From Halobacterium sp. CBA1132 (GTDB lineage: Archaea > Halobacteriota > Halobacteria > Halobacteriales > Halobacteriaceae), in contig NZ_BCMZ01000001.1 in the NCBI RefSeq assembly GCF_001485535.1, positions 1,364,001-1,428,000 on the forward strand: a stretch of 64,000 nt of DNA, in the 5' to 3' direction. The position numbers and the translations under genes were made by a program. The stretch's first letter is position 1, and each line of letters starts with the position of its first letter. The notes below the pieces were generated by a model that did not search any database, had not been told where the DNA came from, and saw only the letters and a program-made list of their open reading frames with translations. Positions 1 through 64,000 of this stretch are shown one piece after another.

Positions 1-15
1 GAGGAGCGCGCTCAT
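1..15 (-). CDS. Start of a sodium/solute symporter large subunit (partial)
   Basis: An ATG on the minus strand (13-15) overlaps the TGA stop of the DUF4212 gene as ATGA and reads Met-Ser-Ala-Leu-Leu to the window edge. DUF4212 proteins are the small partners of SSS-family symporters encoded immediately downstream, so this is probably the large subunit of an acetate-type symporter. Only five codons are visible; the call rests on context and on the translational-coupling overlap. Confidence 0.45.
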
Positions 16-419
16 TCGGAGACACCTCCGTCAGTCGCGTGCTCGATGCCGTACTTCTCGTCGAGGGCGTCGCGCTTTCGCGCGTACCAGAACGCCAGAA
101 TCAGCGCGCCGCCGGGCGCGCCGATGGAGACGAGGAAGTAGTGCAGCGGGAAGCCGATGACGGGCATCGTCGACGTCATCACGTCCGGCGCGATTGCAGT
201 CAGGGTTACCGGACCGAAGACGACGACTGCCCAGATGGCGAAGCCAGTCCAGATGATGCGGAGGTGGTCCCGCATGAACGGCGTGCTCGGCCGCAGCAGG
301 TTCACCTCCGACGTGAGATAGTCGGTGCTGTCCCCGGCATGGGAGGCGCCGGCGACGGCGCCGCCGTCCGGTTCGGCGGACGGTTCGTCGGTCGAGTCGT
401 GGTTGTCGTTGTCTGTCAT
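12..419 (-). CDS. DUF4212 small subunit of a sodium/solute symporter
   Basis: This 135-residue membrane protein has a hydrophilic, acidic N-terminus of about 45 residues, then two membrane helices at roughly residues 52-77 and 85-110, and a short charged tail. The motif FPLHYFLVSIGAPGGALILAF is typical of the DUF4212 family, which is encoded next to SSS-family symporters for acetate-like solutes. It acts at the cytoplasmic membrane, probably with the protein that starts at base 15. Acetyl-CoA synthetase genes lie directly upstream on the same strand, which suggests uptake and activation of acetate. The substrate is inferred from context. Confidence 0.85.
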   Translation of the reverse strand: MTDNDNHDSTDEPSAEPDGGAVAGASHAGDSTDYLTSEVNLLRPSTPFMRDHLRIIWTGFAIWAVVVFGPVTLTAIAPDVMTSTMPVIGFPLHYFLVSIGAPGGALILAFWYARKRDALDEKYGIEHATDGGVSE

Positions 420-476
420 AGTTGAGTGGTCTGTGATTTCGTTCCGTGGTGTGATTGTGAAAATCGGGGTGTGTCG

Positions 477-2480
477 TTAGTCGTCCGAGACCTTCGACTG
501 GATGTCCTCGACGACCTCCGGATTTCGCAGCGTGGAGGTGTTGCCGAGGTCCTCGCCGTTAGCGATGTCTTCGAGGAGACGCCGCATAATCTTCCCCGAG
601 CGCGTCTTCGGGAGTTCGGTCGTGAAGACGACTTCCTCCGGTCGCGCGATGGGGCCGATGGCGTCCTCGACACCGGCAATGATGCGCTCGCGAAGGTCCT
701 CGTCTCCCTCGTAGCCGTCCTCGGTGATGACGTACGCGTAGACGGCTTCGCCTTTCAGGTCGTGGTCGCCGCCGACGACGGCGGCTTCCGCGACGCCCTC
801 GACGCCGACGATGGCGGACTCGATTTCCATCGTGCCGAGGCGGTGGCCGGAGACGTTGATGACGTCGTCCACGCGCCCGAGCACGGTGATGTAGCCGTCC
901 TCGTCGATTTTCGCGCCGTCTTCCGGGAAGTAGACCCAGTCCTCGGAGTCGCTGCTGTCGGTATCCGAGTACTCGGTCCAGTACTCGTTGATGAACCGCT
1001 CGTCGTTGTCGTACAGCGTCCGCAGCATCCCCGGCCACGGGTTGTTGACCGTGAGATAGCCGGCTTCGCCGGCGCCCACTTCCTCACCCGTGGTGTCGAC
1101 GATGTTCGCGTCGATGCCGGGGAGCGGCGGACCCGCCGACCCCGGCTTCATGTCGTTGATGGCGGGCAGCGTGGTGATCATCATGCCACCTGTCTCGGTC
1201 TGCCACCACGTGTCCACCACCGGACAGTCCTCGTCGCCGATGTGCGTGTAGTACCACTTCCACGCGCGCGGATTGATTGGCTCCCCGACCGTCCCCAGCA
1301 GCCGCAGACTCGAGAGGTCGTGCTGGTCGGGGTACTCTTTGCCCCACTTCATGAACGCGCGAATCGCCGTCGGCGCGGTGTACAGTTGGTTGACGTCGTG
1401 GTCGTCGACGATCTCCCAGAGGCGGTCCTTGTCCGGGTAGTCCGGGGTGCCCTCGTACATCACCGACGTGGTGCCCAGCGACAGCGGGCCGTAGACGATG
1501 TAGGAGTGGCCAGTAATCCAGCCGATGTCCGCCGAACACCAGTAGGTGTCCTCGGGCTTGACGTCGAGTACCGCGTGGCTCGTCCACGCCGCGTACGACA
1601 GGTAGCCGCCCGTCGTGTGTTTGACGCCCTTCGGCTGACCGGTGGTCCCCGAGGTGTACATCAGGAACAGCATGTCCTCGGCGTCCCGCGGGACGGGGTC
1701 GACTTCGGCGCCCTCGAACTCCGCGACGATGTCGTCGTAGTCGGTCTGGTTGGCCGCGAGGTCGTGGCCGAAACCGTCGTCCCCCAGGCGGTCGACGACG
1801 ACCACGTCGCTGACCTCGTGGTCGACGCCTTCCAGTCCCTCGTTGGTCTTCTCGAGGTGGTCGAGGGGGTCACCCCGGCGGTAGTAGCCGTCGCAGGTGA
1901 CCAGGTGCTCCGAGTCCGCGGAGTTCATCCGCGTGGCGAGGGCGTCCGCGGAGAAGCCAGCGAAGACGACCGAGTGCGGCGCGCCGATGCGCGCGCACGC
2001 CAGCATCGCAATCGGTAGCTCCGGAATCATCGGCATGTAGAGGGTGACGATGTCGTCCTCCTCGACGCCGCGGTCCCGGAGTGCGGCCGCGAACTCCTCG
2101 ACTTCACGCTGGAGTTCGGCGTACGTGTACGTGCGCGTCTCGTCGGTCGGTTCGCCGACCCACTCGAGAGCTGCCTCGTCGCCGCGGCCGTCCTCTACGT
2201 GGCGGTCGATGCAGTTGTAGCTCGCGTTCAACTCGCCGCCCGTGAACCACTCGTAGAACGGCGGGTTCGAGTCGTCGAGTACGGTGTCGTAGGACTCGTC
2301 CCACGAGAGGTGGTCGGCGGCCCGCTCCCAACACTCCGGCCAGTTCTGTTCGAACTCGTCGTAGATGTCGGGGTCCGAGACGTTCGCCTGCTCGACGAAC
2401 GACTCCGGGGGCTCGAAGACCTCTCCCTCCGGGAGGCGGACTTCGAGTTCCGAGTCAGCGTCTTGGTCTGGCATATCCAT
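477..2480 (-). CDS. acs: Acetyl-CoA synthetase (AMP-forming), copy 1
   Basis: This enzyme activates acetate with ATP and CoA to give acetyl-CoA, AMP and pyrophosphate in the cytoplasm. The 667-residue product has the family's length and motifs: the N-terminal FVEQANVSDPDIY segment, the AMP-binding signature YTSGTTGQPKGV, the acetate-pocket region WWQTETGGMM and the C-terminal hinge/lysine region with PKTRSGKIMRRLL, whose Lys is the usual acetylation site. A GTG lies one codon upstream of the chosen ATG and another ATG two codons downstream, so the start is uncertain by a few residues. A paralogue lies 2.1 kb away on the same strand, with a regulator between them. Confidence 0.95.
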   Translation of the reverse strand: MDMPDQDADSELEVRLPEGEVFEPPESFVEQANVSDPDIYDEFEQNWPECWERAADHLSWDESYDTVLDDSNPPFYEWFTGGELNASYNCIDRHVEDGRGDEAALEWVGEPTDETRTYTYAELQREVEEFAAALRDRGVEEDDIVTLYMPMIPELPIAMLACARIGAPHSVVFAGFSADALATRMNSADSEHLVTCDGYYRRGDPLDHLEKTNEGLEGVDHEVSDVVVVDRLGDDGFGHDLAANQTDYDDIVAEFEGAEVDPVPRDAEDMLFLMYTSGTTGQPKGVKHTTGGYLSYAAWTSHAVLDVKPEDTYWCSADIGWITGHSYIVYGPLSLGTTSVMYEGTPDYPDKDRLWEIVDDHDVNQLYTAPTAIRAFMKWGKEYPDQHDLSSLRLLGTVGEPINPRAWKWYYTHIGDEDCPVVDTWWQTETGGMMITTLPAINDMKPGSAGPPLPGIDANIVDTTGEEVGAGEAGYLTVNNPWPGMLRTLYDNDERFINEYWTEYSDTDSSDSEDWVYFPEDGAKIDEDGYITVLGRVDDVINVSGHRLGTMEIESAIVGVEGVAEAAVVGGDHDLKGEAVYAYVITEDGYEGDEDLRERIIAGVEDAIGPIARPEEVVFTTELPKTRSGKIMRRLLEDIANGEDLGNTSTLRNPEVVEDIQSKVSDD

Positions 2481-2685
2481 CACAATCGTTCACGACATCC
2501 GTGTTAAGTACCGGCCCTAATTATGCCAACACCCCGCCAGCGAGGAACGAACCGAAGAAACCGACAATAGAGCGCTAAAACGTCGAAATCAGTGTTTACG
2601 GACGGAAATCCAGCTACCACAAAGTATTCGTTGTCGACCGACTGCCGCAGTCGTCACTAAACAGTTAGCGACGCGAGAACCGTTG

Positions 2686-4476
2686 TCAGTCGTCGGGCCA
2701 CTCGACGCCGCCGTGGCCGACGTCGTCCTCCGCGAAGAACGCCGTGAGGAGCTTCTGCTGGGCGCGCCGCAGGTGGTTGTGCAGCGTCGGCGACGTGATA
2801 CCGATGGCGTCCGCGAGCTCCTCGGCGGTGCTGCCGCGGGGCCACTCGAAGTAGCCCGCGTGGTAGGCCGCGCGCAGCACCGACGCCTGTTTGTCCGTCA
2901 ACGACTCGTGCAGCGACGCGCGGAACGCCGACGACGTCTCGTCGGGCCGGTCGCGCTCGCGCTTCGAGACGAGTTCCGCGTCCGGGAACGCGTCGGTGAC
3001 GGCCGTGACTAACGACCGAACGTCGGTGTCCGTGGTGACGTCGACGACGACGCGCTGCTCGCCGGGCGTCGCCGTCACCTCGCGGACCGACGCACCGCGG
3101 TCGGTCAGCGTCTTCGCGACATCAGCACCCGAGACGGCGAGTTCGAGCAGGGACTCGTCCCCGTAGTCCCGGACGAGGCGCCCGTCCGCGACTGCCGGCA
3201 GCTCGGTCGCCCACGACAACACCGCGTCCGGGGACGCCCCCGACAGCCGCACGAAGTACAGCAGCGTCCCGGCCTCACCGGGGACGACGCCGTCCAGTTC
3301 GAACGTACAGCCGTGTTCGGTGGCCGCAGCGGCGAAGAACGACGCCTCGCCGGTCGTCTCGAACGCCAGTTCCAGCACCGTGTCCGCCAGCAGGAGTTGG
3401 CGCTGCTGGACGACCGTGACCGTGCGGCCGACCCGCTGCCCGAGGTCCGCCAGCAGCGCGCGCTCGCGCTCGGAAATCCGGCCGTCGACACCGACGACGA
3501 GCGCGCCGTACGTCGTTTCGCGGTCGTCGACGGGCACCACGGCCACCGCATCGAAGCCCGCTTCGTCGGCGGCTGCGCGCCACACCGAGAACGCGGCGTC
3601 GCCGTGAACGTCGTTCGTGACCTGCGCCGTTCCGGACGCGAGCGCCTCCCCGACGGCTCCGGCATCGGCGGAAACGTCGACCGTCGCGTCCGCGGCTCCC
3701 GCTCGCGTCTCGTCCCGGAGTGTCCCGCCGCTGTACCGTGCGAGCCACGCGAACGCGTAGGCGTCACCCTCGACGAGCACGTCGCACGTCCGTGCTTCGA
3801 CGCCGTCCCGCGTGGACGCCTCGAAGTGCGTGTCCCCGACGGCGCGCACGCGGTCGAACGCGGCGTCGAAGCGCGTTTCGGGCGCCGCAGCGGTGTCTCC
3901 GGAGTGGTCTGCGGGCGCGAGTTCGGTGTCGGCGAACGCCGCGGCGACGTCGCCGCGGTCGGCGTCGTCGACGAACGGGTCGAGGCTGGCGAGGCGCTCC
4001 CAGCCGCCGGCCGCCGCGACCGCACGCGGGTCGACGCCCTCGTCGAGGAGCTGTCGGGCGAAAAACTGGCGGAGCGTTCGCGTAGAGACATCTCGGAGCG
4101 CGTCGTCGCCGGTGCGGTCGGCCGCGCGGTCGCCGACGTCCGCAACGAGCATCTGGACGCGCCGCGGCGACACCGCGACCACGCGTTCGTCGTCGTCGAC
4201 AGTGCGTGCGTACTGCCGGAAGTCGTGTTCGACGTCCGCGGGCAGGTAGGCGTCCCGTGCGACCGCGTCGCCCTCGTCGCGCACGCGGAGGAAGTGATGC
4301 GTAACGCCAGCGTAGTCGTGCGAAACGACGTCGTCGGGCCTGATGCGGGCGATTTCAGCGGGTCGCAGCCCGGCTTCGCCGGCGAGGCGAACGACGAGTT
4401 CCTCGCGGTGGGTCTCCGTGGCTCGCCGGAGCCGCTCGTAGGACGCCGCCGAGAGCGCCGCGACATCCGCACTCAT
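2686..4476 (-). CDS. Bat-like HTH_10 regulator with an inactive tyrosine-recombinase-like N-terminus
   Basis: The protein has about 596 residues. Residues 5-175 resemble the catalytic fold of tyrosine recombinases: GLRPAEI supplies the first Arg (R38) and RTLRQFFARQLLDEGVD mimics the HxxR segment. The His is Arg there, the usual GHS is GGW (157-159), and Phe sits near the place of the catalytic Tyr, so it probably cannot recombine DNA. A GAF-like region follows at about 215-365. The C-terminus carries the bacterio-opsin-activator HTH_10, from LTDKQASVLRAAYHAGYFEW to the last helix. It likely senses a signal and controls transcription. Its place between two acs genes suggests acetate metabolism as a target (inference). 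The ATG at 4476 is preferred over one ten codons upstream. Confidence 0.8.
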   Translation of the reverse strand: MSADVAALSAASYERLRRATETHREELVVRLAGEAGLRPAEIARIRPDDVVSHDYAGVTHHFLRVRDEGDAVARDAYLPADVEHDFRQYARTVDDDERVVAVSPRRVQMLVADVGDRAADRTGDDALRDVSTRTLRQFFARQLLDEGVDPRAVAAAGGWERLASLDPFVDDADRGDVAAAFADTELAPADHSGDTAAAPETRFDAAFDRVRAVGDTHFEASTRDGVEARTCDVLVEGDAYAFAWLARYSGGTLRDETRAGAADATVDVSADAGAVGEALASGTAQVTNDVHGDAAFSVWRAAADEAGFDAVAVVPVDDRETTYGALVVGVDGRISERERALLADLGQRVGRTVTVVQQRQLLLADTVLELAFETTGEASFFAAAATEHGCTFELDGVVPGEAGTLLYFVRLSGASPDAVLSWATELPAVADGRLVRDYGDESLLELAVSGADVAKTLTDRGASVREVTATPGEQRVVVDVTTDTDVRSLVTAVTDAFPDAELVSKRERDRPDETSSAFRASLHESLTDKQASVLRAAYHAGYFEWPRGSTAEELADAIGITSPTLHNHLRRAQQKLLTAFFAEDDVGHGGVEWPDD

Positions 4477-4605
4477 ATTTCGTGTATCATCTCGAACGCG
4501 AACCAAGAATCTTTCGAGAAGTAGCGTCCCAAGTCACGATAGGTAACTATCGAAGAAGACGCCGAAAATACCGTTTCGCGTTCCTCTCGTACTCCGAAAC
4601 TCGAC

Positions 4606-6561
4606 TTAGTCGCGGTCGCCGAGCGCCGATTCGAGTTCGCCGACGACCTCGGGATTGCGGAGCGCGCTGGTGTCCCCGAGGTCGTCGTCGTTGGCGATGT
4701 CTTCGAGGAGTCGCCGCATCACCTTCCCGGAGCGCGTCTTCGGGAGTTCGGGCGTGAACACCACCACGTCCGGGACCGCGATGGGGCCGATGGCGGCGTC
4801 GACAGCGTCGGTGATGCGGTCGCGGAGCGCGGCCTCGTTGGCGCCCTCGGCGGCGCTGACGTACGCGTAGACGGCCTGTCCTTTGAGGTCGTGGGGGCCG
4901 CTGACGACGGCGGCCTCCGCGACGCCCTCCACGTCGGCAATAGCGGACTCGATTTCCATCGTCCCGAACCGGTGGCCGGAGACGTTGATGACGTCGTCCA
5001 CGCGACCGAGCAGCGTGATGTACCCGTCCTCGTCGACGGTCGCGCCGTCCTCCGTGAAGTACGCCCAGTCGTACCCCGAGAGGTCCGGGAAGACCGGAGC
5101 GTGGTCGGTGAACCAGCCGTCGTTCTCGACCATCGACAGCGGCATCCCCGGCCACGGACTCGTGACCACGAGATACCCCGTCTCCCCCGGTTCGACTGGC
5201 TCGCCGTCACCGTCGACGACCGCAGCGTCGATGCCCGGGAGCGGGAGCCCCGCTGACCCCGGCTTCATGTCGTCGATGCCCGGGAGCGTGGTGATCATCA
5301 TGCCACCGGTCTCGGTCTGCCACCACGTGTCCACCACCGGACACTCGCCGTCCCCGATGTGCTCGTGGTACCACTTCCACGCGCGCGGATTGATGGGTTC
5401 ACCGACCGTCCCCAGCAGTCGCAGGCTGGAGAGGTCGTGGCTCTCCGGGTGTTGTTCGCCCCACTTCATGAACGCGCGAATCGCCGTCGGCGCGGTGTAG
5501 AAGACATCGACCGCGTTGCGCTCGATGAGCTCCCACACGCGGTCCTTCTCCGGGTGGTCGGGCGTCCCCTCGTAGAGCATCGTCGTCGACCCGAGCGCGA
5601 GCGGGCCGTAGACGGTGTAGGAGTGCCCGGTAATCCAGCCGATGTCCGCCGAACACCAGTGCGTGTCCTCGGGGCGGATATCCAAGACTGAGTGGCTCGT
5701 CCACGCCGCGTGCGCGAGGTAGCCGCCCGTCGTGTGGCGGACGCCCGTGGGTTCGCCGGTCGTCCCGGACGTGTAGATGAGGAACAACTGGTCGGTGGCG
5801 TCGCGGGGCACGGGGTCGACGGTTTCGCCGCGGTGCTCGGTGACGAGGCTGTCGTAGTCGTACTCGTCGTCGGCCAGCGGCGTGTCGTCCCCCAGTCGGT
5901 CGACGACGACGGTCGCTTCGATGCCGTCGTCGAGCGCGATAGCGGCGTTGTCGGCCTTGTTCTTCTGGTGGACGGGCGCGCCGCGACGGTAGTAGCCGTC
6001 GCAGGTGACCAGGTACTCCGAGTCGGCGTCGTCCATCCGCATCGCGAGGGCGTCCGCGGAGAAGCCAGCGAAGACGACCGAGTGCGGCGCGCCGATGCGC
6101 GCGCACGCCAGCATCGCAATCGGGAGTTCGGGGACGACCGGCATGTACAGCGTCACCACGTCCTCCTCCTCGACGCCCAATTCGCGGAGTGCGGCTGCGA
6201 ACTCGTTGACCTCCCGGTAGAGGTCGAGATACGAGTACGACCGGGACTCGCCGAGGCGACCCTCCCACGTCAACGCGACCTGGTTCTTCCGGTCGTCGAG
6301 GTGGCGGTCGATGCAGTTGTAGCTCGCGTTCAGTTTCCCGCCGTCGAACCACCGGAACGGCGGGCCGTCACCGCCGAGCACGGCGTCGTAGTCGTCACTC
6401 CAGTCGAGCAGGTCGGCGGCCCGCTCCCAACACTCCGGCCACTCGCGCGCGAACTGCTCGCGGAGGTCGGGGTCGGTGACGTTCGCCTGCTCGACGAACG
6501 ACGCCGGTGGCTCGACGGCTTCGCCGGCGACCGCGTTGTGCCACGACTCGTCGCCCGGCAT
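4606..6561 (-). CDS. acs: Acetyl-CoA synthetase (AMP-forming), copy 2
   Basis: This second acetyl-CoA synthetase has 651 residues. It keeps the whole family layout: FVEQANVTDPDLR near the N-terminus, YTSGTTGEPTGVRHT as AMP-binding loop, WWQTETGGMM in the substrate pocket and PKTRSGKVMRRLLEDIAN at the C-terminus. One difference from copy 1 is Thr in place of Lys in the AMP-loop (GEPTGV against GQPKGV); the effect is unknown. The two copies are clearly paralogues and share many nucleotide stretches. The gene reads away from the HTH_10 regulator at 6659 and towards the regulator at 4476. Some relatives use propionate or other short acyl substrates, which cannot be excluded. Confidence 0.93.
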   Translation of the reverse strand: MPGDESWHNAVAGEAVEPPASFVEQANVTDPDLREQFAREWPECWERAADLLDWSDDYDAVLGGDGPPFRWFDGGKLNASYNCIDRHLDDRKNQVALTWEGRLGESRSYSYLDLYREVNEFAAALRELGVEEEDVVTLYMPVVPELPIAMLACARIGAPHSVVFAGFSADALAMRMDDADSEYLVTCDGYYRRGAPVHQKNKADNAAIALDDGIEATVVVDRLGDDTPLADDEYDYDSLVTEHRGETVDPVPRDATDQLFLIYTSGTTGEPTGVRHTTGGYLAHAAWTSHSVLDIRPEDTHWCSADIGWITGHSYTVYGPLALGSTTMLYEGTPDHPEKDRVWELIERNAVDVFYTAPTAIRAFMKWGEQHPESHDLSSLRLLGTVGEPINPRAWKWYHEHIGDGECPVVDTWWQTETGGMMITTLPGIDDMKPGSAGLPLPGIDAAVVDGDGEPVEPGETGYLVVTSPWPGMPLSMVENDGWFTDHAPVFPDLSGYDWAYFTEDGATVDEDGYITLLGRVDDVINVSGHRFGTMEIESAIADVEGVAEAAVVSGPHDLKGQAVYAYVSAAEGANEAALRDRITDAVDAAIGPIAVPDVVVFTPELPKTRSGKVMRRLLEDIANDDDLGDTSALRNPEVVGELESALGDRD

Positions 6562-6658
6562 CGATTGGAACCTACGGCCTAGCGCGAATAAACGTTCGCC
6601 CTCGAACCCCCGTGGAGCGGCCTATACACTTACCACGCCGGCTGTTCGAGGGGCACGT

Positions 6659-7339
6659 ATGAGCGTTGTCGCGGAAGTCGCGGTGCCGGCCAACTCCGTC
6701 GCGATGGCCGAGACGCTCGCGGCTGCCCCCGAGACCGTGGTCGAAATCGAGCGCGTCGTCGCGCACCCGGACGGGAAGCTCACGCCGTACTTCTGGGTCC
6801 ACGGCGACCTCGACGCCTTCGAGTCGGCGGTCAACGAGGACCCGACCATCGACGAGGCGACGCGCCTCGACACCCACGAGTCCGAGGCCCTCTACCGCGC
6901 GGAGTGGCCGGGCGGCGTCGAGTCGGTGGCGACCGCCGTCGTGGAGACCGGCGGGACGCTCGTCTCCGCGACCGGCCAGCGGGGCGGGTGGGAGCTCCGC
7001 ATCCGGTTCGAAACCCCCGACCAACTGCCGTCGTTCTCGACGTACTGCGAGCGCCACGGCGTCGAGTACGAGGTGCGGCGCGTCTACCGCTCGGAGGAGG
7101 CGGGCGCGCCCGACCGATTCGGCGTCACCGAGAAGCAGCGCGAGGCACTGGTCGCCGCCCTCGACGCGGGATTCTACGAAGTCCCGCCGGAGGCAACGAT
7201 GGACGAAGTCGCAGATGAACTCGACATCAGCCAGCAGGCGCTCTCGAAGCGGCTGCGCCGCGGCCACGGCAACCTCGTCGGCGACGTCTTCGACGCGCCA
7301 GATTCGACGGAGGGCGAGCGGACCCCCCCAGTAGTGTGA
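6659..7339 (+). CDS. HTH_10 (bacterio-opsin activator-type) transcription regulator
   Basis: This 226-residue protein has an N-terminal alpha/beta sensor-like region (about 1-150) and a C-terminal HTH_10 domain (about 155-215) with VTEKQREALVAALDAGFYEV and a recognition helix around ISQQALSKRLRRG. This is the common stand-alone regulator architecture of haloarchaea. The ATG at 6659 is preferred because a TATA-like TATACA sits about 33 bases upstream, which fits a leaderless transcript. It is divergent from acs copy 2 across a gap of about 100 bases, so regulation of that gene is plausible but inferred. The ligand is unknown. Confidence 0.82.
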   Translation: MSVVAEVAVPANSVAMAETLAAAPETVVEIERVVAHPDGKLTPYFWVHGDLDAFESAVNEDPTIDEATRLDTHESEALYRAEWPGGVESVATAVVETGGTLVSATGQRGGWELRIRFETPDQLPSFSTYCERHGVEYEVRRVYRSEEAGAPDRFGVTEKQREALVAALDAGFYEVPPEATMDEVADELDISQQALSKRLRRGHGNLVGDVFDAPDSTEGERTPPVV

Positions 7340-7445
7340 CCGAGGGTCACAGCACGAACAGCGGAGCGGCGATAGTACTTGAATGGGTTGTATATACTCG
7401 GCCATCCCTCTTCGACGCGAGTCGTCTGCGTACCGGGTAGCGACG

Positions 7446-7616
7446 ATGGCAGACGACGGCAGTGACACAGGTGGTTCACCTGACGTTATCGTTGGTTGTA
7501 CGAACTGTAGCAGCACGTACCCCGCACAGCGAGCCGGCGACGGCTACCGGCCCATCGGGACTGACGGCACGTGTGGCTGCGGAAACGACGAATTCGAGCC
7601 TGTCGACGCGGACTGA
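7446..7616 (+). CDS. Small zinc-ribbon protein
   Basis: This 56-residue acidic protein has a CTNC pair and a CGC pair (GTCGCGNDEF) about 25 residues later, which could form one zinc knuckle or ribbon. Such micro-proteins are abundant in haloarchaea and their functions are mostly unknown. The ATG at 7446 is chosen because it removes an implausible N-terminal extension. The gene stands alone between the HTH_10 regulator and the convergent aminotransferase gene. Confidence 0.7.
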   Translation: MADDGSDTGGSPDVIVGCTNCSSTYPAQRAGDGYRPIGTDGTCGCGNDEFEPVDAD

Positions 7617-7683
7617 CCGCTCCTCGCACAGGAGCGAGTCTTTCTACCCAACCAGAAAATCGACTGAAAGCGACGACAGCAGC

Positions 7684-8796
7684 CTAGAGGCCGGCGACGT
7701 CCTCGATGGCGTCGGTCAGCGCTTCGATGCTCTCGACGGTGTGCTCGCCCATGTGGCCGATGCGGAACGTCTCCCCGCCGAGCGTCGACCCGTAGCCGTT
7801 CGAGAACGCCATGTCGTACTCCGCGGAGACCTCGTCGATGACGGCGGCGACGTCGAGGTCCTGCGTGTTCTCGATGCAGCTCACGGTCTGGGACTCGTAG
7901 CCCTCCTCGGGGAAGATGTCGAAGTGCTCGTAGGCCCAGTCACGGGTGTACTCGGCCATCTCGCGGTGGCGCTGGTCGCGGGCGCGGTGGCCCTCGTCGA
8001 GCATGTGCTTCATCTGCTTGCGGTACGCGAGCATCACCGGAATCGCGGGCGTGGAGTGGGTCTGGCCCTTCCGGTCGTAGTAGTCCAGCGAGCGCTGGAA
8101 GCCGCCGTACCACGACGCCTCGTCTTTGGCCAGTTCGCGGTCGTAGGCGTCGTCGCTGACGACGCAGACCGCCAGCCCCGGCGGCATCGCGAACGCCTTC
8201 TGCGTGGACGCGAAGATGACGTCGATGTCGTGTTCGTCGATGTCCACGTAGTCGCCGCCGAGCGCGGAGACGGCGTCGACGACGAAGTACGTGTCCGGGT
8301 AGTCCGCGACCACGTCCCCGATTTCCTCGATGGGGTTGCGGACGCCCGTGGAACTCTCGTTCATCACGGTGGCGACGACGTCGTAGTGCTTGTCGCTGGA
8401 TTCGAGTGCGTCCCGGATGTCACCGGGCTTGATCGCCTCTCCCCAGTCGTATTCGAGGCGGTCGACGTCCTTCCCGAGGCGCTCGGCGACGTTCGCGTGG
8501 CGCTCGCTGAAGCTCCCGCACGTCGGCACGAGAATGTTCTCGTCGACGAGGTTCAGCGTCGACGCCTCCCAGAACTCCGTTCCGGACGCGGTGAGGATGA
8601 TGACCTCGTTGTCGGTGCCGAGGAACGTCTTCGTGTCCTCGACGATAGTCGTGTAGAGGTCCGTCATCCGGTCCATGCGGTGGCCGAACATCGGCTGGCT
8701 CATCGCGTCCAGTACGTCCTCGCGGACTTCCGTCGGCCCCGGAATGTACAGCGTCTTGTCGTCGTAGTCGCCGGTGTACTCGCGTTTTTCGGTCAT
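7684..8796 (-). CDS. Class V pyridoxal-phosphate aminotransferase (alanine-glyoxylate type)
   Basis: This 370-residue cytoplasmic enzyme belongs to fold type I, class V. It opens with IPGPTEVREDVLDAMSQP, has an ATGTEFWEA-like phosphate loop (TASGTEFWEAST, 69-80), the cofactor Asp in FVVDAVSALGGD and the Schiff-base Lys in FASTQKAFAMPPG (K200). Family members transaminate alanine, serine or aspartate with glyoxylate or pyruvate. The exact substrate cannot be told from sequence. It is a single gene, divergent from a GNAT acetyltransferase with a 200-base gap between their starts. Confidence 0.88.
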   Translation of the reverse strand: MTEKREYTGDYDDKTLYIPGPTEVREDVLDAMSQPMFGHRMDRMTDLYTTIVEDTKTFLGTDNEVIILTASGTEFWEASTLNLVDENILVPTCGSFSERHANVAERLGKDVDRLEYDWGEAIKPGDIRDALESSDKHYDVVATVMNESSTGVRNPIEEIGDVVADYPDTYFVVDAVSALGGDYVDIDEHDIDVIFASTQKAFAMPPGLAVCVVSDDAYDRELAKDEASWYGGFQRSLDYYDRKGQTHSTPAIPVMLAYRKQMKHMLDEGHRARDQRHREMAEYTRDWAYEHFDIFPEEGYESQTVSCIENTQDLDVAAVIDEVSAEYDMAFSNGYGSTLGGETFRIGHMGEHTVESIEALTDAIEDVAGL

Positions 8797-8996
8797 GGGA
8801 GCGCGTGAATAGCGACCTCTTCACAGCAACGCGGGATGTGTGTTTTGATAGAGTCCACACTGGCCGGCTGTGTCGCCGCCGTCTCACGTTTCCCAGAATG
8901 CTGGAACGGTACCCCCGTTTTCCGGGGCCCGCGAGCGTACTCGAAGGTGACGACAGAGCCCACGACCGCCCGGACCCCACGGGCGAACATCCCACT

Positions 8997-9554
8997 ATGC
9001 CACCCAACACGACGCGGACGGCCGACGCGACCGGTAGCATCGGCGCCGAGCACCCGCCGCAGTCCGAGGACCGATTCCCCGTTCCGCCCGTGGAGTTCCG
9101 CGACGGCGAGGACCGACGCATCTCGATTCGGACCGCGGGCCCCGGCGACTTCGACGCGCTCGCGGCGATGTACGACGACTTCGGCGCGGAGAGCCGCGCA
9201 CAGCGAATCCCGCCCGTCGACGAGCGCCGGCGCCGCGATTGGCTGGACACGCTGCTCGCGGAGGGCTGGGACGTCGCCGCGTGCCACGAGGGAACGCCGG
9301 TCGGGCACGCGACGCTCGTCCCCATCGAGGAGTCGGCAGCCGAACTCGCCATCTTCGTCGCGCCCGGCTACCAGCTCGCGGGCATCGGCTCCCGGCTGCT
9401 GCGCGCGCTCCTCGGGTACGGACGCGCGCACAGCGTCGAGCGCGTCTGGCTGACTGTCGACCGCACGAACCGGGTCGCGTTGAACCTCTATCGGTCGGTC
9501 GGGTTCGACGCCGTCGGCGGCGGCGCGGAACGCGAGATGGAGCTACACCTCTGA
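8997..9554 (+). CDS. GNAT-family N-acetyltransferase
   Basis: The 185-residue protein has a disordered N-terminus of about 40 residues and then a GNAT fold. The acetyl-CoA pyrophosphate loop is GYQLAGIGSRLLRALLGYGR, followed by the beta5 and alpha4 elements VWLTVDRTNRVALNLYRSVGF. It should transfer an acetyl group to an amine, but the acceptor cannot be predicted. The ATG at 8997 is chosen over an in-frame upstream start because the upstream codons cover the divergent promoter region. Its C-terminus faces a convergent small membrane protein gene. Confidence 0.82.
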   Translation: MPPNTTRTADATGSIGAEHPPQSEDRFPVPPVEFRDGEDRRISIRTAGPGDFDALAAMYDDFGAESRAQRIPPVDERRRRDWLDTLLAEGWDVAACHEGTPVGHATLVPIEESAAELAIFVAPGYQLAGIGSRLLRALLGYGRAHSVERVWLTVDRTNRVALNLYRSVGFDAVGGGAEREMELHL

Positions 9555-9577
9555 ACCGGGACGGCCGAGTGGAGCGA

Positions 9578-9853
9578 CTACTCGTCCGTGCCCGTGAGTT
9601 CGCGGACGACCAGTGAGATGCCGACAGCGGTCGCGAACAGGACGACGAGGTTGAACGCTGCGCGGAACAGCGAGCGGTACTCGCGGCCGATCCACTGGCC
9701 AATGGCGGCGTTCGCACTCGTGTAGAACTGGAAGAGCGCGACGACCGCGAGCACGCCCAAGACGAGCAGCGTTCCCTTGAGCAGGACCTCTCGGACGTCG
9801 CGTCCGTCGGCGGCCGATTCGGCGGTACGTGCGGAGTCAGGTTCGTCGGTCAT
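9578..9853 (-). CDS. Small two-helix membrane protein
   Basis: The 91-residue product has about 25 polar residues and then two membrane helices, VLLKGTLLVLGVLAVVALFQF and AAFNLVVLFATAVGISLVVREL. Its ATG overlaps the stop of the PGF-CTERM protein gene upstream as ATGA, so the two genes are probably translated together. No function is recognised. It may assist or anchor the neighbouring surface protein. Confidence 0.7.
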   Translation of the reverse strand: MTDEPDSARTAESAADGRDVREVLLKGTLLVLGVLAVVALFQFYTSANAAIGQWIGREYRSLFRAAFNLVVLFATAVGISLVVRELTGTDE

Positions 9854-10851
9854 GAGCGTGTCCTCCAAGCGATAGCGGCGCCGACAGCGAGTGCGACGAC
9901 TGCGAGCGCGGGTCCGAATCCGGGGACGCCACCGCCGCTACTTCCCCCGCCGTCCGTCGACGGCTGTGGCCGGTCCCGGTCGTCCGTGGACTCGAAGTCC
10001 TCGACGCGGAGGCCGACGTCGCGGACGGTGGTGTCGGCTTCGATGCGTTCCTGCGGGTCGAGGTTCGCCGCGCCACGCGCCGCGTCGACGATGACGCCGT
10101 CCTTACGGAGAATCGCGTCGAGGTAGTAGTTGTATTCCGCCGGCACGGAGACCGTCACGTTCGGAGCGACGGTCTCACCGGGCGCGATATTCGTCGCGCT
10201 GATCGTCTTGCGCGCCGCGACGATGTTCGACTCGGCCTGCCGCACAATTATCTCGACGGTGACGGAGCCTGTCGGGGTGGCGCCGCTGTTCGTGAGGTAC
10301 GTCGAGACGCCCAGCGTCGTCCGGTTCGCGCCGGCGTCGACGACCGAGTACTGGACCGACGGCAGTCCGGCGGCGAAGTCGTGGAACGCGACTCGGCCGC
10401 CCGCCTGCACGGTGCCGACGCCGCGAACGGTCTTCGAGACCACGCCGACGCGCTGGCCGTCGCTGAACAGCACGGTTTCGACACGGTAGCCGCCTTCGCG
10501 GGCCACGGAGACGTTGACCTCGACCGGGACCTCCCTATCGCCTGAAATCGCCTTGACGTCGACCGTCCGGGTCGTCTCGACGAGGCCGGAGTCGAGGTCG
10601 ACGGCGCGCACGAGGACGCTGACGTTCTCTGAGGTGCCGCCGTAGTGTCGCAAGTACGGGGTCACGCCCAGCGTGACTGTTCCGCCCGAGACGTCGCTGG
10701 TGGCAATCGTCACTTCCTCGATTGCGGTGTGGCCGGGGCGGACGTCCTCGGGTTCGTCGTCGGCGAACACGCCGGGGACGGCGACCATCGTCACTGCGGA
10801 CGCGACGACGACCACGGCGATGCCGACCGCCAAGACTCGTTCCCGGCGCAT
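9850..10851 (-). CDS. PGF-CTERM-anchored surface glycoprotein (DUF7490-like)
   Basis: The 333-residue exported protein begins with a Sec-type signal (MRRERVLAVGIAVVVV then an Ala/Val stretch) and continues as two beta-rich repeats of about 120 residues, each with TLGVTPYLRHYGGT or TLGVSTYLTNSGAT near its start. A Thr/Ser/Gly-rich linker leads to VPGFGPALAVVALAVGAAIAW and a basic end. This is the PGF-CTERM tripartite signal processed by archaeosortase A with lipid attachment, so the protein should sit on the outer cell surface. Several N-x-S/T sites suggest glycosylation. The ATG at 10851 is preferred to an upstream GTG. The ligand or role is unknown. Confidence 0.85.
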   Translation of the reverse strand: MRRERVLAVGIAVVVVASAVTMVAVPGVFADDEPEDVRPGHTAIEEVTIATSDVSGGTVTLGVTPYLRHYGGTSENVSVLVRAVDLDSGLVETTRTVDVKAISGDREVPVEVNVSVAREGGYRVETVLFSDGQRVGVVSKTVRGVGTVQAGGRVAFHDFAAGLPSVQYSVVDAGANRTTLGVSTYLTNSGATPTGSVTVEIIVRQAESNIVAARKTISATNIAPGETVAPNVTVSVPAEYNYYLDAILRKDGVIVDAARGAANLDPQERIEADTTVRDVGLRVEDFESTDDRDRPQPSTDGGGSSGGGVPGFGPALAVVALAVGAAIAWRTRS

Positions 10852-10967
10852 AGCTGACACGTTCAGCGAACACCGGCAAGGGTCTTGTGGTGGACGCGAC
10901 GACGGAACGAGCGCGAAAGCCAGCTATGTGAATCGACGCACGCTCGAGGGCGAATGCGAAACGTTGC

Positions 10968-11345
10968 CTACGGCGTCGGCGTGAGTTGTTCGACTTCCCC
11001 CACGAGGTCGTCGTAGAGTTCTTCGGCCTGTTCGTCGTCGTAGTCGGTGTGGTACTCCTTGGGGACGCCGCGCTCGGCGAGGTTGACGTGGCGGTCAGGG
11101 GTAACGTCGTGCTGTTCGAGGCTCTTGCGCGCGCACTCCAGCGGACAGCCGTCGACGACGAGCATCGGCCGACCCGACGTCGCGATGTTCACGAGCGGCG
11201 GAACGTCGCCACCGACGCCCGCGATACAGGACATCTCCGCGACGCGCTCGCGGTCGAGCCTCACTGCGAGGTCGTTGGCCATCTGGGCGGCACTCGAACA
11301 ACCCGAACACGAGTACACCAACGGCAGGTCGTCGTAGTCGGTCAT
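10968..11345 (-). CDS. DGC-domain putative zinc-binding protein
   Basis: The 125-residue protein carries the features of the DGC family: an N-terminal VYSCSGCSSAAQ Cys cluster, a conserved AEMSCIAGVGG segment, and VDGCPLECARKSLE with the D-G-C signature. Four or five cysteines could bind a metal ion. Members are often found near redox or metal genes, but the biochemical role is not established. A GTG lies one codon upstream of the chosen ATG. It is followed by the PGF-CTERM gene on the same strand about 115 bases away. Confidence 0.82.
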   Translation of the reverse strand: MTDYDDLPLVYSCSGCSSAAQMANDLAVRLDRERVAEMSCIAGVGGDVPPLVNIATSGRPMLVVDGCPLECARKSLEQHDVTPDRHVNLAERGVPKEYHTDYDDEQAEELYDDLVGEVEQLTPTP

Positions 11346-11512
11346 CACGACACCGTTCGCAGGTCGATGCCGAAAGCCGTCCCCCGAAATTGTTCGCCCG
11401 CGAGAGTCCTTGCGAGGGCGTTACACACCTCGACAAAACTTATTGTACGGGGGCAAAATTGGCCAAGTGACAGCGGCTCGGAGCGACCGAGCCCACACCG
11501 GGTGACACACCG

Positions 11513-11635
11513 ATGACCACCACACTCCACGCACCGGACGCCCGCCCGATTAGCGGGCCGTCTGGATTCGCCGTGGGGTTCGTGGTCGCCGGCTATCGCC
11601 CGAACGCGCAGTCCGCGTCCACCCTCGCCGCGTGA
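11513..11635 (+). CDS. Possible 40-residue small ORF
   Basis: An ATG at 11513 opens a 41-codon frame ending in TGA at 11633-11635. It lies in a 440-base gap and has haloarchaeal-looking codons and a mildly hydrophobic core (GPSGFAVGFVVAGY). An AT-rich, promoter-like stretch (AAAACTTATTGTACG, about 11434-11449) precedes it. It matches no family I know, and it may be untranslated leader sequence instead. Confidence 0.3.
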   Translation: MTTTLHAPDARPISGPSGFAVGFVVAGYRPNAQSASTLAA

Positions 11636-11720
11636 AGCGGCGTCGAACCCGGGGAGGACGCGGCTGCCGTCCGTGACTGCGGCGCGACTGCGTCTTCTCC
11701 GCGGGTCGAGTGGTGAGCGC

Positions 11721-11772
11721 GGGCTGTCGCTCCCGACAGCCCGTGGACGCCGGCCTTGCCGGCACCGAGTTC
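11721..11772. repeat. Two adjacent hairpins upstream of the 11791 gene
   Basis: GGGCTGTCG and CGACAGCCC (11721-11729 and 11734-11742) form a perfect 9-bp stem with a 4-base loop. A second short inverted repeat, GCCGG/CCGGC, follows within 20 bases. They end about 20-50 bases before the ATG of the small gene at 11791. They could attenuate or terminate transcription from the preceding gap, or form a leader structure; which is not known. Confidence 0.45.
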
Positions 11773-11790
11773 GACTCTCGGCGGGAGCCT

Positions 11791-12132
11791 ATGGCAACTG
11801 CCAGCCAGCAGGTCCGCCTCGTCGCGGACCTCACGATGCACGTACCGCGCGACAGCGCCGGCGACTTGGAGTGCGGCGCAGCGAGCGTCCTCGACGGCGT
11901 CGACGCCGTCGCGAGCGTCGAGAGCGTCGACGTCACCGACCTCCGTCCTCGGCTGAACGACCTGCAGATCGACGCGACCGTCGCGGTCGCCGTCGAGACG
12001 CCCCGCGACGGTGACGGCGAAGCCGCGGCCCGGACCGCGTTAGCCGACGGCTTCGGCGTCGACGCCGTCGACAATGTCCGGGTCGACCGCGCCCAGCACC
12101 GCGCCGAGACGCCGGTGATGGAACACGGATGA
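11791..12132 (+). CDS. Hypothetical acidic protein
   Basis: The 113-residue protein has an alternating beta/alpha pattern: VRLVADLTMHV, a helix, VASVESVDVTDLRPRLNDLQIDATVAVAV, then a helix ending FGVDAVDNVRVD. This resembles a small ferredoxin-like or divalent-ion-sensing fold but contains no diagnostic motif. The start is the ATG after the two hairpins; upstream in-frame codons fall in non-coding-looking sequence. It converges on the TPR-like gene at 12140. Function unknown. Confidence 0.6.
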   Translation: MATASQQVRLVADLTMHVPRDSAGDLECGAASVLDGVDAVASVESVDVTDLRPRLNDLQIDATVAVAVETPRDGDGEAAARTALADGFGVDAVDNVRVDRAQHRAETPVMEHG

Positions 12133-12139
12133 CGGCGAG

Positions 12140-13858
12140 TCAGCGATAGTAGGGGTCGCTGTCCCGGTCCGTCACGCCGGGGTCGTCAGCGAGCGCGTCG
12201 CCGCGTTCGTCCGGGAGTACGCCCGGGTCCGCGCTCCCGACTGCGCCCGGGTCCGTCTCCGTGAGCGAGTCGTGGAGGCTCGGGATGTCGTCGAGGCTCG
12301 GCCCCGCTTCGGGGTCGGGCCGGAGCACTGGCTGCGGGCGGGCGCGTCCGCCGCTGTCTTCCTCACCAGCCGTCGCATCCTCGCCAGCTTCGGCGTCGTC
12401 GAGTTTGGCTTCGATGCGGGCGACCGAGCGCTCGAACGCCACGGACTCGTAGTGGTCGAGCGCGGCTTCGAGGTGGGCGAGGCGGTCGCTGTCGTCGTCA
12501 GCGACGATGGCGCGGCGCTCGTGGCGCTGGCCGGCGAGGTGGTCGCGCATCTCCTCGAAGCGGTCCTCGGGCACGCCCTGCTCGCGGAGCGTCGCGAGCG
12601 CCTCGTCCAGCACCGCGACCGCGCGCTCGTGGTCGCCGGCCGTCGACAGCGCGTTCGACTCCACGACGGCGTGGCTGTACGTCGGTTCCCACGGGTCCAA
12701 GAACGAGTGCGACTCCGCGACCTCGCGGGCGGCAGCGAAGTTTTCGAGCGCGAGCGCGTGGTTGCGCTTGCTGCGGTGGCGGTGGGCGGCCGCTCGCGCG
12801 CGCTCGTAGTCGGCGTGTCCGGGGACCCACTCCAAGTCGATGCTGCGGGCGGCCGCGGCGGCGCCCTCGTGGAGGAGTTCGTCCGCGCGCGAGTCCGAGC
12901 GACCGACCTCACCCGTCCAGTAGAGCGCGTTCGCCAGCACGTACGCGAACGTCGGGAACGACTCGCCGGCCGCCGGGAGGACGGCGTCGCGCCACGCCGC
13001 GCCGCGGTCCCAGTAGTCAGCGCGCTCGGCAGCGGCCTTCGCGTCCTCGAACGCCGCGTGGTCGGTGTTGGCCGCCCGACGCGCGGCGGCCTGTTTGGCG
13101 TCGCGGATGCCGGCGGTGCGCGCGACCTGCGCGAGGTAGTGCGCGAGGAAGCGCCCGTCGTCGCGCTCGGCGAGCAGCGGTAGCTCGTAGCCGAACTCCG
13201 AGAGGAACCGCTTGGTTTCGGCGGGGGTGTCGTGGGCGACCGCTGTCGCGCCAGCGAGCGCGTCCAACACGGTCACGTTGCCGATAGCGTCGACGGCGTC
13301 CAGCCCATCGGCGAGCGCCTCGAAGTCCTCGGCAGTAGCGACCGGTGGGCCCGCGGCGGTCGTCGCGGCGATTCGCACGAGGTCGTAGCGGGTCGCGTGG
13401 AGGTCGTCGGACGCACCCTCGCTCGCGGTGGCGAGTGCGTCCACGAGCGAGACGAACTCCTCGACACCGAGGAACGGGCCGGAGGCGAGCACGAGCACGA
13501 CCGGGGAGTGGGCGTTCGCGAGCAGTTCGCGTGCGGCCGCTTCGTCGCCGTCGATAGCGACCGTGAGTCGGTCGTCGAACGTCGGACCAGGGAAGCGGAA
13601 GGCTGTGTGAGCCCCACTAGTTCGGAGCCGGACTCGCGCGAGGCCGGCGCCGTCGCTGACGGTGACCCACAGCGTGTCGTCCTCCCACGTGGTCGTACAG
13701 CCGGTCACCGCGACGACGGTGGCGTCTGGCGCCGCCGGTACCGAGAGCGTGTAGCGCCGCTGGGGGTCGCCGTCTTCGAGTTCGTGATCGCCGGCGACTC
13801 GCGTGACGGTCACGGAGCCGTTCGGAGCCGCGCGAGTCCAGCGGAAGCGCCGCGTCAT
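12140..13858 (-). CDS. Large TPR-like protein of unknown function
   Basis: The 572-residue soluble protein has a beta-rich N-terminal 120 residues, a middle region with the hydrophobic strand SPVVLVLASGPFLGVEEFVSL, and a helical second half (about 250-480). That half has repeated Ala/Arg/Glu helices reminiscent of TPR units, such as NALYWTGEVGRSDSRADELL and HALALENFAAAREVAES. The last 90 residues are disordered and acidic. No catalytic motif is visible. It is encoded upstream-to-downstream after the RNA-ligase-like gene on the same strand (66-base gap), so the two may share a process. A protein-scaffolding role is possible but unproven. Confidence 0.65.
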   Translation of the reverse strand: MTRRFRWTRAAPNGSVTVTRVAGDHELEDGDPQRRYTLSVPAAPDATVVAVTGCTTTWEDDTLWVTVSDGAGLARVRLRTSGAHTAFRFPGPTFDDRLTVAIDGDEAAARELLANAHSPVVLVLASGPFLGVEEFVSLVDALATASEGASDDLHATRYDLVRIAATTAAGPPVATAEDFEALADGLDAVDAIGNVTVLDALAGATAVAHDTPAETKRFLSEFGYELPLLAERDDGRFLAHYLAQVARTAGIRDAKQAAARRAANTDHAAFEDAKAAAERADYWDRGAAWRDAVLPAAGESFPTFAYVLANALYWTGEVGRSDSRADELLHEGAAAAARSIDLEWVPGHADYERARAAAHRHRSKRNHALALENFAAAREVAESHSFLDPWEPTYSHAVVESNALSTAGDHERAVAVLDEALATLREQGVPEDRFEEMRDHLAGQRHERRAIVADDDSDRLAHLEAALDHYESVAFERSVARIEAKLDDAEAGEDATAGEEDSGGRARPQPVLRPDPEAGPSLDDIPSLHDSLTETDPGAVGSADPGVLPDERGDALADDPGVTDRDSDPYYR

Positions 13859-13924
13859 TACACCCGGATAGGGGCTGGCGTGGCTTCAGGGCACGGATTC
13901 CACACCACACCTTCGCAGTCCGAG

Positions 13925-14752
13925 TTACGCGGCATCCAGCAGCCGCCGGGCGCGGTCCGCCGCGGCCGCCTCGAACGCGGCGACGTCGACTGGCGCGTCG
14001 TCGCCGTAGAGACGAGCGTACTCCTCGCGCGCGAGCAGTTCCAGCACGCGGTCCACGACCTCGTCGACGCCCGCAGCGGGGTCGCCGGCCGCGGCCTTTC
14101 GCGCACGCTCGACGCGAGCGTCGGTGACGAATCGCTCGGCGAGGTCCTCGGGGTCGGCGTCGAACGCTACTGGCTCGGGCCGCTCCAGCGAGTCCGCGTG
14201 ACGGACTGCGCGGTCGCCGGTCTTGTTCCGGACGAGCACGCCCGCCGCGGGACCGTCGTACCACGACGACTCGGGGAGGGCGTAGTCGTGCGGGTCGAAG
14301 TCCGCGCCCCGGAGTTCCTTCGCGACAGCCGGTAGGGGCGTCAGACCGAGGCGGTCGTACAGCACTTCCACAGAGTCCGGCGGCAGGAATCGGTCGTCGC
14401 CGGCGTGGTAGACGTCGAAGCCGAGGAAGCCGGGCAGCGCTTCCCAGTCGTAGTCGATGGGCTGCTGGCGGGTGGCGACGCCGTAGAAGACGGCCGACTC
14501 GACGTCGTCGAGCGCGGCGCGGAGCGCGTCACGGTCGAAGCGCTCGCGGACGTGCCGGACGGCGTGCCGGTAGCCCGGCGGCACGTCGTCGTGGTCGAAG
14601 ACACGGTCGGCGTCCCCGAACCGGAGGAGGCCGGAGTCGCGGAGTTGGACGCGCAGCGGGCCGCCACACACCCACTCCTGAATCCAGAGGTGGCCGTCGA
14701 GCAGCGAAGCCGGGGCGTCCGCGACGGTCGGGAGGGACGGGAACGCGCGCAT
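13925..14752 (-). CDS. RNA-ligase-like protein with altered catalytic motifs
   Basis: The 275-residue protein looks like the nucleotidyltransferase core of the RNA ligase family. HLWIQEWVCGGPLRV (21-35) stands where motif I (ExKxDG type) is expected, FYGVATRQQPIDYDW and FLGFDVYHA (about 89-117) correspond to motifs III/IIIa, and GPAAGVLVRNKTG (167-179) to motif IV. The catalytic Lys is replaced by Trp27, the motif I Asp by Cys29 and the motif IV Glu by Ala170. It may therefore be an RNA-binding relic, or its true nucleophile is elsewhere. The ATG at 14752 is chosen since the upstream extension is very basic and unlike the family. Confidence 0.65.
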   Translation of the reverse strand: MRAFPSLPTVADAPASLLDGHLWIQEWVCGGPLRVQLRDSGLLRFGDADRVFDHDDVPPGYRHAVRHVRERFDRDALRAALDDVESAVFYGVATRQQPIDYDWEALPGFLGFDVYHAGDDRFLPPDSVEVLYDRLGLTPLPAVAKELRGADFDPHDYALPESSWYDGPAAGVLVRNKTGDRAVRHADSLERPEPVAFDADPEDLAERFVTDARVERARKAAAGDPAAGVDEVVDRVLELLAREEYARLYGDDAPVDVAAFEAAAADRARRLLDAA

Positions 14753-14898
14753 TCTCTGTCGGTAGCGCTTCCGCCGGCGTAAGCGTTCGGTCGTCCGAGA
14801 TTGTCGCACGTTTCCACACCATACTCCATCACCGACCTAACCATTTAGGCACACTTCCGAAGGGCGTACAGTAGCATTAGTTAGGTGAGGTCAGTCCG

Positions 14899-15099
14899 AT
14901 GGCGAGCAAAAACATCCAATCCGACGGCATCGTCGAACAGTGTCCGGAGTGCGGCCGCGAACAACCACACGAGGTGTCCATCGACATCCTCACGGAGAGC
15001 GACGACGACCAGAACGCGGCGTTCTCCCGTGAGCCCTACCGGGTCGCGGAGTGTCAGGCCTGCGGCGCCACCACCAAGACCCGGATGAACAACGCGTAG
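14899..15099 (+). CDS. Small zinc-ribbon protein (DUF7835-like)
   Basis: The 66-residue protein has CPECGRE near residue 15 and CQACGATT near residue 53. The two CxxC knuckles would bind one zinc ion. The spacing and the acidic linker with EPYRVAECQACG match a conserved haloarchaeal micro-protein family whose function is unknown. It is monocistronic, with a 146-base gap to the divergent RNA-ligase-like gene. Confidence 0.78.
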   Translation: MASKNIQSDGIVEQCPECGREQPHEVSIDILTESDDDQNAAFSREPYRVAECQACGATTKTRMNNA

Positions 15100-15166
15100 C
15101 CGTGCTGTGCCCGACGCGAGCGAGGGGTCGTCCCTCCCTATCGACGCTCGTCGCCGGCGTTGACTG

Positions 15167-15793
15167 TCACTGGCCGTAGGACTGGAACTTCTCCTCGACG
15201 GTCGCCAACTGGTCGTCGCTGAGTTCATCGGGCGTCCCGTGCTGGCGCGCCTGCAAGTACACCCGACAGAGATTCTCCACGACGAACGTGTTCTCGACCG
15301 CCGACGCGAGGTCGTCGCCAGTGACGACGAGACCGTGATGGCCCAAGATGCACGCCTGCGAGTCCGCAGCCTCCATCTCCTCGACGACCAACTCCGCGAG
15401 GTCGTCGGTACCGTACGGCGCGTAGTCTGCGACCGGGACCGACCGCCCGACCGCCGTAATCATGTAGTGAATCGGCGGGAGTTCCTCGCCGAGTACCGCC
15501 AGCGTCGTCGCCCACGTCGAGTGCGTGTGGACGATTGCGCCCGCGTCGAGTCGCCGGTAGATGCCGGTGTGCATCGGCACCTCGCTGGTCGGCTTCATCT
15601 CCCCAGCGACGACGTCACCGTCCAGCGACACCACGGGGACGTCCGCGGGGTCGAACTCGTCGTAGGGGACGCCGGTCGGGGTCGCGGCGAACCGGTCGCC
15701 GCGGCGCACGCTCAAATTACCGGTGCGCCCGGGAGTCAGTGCTGCCAGCGTCGGTGCGTGGTCGACAACCGCGACGCGTTCGCGAGCGAGCAT
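15167..15793 (-). CDS. Class II aldolase/adducin family protein (fuculose-phosphate aldolase-like)
   Basis: The 208-residue cytoplasmic enzyme has the class II aldolase fold: GRTGNLSVR for the phosphate/backbone loop, the conserved [11 protein letters not shown] region with a Glu, the zinc ligands in IVHTHSTWA, and [10 protein letters not shown] with a further His. Members cleave sugar phosphates such as L-fuculose 1-phosphate, or act as related dehydratases or decarboxylases, by a zinc enolate mechanism. The ATG overlaps the stop of the upstream HAD phosphatase gene by one base (TAATG), so they are probably an operon acting on a sugar phosphate. The exact substrate is not determinable. Confidence 0.85.
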
Positions 15794-16491
15794 TACAGTA
15801 CCACCTCTAAGACCTCGCGGAACGCATCAATCTGGTGGTCGGGCCGGCGATAGCCCGTCTCCCCGTTGGCCTCGGCGTTGAACAGCACCGTCGTCAACCC
15901 CACCGCGTTCCCGCCCTCGACGTCGGCTTCGACGTCGTCGCCGACCATCACGGCCTCGCTGGGCCGCCGGTCGAGTTTCGCGAGCGGCAGTGTGAACATG
16001 TCACTCGCGGGCTTCTCACGGCCCGTCTCCTCGGACGTCAACACGAGGTCGACGTGCGCCTCGACGCCGAGTGCGTCGATTTTCTCCATCTGGATGCGCG
16101 TCGTGAGATTGCTCACGATGGCGACGTCCACGCCCGCGTCCTGTAGTTGCGCGAGCGTCTCGGGCACGCCCTCGAACAGCTCCATCGTCTCGACGTACGT
16201 CCCCCAGTACGCCTCCCCGAGCGCGAGCGCGTCCCGCGACTGGTGGGTGCCGGTGTGAATCTCCAGCGCGCGCTTGAAGTAGAGGAACCGCTCGTGGGCC
16301 GACGCCGTCCCCGCGAGTTCGCGCTTCACCTCGCGGCGCCCCTCCATGTACAGGTCGTCGAACGCCCCCCGAGAGAGGTCGTACCCCAACTCGCGGGCCT
16401 CCCGGAACGCCGCCGCCTTCCCCGCCTCGTTGCACTCCGGATACGAGTAGAGGGTGTCGTCGAGGTCGAAGAACACCGCGTCGTAGCTCAT
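15793..16491 (-). CDS. HAD-superfamily hydrolase
   Basis: The 232-residue protein carries all HAD motifs: [12 protein letters not shown] (motif I nucleophile Asp and acid/base Asp), [10 protein letters not shown] (motif II Ser), KPASDMF (motif III Lys) and [14 protein letters not shown] (motif IV). The cap domain of about 90 residues between motifs I and II is the helical C1 type. It is likely a phosphatase for a small phosphorylated metabolite, perhaps linked to the overlapping aldolase gene downstream. The start lies close to the end of the tnpB element's left flank. Confidence 0.88.
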
Positions 16492-16544
16492 ACCCGTGGG
16501 TTCGCCGAAGAGCGTGTTAGCCTTTATTGGTTCTCAGCCTCTAT

Positions 16545-16576
16545 CCTCAAGGAACGACCAGCGGGAGTGAGTAGGG
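16545..16576 (+). repeat. Left hairpin-like repeat flanking tnpB
   Basis: This 32-base unit begins CCTCAAGG and ends GAGTAGGG with a variable middle. The same beginning and end, with nearly the same spacing, recur at 17935-17967 over the tnpB stop codon. The unit could be the left end of the element or the right-end remnant of an earlier insertion at the same place. Pairing of CCTC with GAG(T)AGG gives a short stem. Confidence 0.55.
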
Positions 16577-16672
16577 TGGAGATACAGAACCAACTGGTGT
16601 GTAGTACGGTGCCGCTTGAATCGATTTGCTGTCGTTTAAGTCGATTCTCACCGTTGGATCTGATACAGTCGC

Positions 16673-17965
16673 ATGACGTACAAGTACAGCCCACGATACC
16701 CGCTTCTCCCGACCGATGAGCACGACGAGAAGCTCTCGTGGACTGTTGATGTCGTGCGGCAACTCTACAACGACCGACTCAAACGCTTCAACGAAATTCC
16801 GGAAGACCAAGGAACGCTCCGCCAACGCGTCCGCAAAGCCCGAAACGAACTTCCGGCGATGAAAGACTGGTGGAGCGACCTCAACGACGTCTACTCCACC
16901 GTCCTTCAGAACGCGGTGATGCGCATCCACGACAACAAAGAGAGTCTCCGCGCACTCAAACGGAAGGGATACGATGTCGGTGAGTTACGGTGGAAATCAC
17001 CACGCGACTTTCGGTCGTTCACGTACAATAAGAAGGGCTTCGAGCTCGACAAGAAGAGCGGCCCCGACGGGTACGCTGAACTCATACTGAAGAAAGTCGC
17101 CGGCGACACCATCACGGTGCCAATTCGCCTCCACCGTGACCTCCCCGCCCACGAGTCAATCCAACAACTCACCGTCAAACAAGATGCCACCGGTGAGTGG
17201 TTCGCCACGTTTACCATCAAAACTGAAACACCGCCCAAACCCGACGTTGATGAGATCAATCCAGAGGACTGCGTCGGAATTGATCTTGGTATTCTGAACT
17301 ACATCACCGACTCAGACGGCCGCGCAATCTCCCGTCTCGACCTTTCCGACGAACGAGAACGCCTCGAACGGGAACAGCGCGCGCTCTCTCGGAAGGACCA
17401 TGGGTCGAACAACTGGGAGAACCAACGCATCCGCGTCGCAGACGTGCACAAGCGGATGACGAACAAGAAAGACGACTTCAAGCACAAACTCGCGCATTTC
17501 TACACGACGCAGTACGACGCGGTATTCCTCGAAGATCTTGACGTGAAAGGGATGCTCGAAGGAGCTGGGAACGCGCGGAACAAACACGAAGTCGGGTGGC
17601 GCGACCTCATCACGGTGTTTGAGCATCACGGCGAGAAGAACGGCTGTCACGTCCTCACGGTTGACCCAGAAGGGACGACGAAGGAGTGTGCGTCGTGTGG
17701 GGTGGTTTCGGAGAAACCGTTGTGGGTGCGCGAACACGCGTGCCCAACGTGCGGGTTTACGGCCGATCGTGACGAGAACGCCGCATACAACGTGCTGGCG
17801 CGCGGATTGAAAGAGCTAGGAGTGGTTCACTCCGAAGGGACGCCTGTGGAGACTGCGACCGCTACGTCCACCAACGGAGGCGATACCTCCGTTCGTGTGG
17901 ATGCAAGTCGTGTCGTTGAAGCAGGAAGCCGCGCCCTCAAGGCAGCGACGGTAGTCGCTGAGTAG
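16673..17965 (+). CDS. tnpB: TnpB (IS605/IS1341-type RNA-guided nuclease), apparently intact
   Basis: The 430-residue protein is an IS605 OrfB/TnpB. The RuvC nuclease residues are all present: D204 in GIDLGILNY, E287 in FLEDLDVKGM and D367 in DRDENAAYN. The zinc ribbon is C339/C342 and C357/C360. Family members are guided by a right-end omega RNA to cut DNA and help retain the transposon. No tnpA lies nearby, so this is a tnpB-only element needing TnpA in trans. Codon use is less GC-biased than in the neighbours, in line with mobility. The stop codon lies inside the 3' hairpin repeat, as expected where the omega RNA overlaps the end of the gene. Confidence 0.93.
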   Translation: MTYKYSPRYPLLPTDEHDEKLSWTVDVVRQLYNDRLKRFNEIPEDQGTLRQRVRKARNELPAMKDWWSDLNDVYSTVLQNAVMRIHDNKESLRALKRKGYDVGELRWKSPRDFRSFTYNKKGFELDKKSGPDGYAELILKKVAGDTITVPIRLHRDLPAHESIQQLTVKQDATGEWFATFTIKTETPPKPDVDEINPEDCVGIDLGILNYITDSDGRAISRLDLSDERERLEREQRALSRKDHGSNNWENQRIRVADVHKRMTNKKDDFKHKLAHFYTTQYDAVFLEDLDVKGMLEGAGNARNKHEVGWRDLITVFEHHGEKNGCHVLTVDPEGTTKECASCGVVSEKPLWVREHACPTCGFTADRDENAAYNVLARGLKELGVVHSEGTPVETATATSTNGGDTSVRVDASRVVEAGSRALKAATVVAE

Positions 17966-17967
17966 GG
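17935..17967 (+). ncRNA. Putative omega-RNA 3' hairpin/right end of the tnpB element
   Basis: The sequence CCTCAAGG, then an internal stem AGCGAC/GTCGCT, then GAGTAGGG surrounds the tnpB stop. An outer stem GCGCCCT (17931-17937) pairs with AGGGCGC (17964-17970). In known TnpB systems the omega RNA scaffold ends at the right end of the element and the guide is the flanking DNA, here from about 17968 onward. The boundaries are inferred from structure only. Confidence 0.5.
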
Positions 17968-18060
17968 CGCGGTAGTTCACCAGTCACGGTCGCCCGCCCG
18001 TTCGTCCACCGGCGAGAACGCGGCCGGCATTTTTGTGTCCGCGGCCGGAACCGACGTGCG

Positions 18061-18684
18061 ATGCCCACGACCCGCGCGCCCGCCGACCGCCTCCGGTCGT
18101 TCGTCGGCGTGCTCGGCGACCGACGCACCTACCGACGGCTGCTCTACCTCTCTGTCGCGATTCCGCTCGGCTTCCTCTACTACGTCGTCCTCGCGTTCGG
18201 GTTCGTGTTCGGCGTCGCGCTCACCGTGTTCGTCGTCGGCGTCCCCGTCCTGCTGGCGACGCTGCTGCTCGCGCGCGTGCTCGCCGACTGGGAGCGCCGC
18301 GTCGCGAACGCGCTCCTCGACACCGACATCGCGCCCCGCGAGCGCCTCCCGTCGCTCTCCGAGGACGGCGTGCTCGCCGCGGTCAGCGCGCTCGTCCGCT
18401 CGAACACGACGTGGCGCAGCGTCGCCTTCCTCGTCGTGAAGTCGCTGGTCGGCTTCCTTGCGTGGCTGTTCGTCCTCCTCGCCGGCGTCGGCGCGCTCGC
18501 GCTGCTCCTCGCCCCGCTCGGCGGCACCGCCACCGTCCTCGGGTGGAGCATCGACACCCTCCCCGAGCGACTGCTCGCGTTCCCACTCGGCGTCCTGCTC
18601 GCGCTCACCACCGTTCACGTGCTCGTCGCCGCAGCCGACCAAACCGGCGACGTCGCAACTGCGTTGCTCGGAGGGAAAGAGTAG
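18061..18684 (+). CDS. Membrane protein with putative sensor domain
   Basis: The 207-residue protein has four membrane helices in two pairs: about 28-48 and 50-72 (YLSVAIPLGFLYYVVLAFGF then a Val/Leu-rich helix), and about 122-160 with a final helix near 170-195. The loop of about 45 residues between the pairs is polar and contains LLARVLADWERRVANALL. This matches the putative-sensor membrane domain family that often precedes histidine kinases or stands alone. No kinase is adjacent here. Function is unknown; a membrane-state sensor or accessory protein is possible. Confidence 0.65.
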   Translation: MPTTRAPADRLRSFVGVLGDRRTYRRLLYLSVAIPLGFLYYVVLAFGFVFGVALTVFVVGVPVLLATLLLARVLADWERRVANALLDTDIAPRERLPSLSEDGVLAAVSALVRSNTTWRSVAFLVVKSLVGFLAWLFVLLAGVGALALLLAPLGGTATVLGWSIDTLPERLLAFPLGVLLALTTVHVLVAAADQTGDVATALLGGKE

Positions 18685-18693
18685 CAGCAGGTG

Positions 18694-19058
18694 TGCTCGG
18701 TCAGGGATTTGAACCCGATGCCAGACCTCGCTGCGCTCGGTCTGCCGTGGTTCAAATCCCTTCCCTCGACGTACACGCCTATGAACGCGAAGCGACACAG
18801 CAGTCGCTTCGCGGTTCGGTGTCAGAGTAGTGCTCGGTCAGGGATTTGAACCGATACCAGACGTGCTCGCTCACTACGTTCGCTGTGCGCGACTGGTAGG
18901 GTTCGAACCCTTCGCTGCGCGCTTTCCTCACTCCGTTCGAAAAGTGCTCGGTCAGGGATTTGAACCGATACCAGACGTGCTCGCTCACTACGTTCGCTGT
19001 GCGCGACTGGTAGGGTTCGAACCCTTCGCTGCGCGCTTTCCTCACTCCGTTCGAAAAG
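18694..19058. repeat. Repeated tRNA-Glu 3' ends with hairpin spacers; two exact 114-bp tandem units
   Basis: Three extra copies of the tRNA-Glu 3' end (TGCTCGGTCAGGGATTTGAA on this strand) begin at 18694, 18831 and 18945, before the real gene at 19059. Units 18829-18942 and 18943-19056 look identical base for base. In the first interval GGGATTTGAACC (18704-18715) faces GGTTCAAATCCC (18749-18760) as a perfect 12-bp inverted repeat. In the tandem units the opposing box is the palindrome GGGTTCGAACCC (18899-18910 and 19013-19024). The spacers carry CTCGCTNNGCTCG-like tracts. The open frames here are by-products of a 114-bp (38-codon) period. Confidence 0.88.
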
Positions 19059-19133
19059 TGCTCGGTCAGGGATTTGAACCCTGGTCGTCGGCTCGAAAGG
19101 CCAACATGATTGGCCGGACTACACCAACCGAGC
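19059..19133 (-). tRNA. tRNA-Glu (anticodon TTC)
   Basis: The minus strand folds as a full cloverleaf of 75 nt: acceptor GCTCGGT/ACCGAGC, D-arm, anticodon stem TTGGC/GCCGA with the loop CTTTCGA giving anticodon TTC, and the T-arm GGGTTCAAATCCC. The discriminator base is A. CCA is not encoded. It reads GAA codons and partly GAG. The 3' end is followed by several repeats of its own last 20 or so bases, see the repeat feature. Confidence 0.95.
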
Positions 19134-19189
19134 GACACTCGTTCGTACCCGGGAGAATTGTTTAAACGTGTCGTTCTGCCGTGGCCGTG

Positions 19190-21157
19190 TCAGTGTCCCT
19201 CGAACTCGGGGTCGCGGTCGCTGGTGAACGCCGCGATGCCCTCCATGAGGTCCTGGGTGTTCATCAGTTGGCCGAACGCCTGCGCCTCGGATTCGAGGCC
19301 GGCTTCCGTGGAGTCCCGGCCGGCGAGCATCGCGCGCTTCGTGTACTTCTGGGCGACCGGCGGCCCGGCGGCGAGGTCGCGAGCGAGTTCCCACGCGCGG
19401 TCGTCAAGTTCGTCGTTCGGGACGACCTCGTTGACGAACCCGTAGTCCTCCAGCTCCGCGGCGTCGTAGCGGTCTGCGGTGAAGATAATCTCTTTCGCGC
19501 GGCCCTCGCCGACGATGTGCTTGAGGCGCTGGGTGCCGCCCCACCCCGGCAGCAGGCCGAGGTTGTGTTCGGGCTGGCCGAGTTCGCTGCGCTCGCTGGC
19601 GACGCGGATGTCCGCGCACGTCGCCAGTTCCATCCCGCCGCCGAGACAGTAGCCGTCGATGCCCGCGACGACGGGCACGTCGGCGGCTTCGAGTTTGCCG
19701 AACGTCTGCTGGCCCTTCCGGGAGAGTTCCACGGCGTCAAGCGGGTCGGCGCTGCCTGCCATCGACGTGACGTCCGCGCCCGCCGAGAACGCCTTCTCGC
19801 CGGCGCCCGTCAGCAGAATGGCGCGCACCTCGTCGTCCTCGTCGAGGTCGTCGACGGCGTCGCCGAGGTCGTCGAGCAGCGCCTCGCTGATGGTGTTCAT
19901 GCGGTGCGGGCGGTCGAGTTCGACGTGCGCGACGTTGTCCTCGACGGTCACGACGAGGTTCTCGTAGGACGCGGTCTCCTCCTCGGCCGCCGCGCCGTAG
20001 AACCCCTCGCCGGCGTCCGCGAGGCGTTCGAGTTCGTCGGCCGGCTCGTAGCGCGCGGCGCCGTTCTCCTCGTAGGCTGCCGCGAGCGCCTCGTAGAGGT
20101 GGTCGACACCGGCTTCGTCGGCCATCTTCGCAGGACCCTCGGGGTAGCCCGCGCCGAGCTTGACGGCCTCGTCGATTTCGGCGGGGTCGGCGACGTCGTT
20201 CCCGACGAGTTTCGCGACCTCGTTGGCCATCACGGCGAGGAGACGGTCGGCGATGTCGTCCCGGATTTCGTCGGTCGGGACTTCCGCGCCGCCGTTCTCG
20301 TAGTCGTAGAACCCCTGTCCGGTCTTCTTCCCGAGGTCCTCGGCGTCGACTTTCTCCTCGATGAGCGGGCACGGCTCGTAGGCCTCGCCGAGCACGCCCT
20401 GCATGTAGTCGAGGACGTCGTAGGAGACGTCGATGCCGACCTGGTCGGCGAGTTCGAACGCGCCCATCGGGAGACCGATGTCGTACTTCGTCGTGGAGTC
20501 GACCTCCGCGATGGTGGCAACGTCCTCGTGGACGAGCCACGCGGCCTCGTTCAGTAGCGGGACGAGCACGCGGTTGACAATGAACCCCGGGGAGTCCTTG
20601 CGGACGCGAACCGGCGTCTTCCCCATCCCCTCGGCGAGGTCCTCGGTGAGGTCGAGCACGTCGTCGTCGGTGTGTTCGCCCGCGATGACCTCCACGAGCT
20701 GCATCCGCACCGGCGGATTGAAGAAGTGCATCCCGCAGAACCGCTCGGGGCGGTCGGTGACCTCCGAGAGCTCCGTAATCGAGAGGCTGGAGGTGTTCGT
20801 CGCGAACACCGCGTGGTCGGGCGCGTGCTGTTCGAGTTCCCGGTAGACGTTCTGCTTGATGTCCATCTTCTCCGGGACGGCCTCGACGACGAAGTCCGCG
20901 TCCTCGACGGCCGCTTCGAGGTCGACGATGGGGGTGACGCGGTCGAGGGCGGCGTCGGCTTCCGACTCCCCGATTTGGTCGTTCTCCGCGAGTTTCCCCA
21001 GCGACCACTCGAGTTGCTCGTAGCCGTTCTGCACGAACTCCTCTTTGATGTCCCGGAGGTTCACGTCGAAGCCCGCCAGTGCCGCGACTTCCGCGATACC
21101 GTGGCCCATGTTGCCAGCGCCCAGCACCGCGATGGTCTCGATGTCATCAACGTCCAT
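19190..21157 (-). CDS. Fused 3-hydroxyacyl-CoA dehydrogenase/enoyl-CoA hydratase
   Basis: The 655-residue bifunctional enzyme serves beta-oxidation or the reverse route. Residues 1-290 are a 3-hydroxyacyl-CoA dehydrogenase: NAD loop VLGAGNMGHGIAEVAALAG, catalytic His in GMHFFNPPVRMQLVEV, and DSPGFIVNRVL. Residues 300-390 are its second C-terminal domain. Residues 400-655 are a crotonase: FSAGADVTSM and GIDGYCLGGGMELATCADIR form the oxyanion hole, and GLLPGWGGTQRL follows. The order dehydrogenase-hydratase is common in archaea and opposite to bacterial FadB. It is transcribed alone. The chain-length preference is not evident. Confidence 0.95.
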   Translation of the reverse strand: MDVDDIETIAVLGAGNMGHGIAEVAALAGFDVNLRDIKEEFVQNGYEQLEWSLGKLAENDQIGESEADAALDRVTPIVDLEAAVEDADFVVEAVPEKMDIKQNVYRELEQHAPDHAVFATNTSSLSITELSEVTDRPERFCGMHFFNPPVRMQLVEVIAGEHTDDDVLDLTEDLAEGMGKTPVRVRKDSPGFIVNRVLVPLLNEAAWLVHEDVATIAEVDSTTKYDIGLPMGAFELADQVGIDVSYDVLDYMQGVLGEAYEPCPLIEEKVDAEDLGKKTGQGFYDYENGGAEVPTDEIRDDIADRLLAVMANEVAKLVGNDVADPAEIDEAVKLGAGYPEGPAKMADEAGVDHLYEALAAAYEENGAARYEPADELERLADAGEGFYGAAAEEETASYENLVVTVEDNVAHVELDRPHRMNTISEALLDDLGDAVDDLDEDDEVRAILLTGAGEKAFSAGADVTSMAGSADPLDAVELSRKGQQTFGKLEAADVPVVAGIDGYCLGGGMELATCADIRVASERSELGQPEHNLGLLPGWGGTQRLKHIVGEGRAKEIIFTADRYDAAELEDYGFVNEVVPNDELDDRAWELARDLAAGPPVAQKYTKRAMLAGRDSTEAGLESEAQAFGQLMNTQDLMEGIAAFTSDRDPEFEGH

Positions 21158-21314
21158 GGTAGTACTCCCGCCGGCAGCCCCGTTGAAGCTTTCCCTATCC
21201 GCGAGTGTGAACGTCTCACGGGTTTACACACGTGGAAACTGGTAGTTTCGAAAGCGCCGACTGGCCGCGCCGCAGACGCAACGCACTTGTCGGCGTCCCG
21301 AGAACCGCTCGGGC

Positions 21315-21740
21315 GTGAACACGCAACAACGCGCCGCCGCCCTCGGTCTCCTCGTGGGACTGGCCCACACTGCGATGCGGCTGTTCGTCCTCGAATCGCT
21401 CACCGGCGGCTTCACGACTGCGACCACACAGTTGGTCCTCCAGTCGCTGGTCTCCACGCTGCTGTCGCTGGCCGTGATTCCCGGCCTCCCGCTGTACGGC
21501 GCGTGGCGGATGGGCGCCCGCGACTCCCCGACGCGACTCGCCGCGTTCGTCGGCCTCGGCGCTGGTGCCGCCGTCGTCGTCAGTTACCCGCTGCTCACGG
21601 CTATCACCGTCGGCGCGCCGTTCGCGGAGGCACTCGGCATTCGATTCATCGGGCCGTACCTCGTGAACGGCCTCTCGCCCGCCGCGTACAGCGGCGTCGG
21701 CGCGCTCGCGGGGTTCCTGATCGCGGAGCGAAACGCGTAG
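21315..21740 (+). CDS. Four-helix membrane protein, hypothetical
   Basis: The 141-residue protein has about four membrane helices (roughly 7-25, 38-62, 76-98 and 112-136) and small connecting loops. It starts at a GTG. No motif links it to a known family. It is flanked by the fatty-acid enzyme and by the AT-richer islet that starts immediately after its stop, which makes it the left chromosomal neighbour of that islet. Confidence 0.6.
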   Translation: MNTQQRAAALGLLVGLAHTAMRLFVLESLTGGFTTATTQLVLQSLVSTLLSLAVIPGLPLYGAWRMGARDSPTRLAAFVGLGAGAAVVVSYPLLTAITVGAPFAEALGIRFIGPYLVNGLSPAAYSGVGALAGFLIAERNA

Positions 21741-21767
21741 ATTCCCGCGGCGGCTTCGCCCGGTTAG

Positions 21768-23756
21768 TCACCCCCACCGCTGACGAATAAACGAGAACAG
21801 TTCATTCTCTTCCCTCTCTGTGATAACTTCTTCCGTGAACTCATTGCTGTTGAGTTGCCGCAAAACTTGAAGTGAGGAGTCACCATATGCATTCTGTTGC
21901 TTTTCAGCATAGGATGAGTTATTGTTCGAATTATTCTCTTCAGCACTCAAAACGACAAGATTCCCGAGTCTATTTTTATTCCGATTGTGGTTTTCAAGCT
22001 TGTGTCCCGCTTCAGCATGTTTCGGCACAATATGTTCTACTTGGAACCTATCTCGGAACTGGTGGTATGGGGGTAGAGACAAAACCCCAGATTTGTTTCT
22101 GAGCGAACGCTCATATTCATACATAATGAATTTCACAAGCTCAGTCTTCCTTATTCCGCCCCATCCTGGGCTAAATTCACCATCTAGTACATCTTCCTCG
22201 GAAAGGTATCCTGAGACCACATCATCAATAGGAGCTATCCGTTCGCGTTTCTCACTAATTCTCTCTATGATATTTCGTACTCCAAGCTCCTTTGACTGAT
22301 GACCAACGTACCGGTCCGCATCAGAGTTGAAAACGGTTGGAACTTCGTCATCCTCTACATCTGACCAATATAGATCGTTAGCTCCGGATTTTAGAGTGTT
22401 TGAATAAGCCTGTGGACCGTGCGACATCACGAGACTATGTCCGAAGACAAGCTGCTCTAATTCAGATACTATATCCGCAAATTCTTGCGAATCAACACCA
22501 AACTTTTCAGCAACTGTGATAAGTAGTGGAGCAGCCGCGTTTCGTACACCGGGGTGGAGGTATATCAGCTGTATCTTCCGGACAGTTTCGTCCAGCTGCC
22601 CATCGGTCGAGCCGAACTCGTTGCCAGAATACTTCTCTGCAAATTTATCTCTGTCTGTGAGATACGGGTAGCGCTCAGAGAATCGCTCTAGGGAGTCTAT
22701 ATATGGTCGAATGAACGCCTCAAAGTCGTCCCTTTGAACGCTTGCATAATCGTCTAGGTCGGAGAGCCGTCTGTGAATCTCCGATGGGCCAGGACGCTTT
22801 GCCCGGGAGTCTGATCGTTCACTAGTAAATACCGACCAATGAATTCTCACGAGGTCGTCAATTTCGGCGTCGGAGAAACCGTCATGTACGGAGACGTTCT
22901 GGACGATGTTATTGAATTTCTTGTAGATGTTTTCGGAGTCCAGAGTCTTAGATTGTGAAGCACAGTAAACGAGATGGCTACGAACCTTATCGTGCAGTCG
23001 CAGGCCGCGGCCCCGGTTGTTTATTACCTTGAACATCCGGGCTGCTTCATCAACGTCTTCAACGACCTTCACATTCACCTCAAATCTCTGGGTTATAATT
23101 CGGACGATATTTTTGAGGAATTTATAATAGATCGCGTGCTCACGGTCACCGTCGCATTTCTGTGATTTCCACTCCTGTAGCTTAGATTTAGTTACCCTCT
23201 TTGCAGCGAGGACTTTTCGCTCCGTTTCAACCAAATCTGACTTTTCGGAATACCGTTCGACATTCCGGCCACCGATTATTGCCCCATAATACACATCTTC
23301 TGCAAGCCCGCCTAGTTGAAGTCGCGGCAAATCCTCATATTCTACGTACTTTGAACGGATATCTGAACTCCGTTCCTCGATATCCGACTGCATATTCTCA
23401 CCAACATCTGCTTTCGCCGCAATATCCTTCATTTCCTCAATAATCGCAGAAATGATGACCGTGATTGTAGCAAGCCTCTGCTGGCCGTCAACTATCGCAA
23501 ACTGTGTGTAATCCTCAAAGTCAGTCGGCTCAATTGACCCGCGTTCCTCAAGTACAATCGTTCCAAAATAGTGGTCTACCTTCTGGGCCTGGTCTGCAGC
23601 ATCCCTGTTTTGCTCGTAGACAAACTCAATATCGTCAAGCAAGTCGTTAACATTCGACTCCTCCCACGCGAAGTCCCTCTGGTAATCAGGTATCTCGAAA
23701 TATGACTGGCTGAATACTGATGAAAGCGAGAAGTTGTCATCTGGATTTCCGTCCAT
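21768..23756 (-). CDS. GmrSD-like DUF262/DUF1524 (HNH) protein, probable type IV restriction or antiphage factor
   Basis: The 662-residue protein has an N-terminal DUF262 domain with IPDYQRDFAWEESN (22-35) and the hallmark FAIVDGQQRLATI (about 87-99). The C-terminal DUF1524 HNH-type nuclease has VEHIVPKHAEAGH from residue 573, RLGNLVVLS at 596-604 and a distal NSSYAEKQ. Fused GmrSD enzymes hydrolyse NTPs and cleave modified phage DNA; related DUF262 proteins also work with phosphorothioate systems. All expected motifs look intact. It is the first gene inside the AT-richer islet. The next gene upstream on the same strand lies about 340 bases away and could be a partner. Confidence 0.85.
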   Translation of the reverse strand: MDGNPDDNFSLSSVFSQSYFEIPDYQRDFAWEESNVNDLLDDIEFVYEQNRDAADQAQKVDHYFGTIVLEERGSIEPTDFEDYTQFAIVDGQQRLATITVIISAIIEEMKDIAAKADVGENMQSDIEERSSDIRSKYVEYEDLPRLQLGGLAEDVYYGAIIGGRNVERYSEKSDLVETERKVLAAKRVTKSKLQEWKSQKCDGDREHAIYYKFLKNIVRIITQRFEVNVKVVEDVDEAARMFKVINNRGRGLRLHDKVRSHLVYCASQSKTLDSENIYKKFNNIVQNVSVHDGFSDAEIDDLVRIHWSVFTSERSDSRAKRPGPSEIHRRLSDLDDYASVQRDDFEAFIRPYIDSLERFSERYPYLTDRDKFAEKYSGNEFGSTDGQLDETVRKIQLIYLHPGVRNAAAPLLITVAEKFGVDSQEFADIVSELEQLVFGHSLVMSHGPQAYSNTLKSGANDLYWSDVEDDEVPTVFNSDADRYVGHQSKELGVRNIIERISEKRERIAPIDDVVSGYLSEEDVLDGEFSPGWGGIRKTELVKFIMYEYERSLRNKSGVLSLPPYHQFRDRFQVEHIVPKHAEAGHKLENHNRNKNRLGNLVVLSAEENNSNNNSSYAEKQQNAYGDSSLQVLRQLNSNEFTEEVITEREENELFSFIRQRWG

Positions 23757-24094
23757 GGATGGAGATTATGTAACATACACTTATCAGTTACGTATTATGG
23801 TATAAAATATATCACGTTGATATAGGGAGAGGGTATCCTAAGTTTCCACTATTGCTTCCGAATGATCAGATGCTCCAGGAAACCAAGCAGAATGATACAA
23901 CCACCAAAGTTCGAAATCACGATTCAAAACCGCTTGTGGAATGGCTCCACGAAATAGCTGCTATTGAAACGCAATCCGGTGTAATAACAAATAGAAGTAT
24001 CTCCGTTTCCCTCTGCGTGTTTTTGCATATACAAACTCGGAAAATGCTCCTGATGTGATAAACTCCATTTCAATAGTTTTCAAACACTACTGTC
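23757..24094. other. AT-rich gap between the two islet genes
   Basis: These 338 bases contain the probable promoter of the DUF262 gene (minus strand; TA-rich around 23790-23815) and no convincing gene. An open frame of 68 codons on the plus strand (23852-24058) has no recognisable pattern and probably is not used. No repeat or RNA structure stands out. Confidence 0.5.
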
Positions 24095-25072
24095 TCAGTT
24101 AGAGTATTCGTCCTCGTAGCGATTAATCACGAAGCTCAGGAACGCACTCACCTGATGCAATAATAGAAGCGCGTAATCTTGGTCAAACTCCCCATGGCGC
24201 TTTCTGTCTCCACCAGTCCTCTGAACCCCAATCTGAATACCACTCAGAATTTGCTCCCACTCCGCGAACATCGCCTGATTCGGATCAAATAGACCGTGGT
24301 CCTTCATCGAATCTAAATAACTACTGACACCATCCCCCTCCTCATTCCAATCACGTTCCTCAACACAGATCTTGAGTAAGACGGCCTCTACGCTATTGTA
24401 GAGTTTCTCTGCGATTATGAACGAGAAGTTTTCGTTCTTATAGTAGCTCCATGCTTCATCATAGGTGCTTAATTCGTCAGCCCACCGTTCTTCTTTCGCA
24501 AGTGTACGGATTTGCTGGTCCGCCTCGATTACCGACTCATCAGCGAGTCGTTCGAAATGAAGATTGAATTGCTTTACAGGTCTCTTACCAGTTGAATGAC
24601 GGGAACCGTATCCGCTTGTACTTCGGTGGTTTTGGATTTTCTCTGCGAAGTTGTCAACAGTCTCACTATCAGGACGAAGACGTAGTAAGATACCCTCCTC
24701 CACGAGGATACGCCTGAGCTTCGAATCGAGATCAACTAGTGCCTGTGGGTCAGGCGACTCGCTACTGAGATTTGAAGGCTCCCATAATTCATTCAACAGT
24801 ATCTCGACCAGAGTAAGAACATCATCAAGACTTTCTTCTAATATAAAACGCCCCAGTGATTCCTTTGCAGGTCTCCTATTAGCGGTTTCAAAATACTCCA
24901 CAGACATACCTGTTTCAGTCAGATATTCTGAATAGGCTGTATCAATTTCACCTCTCGTAGCATTCTGATTTATTGAATACGCAATACGCCTTGCAGCCTT
25001 CTCAGTCAGACCTTCGTGAATCCTCTGCTCGGGTTCAGAAGTTCGATTCTCCCACGGAATCCAATCAGACAT
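24095..25072 (-). CDS. Unknown islet gene, possible HEPN/abortive-infection-type protein
   Basis: The 325-residue protein is mostly helical. Residues 1-60 contain TEKAARRIAYSINQNATRG, the middle is rich in acidic helices, and the C-terminal 120 residues carry ILSGIQIGVQRTGGDRKRHG and a long hydrophobic helix LLLLHQVSAFLSFVINRYED. The R-x-x-x-H-like spacing before that helix recalls HEPN or abortive-infection C-terminal domains, but the match is weak. It is not a family I can name. The ATG at 25072 is preferred over an upstream start because the extension overlaps the divergent glycosylase promoter. Being on the same strand as the GmrSD-like gene, it may be part of one defence unit. Confidence 0.55.
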   Translation of the reverse strand: MSDWIPWENRTSEPEQRIHEGLTEKAARRIAYSINQNATRGEIDTAYSEYLTETGMSVEYFETANRRPAKESLGRFILEESLDDVLTLVEILLNELWEPSNLSSESPDPQALVDLDSKLRRILVEEGILLRLRPDSETVDNFAEKIQNHRSTSGYGSRHSTGKRPVKQFNLHFERLADESVIEADQQIRTLAKEERWADELSTYDEAWSYYKNENFSFIIAEKLYNSVEAVLLKICVEERDWNEEGDGVSSYLDSMKDHGLFDPNQAMFAEWEQILSGIQIGVQRTGGDRKRHGEFDQDYALLLLHQVSAFLSFVINRYEDEYSN

Positions 25073-25155
25073 GGATGCGATGTTACTCTGATAACACGTA
25101 AACCTTCTACTCGACACCGCAGATTCATCAATACACAGCGCCTCAATCAGTGCAA

Positions 25156-25734
25156 ATGAACGAGCAAGCCGTCGAATACCTCCAAGACGACCCACACCTC
25201 CGCCCAGTCATCAACGAACACGGCCCAGTAACCATCGAACCAGCCGACGACCTCTTTCAACGAATGGTCGTCTCCATCATCCGCCAGCAAGTATCAATGG
25301 AATCCGCCGCAGCGACACGAGAACGCCTCTACAACACCGTCGACGTTGAACCAACCACAATCCTCGAAACAGACACCGACACCCTACACGACGTCGGCCT
25401 CTCCCAGCAGAAAGCATCCTACATCCATAACATCGCAGAAGCATTCCTCGAAAACAACTACTCCCGCCAATACTTCGACGGAATGAACGACGAAGAAGTG
25501 ATGAACGAGCTAACCGAAATCAAGGGCGTCGGACCATGGACCGCCCGAATGCAGCTAATATTCGGGCTCGGCCGCGAGGACGTCTTCCCAGTGGGTGACC
25601 TCGGCATCCGGAAGGGGATGCAGTCGCTGTACGGCGAGGACACGACGCGCGCGGAGATGCGCGACATCGCGGGGCACTGGCAGCCGTATCGGTCGTACGC
25701 GTCGCTGTACGTCTGGCGCGCCTACGAGGGGTAG
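25156..25734 (+). CDS. AlkA-like DNA-3-methyladenine glycosylase (mosaic gene)
   Basis: The 192-residue protein belongs to the HhH-GPD superfamily. It has IIRQQVSMESAAATRERL near residue 40, the helix-hairpin-helix EIKGVGPWTARMQLIFGLGR (about 119-138) and the catalytic Asp in VGDLGIRKG. It removes alkylated bases from DNA to start base-excision repair. Up to about base 25555 the codons are islet-like (GAA, CAA, CTA, CGA). From TTCGGGCTCGGCCGCGAGG onward they are the host's GAG/CTG/GCG style. The gene therefore looks like a recombinant of two alleles yet stays open throughout. A GTG lies two codons upstream of the chosen ATG. Confidence 0.88.
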   Translation: MNEQAVEYLQDDPHLRPVINEHGPVTIEPADDLFQRMVVSIIRQQVSMESAAATRERLYNTVDVEPTTILETDTDTLHDVGLSQQKASYIHNIAEAFLENNYSRQYFDGMNDEEVMNELTEIKGVGPWTARMQLIFGLGREDVFPVGDLGIRKGMQSLYGEDTTRAEMRDIAGHWQPYRSYASLYVWRAYEG

Positions 25735-26823
25735 CTACGCGAGCCGGCGGTACGCGTGGTCGGCGAGCAAGCCGGCGACGAACGCGACGCCGACGCCGGC
25801 GAGCAATCCGAGGACGCCCACGCCGAGCGTGAGCGCGTACTGGTCGGTTTCGAGGCTGGTGTGCGCGAGTTGCGCGGCGACGGCGGCGAGCACGACGCCG
25901 AGCATCGCGACGGGGAACGCCGCGACGACGCCGACCGCGAACACGGCAGCGAGCACGTAGAGCACGCCGAGCACGACGTTCGCGGCGGCGGTGCGCGCGC
26001 CGAACGCGTACTTGCCGGCGACGCCGCCGCTGCCGTGGCACATCGGAATCGCGCCCAGCGGGACCGCCAAGAGGTTCATCGCGCCCATGCTCGTCGCGAG
26101 GTCGTCGGCGGTCGCGTCCGAGTCGAAGTACTCGCCGAGCAGGAGCGCGGTCGCGACGGCGGCGTTCCCGACGGACATCGCGAGCTGGCCGATTGCGGCC
26201 TGCGCGGTGCCGGCGTCGAGGAAGACCGCGGGCGACGGGAGCGCGACCGTGAACGCGGGTATCGCTGGAGAGATGCCGCCGGTTTCGGCGAGCGCGAGCG
26301 CGGCTCCGACTGCGACGATAGCGAGCGCGCTGGCGCGAACGGAGACGACGGCGACGAGCGCGCCGACGGCAATCGCGGCGCCGGCGAACGCGAGGTCCGT
26401 CGCAGCGAGGTCGAAGGCGGTCCGGAAGAGGACGAGCGCGACCGCGAGTTGGACGCCGCGGACGACCGGTTGACCGACGAAGCGACTGACGCGCCCGAGC
26501 GTCCCGGTCGCGCCCGCGACGAGCAGCGTCCCACCGGCGAGCAGTCCAGCGGCAGCGAGCCCGCTCGCGGACAGCGACCCCGCGATTGCCAGCGCCGCCA
26601 GCGCTTTCATCGGCTCGACGGACACGGGCACGCCGTAGCGGGCTCCCCAGACGACCTGGAAGACGCCGAACCAGACGAGCACGGGCGCCAGCGCCACGTC
26701 CGAGAGCGCCGCGAGCGCGACTACGACGGGGACGACCGTAACCGAATCCCCTATCGCGCCGGTGATATCGCCGGGGAGTTCGACGAGCGCGGCGCGCGCG
26801 GCGAACCGCTCCGAGAATGCCAT
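25735..26823 (-). CDS. MOT1-like molybdate/sulfate transporter
   Basis: The 362-residue integral membrane protein has about ten helices. It matches the MFS_MOT1 / sulfate-molybdate transporter family through GDITGAIGDSVTVVP at the N-terminus and MKALAALAIAGSLS, and through the second-half signature AIPMCHGSGGVAGKYAFGART. The latter is the characteristic P-x-C-H-G-S-G-G motif of molybdate transporters. The ATG at 26823 is chosen as the family start. It should import molybdate or sulfate across the cytoplasmic membrane. Its stop abuts the glycosylase stop (convergent). Confidence 0.85.
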   Translation of the reverse strand: MAFSERFAARAALVELPGDITGAIGDSVTVVPVVVALAALSDVALAPVLVWFGVFQVVWGARYGVPVSVEPMKALAALAIAGSLSASGLAAAGLLAGGTLLVAGATGTLGRVSRFVGQPVVRGVQLAVALVLFRTAFDLAATDLAFAGAAIAVGALVAVVSVRASALAIVAVGAALALAETGGISPAIPAFTVALPSPAVFLDAGTAQAAIGQLAMSVGNAAVATALLLGEYFDSDATADDLATSMGAMNLLAVPLGAIPMCHGSGGVAGKYAFGARTAAANVVLGVLYVLAAVFAVGVVAAFPVAMLGVVLAAVAAQLAHTSLETDQYALTLGVGVLGLLAGVGVAFVAGLLADHAYRRLA

Positions 26824-26908
26824 CGTCACCGGTGATGGCCGCCGCACGCAAGAGCTTGGCGCGTGCCCGGAAGTCGTTCTATCGGAAAGAAAGAGTGAGT
26901 GATTTCGG

Positions 26909-28225
26909 TTACTCTTCGTCGGGCGCGTCGACGCGGCGCTTGACGTCGACCTGGTACTCTTGGAGGATGTCCCGGCCGAGCAACAGCGGGTAGTCCATGT
27001 GGCCGCGGTCCTCCAGCGACGCCGCGACGGTGTGGCGGTCGCCACCGACGCCGACGACGATGTCGACGACGGGTCGCGACTTCCCGGTCTTCGTGCTGCC
27101 GGAGCGCACTTTCGTCATCGACTTGATGGGGCCGGCGCCGATTTCCGCGGCGAGCCGGGTGTCGATGCTGGTGCGCGCGGCACCCGTGTCGGACTTCGCG
27201 ACGACCCGCTCGGTGCCGCTCGTTCCGGACACCAACACGTCCTCCGTGTAGCCGATGGTCGCGGACTCCTCGGCGGCGGGCTGGGGCTCGGTCGCGACAG
27301 CGTCGGGCATCGAGTCGTCCAGCGTCTCGGCGAGTTCGGCGACCGCCTCGTCGTCGACTTCGCCGCCCGCCGTCTCGATGGCGAGCTTGGCGACGTAGGG
27401 CGCGGGGCTGACGCCGGTCGCCTCGAACAGCCCCTTGAACCCCGCAGTGGGGTTCACTTCGAGGAGGTACCAGCCGTCGGTGCCCTCCACGAGGTCGACG
27501 CCCGCGTAGTCGAGGCCGACCGTGTCGGCGACCGTCAGCGCCATCTCGGCGGCCTCCTCGGGCACGTCGTCGACGCCCTCGACGGAGCCGCCGAGCGCGA
27601 CGTTGGTCCGCCAGTCGTTGTCGGGCGCGTACCGCCGCATCGTCGCGATAATGTCGCCGTCCACGACGTACACGCGGAGGTCGCGGTGGCGGTCGCTGTC
27701 CCGTTCGACGAGTTCCTGGAGGAACGCGTACCGGTCGCCGACGCGGGGGTTGACGCGCTCGTCCGCGCCGATTTTCCACGTGCCGCCGCCGTGCGTGCCG
27801 ATGGCAGTCTTGTAGACGACCTCGTCGCCGTACTTGGCTTTCTCGTCGTTCAGCCGGTCGGCGTCGAGCGCGAGCGTGGCGTCCGGGAGTCGGACGTCGC
27901 CGTCCGCCATCGTGGTCGCCGTCGCGAACTTGTGGAACGCCGTGAGCACGTTCCGCGGGCGGTTCAGCATCGGTCGCAGCTGGCTCAGCGACAGCGCGAG
28001 CCCCAGCAGTTCGGCGGGCTGTTCGGTCTTCGAGAGGAGGAGTCGGTTCGCGATGACGTCGACGTTCGGGTCGAGCGTCGAGTCGTTGTCCGCGATGTCC
28101 ACGCAGAGGTTGTCCTCGCGCAGCCAGACGCCCGTGTGACCCAGCGCTTCCACCGCGTTCAGTATCGCCTTCGTCTCCTTGCTGTTGTGGAGGCTGAGCA
28201 CGCCGACAGAAACGGAGTTGTCCAT
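26909..28225 (-). CDS. RimK-type ATP-grasp ligase fused to a retropepsin-like protease domain
   Basis: The 438-residue protein joins two domains. Residues 1-290 are a RimK-like ATP-grasp amino-acid ligase: a pre-grasp domain (VGVLSLHNSKETKAILNAVE), the ATP region with YKTAIGTHGGGTWKI and the metal-binding GWYLLEVNPTAGFKGL. Residues 320-438 resemble the RimB/ATP-dependent zinc protease (retropepsin-like) fold, with VVAKSDTGAARTSIDTRLAA in place of the D-T/S-G-A motif and YPLLLGRDIL. RimK enzymes add amino acids such as glutamate to protein or peptide ends, and RimB partners are predicted proteases. The start is the ATG at 28225. It is divergent from an aspartoacylase-like gene that may reverse or process the product. 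Confidence 0.85.
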   Translation of the reverse strand: MDNSVSVGVLSLHNSKETKAILNAVEALGHTGVWLREDNLCVDIADNDSTLDPNVDVIANRLLLSKTEQPAELLGLALSLSQLRPMLNRPRNVLTAFHKFATATTMADGDVRLPDATLALDADRLNDEKAKYGDEVVYKTAIGTHGGGTWKIGADERVNPRVGDRYAFLQELVERDSDRHRDLRVYVVDGDIIATMRRYAPDNDWRTNVALGGSVEGVDDVPEEAAEMALTVADTVGLDYAGVDLVEGTDGWYLLEVNPTAGFKGLFEATGVSPAPYVAKLAIETAGGEVDDEAVAELAETLDDSMPDAVATEPQPAAEESATIGYTEDVLVSGTSGTERVVAKSDTGAARTSIDTRLAAEIGAGPIKSMTKVRSGSTKTGKSRPVVDIVVGVGGDRHTVAASLEDRGHMDYPLLLGRDILQEYQVDVKRRVDAPDEE

Positions 28226-28307
28226 CCCGTAGACAGTCGCGGGGCAGCGACTAAACGGTGCCGACGCGGACGGCCCTGTTTTATGCATCGGCCGTGAACA
28301 CCGAGCC

Positions 28308-29324
28308 ATGACTGACGGGGCGTTCACGTACGACGGCGGCCGGGTGGACCCGGGGGAGCGCGCGGACATCCGGTACACCATCAGCGAGACGTACCTCGGC
28401 GACCCCGTCCGCATCCCCGTCTCCATCGTGAACGGCGAGCAGCCCGGTCCGACCGTCTTCCTCTCGGCGGCCTCTCACGGCGACGAGCTCAACGGCATCG
28501 AAGTGGTTCGGGAGGTCTCCCACGAGTGGTCCCACGCGAACCTCCACGGGACGCTGGTCTGTCTGCCCGTATTGAACGTCCCGGGGTTCGTCACCCAGCA
28601 ACGCTACCTCCCCGTCTACGACCGCGACCTCAACCGCTCGTTCCCCGGCGACGACACGTCCACGAGCGCCAAGCGGATGGCCGACCAGATTTTCCGGAAC
28701 TTCGTTGAGCCGTGTGACTTCGGACTGGACTTCCACACGTCGACGCGCGGCCGAACGAATATGCTCCACGTTCGCGCGGACATGAGCGACGACGACGTGG
28801 TGCAACTCGCGCGCTCGTTCGGGCCGAACGTCATCATCGACAGCGATGGGTCGTCGGGAACGCTCCGCCGCGAGGCGAGCGAGGCAGGCGTCCCGACCAT
28901 CACCATCGAGATGGGGGAAGCCCACCGGTTCCAAAGAGGACTCATCGACCGCGCGCTCGACGGCGTCCAGAGCGTGCTCGCGGGGTTCGACGTCTTCCCG
29001 ACGGCGGCCGTCGACCTGCCGGCGTGGTGGACCGTCGTCACCAGCGACCAGAAGACGTGGATTCGCGCGGACGACGGCGGCCTCGTGGACATGCACTACG
29101 AGCGCGGTGACCTTGTCCGCGAGGGCGACACCATCTGCAGCATCTCGAACCCGTTCAAGACCGACGTCGCGGCCGTCGAGGCGCCGTTCACGGGGTTGCT
29201 CGTCGGGAAACTGGAGAATCCCGTCGTCTATCCGGGGAACCCGCTGGTCCACCTCGTGGAACTCGACGCGGCGACCCAGCGCGCCTACGAGCGAGCGGCG
29301 TCGTCCCGGCCGTCAGAGTCGTAG
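28308..29324 (+). CDS. Succinylglutamate desuccinylase/aspartoacylase family hydrolase
   Basis: The 338-residue enzyme has the zinc carboxypeptidase-like fold of the AstE/AspA family. Zinc ligands appear in AASHGDELNGIEV (His and Glu) and LDFHTSTRGR (His), with the catalytic Glu in TITIEMGEA. The C-terminal 90 residues form a beta-barrel-like lid with a biotinyl-lipoyl look (REGDTICSISNPFKTDVAAV). It would hydrolyse an amide bond in an acylated or peptidyl amino acid. It lies 82 bases from the divergent RimK-like gene, a neighbourhood suggesting that ligation and removal of an amino acid group are coupled. Confidence 0.88.
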   Translation: MTDGAFTYDGGRVDPGERADIRYTISETYLGDPVRIPVSIVNGEQPGPTVFLSAASHGDELNGIEVVREVSHEWSHANLHGTLVCLPVLNVPGFVTQQRYLPVYDRDLNRSFPGDDTSTSAKRMADQIFRNFVEPCDFGLDFHTSTRGRTNMLHVRADMSDDDVVQLARSFGPNVIIDSDGSSGTLRREASEAGVPTITIEMGEAHRFQRGLIDRALDGVQSVLAGFDVFPTAAVDLPAWWTVVTSDQKTWIRADDGGLVDMHYERGDLVREGDTICSISNPFKTDVAAVEAPFTGLLVGKLENPVVYPGNPLVHLVELDAATQRAYERAASSRPSES

Positions 29325-29506
29325 GCGTTCCTCCGACACTCCGGTTCTGGAGGCTGTCGCCAGCGTCACTGCCGCCACAGCCTGCCACTGCCTCCGCATC
29401 TCTCCTCGCCGCGAGCGCGGGTGTCACGCGCCCGCCGCGTCGCGGTTCGCGCGACACGCCCGTGTAGTAACTTCTATGTGCGGAGGGACCACACGCTCTG
29501 AATGGT

Positions 29507-29899
29507 ATGAGTCAGTCGTACGACCGAGGCCTCATCGAGGACTTCGGCCGGTGGCGGGAGTTCACGGCCGGCATGTGGGCCTGGGTATTTCACAAGTTTA
29601 CGGGGTGGGTGCTCATCGGCTACCTGTTCACCCACATCGCCGTCCTGAGCACGTCCATGCAGGGCGCCGAGACGTTCAACAGCACGATTCAGGGGCTGGA
29701 GAGCCTCGCGCTCGTCCGGTTGCTCGAAGTCGGCCTGCTGGCGGTCGCCGTCTTCCACATCCTGAACGGCATCCGCCTGCTGTTCGTCGACCTCGGCGTC
29801 GGCCTGGAATCGCAAGACAAGAGCTTCTACGCGTCGCTCGTGTTGACCGGCGTCATCGTCGTCGCGAGCGTGCCGACGTTCGTCTCGGGGGCATTCTAA
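29507..29899 (+). CDS. sdhC: Succinate dehydrogenase cytochrome b556 subunit
   Basis: This is the first gene of the sdhCDBA operon. The 130-residue protein has three membrane helices, about 27-50, 72-95 and 105-127. His in [14 protein letters not shown] and in [11 protein letters not shown] are candidate haem or quinone ligands. Together with SdhD it anchors the complex in the cytoplasmic membrane and passes electrons to quinone (menaquinone in haloarchaea). The stop is one base from the next ATG, so translation is coupled. The 182-base gap upstream holds the promoter and no other gene. Confidence 0.9.
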
Positions 29900-29900
29900 G

Positions 29901-30263
29901 ATGGCACAACGATACTCCTCGTTCAGTTCGGGTTCGACGGCGTGGCTACTGCAGCGCATCACGGCGGCGTTCCTCGTCGTCGTGTTGGCGTTCCACTTCT
30001 TCAACCTCCACTTCGTCCACCACGCCTACGAGATCGAGTTCGCGGGCAGTCAGGCGCGCATGCAGAACATCGGCTACTTCGTGACGATGATTCTGTTCCT
30101 GCTGACCGCGACGTTCCACGGCGTCAACGGCGTCTACAACGCGCTGGTCAACCAGGGCATCGACGGCGCTCAGAAGCGCATCGCACAGGTCGTCCTCGGC
30201 GCCGCGGCGCTGTTGCTCGTCGTGCAGGGGATTCGCGTCGCAAACACGCTCGCGGGATTCTAA
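29901..30263 (+). CDS. sdhD: Succinate dehydrogenase hydrophobic anchor subunit
   Basis: The 120-residue membrane protein has three helices (about 14-36, 52-75 and 88-112) and starts right after sdhC. AFHFFNLHFVHHAYE carries several His residues, one of which could bind haem or help with quinone protonation. FHGVNGVYNALVNQG is a conserved feature of archaeal SdhD. It completes the membrane part of complex II. The ATG of sdhB follows the stop by one base. Confidence 0.88.
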   Translation: MAQRYSSFSSGSTAWLLQRITAAFLVVVLAFHFFNLHFVHHAYEIEFAGSQARMQNIGYFVTMILFLLTATFHGVNGVYNALVNQGIDGAQKRIAQVVLGAAALLLVVQGIRVANTLAGF

Positions 30264-30264
30264 C

Positions 30265-31134
30265 ATGAGTACGCAGACACCCGACACCGACTCGGAGACG
30301 GAACAGCCCTCGTCCACGTCGCCACAGGAGCGGCGGATGGCCGAGAAGCAAGCGCGCAAGGAGCAACGCGACGCCGACGAAGCGGCCGCCGCCGACGAGA
30401 TTCAGGGCGAGACGGTCGAACTGAAGGTGTTCCGCTACGACCCCGAAATCGAGGGCAAAGAGGAGCCGCGGTTCGACTCCTTCACCGTGCCCTTCGAGAA
30501 GGGGATGACCGTCCTCGACGCGCTCATCTACGCGCGCGACGAGTACGACTCCAGTCTCACCTTCCGGCACTCCTGCCGGCAGGCGGTCTGTGGGTCGGAC
30601 GCGTTCTTCGTCAACGGCAGCCAGCGACTCGGCTGTCAGACCCAGATCGCGGACCTCGAAGGTCCCGTCCGGGTCGAACCGCTCCCGCATCAGGAAGTCG
30701 TCAAGGACCTCGTCGTGGAGATGGACCACTTCTACGACCAGATGGAGTCCGTCGACCCGTTCTTCGACCCCGACGAGACGCCCGACGACGAACTCGAAGA
30801 GCAGCGACAGGACCGCGAGAACCGCGAGAAGGTCAAGCTCTCCACGCGGTGTATCTGGTGTGGCGCGTGCATGTCCTCGTGTAACATCGCCGCGGGCGAC
30901 AACAAGTACCTCGGCCCGGCGGCCATCAACAAGGCCTACCGCTTCTACATGGACGAGCGCGAGGGCGAGAACAAGCGCCAAGAGCGCCTCGAAATCATCG
31001 AGGCCGAGCACGGCGTCTGGCGCTGTCAGACCCAGTTCTCGTGTACGAACGTCTGTCCGAAGGACATCCCGCTGACCGAGCACATCCAAGAGTTGAAGCG
31101 CGAGGCCGTCAAGCAGAACCTCAAATTCTGGTAA
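30265..31134 (+). CDS. sdhB: Succinate dehydrogenase iron-sulfur subunit
   Basis: The 289-residue protein has a polar N-terminal extension of about 50 residues and then the complex II iron-sulfur layout: a [2Fe-2S] domain with SCRQAVCGSDAFFVNGSQ and a further Cys in RLGCQTQI, a [4Fe-4S] motif CIWCGACMSSC, and CQTQFSCTNVCPKDI for the third cluster. It carries electrons from SdhA to the membrane anchor. The N-terminal acidic/basic tail is longer than in bacteria and is typical of haloarchaea. The gap to sdhA is one base. Confidence 0.96.
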   Translation: MSTQTPDTDSETEQPSSTSPQERRMAEKQARKEQRDADEAAAADEIQGETVELKVFRYDPEIEGKEEPRFDSFTVPFEKGMTVLDALIYARDEYDSSLTFRHSCRQAVCGSDAFFVNGSQRLGCQTQIADLEGPVRVEPLPHQEVVKDLVVEMDHFYDQMESVDPFFDPDETPDDELEEQRQDRENREKVKLSTRCIWCGACMSSCNIAAGDNKYLGPAAINKAYRFYMDEREGENKRQERLEIIEAEHGVWRCQTQFSCTNVCPKDIPLTEHIQELKREAVKQNLKFW

Positions 31135-31135
31135 C

Positions 31136-32968
31136 ATGTACGAGCACGACGTAATCGTAGTCGGCGGCGGTGGCGCGGGACTACGCGCCGCAATCGCCGC
31201 AGACGAGCAAGGCGCAGACGTAGCGATTGTCACGAAACTCCACCCGGTGCGTTCGCACACGGGTGCCGCCGAGGGTGGCATCAACGCCGCCCTGCAGGAG
31301 GGCGACTCGTGGCAGGACCACGCGTACGACACGATGAAGGGGTCGGACTACCTCGGCGACGCCCCGGCAGTCGACACGTTCGCGCAGGACGCACCCGAGG
31401 AAGTCATCCAACTCGAACACTGGGGGATGCCGTTCTCCCGCGAGGAGGACGGCACGGTCAGCCAGCGGCCGTTCGGCGGCCTCTCGTTCCCGCGGACGAC
31501 GTACGCGGGCGCCGAGACCGGCCACCACATGCTCCACACGCTGTACGAGCAAGTGGTCAAACGAGGCATCGAGGTGTACGACGAGTGGTACGTCAGCCAG
31601 GTCGCGGTCACCGACGAGGACGACCCCAACGAGCGCGACTGCCACGGCGTCGTCGCGTGGGACGTTCAGAGCGGCGAAATCGCGGGCTTCCGCGCCAACG
31701 ACGGCGTGATTCTCGCAACGGGTGGTCTCGGGCAGGCGTTCGACCACACGACCAACGCCGTCGCCAACACTGGGGACGGCGTCGCCATCGCGTACCGCGC
31801 TGGCGTGCCGATGGAGGACATGGAGATGATTCAGTTCCACCCGACGACGCTCCCCTCGACTGGTGTGCTCATCAGCGAGGGCGTCCGCGGGGAGGGCGGC
31901 ATCCTCTACAACTCCGAGGGCGAACGCTTCATGTTCGAGTACGGGTACGCGACCAACGACGGCGAACTCGCCTCCCGCGACGTCGTCGCGCGCGCCGAAC
32001 TCACCGAAGTGCAGGAGGGGCGCGGCGTCGACGACGAGTACGTCTACCTCGACATGCGCCACCTCGGCGAGGAGCGCATCACCGACCGCTTGGAGAACAT
32101 CCTCCACCTCGCGCGCGACTTCGAGGGCGTCGACGGCCTCGAGGAGCCGATGCCGGTCAAGCCAGGCCAGCACTACGCGATGGGCGGCATCGAGGTCAAC
32201 GAGCACGGCGAGACGTGCATCGACGGCCTCTACGCCGCCGGCGAGTGCGCGTGCGTGAGCCTCCACGGCGGCAACCGCCTCGGCGGCAACGCGCTCCCCG
32301 AGCTGCTCGTGTTCGGTGCGCGCGCCGGCAGCCACGCAGCGGGCGCCGACATGCCCGAGCCGAAGATTCAGACCGGTCCCGACCCGGACGCCGAGCGCGA
32401 GGACATCGGCGTGCCCGTCGGCGAACCCGGCGCGACGGAGGCCGCCGCGGACGGCGGCGCCGTCGAGAACCCCGACAGCGACCCGAAGGCCGTCGTCGAG
32501 ACGACCGCCGAGGAGGAGCGCGAGCGCATCGAGACGCTGCTCGAGCGCGAGGACGGCGTCAACCACGCCGACGTGCGCGCGGACCTCCAGGAGTCGATGA
32601 CGGAGAACGTCAACGTGTTCCGGGAGGAAGGCGGCCTGAAGCAGGCGCTCCGTGACATTCAGGACGCCCGCGAGCGCTATCAGGACGTCTACGTCGCGGA
32701 CAAGTCCCGGACGTTCAACACCGACCTCCAGCACACCATCGAGACGCGGAACCTGCTGGACGTCGCGGAAGCCATCACGATGGGCGCGCTCGCCCGCGAC
32801 GAGTTCCGGGGCGCCCACTGGCGGAAAGAACACCAGGAACGCAAGGACGACGAGTACCTCAAGCACACGCTCGTCTCGTGGAACGACGGCCAGCCGGAAC
32901 TCTGGTACCGGCCGGTCATCCTCGAAGGCGCCGAGCAGACCTACGAGCCGAAAGTCCGGTCGTACTGA
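31136..32968 (+). CDS. sdhA: Succinate dehydrogenase flavoprotein subunit
   Basis: The 610-residue flavoprotein oxidises succinate to fumarate. It shows the FAD-binding VVGGGGAGLRAAIAADEQ, the covalent FAD His region in RSHTGAAEGGINAALQ, the substrate motifs FHPTTLPSTGVL and GVRGEGGILYN, and the C-terminal NRLGGNALPELLVFGARAG. Between about residues 420 and 465 is an acidic Ala/Glu-rich insert, common in halophilic versions. It is the last gene of sdhCDBA. Confidence 0.97.
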   Translation: MYEHDVIVVGGGGAGLRAAIAADEQGADVAIVTKLHPVRSHTGAAEGGINAALQEGDSWQDHAYDTMKGSDYLGDAPAVDTFAQDAPEEVIQLEHWGMPFSREEDGTVSQRPFGGLSFPRTTYAGAETGHHMLHTLYEQVVKRGIEVYDEWYVSQVAVTDEDDPNERDCHGVVAWDVQSGEIAGFRANDGVILATGGLGQAFDHTTNAVANTGDGVAIAYRAGVPMEDMEMIQFHPTTLPSTGVLISEGVRGEGGILYNSEGERFMFEYGYATNDGELASRDVVARAELTEVQEGRGVDDEYVYLDMRHLGEERITDRLENILHLARDFEGVDGLEEPMPVKPGQHYAMGGIEVNEHGETCIDGLYAAGECACVSLHGGNRLGGNALPELLVFGARAGSHAAGADMPEPKIQTGPDPDAEREDIGVPVGEPGATEAAADGGAVENPDSDPKAVVETTAEEERERIETLLEREDGVNHADVRADLQESMTENVNVFREEGGLKQALRDIQDARERYQDVYVADKSRTFNTDLQHTIETRNLLDVAEAITMGALARDEFRGAHWRKEHQERKDDEYLKHTLVSWNDGQPELWYRPVILEGAEQTYEPKVRSY

Positions 32969-33007
32969 CGGCGCCGCTTTCTGTTCTCGTTTCGGCGACG
33001 ACGCGAT

Positions 33008-33202
33008 TTACACCCCGAGCGCGTCCAGCAGGTCGAAGCCGAACCCGAAGTGTTTGACGAGTCGGTAGCCGAGCCAGATGCCGACGATGCCCATGACGCC
33101 CGCCAGCGACGGCGGCGCCGGAATCGGGATGCGGAGGGACGCGAACAGGACGCCGACGAGGAGTCCAGTCAGCGTGGCGGCGGCGACGAAAGCGACGTTC
33201 AT
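33008..33202 (-). CDS. XapX-domain small membrane protein
   Basis: This 64-residue protein has two membrane helices separated by a Pro-rich turn (ASLRIPIPAPPSLAGVMGIVGIWLGY). This IPxPAPPxLxGVxGIxGxxxG pattern defines the XapX domain. Function unknown; homologues occur alone or near transporters. It converges on sdhA. Confidence 0.85.
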   Translation of the reverse strand: MNVAFVAAATLTGLLVGVLFASLRIPIPAPPSLAGVMGIVGIWLGYRLVKHFGFGFDLLDALGV

Positions 33203-33247
33203 GGCCGTAGCTACGCGTCGGCGGCGGCAAAAGGAGCGCGGAACCGA

Positions 33248-33703
33248 TTAGTCCGAGCGGTACTCCTTGCGGTAGCCCCGGAACTCCGTGCGGTGGGCTT
33301 CCTCGTCGGCGAGAATCGTCACCGCGAGGTCCTCCGTGACAGGGTCGTCGGCGTCCTCGGCGGCGTTGATGAGGTCGCGGTACGTGTCGATGGCGTCTTC
33401 CTCGGCGTCGAGCACGCCGTCGATGACCGACAGGACGTCGGTGGTGTCCTTCGGGGGCTGGAGGGAGTGCTGGTGGGCTTCGAATTCGGCGGACGCGGGC
33501 GGCTGTTCGTCGAGCTGTTTGAGGCGTTCGCCGAGCTGTTCGGCGTGCCCCAGCTCCTCCTGGATGTCCGTCTGGAGGGACTCCTTGATCTCCTCGGCGC
33601 GCACGCCGTCGAGAACGATGGAGTTCGTCATGTAGTTCATGACCGTCTCGATTTCGTCGCCGTACGCCTTCCGTAGCAGTCGCGTGACTTCTTCGCTCGT
33701 CAT
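33248..33703 (-). CDS. Ferritin-like di-iron protein
   Basis: The 151-residue four-helix bundle has candidate iron ligands in YGDEIETVMNYMTN (helix A), EELGHAEQLGERL (helix B), LDAEEDAIDTYRDLI (helix C) and LADEEAHRTEF (helix D), the ExxH pattern of ferritin-like and rubrerythrin-type proteins. It lacks a rubredoxin domain. It likely stores iron or detoxifies peroxide in the cytoplasm. It stands alone, upstream of purD's stop and on the same strand. Confidence 0.82.
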   Translation of the reverse strand: MTSEEVTRLLRKAYGDEIETVMNYMTNSIVLDGVRAEEIKESLQTDIQEELGHAEQLGERLKQLDEQPPASAEFEAHQHSLQPPKDTTDVLSVIDGVLDAEEDAIDTYRDLINAAEDADDPVTEDLAVTILADEEAHRTEFRGYRKEYRSD

Positions 33704-33763
33704 ACCGGGGACTACGCGGCGAGGTGTTAAAGAACCAGGTGGCGGTTCGCGGCGCGTCGGAGG

Positions 33764-35050
33764 CTACTCGTCGTGGACGGCGTTCACGTGATCGATGCGC
33801 GCCTGCAGGAGTTCCTCCGTGCCGATGTCGCGGCGCACGCGCAGCCCCTCGGGGAGGTCGCCGAGCGCGGCGCTGGCCTCGGCTTCCGCGTCGGGAATCG
33901 AGGAACCGAACCCGACGACGGCGTACGACCGCGAGGTCGTCGTGTAGATGCCGTCGTCGCGCGCGTCGACGCTCGCGTAGAACAGCTTGGCGTCGTCGAG
34001 GTCGGAAGCGTCGGCGGTGACGCGCACGCCGCCCTCGGGGTCAGTCGGGTAGCCCTCGGGGACGACGTACTTGCAGACGGTCGCGACGTCCGCGAACTCG
34101 GGGTCCGGGAGCGGGTCGTCGTCGCGGGCCGCCGTGAGCACGTCTATGAGCGGCGTCTCCATCGTCGGGAGCGTGTTCAGCGCCTCCGGGTCGCCGAAGC
34201 GCGCGTTGAACTCCACGACCTTCGGGCCGTCGCTGGTGAGCATGAACTGGCCGTAGAGGACGCCGCGGTACTTCGGGAGGCCGTCGACGACCGCTTCGAG
34301 CGTGTCGACGCAGGCCTCGTACTCGTCCGCCGTCACGAACGGGAGCGTCCAGTCCGGGCCGGTGTAGCTACCCATGCCGCCCGTGTTCGCGCCCTCGTCG
34401 CCTTCCAGGGCGCGGCCGTGGTCGTGGGCGACCGGCGTGGGGCGGACGTCGCCGTTCGCGACGAACGCCTGCACCGTGACTTCCTCGCCGACGAGGCGCT
34501 CCTCGACGACCCACTGTTCGTGGCCGGCGTTGCGCACGTACTCGGCGGCCTCGGCCTTCGACACTTGGTCGCCGGTGACGCGGACGCCCTTCCCGCCCGT
34601 GAGTCCGGCGGGCTTGACCGCGACGTGGTGGTCGACGCTCTCGACGTAGTCGGCGGCCGCGTCCGGGTCGTCGAACGTCTCGAAGCCGGCCTGCCCGGGC
34701 ACGTCGTGGTCGGCCATGAACTCCCGCTGGAACGTCTTGTCCGTCTCGATGCGCGCGTCGGCCTGCTTCGGGCCGAACGCGTAGACGTCCTCGTCGTCGA
34801 GGGCGTCCACGACGCCCGCGGCCAGCGGCCCCTCCGGGCCGACGACGGCCAGCGTCGCGTCCACGTCGAGCGCGTAGTCGACGACGGCGTCGGGGTCTTC
34901 GGTGTCGAGTTCGCGGAAGCCGTCGGCGGGTTCGGCGATGCCCGGGTTCCGGTTGCCCGCGGCGGCGTACAGCTCGCAGTCGTCGGCAAGTTCGTCCGCG
35001 ATGGCGTGCTCGCGGCCGCCGCCGCCGACCAGCAGGACTCGTTCGGTCAT
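33764..35050 (-). CDS. purD: Phosphoribosylamine-glycine ligase
   Basis: The 428-residue enzyme performs the second step of purine synthesis, joining glycine to phosphoribosylamine with ATP. It starts VLLVGGGGREHAIADELA and contains the ATP-grasp features GPLAAGVVDAL, HVAVKPAGLTGGKGV, HDHGRALEGDEGANTGGMG and VVEFNARFGDPEALN. It has the usual length. The start is the ATG at 35050, as the upstream extension does not match the family. It is divergent from the DUF255 gene. Confidence 0.96.
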   Translation of the reverse strand: MTERVLLVGGGGREHAIADELADDCELYAAAGNRNPGIAEPADGFRELDTEDPDAVVDYALDVDATLAVVGPEGPLAAGVVDALDDEDVYAFGPKQADARIETDKTFQREFMADHDVPGQAGFETFDDPDAAADYVESVDHHVAVKPAGLTGGKGVRVTGDQVSKAEAAEYVRNAGHEQWVVEERLVGEEVTVQAFVANGDVRPTPVAHDHGRALEGDEGANTGGMGSYTGPDWTLPFVTADEYEACVDTLEAVVDGLPKYRGVLYGQFMLTSDGPKVVEFNARFGDPEALNTLPTMETPLIDVLTAARDDDPLPDPEFADVATVCKYVVPEGYPTDPEGGVRVTADASDLDDAKLFYASVDARDDGIYTTTSRSYAVVGFGSSIPDAEAEASAALGDLPEGLRVRRDIGTEELLQARIDHVNAVHDE

Positions 35051-35173
35051 GTCCGATGAGAGTGAGCAAGCAAGTGTAAATCTTCCCCTACTCGTCCGGC
35101 TCGTTGTACGCGTTCGTGTATCTCGGCGTGCCGCGAGGATGGGGTTTACCCGCCGGCGCGCCCTCGGTGGGGT

Positions 35174-37408
35174 ATGACCGACCCGACCGCGCGGAACCGG
35201 CTCGACGAGACCGCGAGCCCGTACCTCCGCCAGCACGCCGACAACCCCGTCAACTGGCAGCCGTGGGACGAGCAGGCGTTCGAGGCCGCGCGCGAGCGCG
35301 ACGTCCCCATCTTCCTCTCCATCGGCTACTCGGCGTGCCACTGGTGCCACGTCATGGAGGAGGAGTCGTTCTCGGACCCGGAGGTCGCCGAGGTCCTGAA
35401 CGAGCACTTCGTCCCCATCAAGGTCGACCGCGAGGAGCGCCCGGACGTCGACTCGCTGTACATGACTGTCTGTCAGGCCGTCCGCGGCGGCGGTGGCTGG
35501 CCGCTGTCGGCGTTCCTCACGCCCGAGAAGGAGCCGTTCTACGTGGGCACGTACTTCCCGAAGCACGCGAAGGGCAACCAACCCGGATTCCTCCCACTGA
35601 CCGAGCGCGTCAGCGAGGAGTGGAGCGAGAACCGCGAGGAACTCGAAGAGCGCGCCGACCAGTGGATGAGCACAGCGCGCGGCGAACTCGAATCCCTCCC
35701 GGACCCAATCGACGCCGTCGGCGAGAGTCCGCTGCTCCCCGCCGCGGACGACCTGCTGCGGGCGTTCGACCACGACCACGGCGGGTTCGGGCGCGCACCG
35801 AAGTTCCCACAGGCCGGGCGCGTCGACGCGCTCCTGCGCGCGCACGATCGAGAGTCGGCAGCGGACACTCGGTACGGCGACGCGGCCCAGCACGTCCTCG
35901 ACTCGATGGCCGACGGCGGCCTCTTCGACCACCTCGGCGGCGGCTTCCACCGCTACTGCACGGACGCCGACTGGACGGTCCCGCACTTCGAGAAGATGCT
36001 GTACGACCAAGCGGCGCTCGCGGACCTGTACGTCGACGGCTACCGGCTGTTCGGCGACCAGCGCTACGCCGACGTGGTCGAGGAGACGCTGGCGTTCGTG
36101 GACCGCGAACTCGGTCACTCCGACGGCGGCTTCTACGCGACGCTGGACGCCCGCAGCGCGCCGCCCGAGAACCCCGAGGGCGTCCGCGGCGAAGCCGCGG
36201 GCTCGTCCGGTCGTGACGAACGTACTGAGGAACGACCGGACGGCGACCACGAGGAGGGCGCGTTCTACGTGTGGACGCCCGGAGACGTCCGAGAAGCCGT
36301 GAGCGACTACGCCGACGAAGCGTCCGCCGACGAGTCCGAGGGCTTCCTCGCGGACCTCTTCTGCGCGCGCTACGGCGTCGACGCCGCGGGGAACTTCGAG
36401 GACGGGCAGACGGTGCTCACGGTGTCCGCGTCACTGTCCGAACTCGCGGAGGAGTTCGAACGCTCCGAGGCCGAGGTCGCGAGCGCGCTCGACGCCGCAG
36501 AGGAGCGCTTGCGCGTGGCTCGCGAGGACCGCCCGCGGCCCGCTCGGGACGAGAAGGTGCTGGCAGGCTGGAACGGCCTGATGGCGTCGGCGTACGCGGA
36601 GGCGGGGCTCGCGCTCGACGACGCGTACGCCGAGCGCGCGGCCGACGCAATCGAGTACGTCCGGGAGACGCTGTGGGACGGCGAGCGGCTCTCCCGGCGC
36701 GTCATCGACGGCGACGTCGCCGGCGTGGGCTACGCCGAGGACTACGCGTACCTCGCCGCGGGCGCGCTCGCGACCTACGAGGCGACCGGCGACCGCGACC
36801 ACCTCGGATTCGCGCTCGACCTCGCGGACGCGCTGCTCGCGGAGTGCTACGACGCGGAGACGGGCGCGCTCTACGAGACGCCCGAGTCAGTCGAGGACGT
36901 GGGCGTGCGCTCGCAGGACGTGGCCGACGGCCCGACGCCGTCCCCGGTCGGCGTGGCCGCCGAAGCCCTGCTCGCGCTGGACGCCTTCGATCCCGACGCG
37001 GGCTACGGCGACGCCGCGGGCGCGATGCTCGAACGGTACGGCGGCCGCGCCGAGACCACGCCGACGAGCCACGCGACGCTCGCGCTCGCCGCCGACACGC
37101 ACGCCAACGGCCTACTGGAGGTCACAGTCGCCGCGGACGCGCTCCCCGAGGAGTGGCGTGAATCCGTCGGTGGGGCGTACCTCCCGCATCGCCTGCTGAG
37201 TGTTCGGCCGCCGACCGAGGCCGGAGTCGAGGCGTGGCTGGACGACCTCGAACTGTCGTCGGCGCCGCCGATTTGGGCGCAGCGCGGCGCCGTCGACGGC
37301 GAACCGGCGGCGTACGTCTGCCGGCGCGCGTGCTCGCCGCCCGTGACGACGACCGGAGAAATCACGGAGTGGCTCGCGGAGTTCCGCGTCACCGCCGACG
37401 CGTCGTAA
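35174..37408 (+). CDS. DUF255 thioredoxin-domain protein (YyaL/SSP411 family)
   Basis: The 744-residue protein starts NRLDETASPYLRQHADNPVN followed by the thioredoxin-like DUF255 domain with CHWCHVMEEESF (Cys55/Cys58), YLMEDGQP being replaced by GGGGWPLSAFLTPEK. Then comes a long (alpha/alpha)6 barrel resembling N-acylglucosamine 2-epimerases, with FEKMLYDQAALADLY and ARDEKVLAGWNGLMASAYAE. These proteins are widespread, and their enzymatic role is uncertain. Residues around 345-365 contain an acidic spacer. The stop shares a base with the start of the next gene (TAATG). Confidence 0.9.
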   Translation: MTDPTARNRLDETASPYLRQHADNPVNWQPWDEQAFEAARERDVPIFLSIGYSACHWCHVMEEESFSDPEVAEVLNEHFVPIKVDREERPDVDSLYMTVCQAVRGGGGWPLSAFLTPEKEPFYVGTYFPKHAKGNQPGFLPLTERVSEEWSENREELEERADQWMSTARGELESLPDPIDAVGESPLLPAADDLLRAFDHDHGGFGRAPKFPQAGRVDALLRAHDRESAADTRYGDAAQHVLDSMADGGLFDHLGGGFHRYCTDADWTVPHFEKMLYDQAALADLYVDGYRLFGDQRYADVVEETLAFVDRELGHSDGGFYATLDARSAPPENPEGVRGEAAGSSGRDERTEERPDGDHEEGAFYVWTPGDVREAVSDYADEASADESEGFLADLFCARYGVDAAGNFEDGQTVLTVSASLSELAEEFERSEAEVASALDAAEERLRVAREDRPRPARDEKVLAGWNGLMASAYAEAGLALDDAYAERAADAIEYVRETLWDGERLSRRVIDGDVAGVGYAEDYAYLAAGALATYEATGDRDHLGFALDLADALLAECYDAETGALYETPESVEDVGVRSQDVADGPTPSPVGVAAEALLALDAFDPDAGYGDAAGAMLERYGGRAETTPTSHATLALAADTHANGLLEVTVAADALPEEWRESVGGAYLPHRLLSVRPPTEAGVEAWLDDLELSSAPPIWAQRGAVDGEPAAYVCRRACSPPVTTTGEITEWLAEFRVTADAS

Positions 37409-38376
37409 TGGGTCGTCCCTCGAAGCGGTGGCTCCAGCACAATCAGGTCGCGGTGTACGCCGTCGCGGTGGCGCTCGCGGTCGTGGTTGCACTCGTGCAG
37501 CCGAGCACGCAGACAGCGCTCGAAGCGCTCGTGAACCCCGTGCTCGCCGTGCTGTTGTACGCGACGTTCCTCGAAATCCCGTTCGTGCGCATCCGCGCGG
37601 CGTTCCGGAACGCGCGCTATCTCGGCGCGGCGCTCGCGATGAACTTCCTCGTCGTCCCCGTCGTCGCGTTCGCGCTCACGCGCCCCCTCGCCTCGGACCC
37701 CGTGGTGTTGGTGGGCGCGCTGCTCGTGTTGCTGACGCCGTGCATCGACTACGTGGTCCCGTTCACGGAGCTCGCGGGCGGGGACGCCGAACAGGTGACC
37801 GCGACGACGCCCGCGCTGATGGTCGTCCAACTCCTCCTGTTGCCCGCGTACCTCTGGCTGTTCGTCGGCCCGCAGGCCGCGGCCGTCGTCGACGCCCGGC
37901 CGTTCGTGGAAGCGTTCGCGTACCTCATCGCGGTGCCGCTGACGGCCGCGTACCTCACCGAGCGCCGCGCGGAACACTCCGAGCGCGCTCGCGAGTGGCA
38001 GGATGCCGTGGAGTGGCTGCCGGTGCCCGCGATGGCCGCGACGCTGTTCGTCGTGATTGCCTCCCAGTTGCCGCGCGTGCAGGATGCGCTCGGCCGCGTC
38101 GCCAGCGTCGTCCCCGTCTACGTCGCGTTCCTCGTCGCGATGCCGCTGCTCGCCAGCGCCGCCGGGCGCCGCCTCGACGTGGACACGGGGGCGAGCCGCG
38201 CGCTCGTGTTCACGTCGGTCACGCGGAACTCGCTGGTCGTGTTGCCGCTCGCGCTCGCGCTCCCCGCCGAGTACGCGCTCGCGCCCGCCGTCGTCGTGAC
38301 GCAGACGCTCGTCGAACTCTGCGGGATGGTCGCGCTCACGCGCGTCGTGCCGGCGTACCTCGTGCCGGAGCGATGA
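37408..38376 (+). CDS. Bile acid:sodium symporter-family transporter (arsenic-resistance-like)
   Basis: This 322-residue protein has about ten membrane helices and belongs to the BASS/ACR3 fold. LLTPCIDYVVPFTELAGGDA carries a membrane Cys like that of arsenite exporters, and VFTSVTRNSLVVLPLALALP is the conserved second-half repeat. Close relatives are annotated as arsenic resistance proteins, but bile-acid-like or other organic-anion transport is also possible. Translation is coupled to the DUF255 gene. No arsR or arsC lies nearby, so the arsenic role is weak. Confidence 0.72.
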   Translation: MGRPSKRWLQHNQVAVYAVAVALAVVVALVQPSTQTALEALVNPVLAVLLYATFLEIPFVRIRAAFRNARYLGAALAMNFLVVPVVAFALTRPLASDPVVLVGALLVLLTPCIDYVVPFTELAGGDAEQVTATTPALMVVQLLLLPAYLWLFVGPQAAAVVDARPFVEAFAYLIAVPLTAAYLTERRAEHSERAREWQDAVEWLPVPAMAATLFVVIASQLPRVQDALGRVASVVPVYVAFLVAMPLLASAAGRRLDVDTGASRALVFTSVTRNSLVVLPLALALPAEYALAPAVVVTQTLVELCGMVALTRVVPAYLVPER

Positions 38377-38392
38377 ATTCGGAGAAAGACAG

Positions 38393-38755
38393 CTACTGGA
38401 GCTGTTCGGCGAGGTAGACCGCGGGCGAGACGCTCTCCTCCTCGACGAAGCGCGCGAGTTCCTCGCCGTCGCGCTCGATGATGATTGTCGGGATGAGTTC
38501 GATGCCGTACTCCTCGACTTTCGGCCCGTACTTCTCGCCGTCCTCGCGTTCGACGGGGTACTGTTCGACGTTCTCGACGCCCGCGGCTTCGAGCGCGGCG
38601 GCGAAGTCCGGGAGTTGGCCGCGGCAGTCGCCACACCAGTCGGCGCCCCAGACGTGAACCGTCACGTCGTCACCGAGGTTCTCGAACGCCGCTACGACCT
38701 CCGGGTAGGAGTCCGCGTCCCACGCCGGGTTCGGCTCCATCGTGCTCAGACTCAT
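38393..38755 (-). CDS. Thioredoxin-family protein
   Basis: The 120-residue protein has a thioredoxin fold. The active site is GADWCGDCRGQLPDF, a CGDC variant rather than the classic CGPC, followed by a cis-Pro in IELIPTIIIERDGEELARF. It probably reduces disulfides or acts as an isomerase in the cytoplasm, but the CGDC site may change its redox potential. The ATG at 38755 is chosen; a second Met five codons later is possible. It converges on the BASS transporter gene. Confidence 0.82.
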   Translation of the reverse strand: MSLSTMEPNPAWDADSYPEVVAAFENLGDDVTVHVWGADWCGDCRGQLPDFAAALEAAGVENVEQYPVEREDGEKYGPKVEEYGIELIPTIIIERDGEELARFVEEESVSPAVYLAEQLQ

Positions 38756-38852
38756 GGGGAGTGGTTGGCGTGGCGCGTGCAAAAGGCTCGCGCTCGCGGC
38801 GACGAGCAGTAATCAGATGAGCAGACGAGACGAGCGGAGACGACGTTGTGTT

Positions 38853-39013
38853 TTGAAAGCCCTCGACGTTCTCGGCCAGCGGGAGACTCGCTATGCTCGT
38901 CTCCCGAGGTCTCGTTCGTTTCACTCACGAGACTCCCGCGACTCGCTGCGCGCGCTCGCTGTGCTCGCGTGCTTGCTTCGTCGGGGTTCGCCGAGACCGC
39001 CTCGCCCTTTCAA
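38853..39013. repeat. Hairpin-rich non-coding element bounded by TTGAAAG/CTTTCAA
   Basis: The stretch lies in a gap of about 375 bases upstream of the ABC exporter genes. It is bounded by TTGAAAG (38853-38859) and CTTTCAA (39007-39013), with nested CTCGGC/GCCGAG and a perfect 7-bp stem GGGAGAC (38881-38887)/GTCTCCC (38899-38905). The interior has repeated CTCGCTNTGCTCG-like words, resembling the spacers downstream of the two tRNA genes. No open reading frame with a recognisable product is seen. It may be a miniature mobile or structural repeat. Confidence 0.6.
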
Positions 39014-39129
39014 TCCACCAGGATATCTACTGATTCACCGGCTAAACCGGGGTTCAGACGAATACTCATTTGAACACCCATGGCGACGGCCCCACAGACT
39101 CATTTACGAGCCCGACGCAGTCCGCCGTA

Positions 39130-39873
39130 ATGAGTGTCATCGAGGCCGACTCCCTGCGGAAGGCCTACGGGGACGTGCGGGCAGTGGACGGACTCGACCT
39201 CGCGGTCGACCGCGGGGAGGTGTACGGCTTCCTCGGGCCGAACGGCGCCGGGAAGACGACGACCATCGAGATGCTGACCGGACAGCTCCGGCCGGACAGC
39301 GGCCAAGTGGATGTGCTCGGCACCGACCCCGCCAGCGACCCCGTCGAGACTCGTCGCTGGGTCGGCATCCTCCCCGAGCAGCAGTCGCCGCCGAGTTTCC
39401 TCACGCCCGCGGAATTCTTCGAGTTCGTCGGACGGGTGCGCGGCCTCGACGACGACGTGCTCGCGGACCGCGTCGACGAGTGGAGCGAGCGCCTCGGGTT
39501 CGCGGCGAAACTCGACACGCTGTGCGCTGACCTCTCCCGGGGCCAACAGCAGAAAGTGATGCTGACGCAGGTGTTCGTCCACGAGCCAGACGTGGTGGTC
39601 ATCGACGAACCGCTCGCGAACCTCGACCCCATCGTCCAGGAGCAGGTCAAGCGCTACCTCCGGTCGTACGCCGCGGCCGGCAACGCGGTGTTCCTCTCGA
39701 CGCACAACATCGACGTCGCCGAGGATGTCTGCTCGCGCGTCGGCATCGTGACGAACGGTCGCGTCGTCGCCGAGCGAGCGGTCGCGGAAACAGCGCCGGG
39801 GCTGCTGGACACGTTCCTCGACGCCGTCGAGGGCGCCGACCCGCGGGACACACCGGCCAGCGGGGGCGACTGA
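39130..39873 (+). CDS. ABC transporter ATP-binding protein
   Basis: The 247-residue nucleotide-binding subunit has Walker A GPNGAGKTTTIEML (34-47), a Q-loop near LPEQQSPP, the signature LSRGQQQKVML, Walker B VVVIDEPLANLDP and the switch His in LSTHNIDVA. Together with the permease gene overlapping its stop (ATGA) it makes an exporter. The layout fits ABC-2-type exporters of drugs, lipids or small peptides; the substrate is not known. The ATG at 39130 is chosen because the upstream frame is poor. Confidence 0.93.
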   Translation: MSVIEADSLRKAYGDVRAVDGLDLAVDRGEVYGFLGPNGAGKTTTIEMLTGQLRPDSGQVDVLGTDPASDPVETRRWVGILPEQQSPPSFLTPAEFFEFVGRVRGLDDDVLADRVDEWSERLGFAAKLDTLCADLSRGQQQKVMLTQVFVHEPDVVVIDEPLANLDPIVQEQVKRYLRSYAAAGNAVFLSTHNIDVAEDVCSRVGIVTNGRVVAERAVAETAPGLLDTFLDAVEGADPRDTPASGGD

Positions 39874-41297
39874 TGGCGTCGAAGACGTGGCTGGTGTTCC
39901 GTGCGATGGTTCGCGAGGAACACCGCCTGCACGCGGCGCTGTTCGGCGGCCAGCACTTCGGCGCGCTCCCCCTCTTCGTCGCAGTTGCGAGCGCGGCCAC
40001 GGTCGCCGCACTCGGGTTCACCGGCACGGACGCGGCCGCAATCGCGGACGGCGCACGCGTCCTCGTGCTCGCGTTCGGCCTCTACACGGGGACCGCAGGA
40101 CTCGTGGGCGACGACCTGCTGGAGCGCGCGCTCGGGGAAACCGAAGTCCTGCTGTCGACAGCGGGCTACCTGCCGCTCTCGCGGCGTCGGCTGCTCGGCG
40201 TGTTCCTCCTGAAGGACGCCGGCTACTACGCGGTGCTGTTCCTGCTGCCGGTCTGCGTCGGCTTCATCCCACTGGCGGTGACGGGCGCGCTCGCGCCAGC
40301 GGCCGTCGCGTCGCTGTGGGTGTCGCTGCTCGCGGTGTTCGCTGTCGGAATGGTCACGACGTTCGCGGCCATCGCGGCCCGCACGCGCGGCATCCCGTCG
40401 CGGGCACTCGGCGTCGTCGTCGCGGGCGGCGCCGCAGCGGTCTGGACGACCGGGAACACGGTAGCCGCGTGGAACGCCGTCGCCGCCACCGGCGTCGCCC
40501 ACGCGCTCGTGCTGCTCGTCGCCGCGCTCGCCGCCGGAGCCGCCGCACTGGCCGTCTACGTCCCGACGCACCGCGACCCCGCCGAGACGCGGCGGAACCA
40601 GTTCGGGCCGCTCGCGGACGCCATCCGCGACGAGCGCGGACTGGTCGCGCGCACGCTGCTGGACCTCGCGCGATCCAGCGGCGGACTCCTCAAGCCCGTC
40701 GTCTCCGCGGCGATTCTGCTCGCGCTCGCCGCGTTCCTCGTCGGCGTCGTCGAGCGCATCGTCGGTGTCGCGCCGACGCCCGGCGTCTTCTTCGGGACTA
40801 TTCTCTCGCTGAGCGCGTTCACGACGTACAACTGGCTCACCCAGTTCGACAGCATCGAGGAGTACCTCGCGCTGCCGGTGTCCGTGCCCGCGGTGTTCCG
40901 AGCGAAACGCACGGCGTTCCTGCTCACCGGACTCCCCACCGCGATAGCCGCGTACGTCGTCGTCCTCGTGTGGTACGACGTGGCGCTGGTCGACGCCGTC
41001 GTCGGACTGTCACTGCTCGGCGGCCTCTCGGTGTATCTGTTCGGGGTGACGGTCGCGCTCGCGGGCCTCGACCCGAACGAGTTCCTCTTCGACGCCCGGC
41101 GGTTCGCGATGTTCACCGCGGGCGTCGCCGTCCCCGTCGTGCCGGTGTTGCTCGCCGCGTTCGCCGCTGCGTCCGGTGGGCTTCCACTGACGTACGCCGG
41201 CGCGCTCGTCGCCGCGAGCGCGGTCCTCGCCGCTGCCGGCGCGGCGCTCTCCGAACGCGCGGGACCGCGCTGGGCGGCCGTCTACGCAGCCGGCTAG
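39873..41297 (+). CDS. ABC exporter permease
   Basis: The 474-residue membrane protein has about ten to twelve helices and overlaps the ATPase gene. A central polar domain (about 230-270, VPTHRDPAETRRNQFGPLAD) separates two halves, as in ABC-2 permeases of haloarchaea. It has no lipobox and no periplasmic binding-protein partner nearby, so export rather than import is likely. Substrate unknown. Confidence 0.8.
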   Translation: MASKTWLVFRAMVREEHRLHAALFGGQHFGALPLFVAVASAATVAALGFTGTDAAAIADGARVLVLAFGLYTGTAGLVGDDLLERALGETEVLLSTAGYLPLSRRRLLGVFLLKDAGYYAVLFLLPVCVGFIPLAVTGALAPAAVASLWVSLLAVFAVGMVTTFAAIAARTRGIPSRALGVVVAGGAAAVWTTGNTVAAWNAVAATGVAHALVLLVAALAAGAAALAVYVPTHRDPAETRRNQFGPLADAIRDERGLVARTLLDLARSSGGLLKPVVSAAILLALAAFLVGVVERIVGVAPTPGVFFGTILSLSAFTTYNWLTQFDSIEEYLALPVSVPAVFRAKRTAFLLTGLPTAIAAYVVVLVWYDVALVDAVVGLSLLGGLSVYLFGVTVALAGLDPNEFLFDARRFAMFTAGVAVPVVPVLLAAFAAASGGLPLTYAGALVAASAVLAAAGAALSERAGPRWAAVYAAG

Positions 41298-41370
41298 CCC
41301 GAGTGTCGAAGGCGGCGAGGACTGTCGATGCCCGTCACACGTTTAGTGGGGGACTGCCTAGACGTGACCA

Positions 41371-42369
41371 ATGAAGGACAGCATCCTCGAAGCAATCGGG
41401 TCGCCGCTGGTCCGCGTCCCCGCTCCCGAGGGCGCGACCGTCGCGGCGAAGCTCGAGGCGTTCAACCCCGGCGGGTCGGCGAAAGACCGACCGGCGCGAG
41501 AGATGGTGCTGGCCGCCGAGCGGGAGGGACACGTCTCGCCGGGCGACCGGCTCGTGGAGGCCACCAGCGGGAACACGGGCATCGGCCTCGCCGTCGTCGC
41601 CGCCGCGCGCGGCTACGACCTCACCATCGTGATGCCGGCGTCGATGAGCGAGGAGCGCCGGCGCCTCCTCCGCGCGTACGGCGCCGACCTCGAACTCGTC
41701 GACGGCAACATGGAGACCGCCAACGAGCGCGCCGACCGCATCGCCGCCGAGGACGGCGGGTTCCGCGTCGCCCAGTTCGAGAACCCAGCGAACCCGCGCG
41801 CGCACTACCGGACGACCGCGGAGGAAATCATCGACCAAGTGGAGGGCCGCGAGATCGACGCGTTCGTCGCCGGCGTCGGGACCGGCGGCACCATCACGGG
41901 CACCGCGACCCGGCTCAAGGAGGAGTACCCCGACATGGAGGTCGTCGCGGTCGAACCCGAGTCCAATCCCGTGCTGTCGGCCGGCGACCCCCGCGACGAC
42001 GACTTCCAGGGGATGGGCCCGAGCTTCGTCAGCGACATCCTCGACCTCGACCTCATCGACAGCGTCGAGTCCGTCCCGGTCGAGGACGCCGAGGCGGCCT
42101 CCCGCCGGCTCGCCAGCGACCAAGGTATCCTCGTCGGGCAGTCCAGCGGCGCCGCCTACGTCGCCGCCGAGCGCGTCGCCGACCGCATCGCCGAACCCGG
42201 TCTGAACTGCCCGGAGTCCGCGTTCGACGCTGCGGACCTCGCGGACGCCGGCCTCGACGAGGACGCGCTCGCGGACGGCGGCAGCGAGTACGACGACTGC
42301 CCGCTCGTGGTCACGGTGTTCCCTGACTCCGGCGAACGCTACCTCTCTGCGGGCGTCTTCGACGCCTGA
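41371..42369 (+). CDS. Cysteine synthase (O-acetylserine sulfhydrylase family)
   Basis: This 332-residue PLP enzyme of the CysK/CysM family contains FNPGGSAKDRPA with the Schiff-base Lys38, the phosphate and substrate loop EATSGNTGIGLAVV, FVAGVGTGGTITGTATRLKE for the glycine-rich cofactor loop and GQSSGAAYVAA. It should make cysteine from O-acetylserine or O-phosphoserine and sulfide. The extension of about 20 residues, with NCPESAFDAADLADAGLDED, is halophile-like and not a known domain. It is monocistronic and converges on the DUF5804-like gene. Confidence 0.9.
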   Translation: MKDSILEAIGSPLVRVPAPEGATVAAKLEAFNPGGSAKDRPAREMVLAAEREGHVSPGDRLVEATSGNTGIGLAVVAAARGYDLTIVMPASMSEERRRLLRAYGADLELVDGNMETANERADRIAAEDGGFRVAQFENPANPRAHYRTTAEEIIDQVEGREIDAFVAGVGTGGTITGTATRLKEEYPDMEVVAVEPESNPVLSAGDPRDDDFQGMGPSFVSDILDLDLIDSVESVPVEDAEAASRRLASDQGILVGQSSGAAYVAAERVADRIAEPGLNCPESAFDAADLADAGLDEDALADGGSEYDDCPLVVTVFPDSGERYLSAGVFDA

Positions 42370-42822
42370 CTACGCTTCGAACTCTGCTTCTGTCACGCGC
42401 ACGACGACCGTCTCGTCGACGTCACGGAGGTCGTACTCGGGGCGCTCGCCCTGCACGCGCGTGACGTACATCGGCTCGACGAGTTCGCCGTCCTCGACGC
42501 CGTAGACTTTCAGTCGCGCGTCCGTCTCCGGCGCGCGGACCTCGCCGTCGCGGACCGCGGCCGCGAGGTCACGAGAGAGCCACTCGTCGTCGCTGACCGA
42601 CGGTTCGAGGACGAACGCGGCGTCCGCGAGACGGACGAGATACCAGTTCAGGTCGTTCAACAGCGACACCGCGGCGCCGAGGCTCACGGTGTCGACGGCG
42701 ACCGCGTTCTCGTAGGGCGACCGAACGTCGTAGGTCGCCAGCGCCCGCCGCGCCGTTTCGTACGCGAACAGGTCCGCACGGAGGTCGACGTCGTCACTGC
42801 CGACGATACAGACCCGCGTCAC
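42370..42822 (-). CDS. DUF5804-like haloarchaeal protein
   Basis: The 150-residue soluble protein begins with TRVCIVGSDDVDLRADLFAY, has the conserved core LLNDLNWYLVRLADAAFVLE and WLSRDLAAAV, and ends EYDLRDVDETVVVRVTEAEF. This matches a family kept in haloarchaea next to thiI; no biochemical role is known. It starts at a GTG that overlaps the thiI stop as GTGA, so the two are translationally coupled and may share a role in tRNA or thiamin sulfur chemistry. Confidence 0.75.
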   Translation of the reverse strand: MTRVCIVGSDDVDLRADLFAYETARRALATYDVRSPYENAVAVDTVSLGAAVSLLNDLNWYLVRLADAAFVLEPSVSDDEWLSRDLAAAVRDGEVRAPETDARLKVYGVEDGELVEPMYVTRVQGERPEYDLRDVDETVVVRVTEAEFEA

Positions 42823-43997
42823 GCCGGCATCCCCCCGGAGACTTCGACGCCGTCGGCGGCCTCGCGCGCCCACTCGAAGAGGTCGTCGGGTTCGTCTTTG
42901 CGGACGCTCTCCATCGACGCGGCCGTCAGCGGCTGGTTCGGCGCGAGGCGCTCGCAGCCCACGTCCAGCGTGGAGTCGCGATAGGTCCCGATCTCGCGGG
43001 CGCGAGCGATGATCTCCTGTTTGTCCAGCGAGAACAGCGGCCGGTGGACCGGGAGGTCGCTGGCGCGGTCGACGACCGCGAAGTTCGCGGCGGTCTGACT
43101 GGACTTCTGTCCGAGCGACTCGCCGGTGACGACGCCGACGGCGCCGACCTGTTCGGCGACGCGTTCGGCGACCCGGTACATGAACCGGCGGTACGAGAGC
43201 ATGCGCGTGCGGCCGACCTGTTCGCCGAGGCGCCGCACCGCGTCGCCAGCGGGCGCGACCCGGAGTCGCATGTCGAAGTTCGGTGCGAACGCCGATAGCC
43301 GGCGCGCCGTCTCCTCGGCGCGAGCGCGGTGGTCGGGGCCGCCGTACGGCCCGAGGTCCAGGTACAGCGGCACAATTGGGGACCCGCGCTTCATCGCCGC
43401 CCACGCCGCAACCGGCGAGTCGATGCCGCCGGAGACGAGCGCGACGACCGGCTTCTGACTGCCCAGCGGCATCCCGCCGGGGCCGTCGCGCTTCTCGACG
43501 AAGACGAACGCCTCCTCCTCGCGGACTTCCACGAAGAACGTGATGTCGGGGTCGTCGAGGTCGACCTCCGGGCGGAGGTCCTGTTCGACGGCGTGCCAGA
43601 CGGCGTCGCCGCCCTCGCGGTTGACGTCGTGACTCCCGAAGTCGTGGTCGCCGGCGCGGCGGGCGTCGACGGCGTACGCGCCGCCGTCGTAGCACTCGCG
43701 GGCGGTGAGTGCGAGCGCGCCGCGAATCGAACGCATCTCCGCGGGAACGGAGAGCGCGGGACTCGCGGAGACAACGCCGAACGTGTCCGCGGCGGCGTCC
43801 GCGGCGGCGTCGGGGTCGGGCGTCCGGACGAGCAGCCGACCCCACTCGCGGTCGACCGTCGCGTCGACGTCGCGGTCGTCGAGGACGGCTTGGAGGTTCT
43901 CGCGGAGTCGGCGCTCCATGTCGGACTGCACCGAACTCGACTTCACGCCGATGTCGCCGTGCCTGACGACGACGGCGTCCGCACCGGGCGGTAACAT
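42819..43997 (-). CDS. thiI: tRNA 4-thiouridine/thiazole sulfur transferase ThiI
   Basis: The 392-residue enzyme has an N-terminal ferredoxin-like/THUMP region (about 1-175) and a PP-loop ATPase domain with ALVSGGIDSPVAAWAAMK. The conserved segments YRRFMYRVAERVAEQVG, GESLGQKSSQTAANF and PLFSLDKQEI are present. ThiI adenylates U8 of tRNA for sulfur transfer and can act in thiazole synthesis. The ATG at 43997 is chosen, 19 codons after an upstream in-frame start. It has no C-terminal rhodanese domain, as in most archaea. Confidence 0.93.
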   Translation of the reverse strand: MLPPGADAVVVRHGDIGVKSSSVQSDMERRLRENLQAVLDDRDVDATVDREWGRLLVRTPDPDAAADAAADTFGVVSASPALSVPAEMRSIRGALALTARECYDGGAYAVDARRAGDHDFGSHDVNREGGDAVWHAVEQDLRPEVDLDDPDITFFVEVREEEAFVFVEKRDGPGGMPLGSQKPVVALVSGGIDSPVAAWAAMKRGSPIVPLYLDLGPYGGPDHRARAEETARRLSAFAPNFDMRLRVAPAGDAVRRLGEQVGRTRMLSYRRFMYRVAERVAEQVGAVGVVTGESLGQKSSQTAANFAVVDRASDLPVHRPLFSLDKQEIIARAREIGTYRDSTLDVGCERLAPNQPLTAASMESVRKDEPDDLFEWAREAADGVEVSGGMPA

Positions 43998-44153
43998 GGT
44001 AGAGGGAAGCCGACCCGGCAGTAAACACCTATCGCCTGCCGGCGGGCAGAACACTCGCAGACCGGGGTGGGCGTAGCTCCGAGCCGAGAGCGCACACCCC
44101 GCGGAAGCGGGAGAAACAGCGTTCGGGAGTCGGCGAGCGAACTGCGAGACGCC

Positions 44154-44420
44154 TTAGATGCGACCGACTTCTTCGACGGCGACGCTCTCGACGTCGTCGA
44201 CGTTCGAGAACGCCTCCTCGACGGCTTCGGTGCCGCCCGCGTCGTCGGGGACGATGACCGTCGTCAGGAGCGCGGTGAGGCCGAACGCGACTTCCTCGGT
44301 CTCGACGCCGTTGATTTTCGCGCCCTCGGGGAGGGACTCGGAGAGGCGCTCTTCGAGGTCGTCGAGGTCGATGTCCGGGCTCTGCGGCATGACCTTGAGG
44401 ACGGCGGCGACCTTACCCAT
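44154..44420 (-). CDS. Translation elongation factor aEF-1 beta
   Basis: The 88-residue protein is the archaeal guanine-exchange factor for EF-1A. It starts [19 protein letters not shown] and contains the family's [20 protein letters not shown] segment, with the standard ferredoxin-like fold of about 90 residues. It is encoded two bases downstream of the small zinc-finger gene on the same strand. The pairing with an HVO_2753-type zinc finger is conserved in haloarchaea. Confidence 0.95.
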
Positions 44421-44422
44421 CG

Positions 44423-44608
44423 TTACGGCCCCCGGAACCCGCAGTCGGGGCACTCGTAGAGGTTGCTCTGCTTGCGGCACTTCGCGCAGCGGTAAATCTG
44501 CTGGCCGCAGTCCGGACATTTGAACGCGGCGGCGGTGGTGCCCGAGATGTTGATGCCACAGGACACGCACTTTCGCGCGCGTTTGGCTTCGGTTTCGGAT
44601 TCGCTCAT
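44423..44608 (-). CDS. HVO_2753-type zinc finger protein
   Basis: This 61-residue protein has four CxxC pairs: CVSCGI, CPDCGQ, CAKCRK and CPDCGF, enough for two zinc-binding sites. The fold and order match the HVO_2753 micro-protein of Haloferax volcanii, whose mutants show swarming and biofilm phenotypes. It lies upstream of and nearly touches the aEF-1 beta gene. Confidence 0.88.
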
Positions 44609-44667
44609 AGATTGTTTTGCGCCCGGACGCGTTTTAACCGTTGTCTTTCGGCATCGCCGACCGCGAC

Positions 44668-45231
44668 CTAGCTCCCCGGCAGGATGTCACCGAGCGCGGC
44701 GCCGATGGCCATCGGCAGGAGGGCGACGACGACGGTGGATGCGGCGAGCGTCGGATCCGTCCACGAGATGCGGCCCCACGCGGTCAACAGCAGCGTCGCG
44801 GTGACCGTGGACGCGCCGAGCACGCCGACGAGGCGCCGCGGGACGAGGCCGAGAATCCGGTTCGCGACGCGGACGTCCTGAAACTGCGCGACGTACAGCA
44901 GGCCGTAGACGATGACGACTGTGGCAGCGACACTACCGGCGAGCAGGGAGGGGTGGCCGGCGAGGAATACGCCAGCTTCGTTGGTACCGCCTTCGACGGC
45001 CATCGGGATGCCGAACAGGAGACTCCCCAGGAACGCTTCCGCGAGGTCGTTGGCGTCGAAGCCGTAGATGACGCGGCCGAACGTGCCCTCGGGCTGCATG
45101 TCGGTCGCCATCTCTTTCACTTCGCGGAGCTGTGCGCGGGCTTCGTCGTCCTCGACGTGGTCGTCTAAGTCTTCGAGTTCGTCGAAGAGGTCCGAGAAGC
45201 CCTTCCGGTCCCCCTCGGGCGGCGCGCTCAT
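44668..45231 (-). CDS. DUF2391-type integral membrane protein
   Basis: The 187-residue protein has an acidic, coiled N-terminus of about 50 residues ([20 protein letters not shown]), then five membrane helices, with [20 protein letters not shown] at the start of the first and a small C-terminal [15 protein letters not shown]. This is the layout of the DUF2391 family, whose function is unknown. It lies alone, divergent from the nop5 gene, 150 bases from it. Confidence 0.72.
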
Positions 45232-45381
45232 GGACGAACGCACACCCGCCGGGGACTTAAACGGCCAGTACGGGTTCGGGAGCGAGCGCGACAGGAGGGA
45301 TGCCCCGAGCGATGGCGGCGGCCGGAGTCCGTCGGGCGCCGACCGCGTGGGTTTAACCCCGCGCGGCGGGTACGCCTGCAC

Positions 45382-46215
45382 ATGACTGAAGCAGGGTGGT
45401 TCGCTGGCGCGGAGGCCGGCGACGCCGACGCGATGGGTGACGCCGTCCGAGACGGGACGGCGGACGCGCCCGCGGACTGGCCCGAGCGGGCCGTCGACGC
45501 GGGGTTCGCCGACGACACGGACGACTACTACGCGCTGCTGCGCGACGCGACGCTCGCGGGGACGCGGGCCGCCGTCCGCGAGCGCGAGGGCGCCGACGAC
45601 CAGCAACTGATTCACGCGGTGCGCGCGGCCGCGGACCTCGCGGACGCCGCGAACGAACTCGCGGAGCGCGGCACCGAGTGGGCTGGCAGTGTCTTCGAGG
45701 ACGTGGACAGCGGCGTCGACGGCGCGCGCGAGGTTGCCGAGCGCGACCCCGAGAACGCCACCGAGGAGCGAGCCGTCGCGCTCTGCGAGCGCGTCGCGGA
45801 CCTCGCCGACGAACGAGACGAGGTACGCGAGTACGTCGAGCGGCAGGCGCCGACGGTGGCGCCGAACCTCTCGAATCTCGCGGGGCCGATGCTGGCGGCG
45901 CGACTCGTCGCGCTCGCGGGCGGCCTCGGCGACCTCGCGAAACAGCCCAGCGGCACCGTCCAAGTGCTGGGCGCGGAGGACGCCCTGTTCGCGCATCTCC
46001 GCGGGCACGCGCCGTCGCCGAAGCACGGCGCCATCTACACGCACGACTACGTGCGCAACACCCACCCCGAGAACCGGGGGTCGGCGGCGCGCGCGCTCGC
46101 CGGGAAACTCTCTATTGCCGCTCGCATCGACCACTACTCGGGGGACTTGCGGCCGGAGTTGCGGGAGGAACTGGACGAGCGAATGGAGCGCATCCGCGCT
46201 CGTGAGACGGAATGA
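45382..46215 (+). CDS. NOP5/NOP56-like rRNA maturation protein
   Basis: The 277-residue protein is the archaeal Nop5, which with fibrillarin and L7Ae forms box C/D RNPs that guide 2'-O-methylation of rRNA and tRNA. The conserved Nop domain is seen in RQAPTVAPNLSNLAGPMLAA, GTVQVLGAEDALFAHLRG, and SPKHGAIYTHDYVRNTHPE. The C-terminal helical tail is basic and short. The stop overlaps the flpA start (ATGA), a conserved arrangement. Confidence 0.93.
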   Translation: MTEAGWFAGAEAGDADAMGDAVRDGTADAPADWPERAVDAGFADDTDDYYALLRDATLAGTRAAVREREGADDQQLIHAVRAAADLADAANELAERGTEWAGSVFEDVDSGVDGAREVAERDPENATEERAVALCERVADLADERDEVREYVERQAPTVAPNLSNLAGPMLAARLVALAGGLGDLAKQPSGTVQVLGAEDALFAHLRGHAPSPKHGAIYTHDYVRNTHPENRGSAARALAGKLSIAARIDHYSGDLRPELREELDERMERIRARETE

Positions 46216-46841
46216 GTCTGCCCGACGGCGTCCAGCGGCGAGCGTTCGACGGTGAGGACGCGCTCGCGACGCGCGGCGAGCCGGTGTACGGCGAACCCGT
46301 CGTCGACGGGTGGCGGCGCTGGGACGCCCACCGCTCGAAGCTCGGCGCGACGTTCGAACACGGCCTCGACGCGGGACTCGCGGGCGGCGACAGCGTGCTC
46401 TACCTCGGCGCAGCGAACGGCACGACGGTCAGCCACGTCGCGGACTTCGCGGGGCCGACGTACGCCGTCGAGTTCGCGCCGCGACCAGTCCGGGACCTGC
46501 TCGGGGTCGCCGAGGACCGCGGAAACCTCTTCCCGCTGCTGAAGGACGCGCGCAAGCCCGAGACGTACGCGCACGTCGTCGAGTCGGAGTTGGACGTCAT
46601 CGTGCAGGACGTGGCGACGCGGGGGCAGGCCGACGTCGCGCTCGCGAACCGGCAGTTCCTCGCGGACGACGGGCGGTTCGTCGGCGCGGTCAAGGCGCGT
46701 AGCGAGGACGTCACGCGCGAACCCGAGGCGGTCTTCGAGGACGTGCTGGACCGACTGCGGGACGGCTACGAAGTGCTGGCGACCGAGCGGCTGGAGCCAC
46801 ACCACGACGACCACCTCGCGGTCGTCGCGACGCCGAAATAG
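46212..46841 (+). CDS. flpA: Fibrillarin-like rRNA/tRNA 2'-O-methyltransferase
   Basis: The 209-residue methyltransferase uses SAM. VLYLGAANGTTVSHVADF is the SAM-binding glycine loop, VYAVEFAPRPVRDLL-type AdoMet contact is present as TYAVEFAPRPVRDLLGVA, and DVIVQDVATRGQADVALANR contains the catalytic Asp. It is the fibrillarin partner of Nop5 in the preceding gene, and translation is coupled through ATGA. Confidence 0.95.
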   Translation: MSLPDGVQRRAFDGEDALATRGEPVYGEPVVDGWRRWDAHRSKLGATFEHGLDAGLAGGDSVLYLGAANGTTVSHVADFAGPTYAVEFAPRPVRDLLGVAEDRGNLFPLLKDARKPETYAHVVESELDVIVQDVATRGQADVALANRQFLADDGRFVGAVKARSEDVTREPEAVFEDVLDRLRDGYEVLATERLEPHHDDHLAVVATPK

Positions 46842-46942
46842 CCACAATAGGTCGAATAGGTAACTCCGGTTCGCGGCGGTAACCCGGTAGCTCCGCCGAC
46901 TTCCAGAACTATTTACGGCCGCCGCGGAAAACTCCCGGCAGC

Positions 46943-48052
46943 ATGGACGTGGGTTCGCGGGAGGCGTTCACGGAACTGGGGACGCTCGGCGTCGAAGAGG
47001 AGTTCTTCGTCGTCGGCGATGACGGCGTCCCGACCGCCGGGACCGACCAGTTAGTCTACGGGAGCGACCCGCCCGAACTGCTGGAGGGACGCCTCGACCA
47101 CGAACTGTTCAAGTTCGTCGTGGAGACGCAGACGCCGAAACTCGACGGCCCCGGCGACGCAGCGGAGTCCGTCCGGGACGTTCGCGCGGCGTTGGTCGCG
47201 CACGCCGAAGCGAACGGCTACCGCATCGCGGCCGCGGGCCTCCACCCCGGGGCGCGCTGGCGCGAACGCGAACACGCCGAGAAACCCCGGTATCGCTCCC
47301 AACTCGAACGCATCCAGTACCCACAGCAGCGGAACACGACCGCCGGCCTGCACGTCCACGTCGGCGTCGACGACGCGGACAAGGCAGTCTGGGTGGCGAA
47401 CCAACTGCGCTGGCACGTCCCCGTGATGCTGGCGCTGTCGGCGAACTCGCCGTTCTGGAACGGCTTCGACACGGGGCTGGCGTCGGCGCGCGCGAAAATC
47501 TTCGAAGCGCTCCCGAACACCGGAATTCCCACGGCGTTCGACTCCTACGACGAGTTCGAGCGCTTCGAGCACCTGATGGTCGAGAACGGCGCCATCGACG
47601 ACCGCGGCGAACTCTGGTACGACGTGCGCCCACACTCGGGCCACGGCACCGTCGAGGTGCGCGCGCCCGACGGCCAAGCCGATCCCGAGAACGTGCAGGC
47701 GTTCGTGGAGTACACGCACGCGCTCGTCGTGGACTACGCCCAGCGCTACGAGGACGCCGCCGACCCCACGGTCACGGACATCTTCGGGGACGGCGACCCG
47801 GGCAACGCGCTCCGGCGAGAGGTCTTAGACGAGAACAAGTGGCGGGCGACCCGACGCGGCCACGACGCGTCGTTCGTGCGCCGCGACGCAGGCGGCGAGG
47901 TGTCGCTGGGCGAGGTCGTCGACCGGGAGCGCGAGCGCCTCGGTGTCTCCGGCATCCGCGACGTCTACGACGCCGAGTCCGGCGCGAGCGCGCAGCGCCG
48001 ACTCCTCGACGACGCGGGCGAAGCCGCGCTGTACGAGTCGCTGGTCCTGTAG
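46943..48052 (+). CDS. gshA: Glutamate-cysteine ligase
   Basis: The 369-residue enzyme joins glutamate and cysteine with ATP. Haloarchaea use gamma-glutamylcysteine as their main low-molecular-weight thiol. It shows [10 protein letters not shown] near the N-terminus, [11 protein letters not shown], the ATP/metal-binding [29 protein letters not shown] and [17 protein letters not shown]. These match the GCS2/carboxylate-amine ligase family. The gene is preceded by a 100-base gap and followed by a regulator. Confidence 0.9.
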
Positions 48053-48127
48053 CGAGTACCGGGTGAGACCGCGACGTGCGAAGAGTTTTTCACTGGCACG
48101 TCGCTTTTGACCTGAACGAGACGACGC

Positions 48128-48799
48128 ATGTCCGAGGACACATCCGACGAGACAGCGGGGGAGGACCAGTCGCCGCGGGACCGACTCGGGGAGGAGAAAG
48201 AGCGCGCCGTCGCGGGCTTCGACCAAGGAGTCGTCGACATCCTGTCGTGGGTGCTCGACACCGAGACGCGAGCGCGCATCTTCGTCTACCTCCGCCAGCA
48301 CCCGTGGAGCACCAGCGAGGAGGTCGCCGACGGCACCGGCCTCTACCCGTCGACGGTTCGGGAGGCGCTCGCGGAACTCGCCGAGGAGGACGTCGTCGAG
48401 CGCCGCAAACGACAGAGCGAGGGCGCCGGCAACAACCCCTACGAGTACACGGCCATCGCGCCGAGCGACCTCGTCGGCGGGGTCGTCGGCCGCGTCCAAG
48501 ACGAACTCAACACCGTGTTCAACCTCGACGCGCACCTCGGCAGCAACGACGCCGACACCGCCGACGAACCGGTCCGCATCGAGGTCGAGGACGGCTTCGA
48601 GGTAGAAGCGGAAGTCGGCGACACGGAAGCCGGCGTCGACGTGGACGTCGAAGCCGAAGCGGAGGGCGGCGACGGCGACGGTGGCATCGACGTGGACGTC
48701 GAAGCTGAGGGCGAAGTCGACGACACGGAAGCCGGCGTCGAGGGCGAAGCAGAAGTCGGAGATGTCGACGACGAAGACGAAGACGAACAGCGCTCCTGA
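48128..48799 (+). CDS. Winged-helix transcription regulator with acidic repeat tail
   Basis: The 223-residue protein has a winged-helix domain at about 30-105, with ETRARIFVYLRQHPWSTSEE and GLYPSTVREALAELAEEDVV; this resembles TrmB/MarR-type DNA-binding domains. Residues 140-215 are a very acidic tail with a duplicated block, TEAGVDVDVEAEAEGG and TEAGVEGEAEVGD. The DNA under it has a matching direct repeat (GACACGGAAGCCGGCGTCGA at about 48630 and 48724). The tail probably keeps the protein soluble in high salt or contacts partners. Its target genes are not evident. Confidence 0.72.
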   Translation: MSEDTSDETAGEDQSPRDRLGEEKERAVAGFDQGVVDILSWVLDTETRARIFVYLRQHPWSTSEEVADGTGLYPSTVREALAELAEEDVVERRKRQSEGAGNNPYEYTAIAPSDLVGGVVGRVQDELNTVFNLDAHLGSNDADTADEPVRIEVEDGFEVEAEVGDTEAGVDVDVEAEAEGGDGDGGIDVDVEAEGEVDDTEAGVEGEAEVGDVDDEDEDEQRS

Positions 48800-48838
48800 A
48801 CCCAAACTGGTAAACGCTGCCGGGTCGTCCGCCGGCGT

Positions 48839-49315
48839 ATGAACGTCGCCCTCGGTGGGACGTTCGACCCGATTCACGACGGTCACCGCAAACTCTTCGA
48901 GCGCGCGTTCGAACTCGGTGACGTCACCGTCGGGTTGACCAGCGACGAACTCGCCGCACAGACGCGCAGCGTCGACCGCGAGGTCCGGCCGTTCGAGGCC
49001 CGCGAACGCGACCTCGAAGCCGAACTCGCGGCTATCGCCGGTGACTACGACAGCGAGTTCGACGTTCGGAAACTCGAATCACCGACCGGCATCGCCACGG
49101 AACCACCGTTCGACGTGCTCGTGGTCTCCCCGGAGACGAAGGCCACCGGCGAACGCATCAACGACATCCGCGACGAGCGCGGCCTCGACCCGTTGGACAT
49201 CGAGGTCGTCGACCACGTCCGCGCCGAGGACGGCGACATCATCTCCTCGACGCGCATCGTGCAGGGCGAAATCGACGAACACGGCGCCCTCACCGCGGAC
49301 ACCGACAGTCCCTAG
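48839..49315 (+). CDS. coaD: Phosphopantetheine adenylyltransferase (archaeal type)
   Basis: The 158-residue enzyme makes dephospho-CoA from 4'-phosphopantetheine and ATP. It opens with VALGGTFDPIHDGHRKLFER, the nucleotidyltransferase HxGH motif, and has the second-motif ISSTRIVQGEIDEHG near its C-terminus, as in ISSTR. Length and layout match the archaeal PPAT family. It converges on the mini-TFB gene. Confidence 0.94.
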   Translation: MNVALGGTFDPIHDGHRKLFERAFELGDVTVGLTSDELAAQTRSVDREVRPFEARERDLEAELAAIAGDYDSEFDVRKLESPTGIATEPPFDVLVVSPETKATGERINDIRDERGLDPLDIEVVDHVRAEDGDIISSTRIVQGEIDEHGALTADTDSP

Positions 49316-49318
49316 TTC

Positions 49319-49627
49319 TCACCACGTCGGCGCGTCGAAGCCGGCTTCCTCGAGGAGGTCCTTCCAGCGCTGCTGGATAGCGAGTCGCGAGACGTCGGCG
49401 GCCTCCGCGACCGCGGTCTGCGAGCGCTGGTCGCCCGCGATGAGCGCGCCCGCGTAGACGCTGGCCGCGACGACCGCGGGCTTGGACCGTTCGTCGCCGG
49501 GCACCGCCGACAAGAAGAGGTCCTTCGCAGTCGTCTTCGCTTCCGCGTCCAACTCTAGCTCGCGCGCCACGCCGTCGAGGTCGTCCAGCCACCGTTGTTG
49601 GTCGAACTCGTCGCCCGCCCGGTACAT
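49319..49627 (-). CDS. TFB-like single-cyclin-fold protein
   Basis: The 102-residue protein corresponds to one cyclin-like repeat of transcription factor B: helices with VARELELDAEAKTTAKDLFL, SKPAVVAASVYAGALIAGD, and an HTH-like end QTAVAEAADVSRLAIQQRWK, as in the C-terminal TFIIB repeat. The N-terminal zinc ribbon and the first cyclin repeat are absent. It could be a transcription regulator that competes with or modifies TFB, or a diverged remnant. The ATG at 49627 is preferred to one eight codons upstream. Confidence 0.72.
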   Translation of the reverse strand: MYRAGDEFDQQRWLDDLDGVARELELDAEAKTTAKDLFLSAVPGDERSKPAVVAASVYAGALIAGDQRSQTAVAEAADVSRLAIQQRWKDLLEEAGFDAPTW

Positions 49628-49746
49628 ACCCGTAGGTTCGGCGCGCCACACCTAAATCTTCGCCGGCGAACTCGGGACAAATCGAGTGAATCCGGCGCGA
49701 CGGTCTCGACAGTTCAAGGGTCGGACGGCCCTCGTGGCGACCACAG

Positions 49747-50166
49747 ATGACGACACCACTCGCGTTCGCAGTCGGGTTCGTGGAACTGTTCGCCGGGCTG
49801 TCGACGCCCGCGCAAGCCAGCCCCGTCGGCGACTCCGTTGTCGTGTTCGCGGGGAGCCTGCTCGTCGGCGGCGTCGCCATCCACGTCGCCGCGAACTACG
49901 TCGCCGGCGCCGGCGAGTACGGGGACGCAGTGCTCACCGCCCTGTTCGGCGCTGTCGCGTGGGCGCTCCTCGACGGCGTGCCGCTGGTCGGCGGCCTGCT
50001 CGCGCTGGTCGCGTGGGTTGCTGTCATCAAGTGGCGCTACCCCGTCGGCTGGACGCGCGCGGGCATTATCGGCGTCGCCGCGTGGGCCGTCGCAACCGTC
50101 GTGCTCGCGGCGCTCGCACTCCTCGGCGTCGGGTCGCTGGGCGCGCTCGGCGTCCCGGGCGCGTAA
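49747..50166 (+). CDS. Hypothetical multi-helix membrane protein
   Basis: The 139-residue protein has four membrane helices, about 27-50, 58-77, 80-95 and 103-130, connected by short loops. No motif is recognised. The N-terminal helix with the ...QASPVGDS segment could resemble a cleaved signal, but no lipobox or cleavage pattern is convincing. Downstream lies tRNA-Leu. Confidence 0.6.
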   Translation: MTTPLAFAVGFVELFAGLSTPAQASPVGDSVVVFAGSLLVGGVAIHVAANYVAGAGEYGDAVLTALFGAVAWALLDGVPLVGGLLALVAWVAVIKWRYPVGWTRAGIIGVAAWAVATVVLAALALLGVGSLGALGVPGA

Positions 50167-50205
50167 CGCAATTCTCATTTGACTGCCCGCGATACCTCGA
50201 AGTGC

Positions 50206-50289
50206 GCGCGGGTAGCCAAGCCAGGAAACGGCGCAGCGCTTAGGACGCTGTCCCGTAGGGGTCCGCCGGTTCAAATCCGGTCCCGCGCA
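50206..50289 (+). tRNA. tRNA-Leu (anticodon TAG)
   Basis: An 84-nt class II tRNA folds from GCGCGGG to CCCGCGC plus discriminator A. The anticodon stem is CAGCG/CGCTG with loop CTTAGGA, giving anticodon TAG. The variable arm is TCCCGTAGGGGTCC and the T-arm GCCGGTTCAAATCCGGT. It reads CUA-type leucine codons. It serves as the putative attachment site for an integrated element: repeated copies of its 3' end follow, and a degenerate copy lies at 52052-52104. Confidence 0.95.
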
Positions 50290-50498
50290 TGAGCGAACGC
50301 AGTGAGCGAAGAGCAGGACCGATTCGAACCCTGGAAGGCGAGCGAAGCGAGTCTTCCTTCGGTTCAAATCCGGTCCCGCGCATTTTCTGTTCGAGCGAAG
50401 CGAGAACGAAAATGCAGAGGATTTGAACCCTGCGATGAACGCGCAGCGAACGCAGTGAGCGAGCATTTCTCGCATCGGTTCAAATCCGGTCCCGCGCA
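50290..50498. repeat. Repeated tRNA-Leu 3' ends with hairpin spacers
   Basis: The last 22 bases of tRNA-Leu (GGTTCAAATCCGGTCCCGCG plus CA, 50268-50289) recur at 50361-50382 and 50477-50498, at 93- and 116-base steps. Between them lie inverted T-arm boxes GACCGATTCGAACCC (near 50317-50332) and AGGATTTGAACCCT (50417-50430). They alternate with GCGAGCGAAGCGAG-type words and a long stem GCATTTTCTGTTC/GAACGAAAATGC (50380-50415). The layout is the same as beside tRNA-Glu. Confidence 0.88.
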
Positions 50499-50542
50499 CT
50501 GGGTTCTTTCGCTGTCTAGTGGTTTTGCTTGTGCAGACAAGC

Positions 50543-50802
50543 ATGACCGCCAACAGATACGAACGCTACGCCGTCGAGATCGACGACAGACGCGAGCTCA
50601 AATTAGTCCCGGAACCAACCGGGATTCCCTCAACGAAAAGCAGCTCATCGACTACGTGGAGTACCGACGCAACTGGGTCGAGTGGCTGCAAACGGTCGGG
50701 AAGAACTCCAAGACGCGCGAAGGCTACTCAGACTATACACCGTCTCACGCGCGAAACCGCCTCGATACCGGCGCCGGGTGCGAGCCGCGTCACTCACCCT
50801 AA
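50543..50802 (+). pseudogene. Frameshifted, truncated tyrosine integrase N-terminus
   Basis: From 50543 the frame reads TANRYERYAVEIDDRRELKL, then a frameshift near 50610-50635 moves the same protein into the next frame: SLNEKQLIDYVEYRRNWVEW, then TVGKNSKTREGYSDYTPSHA, stopping at 50800-50802. This is the N-terminal core-binding region of haloarchaeal XerC/D-like integrases. The catalytic domain is absent. Position and orientation just downstream of tRNA-Leu fit an integrase near its attL. No function is expected. Confidence 0.75.
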
Positions 50803-50957
50803 CCAGTCTTGATGCCGGGCTGCGACCGGTATCGCAAAGCTGGTCGTCCTGCTGGTACTGTTATCATAGCAATTCTCACAACGAAGAGCGTGTGGTAGTA
50901 CGATCCTGTATCACTGTCGTGACCGCTAAAGAAGAGTAGAGGCGTCGTTGGAAGCAG

Positions 50958-51860
50958 TCAGTACTGGAAGCTAACTTCCTCTGTATTCATGAGGGTCTCA
51001 TCGAACGACTCGCGAGCATTGGTCCGCTGCTTGAAGCCATCAGTGACTCCTCTTACTTTGATCGTCGGTTCGGAGTTCGGCTCGACCACGTCGATGTCCG
51101 GCACGAACGTCACAGCAGCAACCGGTTCATCATAGGTATCCCAACCCCACTGGTACGTCTCACCGTGATTATCCCAATTAGTATGCCACGAATTGCCGCT
51201 GAACGCCATGACCGCACCGAATGCGAGCATTCCGACACTAACGTAGCTACCCGCGACGTACCCCAGCGTGGCGGCAATCTCTGCGGCGATACTGACGAGC
51301 GAGGCGGCTTGTTCGGTGTTTAGCGGACCATCCGAGTTCTCAAGGGCTTGTCGGACAGCCGCTTCGTCGTCCACCTCGTCGTCATCGAGGTTCAACGCAT
51401 CTTTCACCGTTGCCTCCGACGGTAACCCACCGGCCGTGATATACTCGTAGTCCACGGTGTCCGGAGCGACTGTGGTCGTTCCATCACGTCCAAGAATACC
51501 GAGGCCTGCCCCGGTAAGACAGCTTTTCTCCGCTTGCGTTACCGTCTCTCCATCCTTGTCATTTCCGTACTTGGCTTGGTGGATGGCGAACAGGTCAAGC
51601 TTTGCGTCACCGTTGCTATTGTAATCTCTAAACCTGACGGCCAACTGTTGTTCCATTTCCAGCCACTCCGTGTAGCCGCCCACGCGACCCTCCGAGACGT
51701 AGTCGTCAGTGCGTTTTGTCTCGGGTTCTAGTTCCCAGATTTCCCCGGGTGACGCAGCGAGTGCGGTTCCCGAGCTCGCGGTAGTGAGTGCTAGTCCGCC
51801 GATTCCCGCCGCTGCGGTACGCTTCAAGAATGACCGCCGTGTATTATTTTGTTCCGACAC
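50958..51860 (-). CDS. Tat-exported protein of unknown function (element cargo)
   Basis: The 300-residue protein begins with a twin-arginine signal, SEQNNTRRSFLKRTAAAGIG followed by an Ala-rich stretch, so it should be folded and exported by Tat. A DYNSNGDAKLDLFAIH segment looks like a Ca-binding loop. The second half has a hydrophobic stretch AAEIAATLGYVAGSYVSVGM then LAFGAVMAF with two adjacent helices, then a soluble C-terminus. It starts at GTG. Codon use is less GC-rich than the chromosome. A secreted antimicrobial (halocin-like) or adhesion role is possible but unproven; I do not recognise a family. Confidence 0.65.
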   Translation of the reverse strand: MSEQNNTRRSFLKRTAAAGIGGLALTTASSGTALAASPGEIWELEPETKRTDDYVSEGRVGGYTEWLEMEQQLAVRFRDYNSNGDAKLDLFAIHQAKYGNDKDGETVTQAEKSCLTGAGLGILGRDGTTTVAPDTVDYEYITAGGLPSEATVKDALNLDDDEVDDEAAVRQALENSDGPLNTEQAASLVSIAAEIAATLGYVAGSYVSVGMLAFGAVMAFSGNSWHTNWDNHGETYQWGWDTYDEPVAAVTFVPDIDVVEPNSEPTIKVRGVTDGFKQRTNARESFDETLMNTEEVSFQY

Positions 51861-52051
51861 GGGAGGAAAAAATATATCTCTGATACTAAGTATTTTGTGT
51901 TTTTAATTATAATTAATATAATGTTTATCGGAGCCTCGTTCGCTGTGGCCGATTCGGTCCTCCTCCGAGGACTGACTCGCGCCGACATTTCTAGATAATC
52001 CCGCTACGTGAGCAAGCGGCGTGACTGCGAGACAGGTGCGAGCTAAGTAGT
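51861..52051. other. AT-rich promoter region of the Tat protein gene
   Basis: About 190 bases with a very AT-rich block (AATTATAATTAATATAATG, near 51905-51923) and a second TA-rich run next to the GTG start (AAAAAATATATCTC, near 51867). Several TATA-like sequences exist in the minus-strand direction, any of which could drive the cargo gene. No gene is seen in the rest of the gap. Confidence 0.5.
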
Positions 52052-52104
52052 GCTTAGGACGCTATCCCGTAGAGGTCCGCTGACTCAAATCCGGGCCTCG
52101 CGCC
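52052..52104 (+). repeat. Degenerate tRNA-Leu 3' half (putative attR)
   Basis: From GCTTAGGACGCTATCCCGTA the sequence follows the intact tRNA-Leu from its anticodon loop to the acceptor end with a handful of changes. The T-arm is TGACTCAAATCCGGGC and the end CTCGCGCC. The changes break the T-stem and the acceptor pairing, so it is not a functional tRNA. It likely marks the right attachment site of the element starting at 50290. Confidence 0.72.
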
Positions 52105-52189
52105 ACGAGAGACACTGCCCCTGCATTCCACTTTCACTCCGGTTGGGTCGACTTTTTGCGGTGCCGCGGCGTGTGTCCTGAGAGAGGCC

Positions 52190-52339
52190 ATGTCTACGGA
52201 ATCCCAGACGCTCGGTGTGTGCCCGGAGTGCGGTGCGGCTATCTCGCCGGGCGCGGTGCTCGTGGAGTACGAGCGCGCCGACGGCCCGGTGGTGTACGCG
52301 GAGTGTCCGGAGTGCGTGGAGCCGGTTCACCCGCGGTAG
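52190..52339 (+). CDS. CPxCG-type micro zinc-finger protein
   Basis: The 49-residue protein has CPECGAAIS at residues 11-19 and CPECVEPVH near the end, so two CPEC knuckles could bind one zinc ion. Acidic residues fill the loop between. It is typical of the small CPxCG family of haloarchaea; role unknown. The ATG at 52190 lies 85 bases after the att remnant, at the resumption of chromosome-like sequence. Confidence 0.75.
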   Translation: MSTESQTLGVCPECGAAISPGAVLVEYERADGPVVYAECPECVEPVHPR

Positions 52340-52390
52340 ACGTTCTCACGCGCGGATAGCGGCAGGCGACTTCTCCCTCCCGAACCCTTT

Positions 52391-52404
52391 TGACTGAACA
52401 GTCA
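52391..52404. promoter_or_regulatory. TetR operator (14-bp palindrome)
   Basis: TGACTGAACAGTCA is a palindrome with perfect TGACTG/CAGTCA arms and a two-base AA centre. It lies 22 bases before the ATG of the TetR gene, next to CCCTTTTGACTG, a probable TATA-box region. Binding would block transcription, giving autoregulation of the TetR-MATE operon. Confidence 0.7.
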
Positions 52405-52425
52405 GTAAGTTCCGATAAGAATAGT

Positions 52426-53019
52426 ATGGCGGCGCAACCGACCGACGAGATTCTGGACGCGACGTACCGCGCGCTCTGCGAGCACGGGTTCGCGAACCTC
52501 ACGGTGCAGGACATCGCGGACCACTCGGAGAAGAGCAAGGCGACGATTCACTACCACTACGACAGCAAGCACGACCTCTTCACGGCGTTCCTCGACGACC
52601 TCTACGGCGACTACGTCGACCACCTCGACAGCGTCGAGGGGGAGACCCACCGCGAGCACCTGCTCGCGCTCGTGGAGTTCTCGCTGGCGGAGGGCGGCGA
52701 CGTGCCCGGCATCGACTTCCGAACGGCGATGCTCGAAATCAAGGCGCAAGCGCCCTACGAGGAGGACTTCCGGGAGCGACTCACGAAGTTCGACCGCTAC
52801 CTCGCGGACCGCATCCGCGACGTCGTCGAAGCCGGCGTGGAAGCGGGCGAGTTCCGCGATGTCGACCCGGAGACGACGGCGGAGTTCCTCGTGACGACCA
52901 TCAAGGGCGCGCACACGCGCCGCGTCTCCGTCGACCACCCGCTGGATAGAATCCGCGAGACGCTCGTCGAGTACGTCGAGACGCGCCTCGTCGACGACCG
53001 AACGGAGGTGTCTGCCTGA
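52426..53019 (+). CDS. TetR-family transcription repressor
   Basis: The 197-residue protein has the TetR HTH: ILDATYRALCEHGFANLTVQ, then the recognition helix region SKATIHYHYDSKHDLFTAFL (32-51). A helical ligand-binding domain follows with a polar core, ending at DDRTEVSA. It likely represses itself and the MATE exporter gene, whose ATG overlaps its stop (TGATG), through the operator at 52391. The inducer is unknown. Confidence 0.9.
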   Translation: MAAQPTDEILDATYRALCEHGFANLTVQDIADHSEKSKATIHYHYDSKHDLFTAFLDDLYGDYVDHLDSVEGETHREHLLALVEFSLAEGGDVPGIDFRTAMLEIKAQAPYEEDFRERLTKFDRYLADRIRDVVEAGVEAGEFRDVDPETTAEFLVTTIKGAHTRRVSVDHPLDRIRETLVEYVETRLVDDRTEVSA

Positions 53020-54458
53020 TGGGACTGCGCAGCCGCCTCGATTCGGTGTTCAAGGGGCCCGACGAGTTCGACCTGACCTCCGGGGGCGTCGGGAAGCCGC
53101 TGTTCTTCCTCGCGTTGCCTATCGTCGTCACGAACCTCTTCCAGACGGCGTACAACCTCGCGGACACGTTCTGGCTGGGCCAGTACAGCACGGACGCGCT
53201 CGCGGCGATTAGCTTCGGGTTCCCGCTCGTCTTCCTGCTCATCTCGCTCGGGATGGGCGTCTCGGTCGCGGGCAGCGTGCTCGTCGCCCAGCACACCGGT
53301 GCCGGCGAGGAGCGCGAGACGGAGTACGCGGCGAGTCAGACGGTGACGTTCGCCGGCATCGCCTCCCTCCTGCTCGGCGGCATCGGGTTCATCTTCGTCG
53401 AGGACCTCCTCCGCCTGCTCGGGGCGTCCGCGGACGTGTTGCCGCTGGCCACCAGCTACCTCGAAGTCATCACGCTGGGGCTGGTGTTCATGTTCGGGTT
53501 CTTCGTGTTCATCGCGCTGATGCGCGGGTACGGCGACACCATCACGCCGATGCTCGTGATGTTCGGCTCCGTCGTCCTGAACATCGTCCTCGACCCGTTC
53601 CTCATCTTCGGGTGGTGGGTGTTCCCCGAACTCGGCATTCAGGGCGCAGCCGTCGCGACGGTGTTCTCGCGAGCGCTCGCGCTGGTCGTCGGCATCGCCA
53701 TCATGTTCGAGGGGACGCGCGGCGTCCAAATCAACCTCCGCGACATGGCGCCGGACTTCGGCTACCTCCGCCGACTCGCGCGCATCGGCCTCCCCGCGAC
53801 CGTCGAGGGGACGGGGCGCGCGCTCTCGATGAACCTCCTGTTGGTGGTCGTGGCGCTGTTCCCCGACCCCGTGGTGGCCGCGTACGGCATCGGAACGCGA
53901 GTGTTCTCGGTCATCTTCCTGCCGGCCATCGCGGTGGCGCGCGGCGTCGAGACGATGACCGGGCAGAACATCGGCGCGGGCAATCAGGACCGCGCGGAGG
54001 AAGCCGCGGCGCTCGCCGCGAAAGTGCTGTTCGTGGTGCTGTCCGTGCTCGGGGTCGTGACGTTCCTCGTGCCCGAGCAAATCGTCTCCGTGTTCGTCGG
54101 CGCGGGCCAAGAGAACGCCGACCAAGTGGTCTCCGTGGGCGCGGAGTTCCTGCGGTACGTCGCGCTCACGTTCGGTTTCATCGGCATCATGCGGGCGTAC
54201 ACCGGGAGCTTCCGCGGCGCGGGGAAGACGCTCACCGCGGCTGCCATCTCCGTGCTGATGCTCGGCGTCATCCGCCTGCCGGTGGCGTGGTTCGCCGCGC
54301 AGGAAATCGGTGAGACCGGCATCTGGGTGGCGTTCGCCGTCTCGAACGTCGTCGGCGCGCTCGTCGCGTACGCGTGGTACCAGCGCGGCACGTGGCGGGA
54401 CGCCGACCTCACGGAGTCCGACGTTGCCTCCCCGGAGGCCGCCGCGACCGACGACTGA
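53019..54458 (+). CDS. MATE-family efflux transporter
   Basis: The 479-residue membrane protein has about twelve helices and the MATE fold, with FFLALPIVVTNLFQTAYNLA near the start, FWLGQYSTDALAAISFGFPL, and the second-half signature RIGLPATVEGTGRALSMNLL. MATE proteins export cationic drugs or metabolites using a sodium or proton gradient. It is co-transcribed with the TetR gene. The natural substrate is not known. Confidence 0.92.
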   Translation: MGLRSRLDSVFKGPDEFDLTSGGVGKPLFFLALPIVVTNLFQTAYNLADTFWLGQYSTDALAAISFGFPLVFLLISLGMGVSVAGSVLVAQHTGAGEERETEYAASQTVTFAGIASLLLGGIGFIFVEDLLRLLGASADVLPLATSYLEVITLGLVFMFGFFVFIALMRGYGDTITPMLVMFGSVVLNIVLDPFLIFGWWVFPELGIQGAAVATVFSRALALVVGIAIMFEGTRGVQINLRDMAPDFGYLRRLARIGLPATVEGTGRALSMNLLLVVVALFPDPVVAAYGIGTRVFSVIFLPAIAVARGVETMTGQNIGAGNQDRAEEAAALAAKVLFVVLSVLGVVTFLVPEQIVSVFVGAGQENADQVVSVGAEFLRYVALTFGFIGIMRAYTGSFRGAGKTLTAAAISVLMLGVIRLPVAWFAAQEIGETGIWVAFAVSNVVGALVAYAWYQRGTWRDADLTESDVASPEAAATDD

Positions 54459-54497
54459 GCAGAAACGACTTCTTCGAGGGGGTCGAAGCCCGACGAG

Positions 54498-55100
54498 ATG
54501 CCCGATTGGTCTCGCCGACGCGCCCTCCACGCGCTCGGTACGGCGACAGCGGTAGCGCTCGCTGGATGCAGTAGCAGTGACGGCGAGTTTGAGGAGCCAG
54601 CCGACAGTCGACGCGGCGACCGAGTGACCGACTACGAACTCTTGACCGTGAGAACGTCGGGGGACGACGCGCTGTTCTGGGAGGGCGAACGCCCGACAAG
54701 CGACAACCGCCAGCCCGGCGGATACACCTACATCAACACGGAATCAGCCCTCAACGACGTGACGTTCGTGGACAGCGAGCCCGCCGGCAAGCTGGCGGCG
54801 TTCGTCCGCGAAACCGACTACGACTCCGAGTCGATACTCGTCCAGTCTCGGCCGGTAAAAGAGTGCTACGACCTCCATCTTCGCGGCGTGTGGCGCGAAG
54901 ACGACGGCTTCCAGACGGCGTTCTGTTCGCGCCTTCGGTCCGCCGACGTGGCCTGCTCGAAGGGCGACAAACAGACCGTCGGCATGGCGATTCGGCTCCC
55001 GTTCGCGGAGGACGACGTTACGTCGATGGGGACTCGGTGGAGCAGCAGTTGCGACAGGCGTCCGGAACCGGTCTCCGCCGACGGGGGTGACGGGTCGTGA
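54498..55100 (+). CDS. Tat-type lipoprotein, hypothetical
   Basis: The 200-residue protein carries an N-terminal SRRRALHALGTATAVALAGC: twin-Arg with a lipobox (A-L-A-G-C, Cys23), so it should be exported by Tat and lipid-anchored outside the membrane. The mature part has no recognised domain but has several Cys (about 118-160), possibly disulfide-paired. Its stop overlaps the next gene's GTG as GTGA. The pair is likely one operon. Confidence 0.68.
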   Translation: MPDWSRRRALHALGTATAVALAGCSSSDGEFEEPADSRRGDRVTDYELLTVRTSGDDALFWEGERPTSDNRQPGGYTYINTESALNDVTFVDSEPAGKLAAFVRETDYDSESILVQSRPVKECYDLHLRGVWREDDGFQTAFCSRLRSADVACSKGDKQTVGMAIRLPFAEDDVTSMGTRWSSSCDRRPEPVSADGGDGS

Positions 55101-56443
55101 CCGAGCGCAGTCGGCGCGCGTTCCTCGCGGCGGCGAGCGGCGTCGCGCTGGCAGCGACGGCGGGCTGTTCGAGGCTGCCCGTCGTCGGGAACAGCGACTC
55201 GGGCGTGGACTACGACGCCGAGCGACTGCAGTCCGCCGTCGAACCCGTGAACGAACCCGCGTCGCCGACGTACCCCGGTCCCGTCCCGGACGCGCTCGCG
55301 ACCACACACTACGAGCGCGGGCGCGAACTCCTCGCTGCGGTGCCCGAATTCCCGGAGATTCCGAACGGGGTCGTCGCCGCCGACGTGTCGACCGACCGCG
55401 AGGAGGCCGATGAAGCGCTGGCGGAGCCGCCTGCTGCGGTCGACACGCTCGACGCGCTCGGCGACTGGCGGCGCTACCGCGTCGACGCTGCGACGGTCCG
55501 GGGCGCGTACGAGGCCGCGACCGGGAACGCCGACCGGGACGCGTTACGGCAGCGCCGTACGTCGATACGCGACGACCTTCACGCGTTCCGAGGGGACTGG
55601 GCGTACCGCGCCGAGAACGCCGTGGAAGCAGTCACCGTTCACCGGCGCTTGGAGACGCTCGCGGCGGACATCGAGCAGTCCCTCGTGGCCGACCGGCCGT
55701 TCCCGGACGAGCCGAAGCGGGCGGTCTCGGACGTCGGCTCGCTGGTCGGCGGGGTCGAAGCGGCGCGCGCGAAGGTCACGGACGCCGCCGCGCTGCGCGA
55801 CACCTACCGCGACTCGTCGATGTCGGGCTACTGGAGCGCGGTCGCGACCGCTGCGGAGCGACTGCGAGCAGCCACTCGGTCCACGCGCATTCGAGTGTCG
55901 TCGTACGTCGACAGGGACGCCGAGGCGTCGGACTTCTGGCGGAACGTCGCGAACACGCCCGCCGAGCGGTTGTTCGACCTGACGAGCGGAGGCGCCCGAC
56001 ACGAGATGGATTTCGCGGAGTCGCGCGTCGACAACGCCGAGTACGCGCGGGCAGTGACCAGCAGCGGTCGCGCGCTCGTCGACTTGCTGGCGCTCGATTC
56101 GATTACCGACGCAATCCAGAACGACGAGTACAAGATGCCGCCGTCGACGGACGCCGTCCTCGACGCGCGCGAACGCGCCGTCGACGCGGTAGCGTCGGTG
56201 GACGCAGCGCCGCTGACCGACCTGTTCGGGTGGCGAGCGCGGACGGCGCTCGCCACGGGGGATTACCGGCTCGGTGGCTACCCCGAGTCTGACTACGAGG
56301 ACCTGCCGGACCGTCGGGAGGTGCGGGACGCCGTCGCGAACTACGCTCTCGCCGTACACACTGCGAACGCGATTCCCGCGGTGACCGAACGTGTTCGCGA
56401 AGAACTGCACGCCGCGGTCGAGAGCGGCGCGTCGAACGCGTAG
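55097..56443 (+). CDS. Tat-type lipoprotein, mostly helical, hypothetical
   Basis: The 448-residue protein starts with MTERSRRAFLAAASGVALAA then TAGCSRLP: a twin-Arg signal and lipobox (Cys23). The mature part is mainly helical with acidic residues and contains Trp/Tyr-rich segments such as LHAFRGDWAYRAENAVEAV. No catalytic motif is recognised. A GTG start overlaps the preceding lipoprotein gene, so both are probably made together and may form a surface complex. Confidence 0.68.
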   Translation: MTERSRRAFLAAASGVALAATAGCSRLPVVGNSDSGVDYDAERLQSAVEPVNEPASPTYPGPVPDALATTHYERGRELLAAVPEFPEIPNGVVAADVSTDREEADEALAEPPAAVDTLDALGDWRRYRVDAATVRGAYEAATGNADRDALRQRRTSIRDDLHAFRGDWAYRAENAVEAVTVHRRLETLAADIEQSLVADRPFPDEPKRAVSDVGSLVGGVEAARAKVTDAAALRDTYRDSSMSGYWSAVATAAERLRAATRSTRIRVSSYVDRDAEASDFWRNVANTPAERLFDLTSGGARHEMDFAESRVDNAEYARAVTSSGRALVDLLALDSITDAIQNDEYKMPPSTDAVLDARERAVDAVASVDAAPLTDLFGWRARTALATGDYRLGGYPESDYEDLPDRREVRDAVANYALAVHTANAIPAVTERVREELHAAVESGASNA

Positions 56444-56526
56444 CGCGTTTCGAGGCTGCACTCCTGTCAGACGGGCGGCAGCCGGGCCGCTAACCTTTTT
56501 GCGCGTGGGGTGGCTTCCTCCAGTAA

Positions 56527-57339
56527 ATGGCCAGGCCACCGGAACTCCTCGAGGACGTGCTCGACGGCATCGACGTGTTGCTCGTGTTCTCCCCGAGCAG
56601 CTCGTACTACGACCGCGTGAAGGGCGTCGAGGGAGCGGACGTGGTGGTCGTCGCCACGGAGAACGCCGTCGGCGCGGAGACGTTCGTCGAACTGCCGCTG
56701 GCGTTCGACGACGTCAAAGAACGCATCCGGTTCGGTATCGAGGGCGCGCTCACGGAGGGCGCCGTCGACGACGGCGACCAACTCGGCTGTGCGGCGCCGC
56801 TGTTCGGTGACGACATCGACATGGTGGCGCGCACGAAAGTCGACGAGTCCCGCCACTCGGGCATCTACGACCTGTTCGCGAACTCTCGGGCGGAACCCGG
56901 CGTCATCCGGGACGTCTTCGAGGTCGCCATCGAACTCGGGCAGAAGGGACAGAAGGGCGAACCCGTCGGCGCGCTGTTCGTCGTCGGGGACGCCGGGAAG
57001 GTGATGAACAAGTCCCGCCCGCTGTCGTACAACCCCTTCGAGAAGAGCCACGTCCACGTCGGTGACCCCATCGTGAACGTGATGCTCAAGGAGTTCTCGC
57101 GGCTGGACGGCGCGTTCGTCATCAGCGACTCCGGGAAAATCGTCTCCGCGTACCGCTACCTCGAACCCGGCGCGGAGGGCACGGACATCCCGAAGGGACT
57201 GGGCGCGCGCCACATGGCCGCGGGCGCCATCACGCGAGACACGACCGCTGTCGCCATCGTGCTCTCCGAATCCGACGGCCTCGTCCGCGCGTTCAAGGGC
57301 GGGGAACTCGTCCTCGAACTCGACCCCGAGGAGTACTGA
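56527..57339 (+). CDS. dacZ: Diadenylate cyclase (c-di-AMP synthase)
   Basis: The 270-residue cytoplasmic enzyme makes cyclic di-AMP from two ATP. The DisA_N/DAC domain is in the C-terminal half, with catalytic motifs DGA (194-196, in SRLDGAFVISDSGKI) and RHMAA (228-232, in LGARHMAAGAITRD). The N-terminal 100 residues are the DacZ-type extension. In Haloferax volcanii c-di-AMP influences osmotic balance and its level must be tightly controlled. The next gene, a mechanosensitive-channel-like protein, starts one base after its stop. Confidence 0.93.
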   Translation: MARPPELLEDVLDGIDVLLVFSPSSSYYDRVKGVEGADVVVVATENAVGAETFVELPLAFDDVKERIRFGIEGALTEGAVDDGDQLGCAAPLFGDDIDMVARTKVDESRHSGIYDLFANSRAEPGVIRDVFEVAIELGQKGQKGEPVGALFVVGDAGKVMNKSRPLSYNPFEKSHVHVGDPIVNVMLKEFSRLDGAFVISDSGKIVSAYRYLEPGAEGTDIPKGLGARHMAAGAITRDTTAVAIVLSESDGLVRAFKGGELVLELDPEEY

Positions 57340-57340
57340 C

Positions 57341-58117
57341 ATGCAAGTCGACTTCAGTCCGGTACTAGACCCCGACTTCCGGTACGTGCTCGCCGTCGCG
57401 GTGCTGTTCGCGGGGCTGGCGCTCGGCTACCTCGTCGGCCGCGTGAACGAGCGCCTGCTGTTGGCGCTCGGGGTCGACGACGCCGTCGAGGGCACGAGCA
57501 TCGAGCGGATGGCTCACGACGTCGGGTCGTCGACGGTGTCGATGGTCGCGCGGCTGACGTCGTGGATAATCTACGCGTTCGCGGTGCTGGTGTCGCTGGA
57601 GGTCGCGCGGCTCACGGTCCAAGACGCCGTCTGGTATCCCGTCGTCGGCTTTCTCCCGTCGTTCGTCATCGCGGTCGTCGTGTTGTTCCTCGGCGTAATC
57701 GCCGGCGACAAGGCCGAACTGTTCGTCAGCGAGCGACTGCGGAGCGTGAAGGTGCCGGAGATGTCGGTGCTGCCGAAGGCCGTGAAGTACAGCGTGTTGT
57801 TCGTCGCGGCGCTGGTCGCGCTCTCGCAGGTCGGCGTCGCTATCGACGCGCTGCTCGTGTTGTTGTTGGCGTACGTCGCGGCGCTCATCCTGTTCACCGC
57901 CGTCGCCACGCACAAACTGCTGACGGCCGCGGCGTCCGGCATCTACCTTCTGTTGCGGCAGCCGTACGGCATCGGTGACCGCGTCGCCATCGGCGAGCAC
58001 GAGGGCATCGTGCAGGAAGTGAACGTGTTCGTGACGCGCGTCGAGAACGACGGCCGGGAGTACGTGCTCCCGAACCACCTCGTGTTCGACCGCGGCGTCG
58101 TCGTGGTCCGCGAATGA
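57341..58117 (+). CDS. MscS-like mechanosensitive channel protein
   Basis: The 258-residue membrane protein has about four to five helices (about 12-35, 70-85, 103-126, 143-165 and 170-185) and then the MscS beta-domain motif QPYGIGDRVAIGEHEGIVQE (212-231) near the C-terminus. The C-terminal cytosolic cage is much shorter than in bacterial MscS. It is encoded directly after dacZ, so c-di-AMP might govern its gating or level, as c-di-AMP controls osmolyte transport elsewhere (inference). Confidence 0.82.
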   Translation: MQVDFSPVLDPDFRYVLAVAVLFAGLALGYLVGRVNERLLLALGVDDAVEGTSIERMAHDVGSSTVSMVARLTSWIIYAFAVLVSLEVARLTVQDAVWYPVVGFLPSFVIAVVVLFLGVIAGDKAELFVSERLRSVKVPEMSVLPKAVKYSVLFVAALVALSQVGVAIDALLVLLLAYVAALILFTAVATHKLLTAAASGIYLLLRQPYGIGDRVAIGEHEGIVQEVNVFVTRVENDGREYVLPNHLVFDRGVVVVRE

Positions 58118-58677
58118 CCCCCGTCGCGTCAGTGTCGGCGGTCGTGGCGTGGGCGGTGTTGACGGCCGGTGGGTACGCTGTGGCCGCCGGCGACGGCCGG
58201 CAGGCGTGGGCGCGCGACCACGGTTCGCGGCTGGCGCTGTGGCTTGGCGCGCTCTCGGGCGTGCTGATAGCCGTCGCCGCGGGCTTGTTCTCGGTGTGGG
58301 AGCAGGCGGGCGTCTACGTGCTCGCGGCGGCGGGCGTCCTCGGATACGGCGCGGGCGTCACGGCGGCGGCGGGCGCGGCCGGACTAGCGGACGCGGCGAC
58401 CGGTGAGCGCGCGCCGTTCGCGCGCCGCGTTCGAGCGTTCTGGTACGCGGCGGGGAGGTACTTCCGGGAGACGCGGGCGGCGTTCGTGCTCGCGTTCGTG
58501 GCGTTCGCGCTGGCGGCTATCGTCGCCGGCGTCGCCGTCGACCCCGTGTTGCGGGCCGTCGGGTCGTTCTCGGTCGGCGCGGCGTTCGCAAGTCTCACTG
58601 CGCTGGCTGCGACGGGCACGTTCGTCCCCGGCAGCTACGACGAGGACGCCGCCGAGCGCGTCCGCGCGGTACACTAG
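58114..58677 (+). CDS. Hypothetical membrane protein in the dacZ operon
   Basis: The 187-residue protein has about five membrane helices, Ala/Gly/Val-rich, and overlaps the mscS stop as ATGA. No known family is recognised. Its place suggests a third member of the c-di-AMP/osmotic operon. Confidence 0.6.
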   Translation: MTPVASVSAVVAWAVLTAGGYAVAAGDGRQAWARDHGSRLALWLGALSGVLIAVAAGLFSVWEQAGVYVLAAAGVLGYGAGVTAAAGAAGLADAATGERAPFARRVRAFWYAAGRYFRETRAAFVLAFVAFALAAIVAGVAVDPVLRAVGSFSVGAAFASLTALAATGTFVPGSYDEDAAERVRAVH

Positions 58678-59192
58678 TCGCGGTCGAGCGGTTCGGCGGG
58701 GACGCCGGCGACGGTTTCGCCGGGCGGCACGTCGTCGGCGACCAGCGAGTTCGCGGCGACCTGCGCGCCCTCGCCGATGCGGACGCCGGGGAGGACGACT
58801 GCGCCCGCGCCAATCATCGCGCGGTCGCCGACGACGACTTCGCCGGTGCGGTACTCGTCTTGGAGGAACTCGTGGCACAGCAGCGTGGCGTCGTAGCCGA
58901 CGACGGCGTCCTCGCCGACCGTGACGAGTTCGGGCCAGAAGACGTCGGGCGTGGACTCTAACCCCCACGCGGCGCCGGCGCCGACGGTGACCCCGAGTCG
59001 CCGCAGCAGCCAGTTCTTCGCGCGGAGGCTCGGGCAGATGCGCGCGAGCACGACGACGACGTAGTTGAGCGCGACCCGCAGCGGGTGTTTGGCGTCCGGC
59101 CAGTGCCACAGGGAGTTGCGTCGGCCGGGCGTCGGCGTTCGGTCGAGGCGGTCGTGGCGCGACACGCTCGCGGGTTCGCGGGCGGTCGCCAT
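58674..59192 (-). CDS. Hexapeptide-repeat acetyltransferase
   Basis: The 172-residue protein has a left-handed beta-helix with hexapeptide repeats: FWPELVTVGEDAVVGYDATL, GEVVVGDRAMIGAGAVVLPG, VRIGEGAQVAANSLVADDVP and the end VAGVPAEPLDRD. These trimeric enzymes acetylate sugars or antibiotics. N-terminal 55 residues contain a hydrophobic helix near 40-52, which is unusual and may anchor it. The start is the ATG at 59192; an upstream frame overlaps the divergent gene's promoter. Confidence 0.85.
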   Translation of the reverse strand: MATAREPASVSRHDRLDRTPTPGRRNSLWHWPDAKHPLRVALNYVVVVLARICPSLRAKNWLLRRLGVTVGAGAAWGLESTPDVFWPELVTVGEDAVVGYDATLLCHEFLQDEYRTGEVVVGDRAMIGAGAVVLPGVRIGEGAQVAANSLVADDVPPGETVAGVPAEPLDRD

Positions 59193-59279
59193 GAACCTAC
59201 GTGTCCCGGCGGTTCCGAAAGTACGACTACTGTCGAAGGTAGGATTTATTATCGTCGAACTACAGTCGGCAAACGACGA

Positions 59280-59492
59280 ATGTCTACTCGACAGCTGCCG
59301 ACTGGCGTGGAGTCGCCGCGCGGGAAGCTCGTCTACCTCTACCTCTCCACGAACGAGAGCGCGACACTGGACGACCTCCACGGCGAACTCGACGTCCCAC
59401 GAATCACGCTGTACAGCGTGTTGAAAACGCTACGCACCCGCGGGCTCGTCGAACAACAGGGCGACGACTACGTCGCCGCGCGCCCGCTCTAA
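59280..59492 (+). CDS. Small TrmB-like HTH protein
   Basis: The 70-residue protein is a single winged-helix domain: SPRGKLVYLYLSTNESATLD, DELDVPRITLYSVLKTLRTR and the wing GLVEQQGDDYVAA. It resembles the DNA-binding part of sugar-specific TrmB regulators without a sensor. A TTTATT box about 30 bases upstream suits a leaderless start. Its stop overlaps the convergent HEWD-type gene by four bases. Confidence 0.75.
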   Translation: MSTRQLPTGVESPRGKLVYLYLSTNESATLDDLHGELDVPRITLYSVLKTLRTRGLVEQQGDDYVAARPL

Positions 59493-59656
59493 GGCTCCTC
59501 GACGGGAGTGAACGACCCCGTGACGTCCCACGAGTGGACACAGTAGACGTCACCGACCTCGCCGTCGACCCGCCAGTTGCTCGTTTCCTCGTCCCAGCGC
59601 TCGGAGCGCCCACACTGCGTACATGTGCGCTCTTTCGGGGCTCGAATTTCGGTCAT
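59489..59656 (-). CDS. HEWD-family micro zinc-ribbon protein
   Basis: The 55-residue protein begins MTEIRAPKERTCTQCGRSER, and ends DVYCVHSWDVTGSFTPVEEP. The spaced CTQCG pair with YCVHSWDVTGSF matches the haloarchaeal HEWD family, here with HSWD in place of HEWD. Zinc binding through CxxC and C/H is likely. Function unknown. It overlaps the small HTH gene's 3' end by four bases. Confidence 0.78.
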   Translation of the reverse strand: MTEIRAPKERTCTQCGRSERWDEETSNWRVDGEVGDVYCVHSWDVTGSFTPVEEP

Positions 59657-59757
59657 CGGGCGTACGCAGTCGGCCCGCCGGCTTGAGTGTTCTGCCCACG
59701 CGGTTTCGACGGACGTCGGTCCAAACAGTTACGGCGTCGGCGCGTCCGGGTTCCGGC

Positions 59758-60723
59758 ATGCGCTTTGGCATTCTCTCCACGGCGAACATCGGTGACGAAG
59801 CGGTCGTCCCCGCAATTCGGTCGACCAACCACGACGTTCAGGCAGTCGCGTCCCGGAGCGCGGACGCCGCGGCCGCGTACGCCGACCGCCACGGCATCCC
59901 CGAGACGTACGACAGCTACGACGCCCTGCTTGGCGCGGACATCGACGCCGTCTACATTCCGCTCCCGAACGGCCTCCACGCCGAGTGGACGAAGCGCGCC
60001 GCCGACGCCGGCCTCGACGTGCTCTGCGAAAAACCGCTGGCGTCGGACACCGCGGAAGCCGTCGACGTTGTCGAACACTGCGAGGACGCCGGCGTCACGC
60101 TCATGGAGGCGTTCATGTACCGCTACCACCCGCGGACGGTGCGCGCCGTCGACGTCGCGCGCGAACACCTCGGTGACCTCCGGCACGTCCACGCCGAGTT
60201 CAGTTTCCAACTCGGGGACGGCCCGGACGTTCGCCTCGACCCCGACCTCGCCGGCGGCGCGCTCATGGACGTCGGCTGCTATCCCGTCAGCGCCGCGCGC
60301 ACGTTCCTCGGGGAACCCGCGCTCGTCTCCGGGCACACCCACGACCGTCGCGGCGCGGGCGTGGACACCGAGGTCGCGGCGACCTTCGAGTTCGACGACG
60401 GCGCGACCGCCACCATCGAAGCGAGCTTCGAGACGCCGTTCCACCAGACCTACCGCGTCGAGGGCACCGACGGTTGGCTGGAAGCCGACGCGGCGTTCAA
60501 CCCCGGCGGCTCGGAGACCTCGCTTCGCTGGGGGACCGACGAGAAGACCGTCGAGGAGACGTTCGACCCAGTGGACTCCTATCGCCTCGAAATCGAGCAC
60601 TTCGCGGCGAGCGTCGACGGCGGCCGCGACCCCCTGACGGACGGCAACGAAGCCATCGCGAACATGCGCGCCATCGACGCCATCTACGAATCGTCGGCGA
60701 CCGGCGACACGATTCCGCTCTAG
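59758..60723 (+). CDS. Gfo/Idh/MocA oxidoreductase, probably D-xylose 1-dehydrogenase
   Basis: The 321-residue enzyme has an N-terminal Rossmann fold (RFGILSTANIGDEAVVPAIR), the catalytic EKP motif in VLCEKPLASDTAEAV, and the C-terminal beta-sheet domain with MEAFMYRYHPRT and GGALMDVGCYPVSAARTFLG. Haloarchaeal homologues called Gfo6 are NADP-dependent D-xylose dehydrogenases of the oxidative pentose route. No other xylose genes are in the window, so the substrate is inferred from family resemblance. Its stop overlaps that of the convergent helicase gene. Confidence 0.82.
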   Translation: MRFGILSTANIGDEAVVPAIRSTNHDVQAVASRSADAAAAYADRHGIPETYDSYDALLGADIDAVYIPLPNGLHAEWTKRAADAGLDVLCEKPLASDTAEAVDVVEHCEDAGVTLMEAFMYRYHPRTVRAVDVAREHLGDLRHVHAEFSFQLGDGPDVRLDPDLAGGALMDVGCYPVSAARTFLGEPALVSGHTHDRRGAGVDTEVAATFEFDDGATATIEASFETPFHQTYRVEGTDGWLEADAAFNPGGSETSLRWGTDEKTVEETFDPVDSYRLEIEHFAASVDGGRDPLTDGNEAIANMRAIDAIYESSATGDTIPL

Positions 60724-63116
60724 GCGTGCTCGCTCCAGAACAGGTCTAGCTGGTCGCCGAGGAACTCCGGCGTCATCCGCGTGAACTCCTCGCGCTCGCC
60801 GGGGCCGAGGTACTCGAAGACGGAGTGGCGCGCACCCTCGACGTAGCGTTGGCCGACGAACGCCCGCACGCCGACCTCCTCGGGACCGCGAATCACGCGC
60901 CCGATGGCCTGTCGCGCGCGGCGGACAGCGGGCACCGTCAGCGCGTACTCGAAGGCGTGGTCCTCGCCGAACGCGTCCGCGTACGCCCGGCGGACGGCCC
61001 GAACTCTTGGCGACCCGACGTTCACGAGCGGGACGCCGACGACGGCGCACGCCGCGAGTTTGTCGCCGTCGTAGTCGACTCCCTCCGTGAGCGTGCCCCG
61101 CGTACTCGTCACCATCACTTTGCCGTCGCCGCGGAAGAACTGGCGCTTGAGCGCGTCCGTGTCCTCGTTGCTGGAGGACTCGTCGACGAGCACGGGCTTC
61201 TCGACCGCGTCTTCGAGGTAGTCGCCCGCCCACGCGGCCTCCCGGTAGTTCGGCATGCAGACGAGGACGTTCCCCGGCGTCCGCGCGATTGTGCGGAGGA
61301 CGTAGCGGTACTGCTCGCGGGTCTGGTTGGCGTTCTCGCTGGTCGGGTCGCCGCGGTTGCGCGCCGTGAACGGCGTCGCGTCCACGATGAAGCTCGCGCG
61401 ATTCTCCTCGGGGAACCGCAGGTCGTAGCGGCGTTCCACGACTGGCCGCGCCTCGGCGTCACCCGCGCCCGCTTCGAGCCTGTCGAGGCCGGTGACCTCC
61501 CGGAACACGTCCAGCGGCTCCAGCGTCGCGCTCATCAGCACGCCGCCGCCCAGCCCCGCGAACGTCTCGCGGAGCGCGCGCGCCGGCATGCAGTTGTACG
61601 TCACCAGCGCGGGCGTGTACGACTCCGCCCACGCCGCGCCGGCGCGCCCGGAGTCCTTGGGCGCGTGCTCTAGTTCGATTTCCCGGAAGTACGTCGCGTG
61701 GTCGCGTTCCCACCACCGCTGGAGGGTGACGCCGACCGCGCCACAGACCGCCGAGCGGTCCCCGTCGTCCTCCAGAATCGCCGCGACGGCGGTGCCGATG
61801 TCCGCCAGCGACCGCCACAGGCCGCCCGTGTACCCCTCCTGTTCGGCCCACCGAGTGAGGTCGTCGGGTTCGTCGGTCTCGGGGTCGCGGAGCGGAATCT
61901 CGTGGTCGTACTCCGGGAGGTCGCGGGGCCGGTTCGGGTCGTGACCCTCATTCGCGAGGTACTCCGCGACCCGGTCGTCCAGCCACTCCGAGACGTCGCC
62001 GAGGAACTCCACGGCTTCCTCGACGGCGTCCAGCGTGACCTCGTAGCTCTTCAGTTCGTCTCTGACCTGCTGGCGGTTCGACTCGCTCTGCTTGGCCGTC
62101 GTGAGCAGTTCGCGGAGGTCGTTGCGAGCGCGAGCGAGCGTGTGGCGGCCGACGCGGTCGGAGAGCAGGTCGCGGACGCGCTCCTCTAAGCGGTGCGCCT
62201 CGTCGACGACGACGAACGTGCGCTCGTCGAGCAAGTGTTCGGTGAGCCCGCGCGTCTGCGGGTCGAAGAGGTGGTTGTAGTTCCCGATGACCACGTCCGC
62301 GTGGTCGAGCATGACCTGCTGGACGCGGTGCGGACAGGTGCCGTGCTCGACAGCGGCGGGGAGGAAGTCCTCGCTGGTGACGACGTTGTAGTCCCCGACG
62401 TCGAAGCCGACCAGCGAGCCCTTGTTCCGGCCGTACCAGTCAGCCTCGAACGGGCAGAACAGCGGCGGATCGCCGTCCGCGAAGTCGTCGGGCGCGCTCG
62501 GCTGGACGGGGACGTACGGCGAGTCCGCGCCGTCGGTCCGGAGCGGATTCTCGGAGAGCGTGTGGCTGGCGTCCGCGCGAGCGGAGCGCGCCAAGTCGCG
62601 GGCTTTTGCGGGGTCCCACCACGGGTCGTCGAGCGCGTCCGTCGCGCGCAGTTCCGTCAACTCGCGGGCGTCCTGCCCGTCGAAGCTCCCGCCTTCGCCG
62701 TCGGCTTCCACGAGGCCGGCGGTGGACTCTCGCAGGTCCTCGCAGCGGTCGTGGACGCTCGCATCTCGGGGGAAGATGTCCTCGCGGCCGTACGGGCAGA
62801 GGTCGCGCTTCCCGACGAGCGCGACGCCGTTCAGCGGTTCGTCCAGCCCCGAGTTCATCTGCCGGAGGTCCGCGACGAACTGCTGGAGCTGCTGTTTCAC
62901 GGGGGTGACGACGAACACGCGCTCGTAGTCGTCGGTGCGGCGCACGAGCTGTGCGGCCGCGGTCAGCGCCGCCATCGTCTTCCCGGTGCCGCAGGGCCCC
63001 TCCATCGCGAGGTAGCCGCCGCGCTCGCCGGCGTCGATGGCCGCGTCGATGGCGTCGGCCTGCTGGTCGTAGGGCCGGTCGAATCCGAAGAAGTCGCGCC
63101 AGTCGTCGTCGCCCAT
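60720..63116 (-). CDS. XPD/DinG-type DNA helicase
   Basis: The 798-residue SF2 helicase of the XPD/Rad3/DinG group works in DNA repair. Walker A is AMEGPCGTGKTMAALTAAAQ (37-56), DEAH is VVVDEAHRLEERVRD, and the late motifs are GTLTEGVDYDG and QAIGRVIRGPEE. Four cysteines in LVGKRDLCPYG, DRCEDLRE, FCPFEADWYG and GTCPHRVQ are spaced as for a [4Fe-4S] cluster. It probably unwinds DNA 5'-3' in excision repair. The ATG at 63116 is chosen, since the region upstream lacks homology. It converges on the xylose dehydrogenase gene. Confidence 0.92.
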   Translation of the reverse strand: MGDDDWRDFFGFDRPYDQQADAIDAAIDAGERGGYLAMEGPCGTGKTMAALTAAAQLVRRTDDYERVFVVTPVKQQLQQFVADLRQMNSGLDEPLNGVALVGKRDLCPYGREDIFPRDASVHDRCEDLRESTAGLVEADGEGGSFDGQDARELTELRATDALDDPWWDPAKARDLARSARADASHTLSENPLRTDGADSPYVPVQPSAPDDFADGDPPLFCPFEADWYGRNKGSLVGFDVGDYNVVTSEDFLPAAVEHGTCPHRVQQVMLDHADVVIGNYNHLFDPQTRGLTEHLLDERTFVVVDEAHRLEERVRDLLSDRVGRHTLARARNDLRELLTTAKQSESNRQQVRDELKSYEVTLDAVEEAVEFLGDVSEWLDDRVAEYLANEGHDPNRPRDLPEYDHEIPLRDPETDEPDDLTRWAEQEGYTGGLWRSLADIGTAVAAILEDDGDRSAVCGAVGVTLQRWWERDHATYFREIELEHAPKDSGRAGAAWAESYTPALVTYNCMPARALRETFAGLGGGVLMSATLEPLDVFREVTGLDRLEAGAGDAEARPVVERRYDLRFPEENRASFIVDATPFTARNRGDPTSENANQTREQYRYVLRTIARTPGNVLVCMPNYREAAWAGDYLEDAVEKPVLVDESSSNEDTDALKRQFFRGDGKVMVTSTRGTLTEGVDYDGDKLAACAVVGVPLVNVGSPRVRAVRRAYADAFGEDHAFEYALTVPAVRRARQAIGRVIRGPEEVGVRAFVGQRYVEGARHSVFEYLGPGEREEFTRMTPEFLGDQLDLFWSEHA

Positions 63117-63209
63117 TCGGTACAGGGTGGGGCGCCACGAGGTATGAACGTACGGATTGGCGAACGGGCGGCCAGTGGATTCTTCCGTGGAACTGCGCTT
63201 CGAGTGGGT

Positions 63210-64000
63210 ATGGAAGAGGGGGAGACGGCGGCGGGTTCGGGGTCGACGGGCCGACGGTACGAGGCGCTGGCCGCTGCCGTCGACGGCGGCGTCCTCGAAG
63301 TCGACGCCGACGGTCAAATCACGGGCGTCGACGAGACGTTCGTCGAACAGACGGGCCGCGCGGCCGACGACGCCGTGGAGGAGCCGCTCGCGGCGCTGTT
63401 CGGCGAGGACGCCGACCGAATCGAGCGCGCGCTCGCCGACGACGCCGACGCGACGCTGACGGTCACCGTGGACGGCGCGGGCGGCGCGTCTACGCCCTTC
63501 GAGTTGCGGTTGCGGGGAGTTAGTTCAGATGGTGGCACGGGCGCTGTCGGCGTGCTCGCGCCTGCCGTTGGCGACGCTGGGGACCGAGCGCACGACCCCG
63601 CGGAGCGCCAGCGCATCCTGCAAGACTTCCACGACGTGACGACCGACGCCGACCGGACGTTCGAGGAGCGCGCGGCGGCGCTTTTGTCAATCGTCCGGGA
63701 GACCATCGGCACCGAGTACGCGTCGCTGTCGAAGGTCGACGGCAGCGACTACACGTTCGAACTGGTGGACGCGCGAGCGGACATCCCCGTGGCGTTCGGC
63801 GAGGAATTCACGCTCGACGAGACGAACTGCGAGCGCATCGTGGAGACCGATGAAACGGTCGTCTTCCAAGACATCGCGTCGGACGCCCCGGGGTTCGCGG
63901 ACCGCGCGGCGAACACCGAACTCGGCCTGTCGTGTTTCCTCGGCGCGCCCGTCGTCGTCGACGGCGACGTGCAGGCGACGCTCTGCCTCCTCGGCTCCGA
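63210..64000 (+). CDS. PAS-GAF signalling protein (partial at window end)
   Basis: From an ATG at 63210 the frame stays open for 263 codons to the window edge. Residues 15-110 look like a PAS domain (RYEALAAAVDGGVLEVDADG, then ITGVDETFVEQTGRAADD). Residues 130-263 are a GAF domain (VRETIGTEYASLSKVDGSDY, then LGLSCFLGAPVVVDGDVQA). This architecture is typical of haloarchaeal histidine kinases or Bat-type regulators. The output domain is beyond the window. It is divergent from the helicase gene. Confidence 0.8.
   Translation, partial: MEEGETAAGSGSTGRRYEALAAAVDGGVLEVDADGQITGVDETFVEQTGRAADDAVEEPLAALFGEDADRIERALADDADATLTVTVDGAGGASTPFELRLRGVSSDGGTGAVGVLAPAVGDAGDRAHDPAERQRILQDFHDVTTDADRTFEERAAALLSIVRETIGTEYASLSKVDGSDYTFELVDARADIPVAFGEEFTLDETNCERIVETDETVVFQDIASDAPGFADRAANTELGLSCFLGAPVVVDGDVQATLCLLGS

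Follow-up and report, generated by a model that had tools for sequence, protein, structure and literature searches.

Two genes encoding proteins of defense type lie side by side in the genome of Halobacterium sp. CBA1132, and the question raised by this locus was whether they work together as one system or are neighbors by chance. A sequence-only reading of the window (the whole stretch of 64,000 nucleotides that was analyzed) had taken them for a candidate two-gene defense islet, in which a conserved second gene would define a variant GmrSD system.

Genomic Context of the Islet

The gene of the GmrSD-type DUF262/DUF1524 nuclease (662 aa) occupies positions 21768 to 23756 of the window on the reverse strand, and the gene of the AbiJ-like protein (325 aa), called here the partner, positions 24095 to 25072 on the same strand. 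The partner gene is located 338 bp upstream of the nuclease gene (intergenic gap, 23757 to 24094). In view of this gap and of an AT-rich, promoter-like stretch that immediately precedes the nuclease gene, an operon was not obvious, and the two genes are likely to be transcribed separately, as judged from the sequence. A search of the islet for structured RNA families found none.

The GC content was about 0.46 across both genes versus about 0.68 around them, and their GC3 was 0.46–0.48, as against about 0.9 in the flanking genes. Furthermore, the segment was absent from the same-genus genomes, four of which (L101–L104) presented an empty site that placed the inserted foreign segment at positions 21763 to 25550. 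The foreign look previously ascribed to this DNA was thus confirmed both by composition and by comparison with congeners. The left flank is formed by a native gene for a small membrane protein (21315 to 21740, forward strand), with 73–81% amino acid identity to its counterparts in four congeners. Several genomes of the genus carry it directly beside the gene of an HhH-GPD (AlkA-like) DNA glycosylase. When the window was aligned with the four congeners, homology extended to approximately position 21762 and resumed inside the glycosylase gene, the two homology blocks being separated by about 25–55 bp in those congeners. The left edge of the insert fell about 20 bp before the site of the native glycosylase start codon, and the right edge within the glycosylase gene.

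The Putative Modification-Dependent Nuclease

The 662-aa protein was assigned from Pfam domains, PADLOC profiles, relatives in the PDB and residue conservation. Residues 13–262 matched GmrSD_N (PF03235, E 2.6e-27) and residues 540–650 matched GmrSD_C (PF07510, E 4.4e-16), both above the curated cut-off. The DGQQR motif (D90–R94) was invariant across ten aligned nuclease sequences, as were residues E574, H575, P578, N593, R596, N599, N608, N613, and K619 of the His-Me (HNH) domain. The earlier description of a full-length DUF262/DUF1524 protein with both motifs intact was therefore correct, and the protein is composed of an N-terminal NTPase/sensor domain, bearing the DGQQR motif, and a C-terminal His-Me (HNH) nuclease domain, the activities of both being predicted.

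In its domain order, DGQQR and His-Me motifs, single chain and solitary gene, the protein was like the Type IV enzymes GmrSD and BrxU, from which it differed in belonging to a haloarchaeal subfamily, in its low identity to the characterized enzymes and in having no adjoining BREX genes. The PADLOC matches were to Orf5/HEC-06/SspE-like profiles, and the closest solved structures by sequence were those of the phosphorothioate-sensing proteins DndI (PDB 9jfl, E 3.2e-15) and SspE (E 1.9e-5); an invariant Tyr25 of the window nuclease, within an IPxYQR segment, stands at the place of the phosphorothioate-sensing Tyr25 of DndI. Nevertheless, no dnd or ssp operon is adjacent, and the DndC profile TIGR03183 had no match in the host genome at E ≤ 0.001. 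Since DndC was not detectable in the host, phosphorothioate self-marking was considered less likely than a Type-IV-like action on modified DNA of foreign origin, and by analogy the protein is most likely a Type-IV-like modification-dependent restriction enzyme.

The sensing of modified DNA by DUF262 and the nucleotide-driven activation of DUF1524 have been described for GmrSD, BrxU, SspE and DndI (PMC10952713, PMC11662687). If the window protein behaved similarly, its DUF262 domain would meet modified incoming DNA, the recognized mark being either a modified cytosine (as for GmrSD/BrxU) or a phosphorothioate (as for SspE/DndI), and would bind and hydrolyze nucleotide; once licensed in this manner, the His-Me nuclease of DUF1524 would nick or cut the modified DNA.

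Five close full-length DUF262 relatives (63–67% identity), from five different genera, were solitary genes in unrelated surroundings, and their DNA similarity to the window nuclease started at the ATG, the upstream DNA being unrelated. The nuclease family was also sought in viral contigs, where none was found. A second, distant DUF262 gene, with a 686-aa open frame, was noticed in the same genome (G000:C1:815102-815995, L002). Additionally, distant DUF262 genes (about 30% identity) in L063 (10951–12791) and L067 (6289–8197) had two adjacent genes in common (clusters c73 and c74), and a conserved neighborhood of another kind may exist in that distant subfamily.

The HEPN-Like Partner and Its Family

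The identity of the second gene was approached through family conservation, an AlphaFold model and a fold search. The upstream open reading frame of 325 residues was present as announced and belongs to a genuine conserved family of about 290–340 aa, whose most conserved part was the C-terminal half (residues 171–324). The window protein alone gave no significant match in Pfam, NCBIfam, PADLOC or the PDB. Among 16 members of the family, three matched AbiJ_NTD4 (best E 9.7e-5), which the window protein did not, and one matched DUF7014 (E 0.01). A match of the helical N-terminal region to the gasdermin-B PDB profile (E 0.0064) was attributed to chance or to common helical composition, and a match to the Pfam model GUN4 (E 0.08) to chance.

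The AlphaFold model of the partner, built from 11 sequences, was mostly helical and of good confidence as a whole (pLDDT 83.9, pTM 0.79). In the Foldseek search, the high-probability matches were HEPN domains or HEPN-like (4nqf, probability 0.97; 2q00, probability 0.92), at weak E-values of 0.65–1.4. The HEPN-like end that had been suspected from the letters was in this way supported, though not proven, for the C-terminal half (about residues 171–324). A conserved Arg was found in the family 2–3 residues before the invariant H293; the canonical RX4-6H spacing was absent, the earlier basic residue being R or K and farther away, and the motif loop of the model (residues 289–292) had a pLDDT below 50. 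Because of this unusual spacing, the low-confidence loop and the weak fold E-values, the protein was named AbiJ-like or HEPN-like, and not a proven HEPN RNase. Some other all-helical fold, for example that of a sensor without RNase activity, would agree with the weak E-values and with an Arg and a His only 2–3 residues apart where 4–6 is canonical, but it is unlikely, given that the high-probability structural matches were HEPN domains and that some members of the family matched Pfam models of AbiJ type. Judging from the model, the partner most likely comprises a helical N-terminal domain and a HEPN-like C-terminal domain, and is AbiJ-like.

A long N-terminal domain followed by a HEPN-like C-terminus would liken the partner to the AbiJ family (AbiJ-NTD plus HEPN; PMC3710099), as do the matches of some members to AbiJ_NTD4 or DUF7014 and the occurrence of the family alone or near restriction-modification genes. 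The partner family differed from AbiJ in its non-canonical spacing and in that only haloarchaeal members were found here, and the window protein itself fell below the Pfam thresholds. A wider scan of genome contigs with the single partner sequence gave no match, and the same scan with the partner alignment detected 13 loci, all of them haloarchaeal; none was found in viral contigs. The defense genes observed beside partner relatives were a Type IIG restriction-modification gene and an SNF2 helicase (L022), a DrmD-like helicase (L024), a Type I methyltransferase (L025) and a GajB-like helicase (L029), and AbiJ proteins have been described near restriction or other defense genes (PMC3710099). 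A haloarchaeal family of AbiJ-like, HEPN-like proteins was thereby documented, which Pfam and PADLOC hardly recognize and several members of which lie near other defense genes. In Natronomonas aquatica, a second partner copy (L038, 1267–3769) was broken up by a segment that contains an ORF of 397 aa and is probably an insertion sequence.

By analogy, the 325-aa protein most likely acts in abortive infection in the manner of AbiJ. An infection cue would be sensed by the helical N-terminal domain, which would also restrain the C-terminal HEPN-like domain; once released, the latter would attack RNA and lead to abortive infection. For this protein and for the nuclease alike, the biochemical activities and infection cues proposed here are those that we infer from characterized relatives.

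Search for an Association Between the Two Genes

The genome sample comprised 394 genomes of one order, in which DUF262 homologues were counted at E ≤ 1e-20. Partner homologues were present in 17 of the 394 genomes and DUF262 homologues in 16, and the window genome was the only one with both families. About 0.6 common genomes were expected by chance among the remaining ones, where none was observed, so that there was no sign of an association between the two families. Furthermore, when neighborhoods of up to 20 kb were compared by BLAST and profile search, no DUF262 gene was adjacent to any other partner locus, and a partner homologue was found near none of 14 DUF262 loci. At the partner locus L024, a distant DUF262 gene was located about 7 kb away, in a defense island.

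The proposal of a conserved second gene defining a variant GmrSD system was consequently not upheld, as there was no repeated adjacency in this sample and only the window genome had both families: partner homologues do not lie beside DUF262 genes, the DUF262 gene normally occurs alone, and the partner occurs elsewhere. Both genes are members of already known kinds of defense gene, and these results indicated, with a probability of about 0.85, that they are two independent solitary genes which became chance neighbors on one acquired insert. Each protein would be self-sufficient, neither requiring the other. A system of two genes, with the HEPN-like protein serving the GmrSD-like nuclease as a partner or as its RNase effector, would be in keeping with the adjacency of the genes, their common strand and single insertion, and the defense type of both proteins, but it is highly improbable in view of the 338 bp between the genes and the solitary state of the nearest DUF262 relatives, and it was rejected because, in the sampled order, neither co-occurrence nor adjacency was found outside the window genome. 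Adjacency in a single genome is weak evidence, and the locus is removed from the candidate two-gene defense systems. With both genes on the same strand of one insert, co-regulation of the two independent genes in this one organism is possible.

The Hybrid Glycosylase Gene and the Arrival of the Islet

The HhH-GPD glycosylase gene at the right edge of the insert (forward strand) was a hybrid, of which the 5′ two-thirds (25150 to 25550) are foreign, with 58–74% nucleotide identity to the same-genus genes, and the 3′ third (25551 to 25734) is native, with 81–93%. In G142, the genome of another species of the genus, the native glycosylase gene was split by an element of about 4 kb (L100, 5410–9435), and the split point lay within about 10 bp of the point at which the window gene switches (about 25550). 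In addition to a tyrosine recombinase (Pfam E 4.9e-20), this element encodes a membrane protein, what may be a regulator, and a foreign DNA glycosylase that is complete and is the closest relative of the window glycosylase (68%). The 11-bp core GTTCCTCATGT was present as a direct repeat at both ends of the element (L100, 9435–9425 and 5420–5410). The wider search for glycosylase genes covered the best matches, among which split genes with weak fragments may not appear.

Protein-coding genes are already known as attachment sites in archaea (PMC8371274), and the G142 element was like the archaeal integrative elements reviewed there in its tyrosine recombinase, its direct-repeat core and its replacement gene copy. 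Its target is the gene of a DNA glycosylase, a word absent from that review. These observations point to a DNA-repair gene as a place where foreign DNA lands in the genomes of this genus.

Two explanations were weighed for the arrival of the islet. According to the first, which comes close to an even chance, the cargo and a divergent glycosylase would have entered without any element, by recombination that was homologous at the right end, within the conserved HhH-GPD region, and illegitimate at the left end. The single switch point of the hybrid gene, the lack of an integrase and the absence of repeats at the insert ends agree with such an exchange, which leaves the coincidence with the G142 junction to chance or to local conservation. 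That coincidence suggested the second explanation, in which the islet would be what remains of a small integrative element with the AlkA-like glycosylase gene as its target and a glycosylase copy of its own; the defense genes would have been its cargo, and the integrase would have been lost later. The turn from foreign to native at about position 25550 speaks for it, together with the splitting of the G142 gene at that place by a recombinase element with a glycosylase and terminal repeats. Nevertheless, the islet differs from the archaeal elements in that no integrase ORF was found in it; no direct repeat of at least 9 bp joined the insert ends and no duplicated core was present, the window junction sequence was unlike the G142 core, and the left edge falls outside the glycosylase gene. 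Moreover, the G142 integrase was without close relatives elsewhere in the genome sample (best identity, 39%). Because the window has neither integrase nor duplicated core, homologous exchange fits about as well, and descent from an element is a plausible reading at somewhat less than even odds.

A broader and more tentative proposal is that the glycosylase gene in this genus serves as an entry point for small elements with a replacement glycosylase and swapped cargo, including solitary defense genes. The islet would then be an integrase-less relic, and its HEPN-like cargo would represent an archaeal AbiJ-like family with unusual active-site spacing.

Other Features of the Window

Upstream of the tRNA-Glu gene (19058–19133), partial copies of stretches around this gene were observed (18690–19134), with matches of 24–60 bp and a spacing of about 114 bp, and these are possibly tRNA-gene fragments left by integrations. 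Additionally, a 430-aa ORF on the forward strand (16673–17965) resembled, by eye, a protein of the TnpB/IS200-IS605 type with a zinc-ribbon C-terminus.
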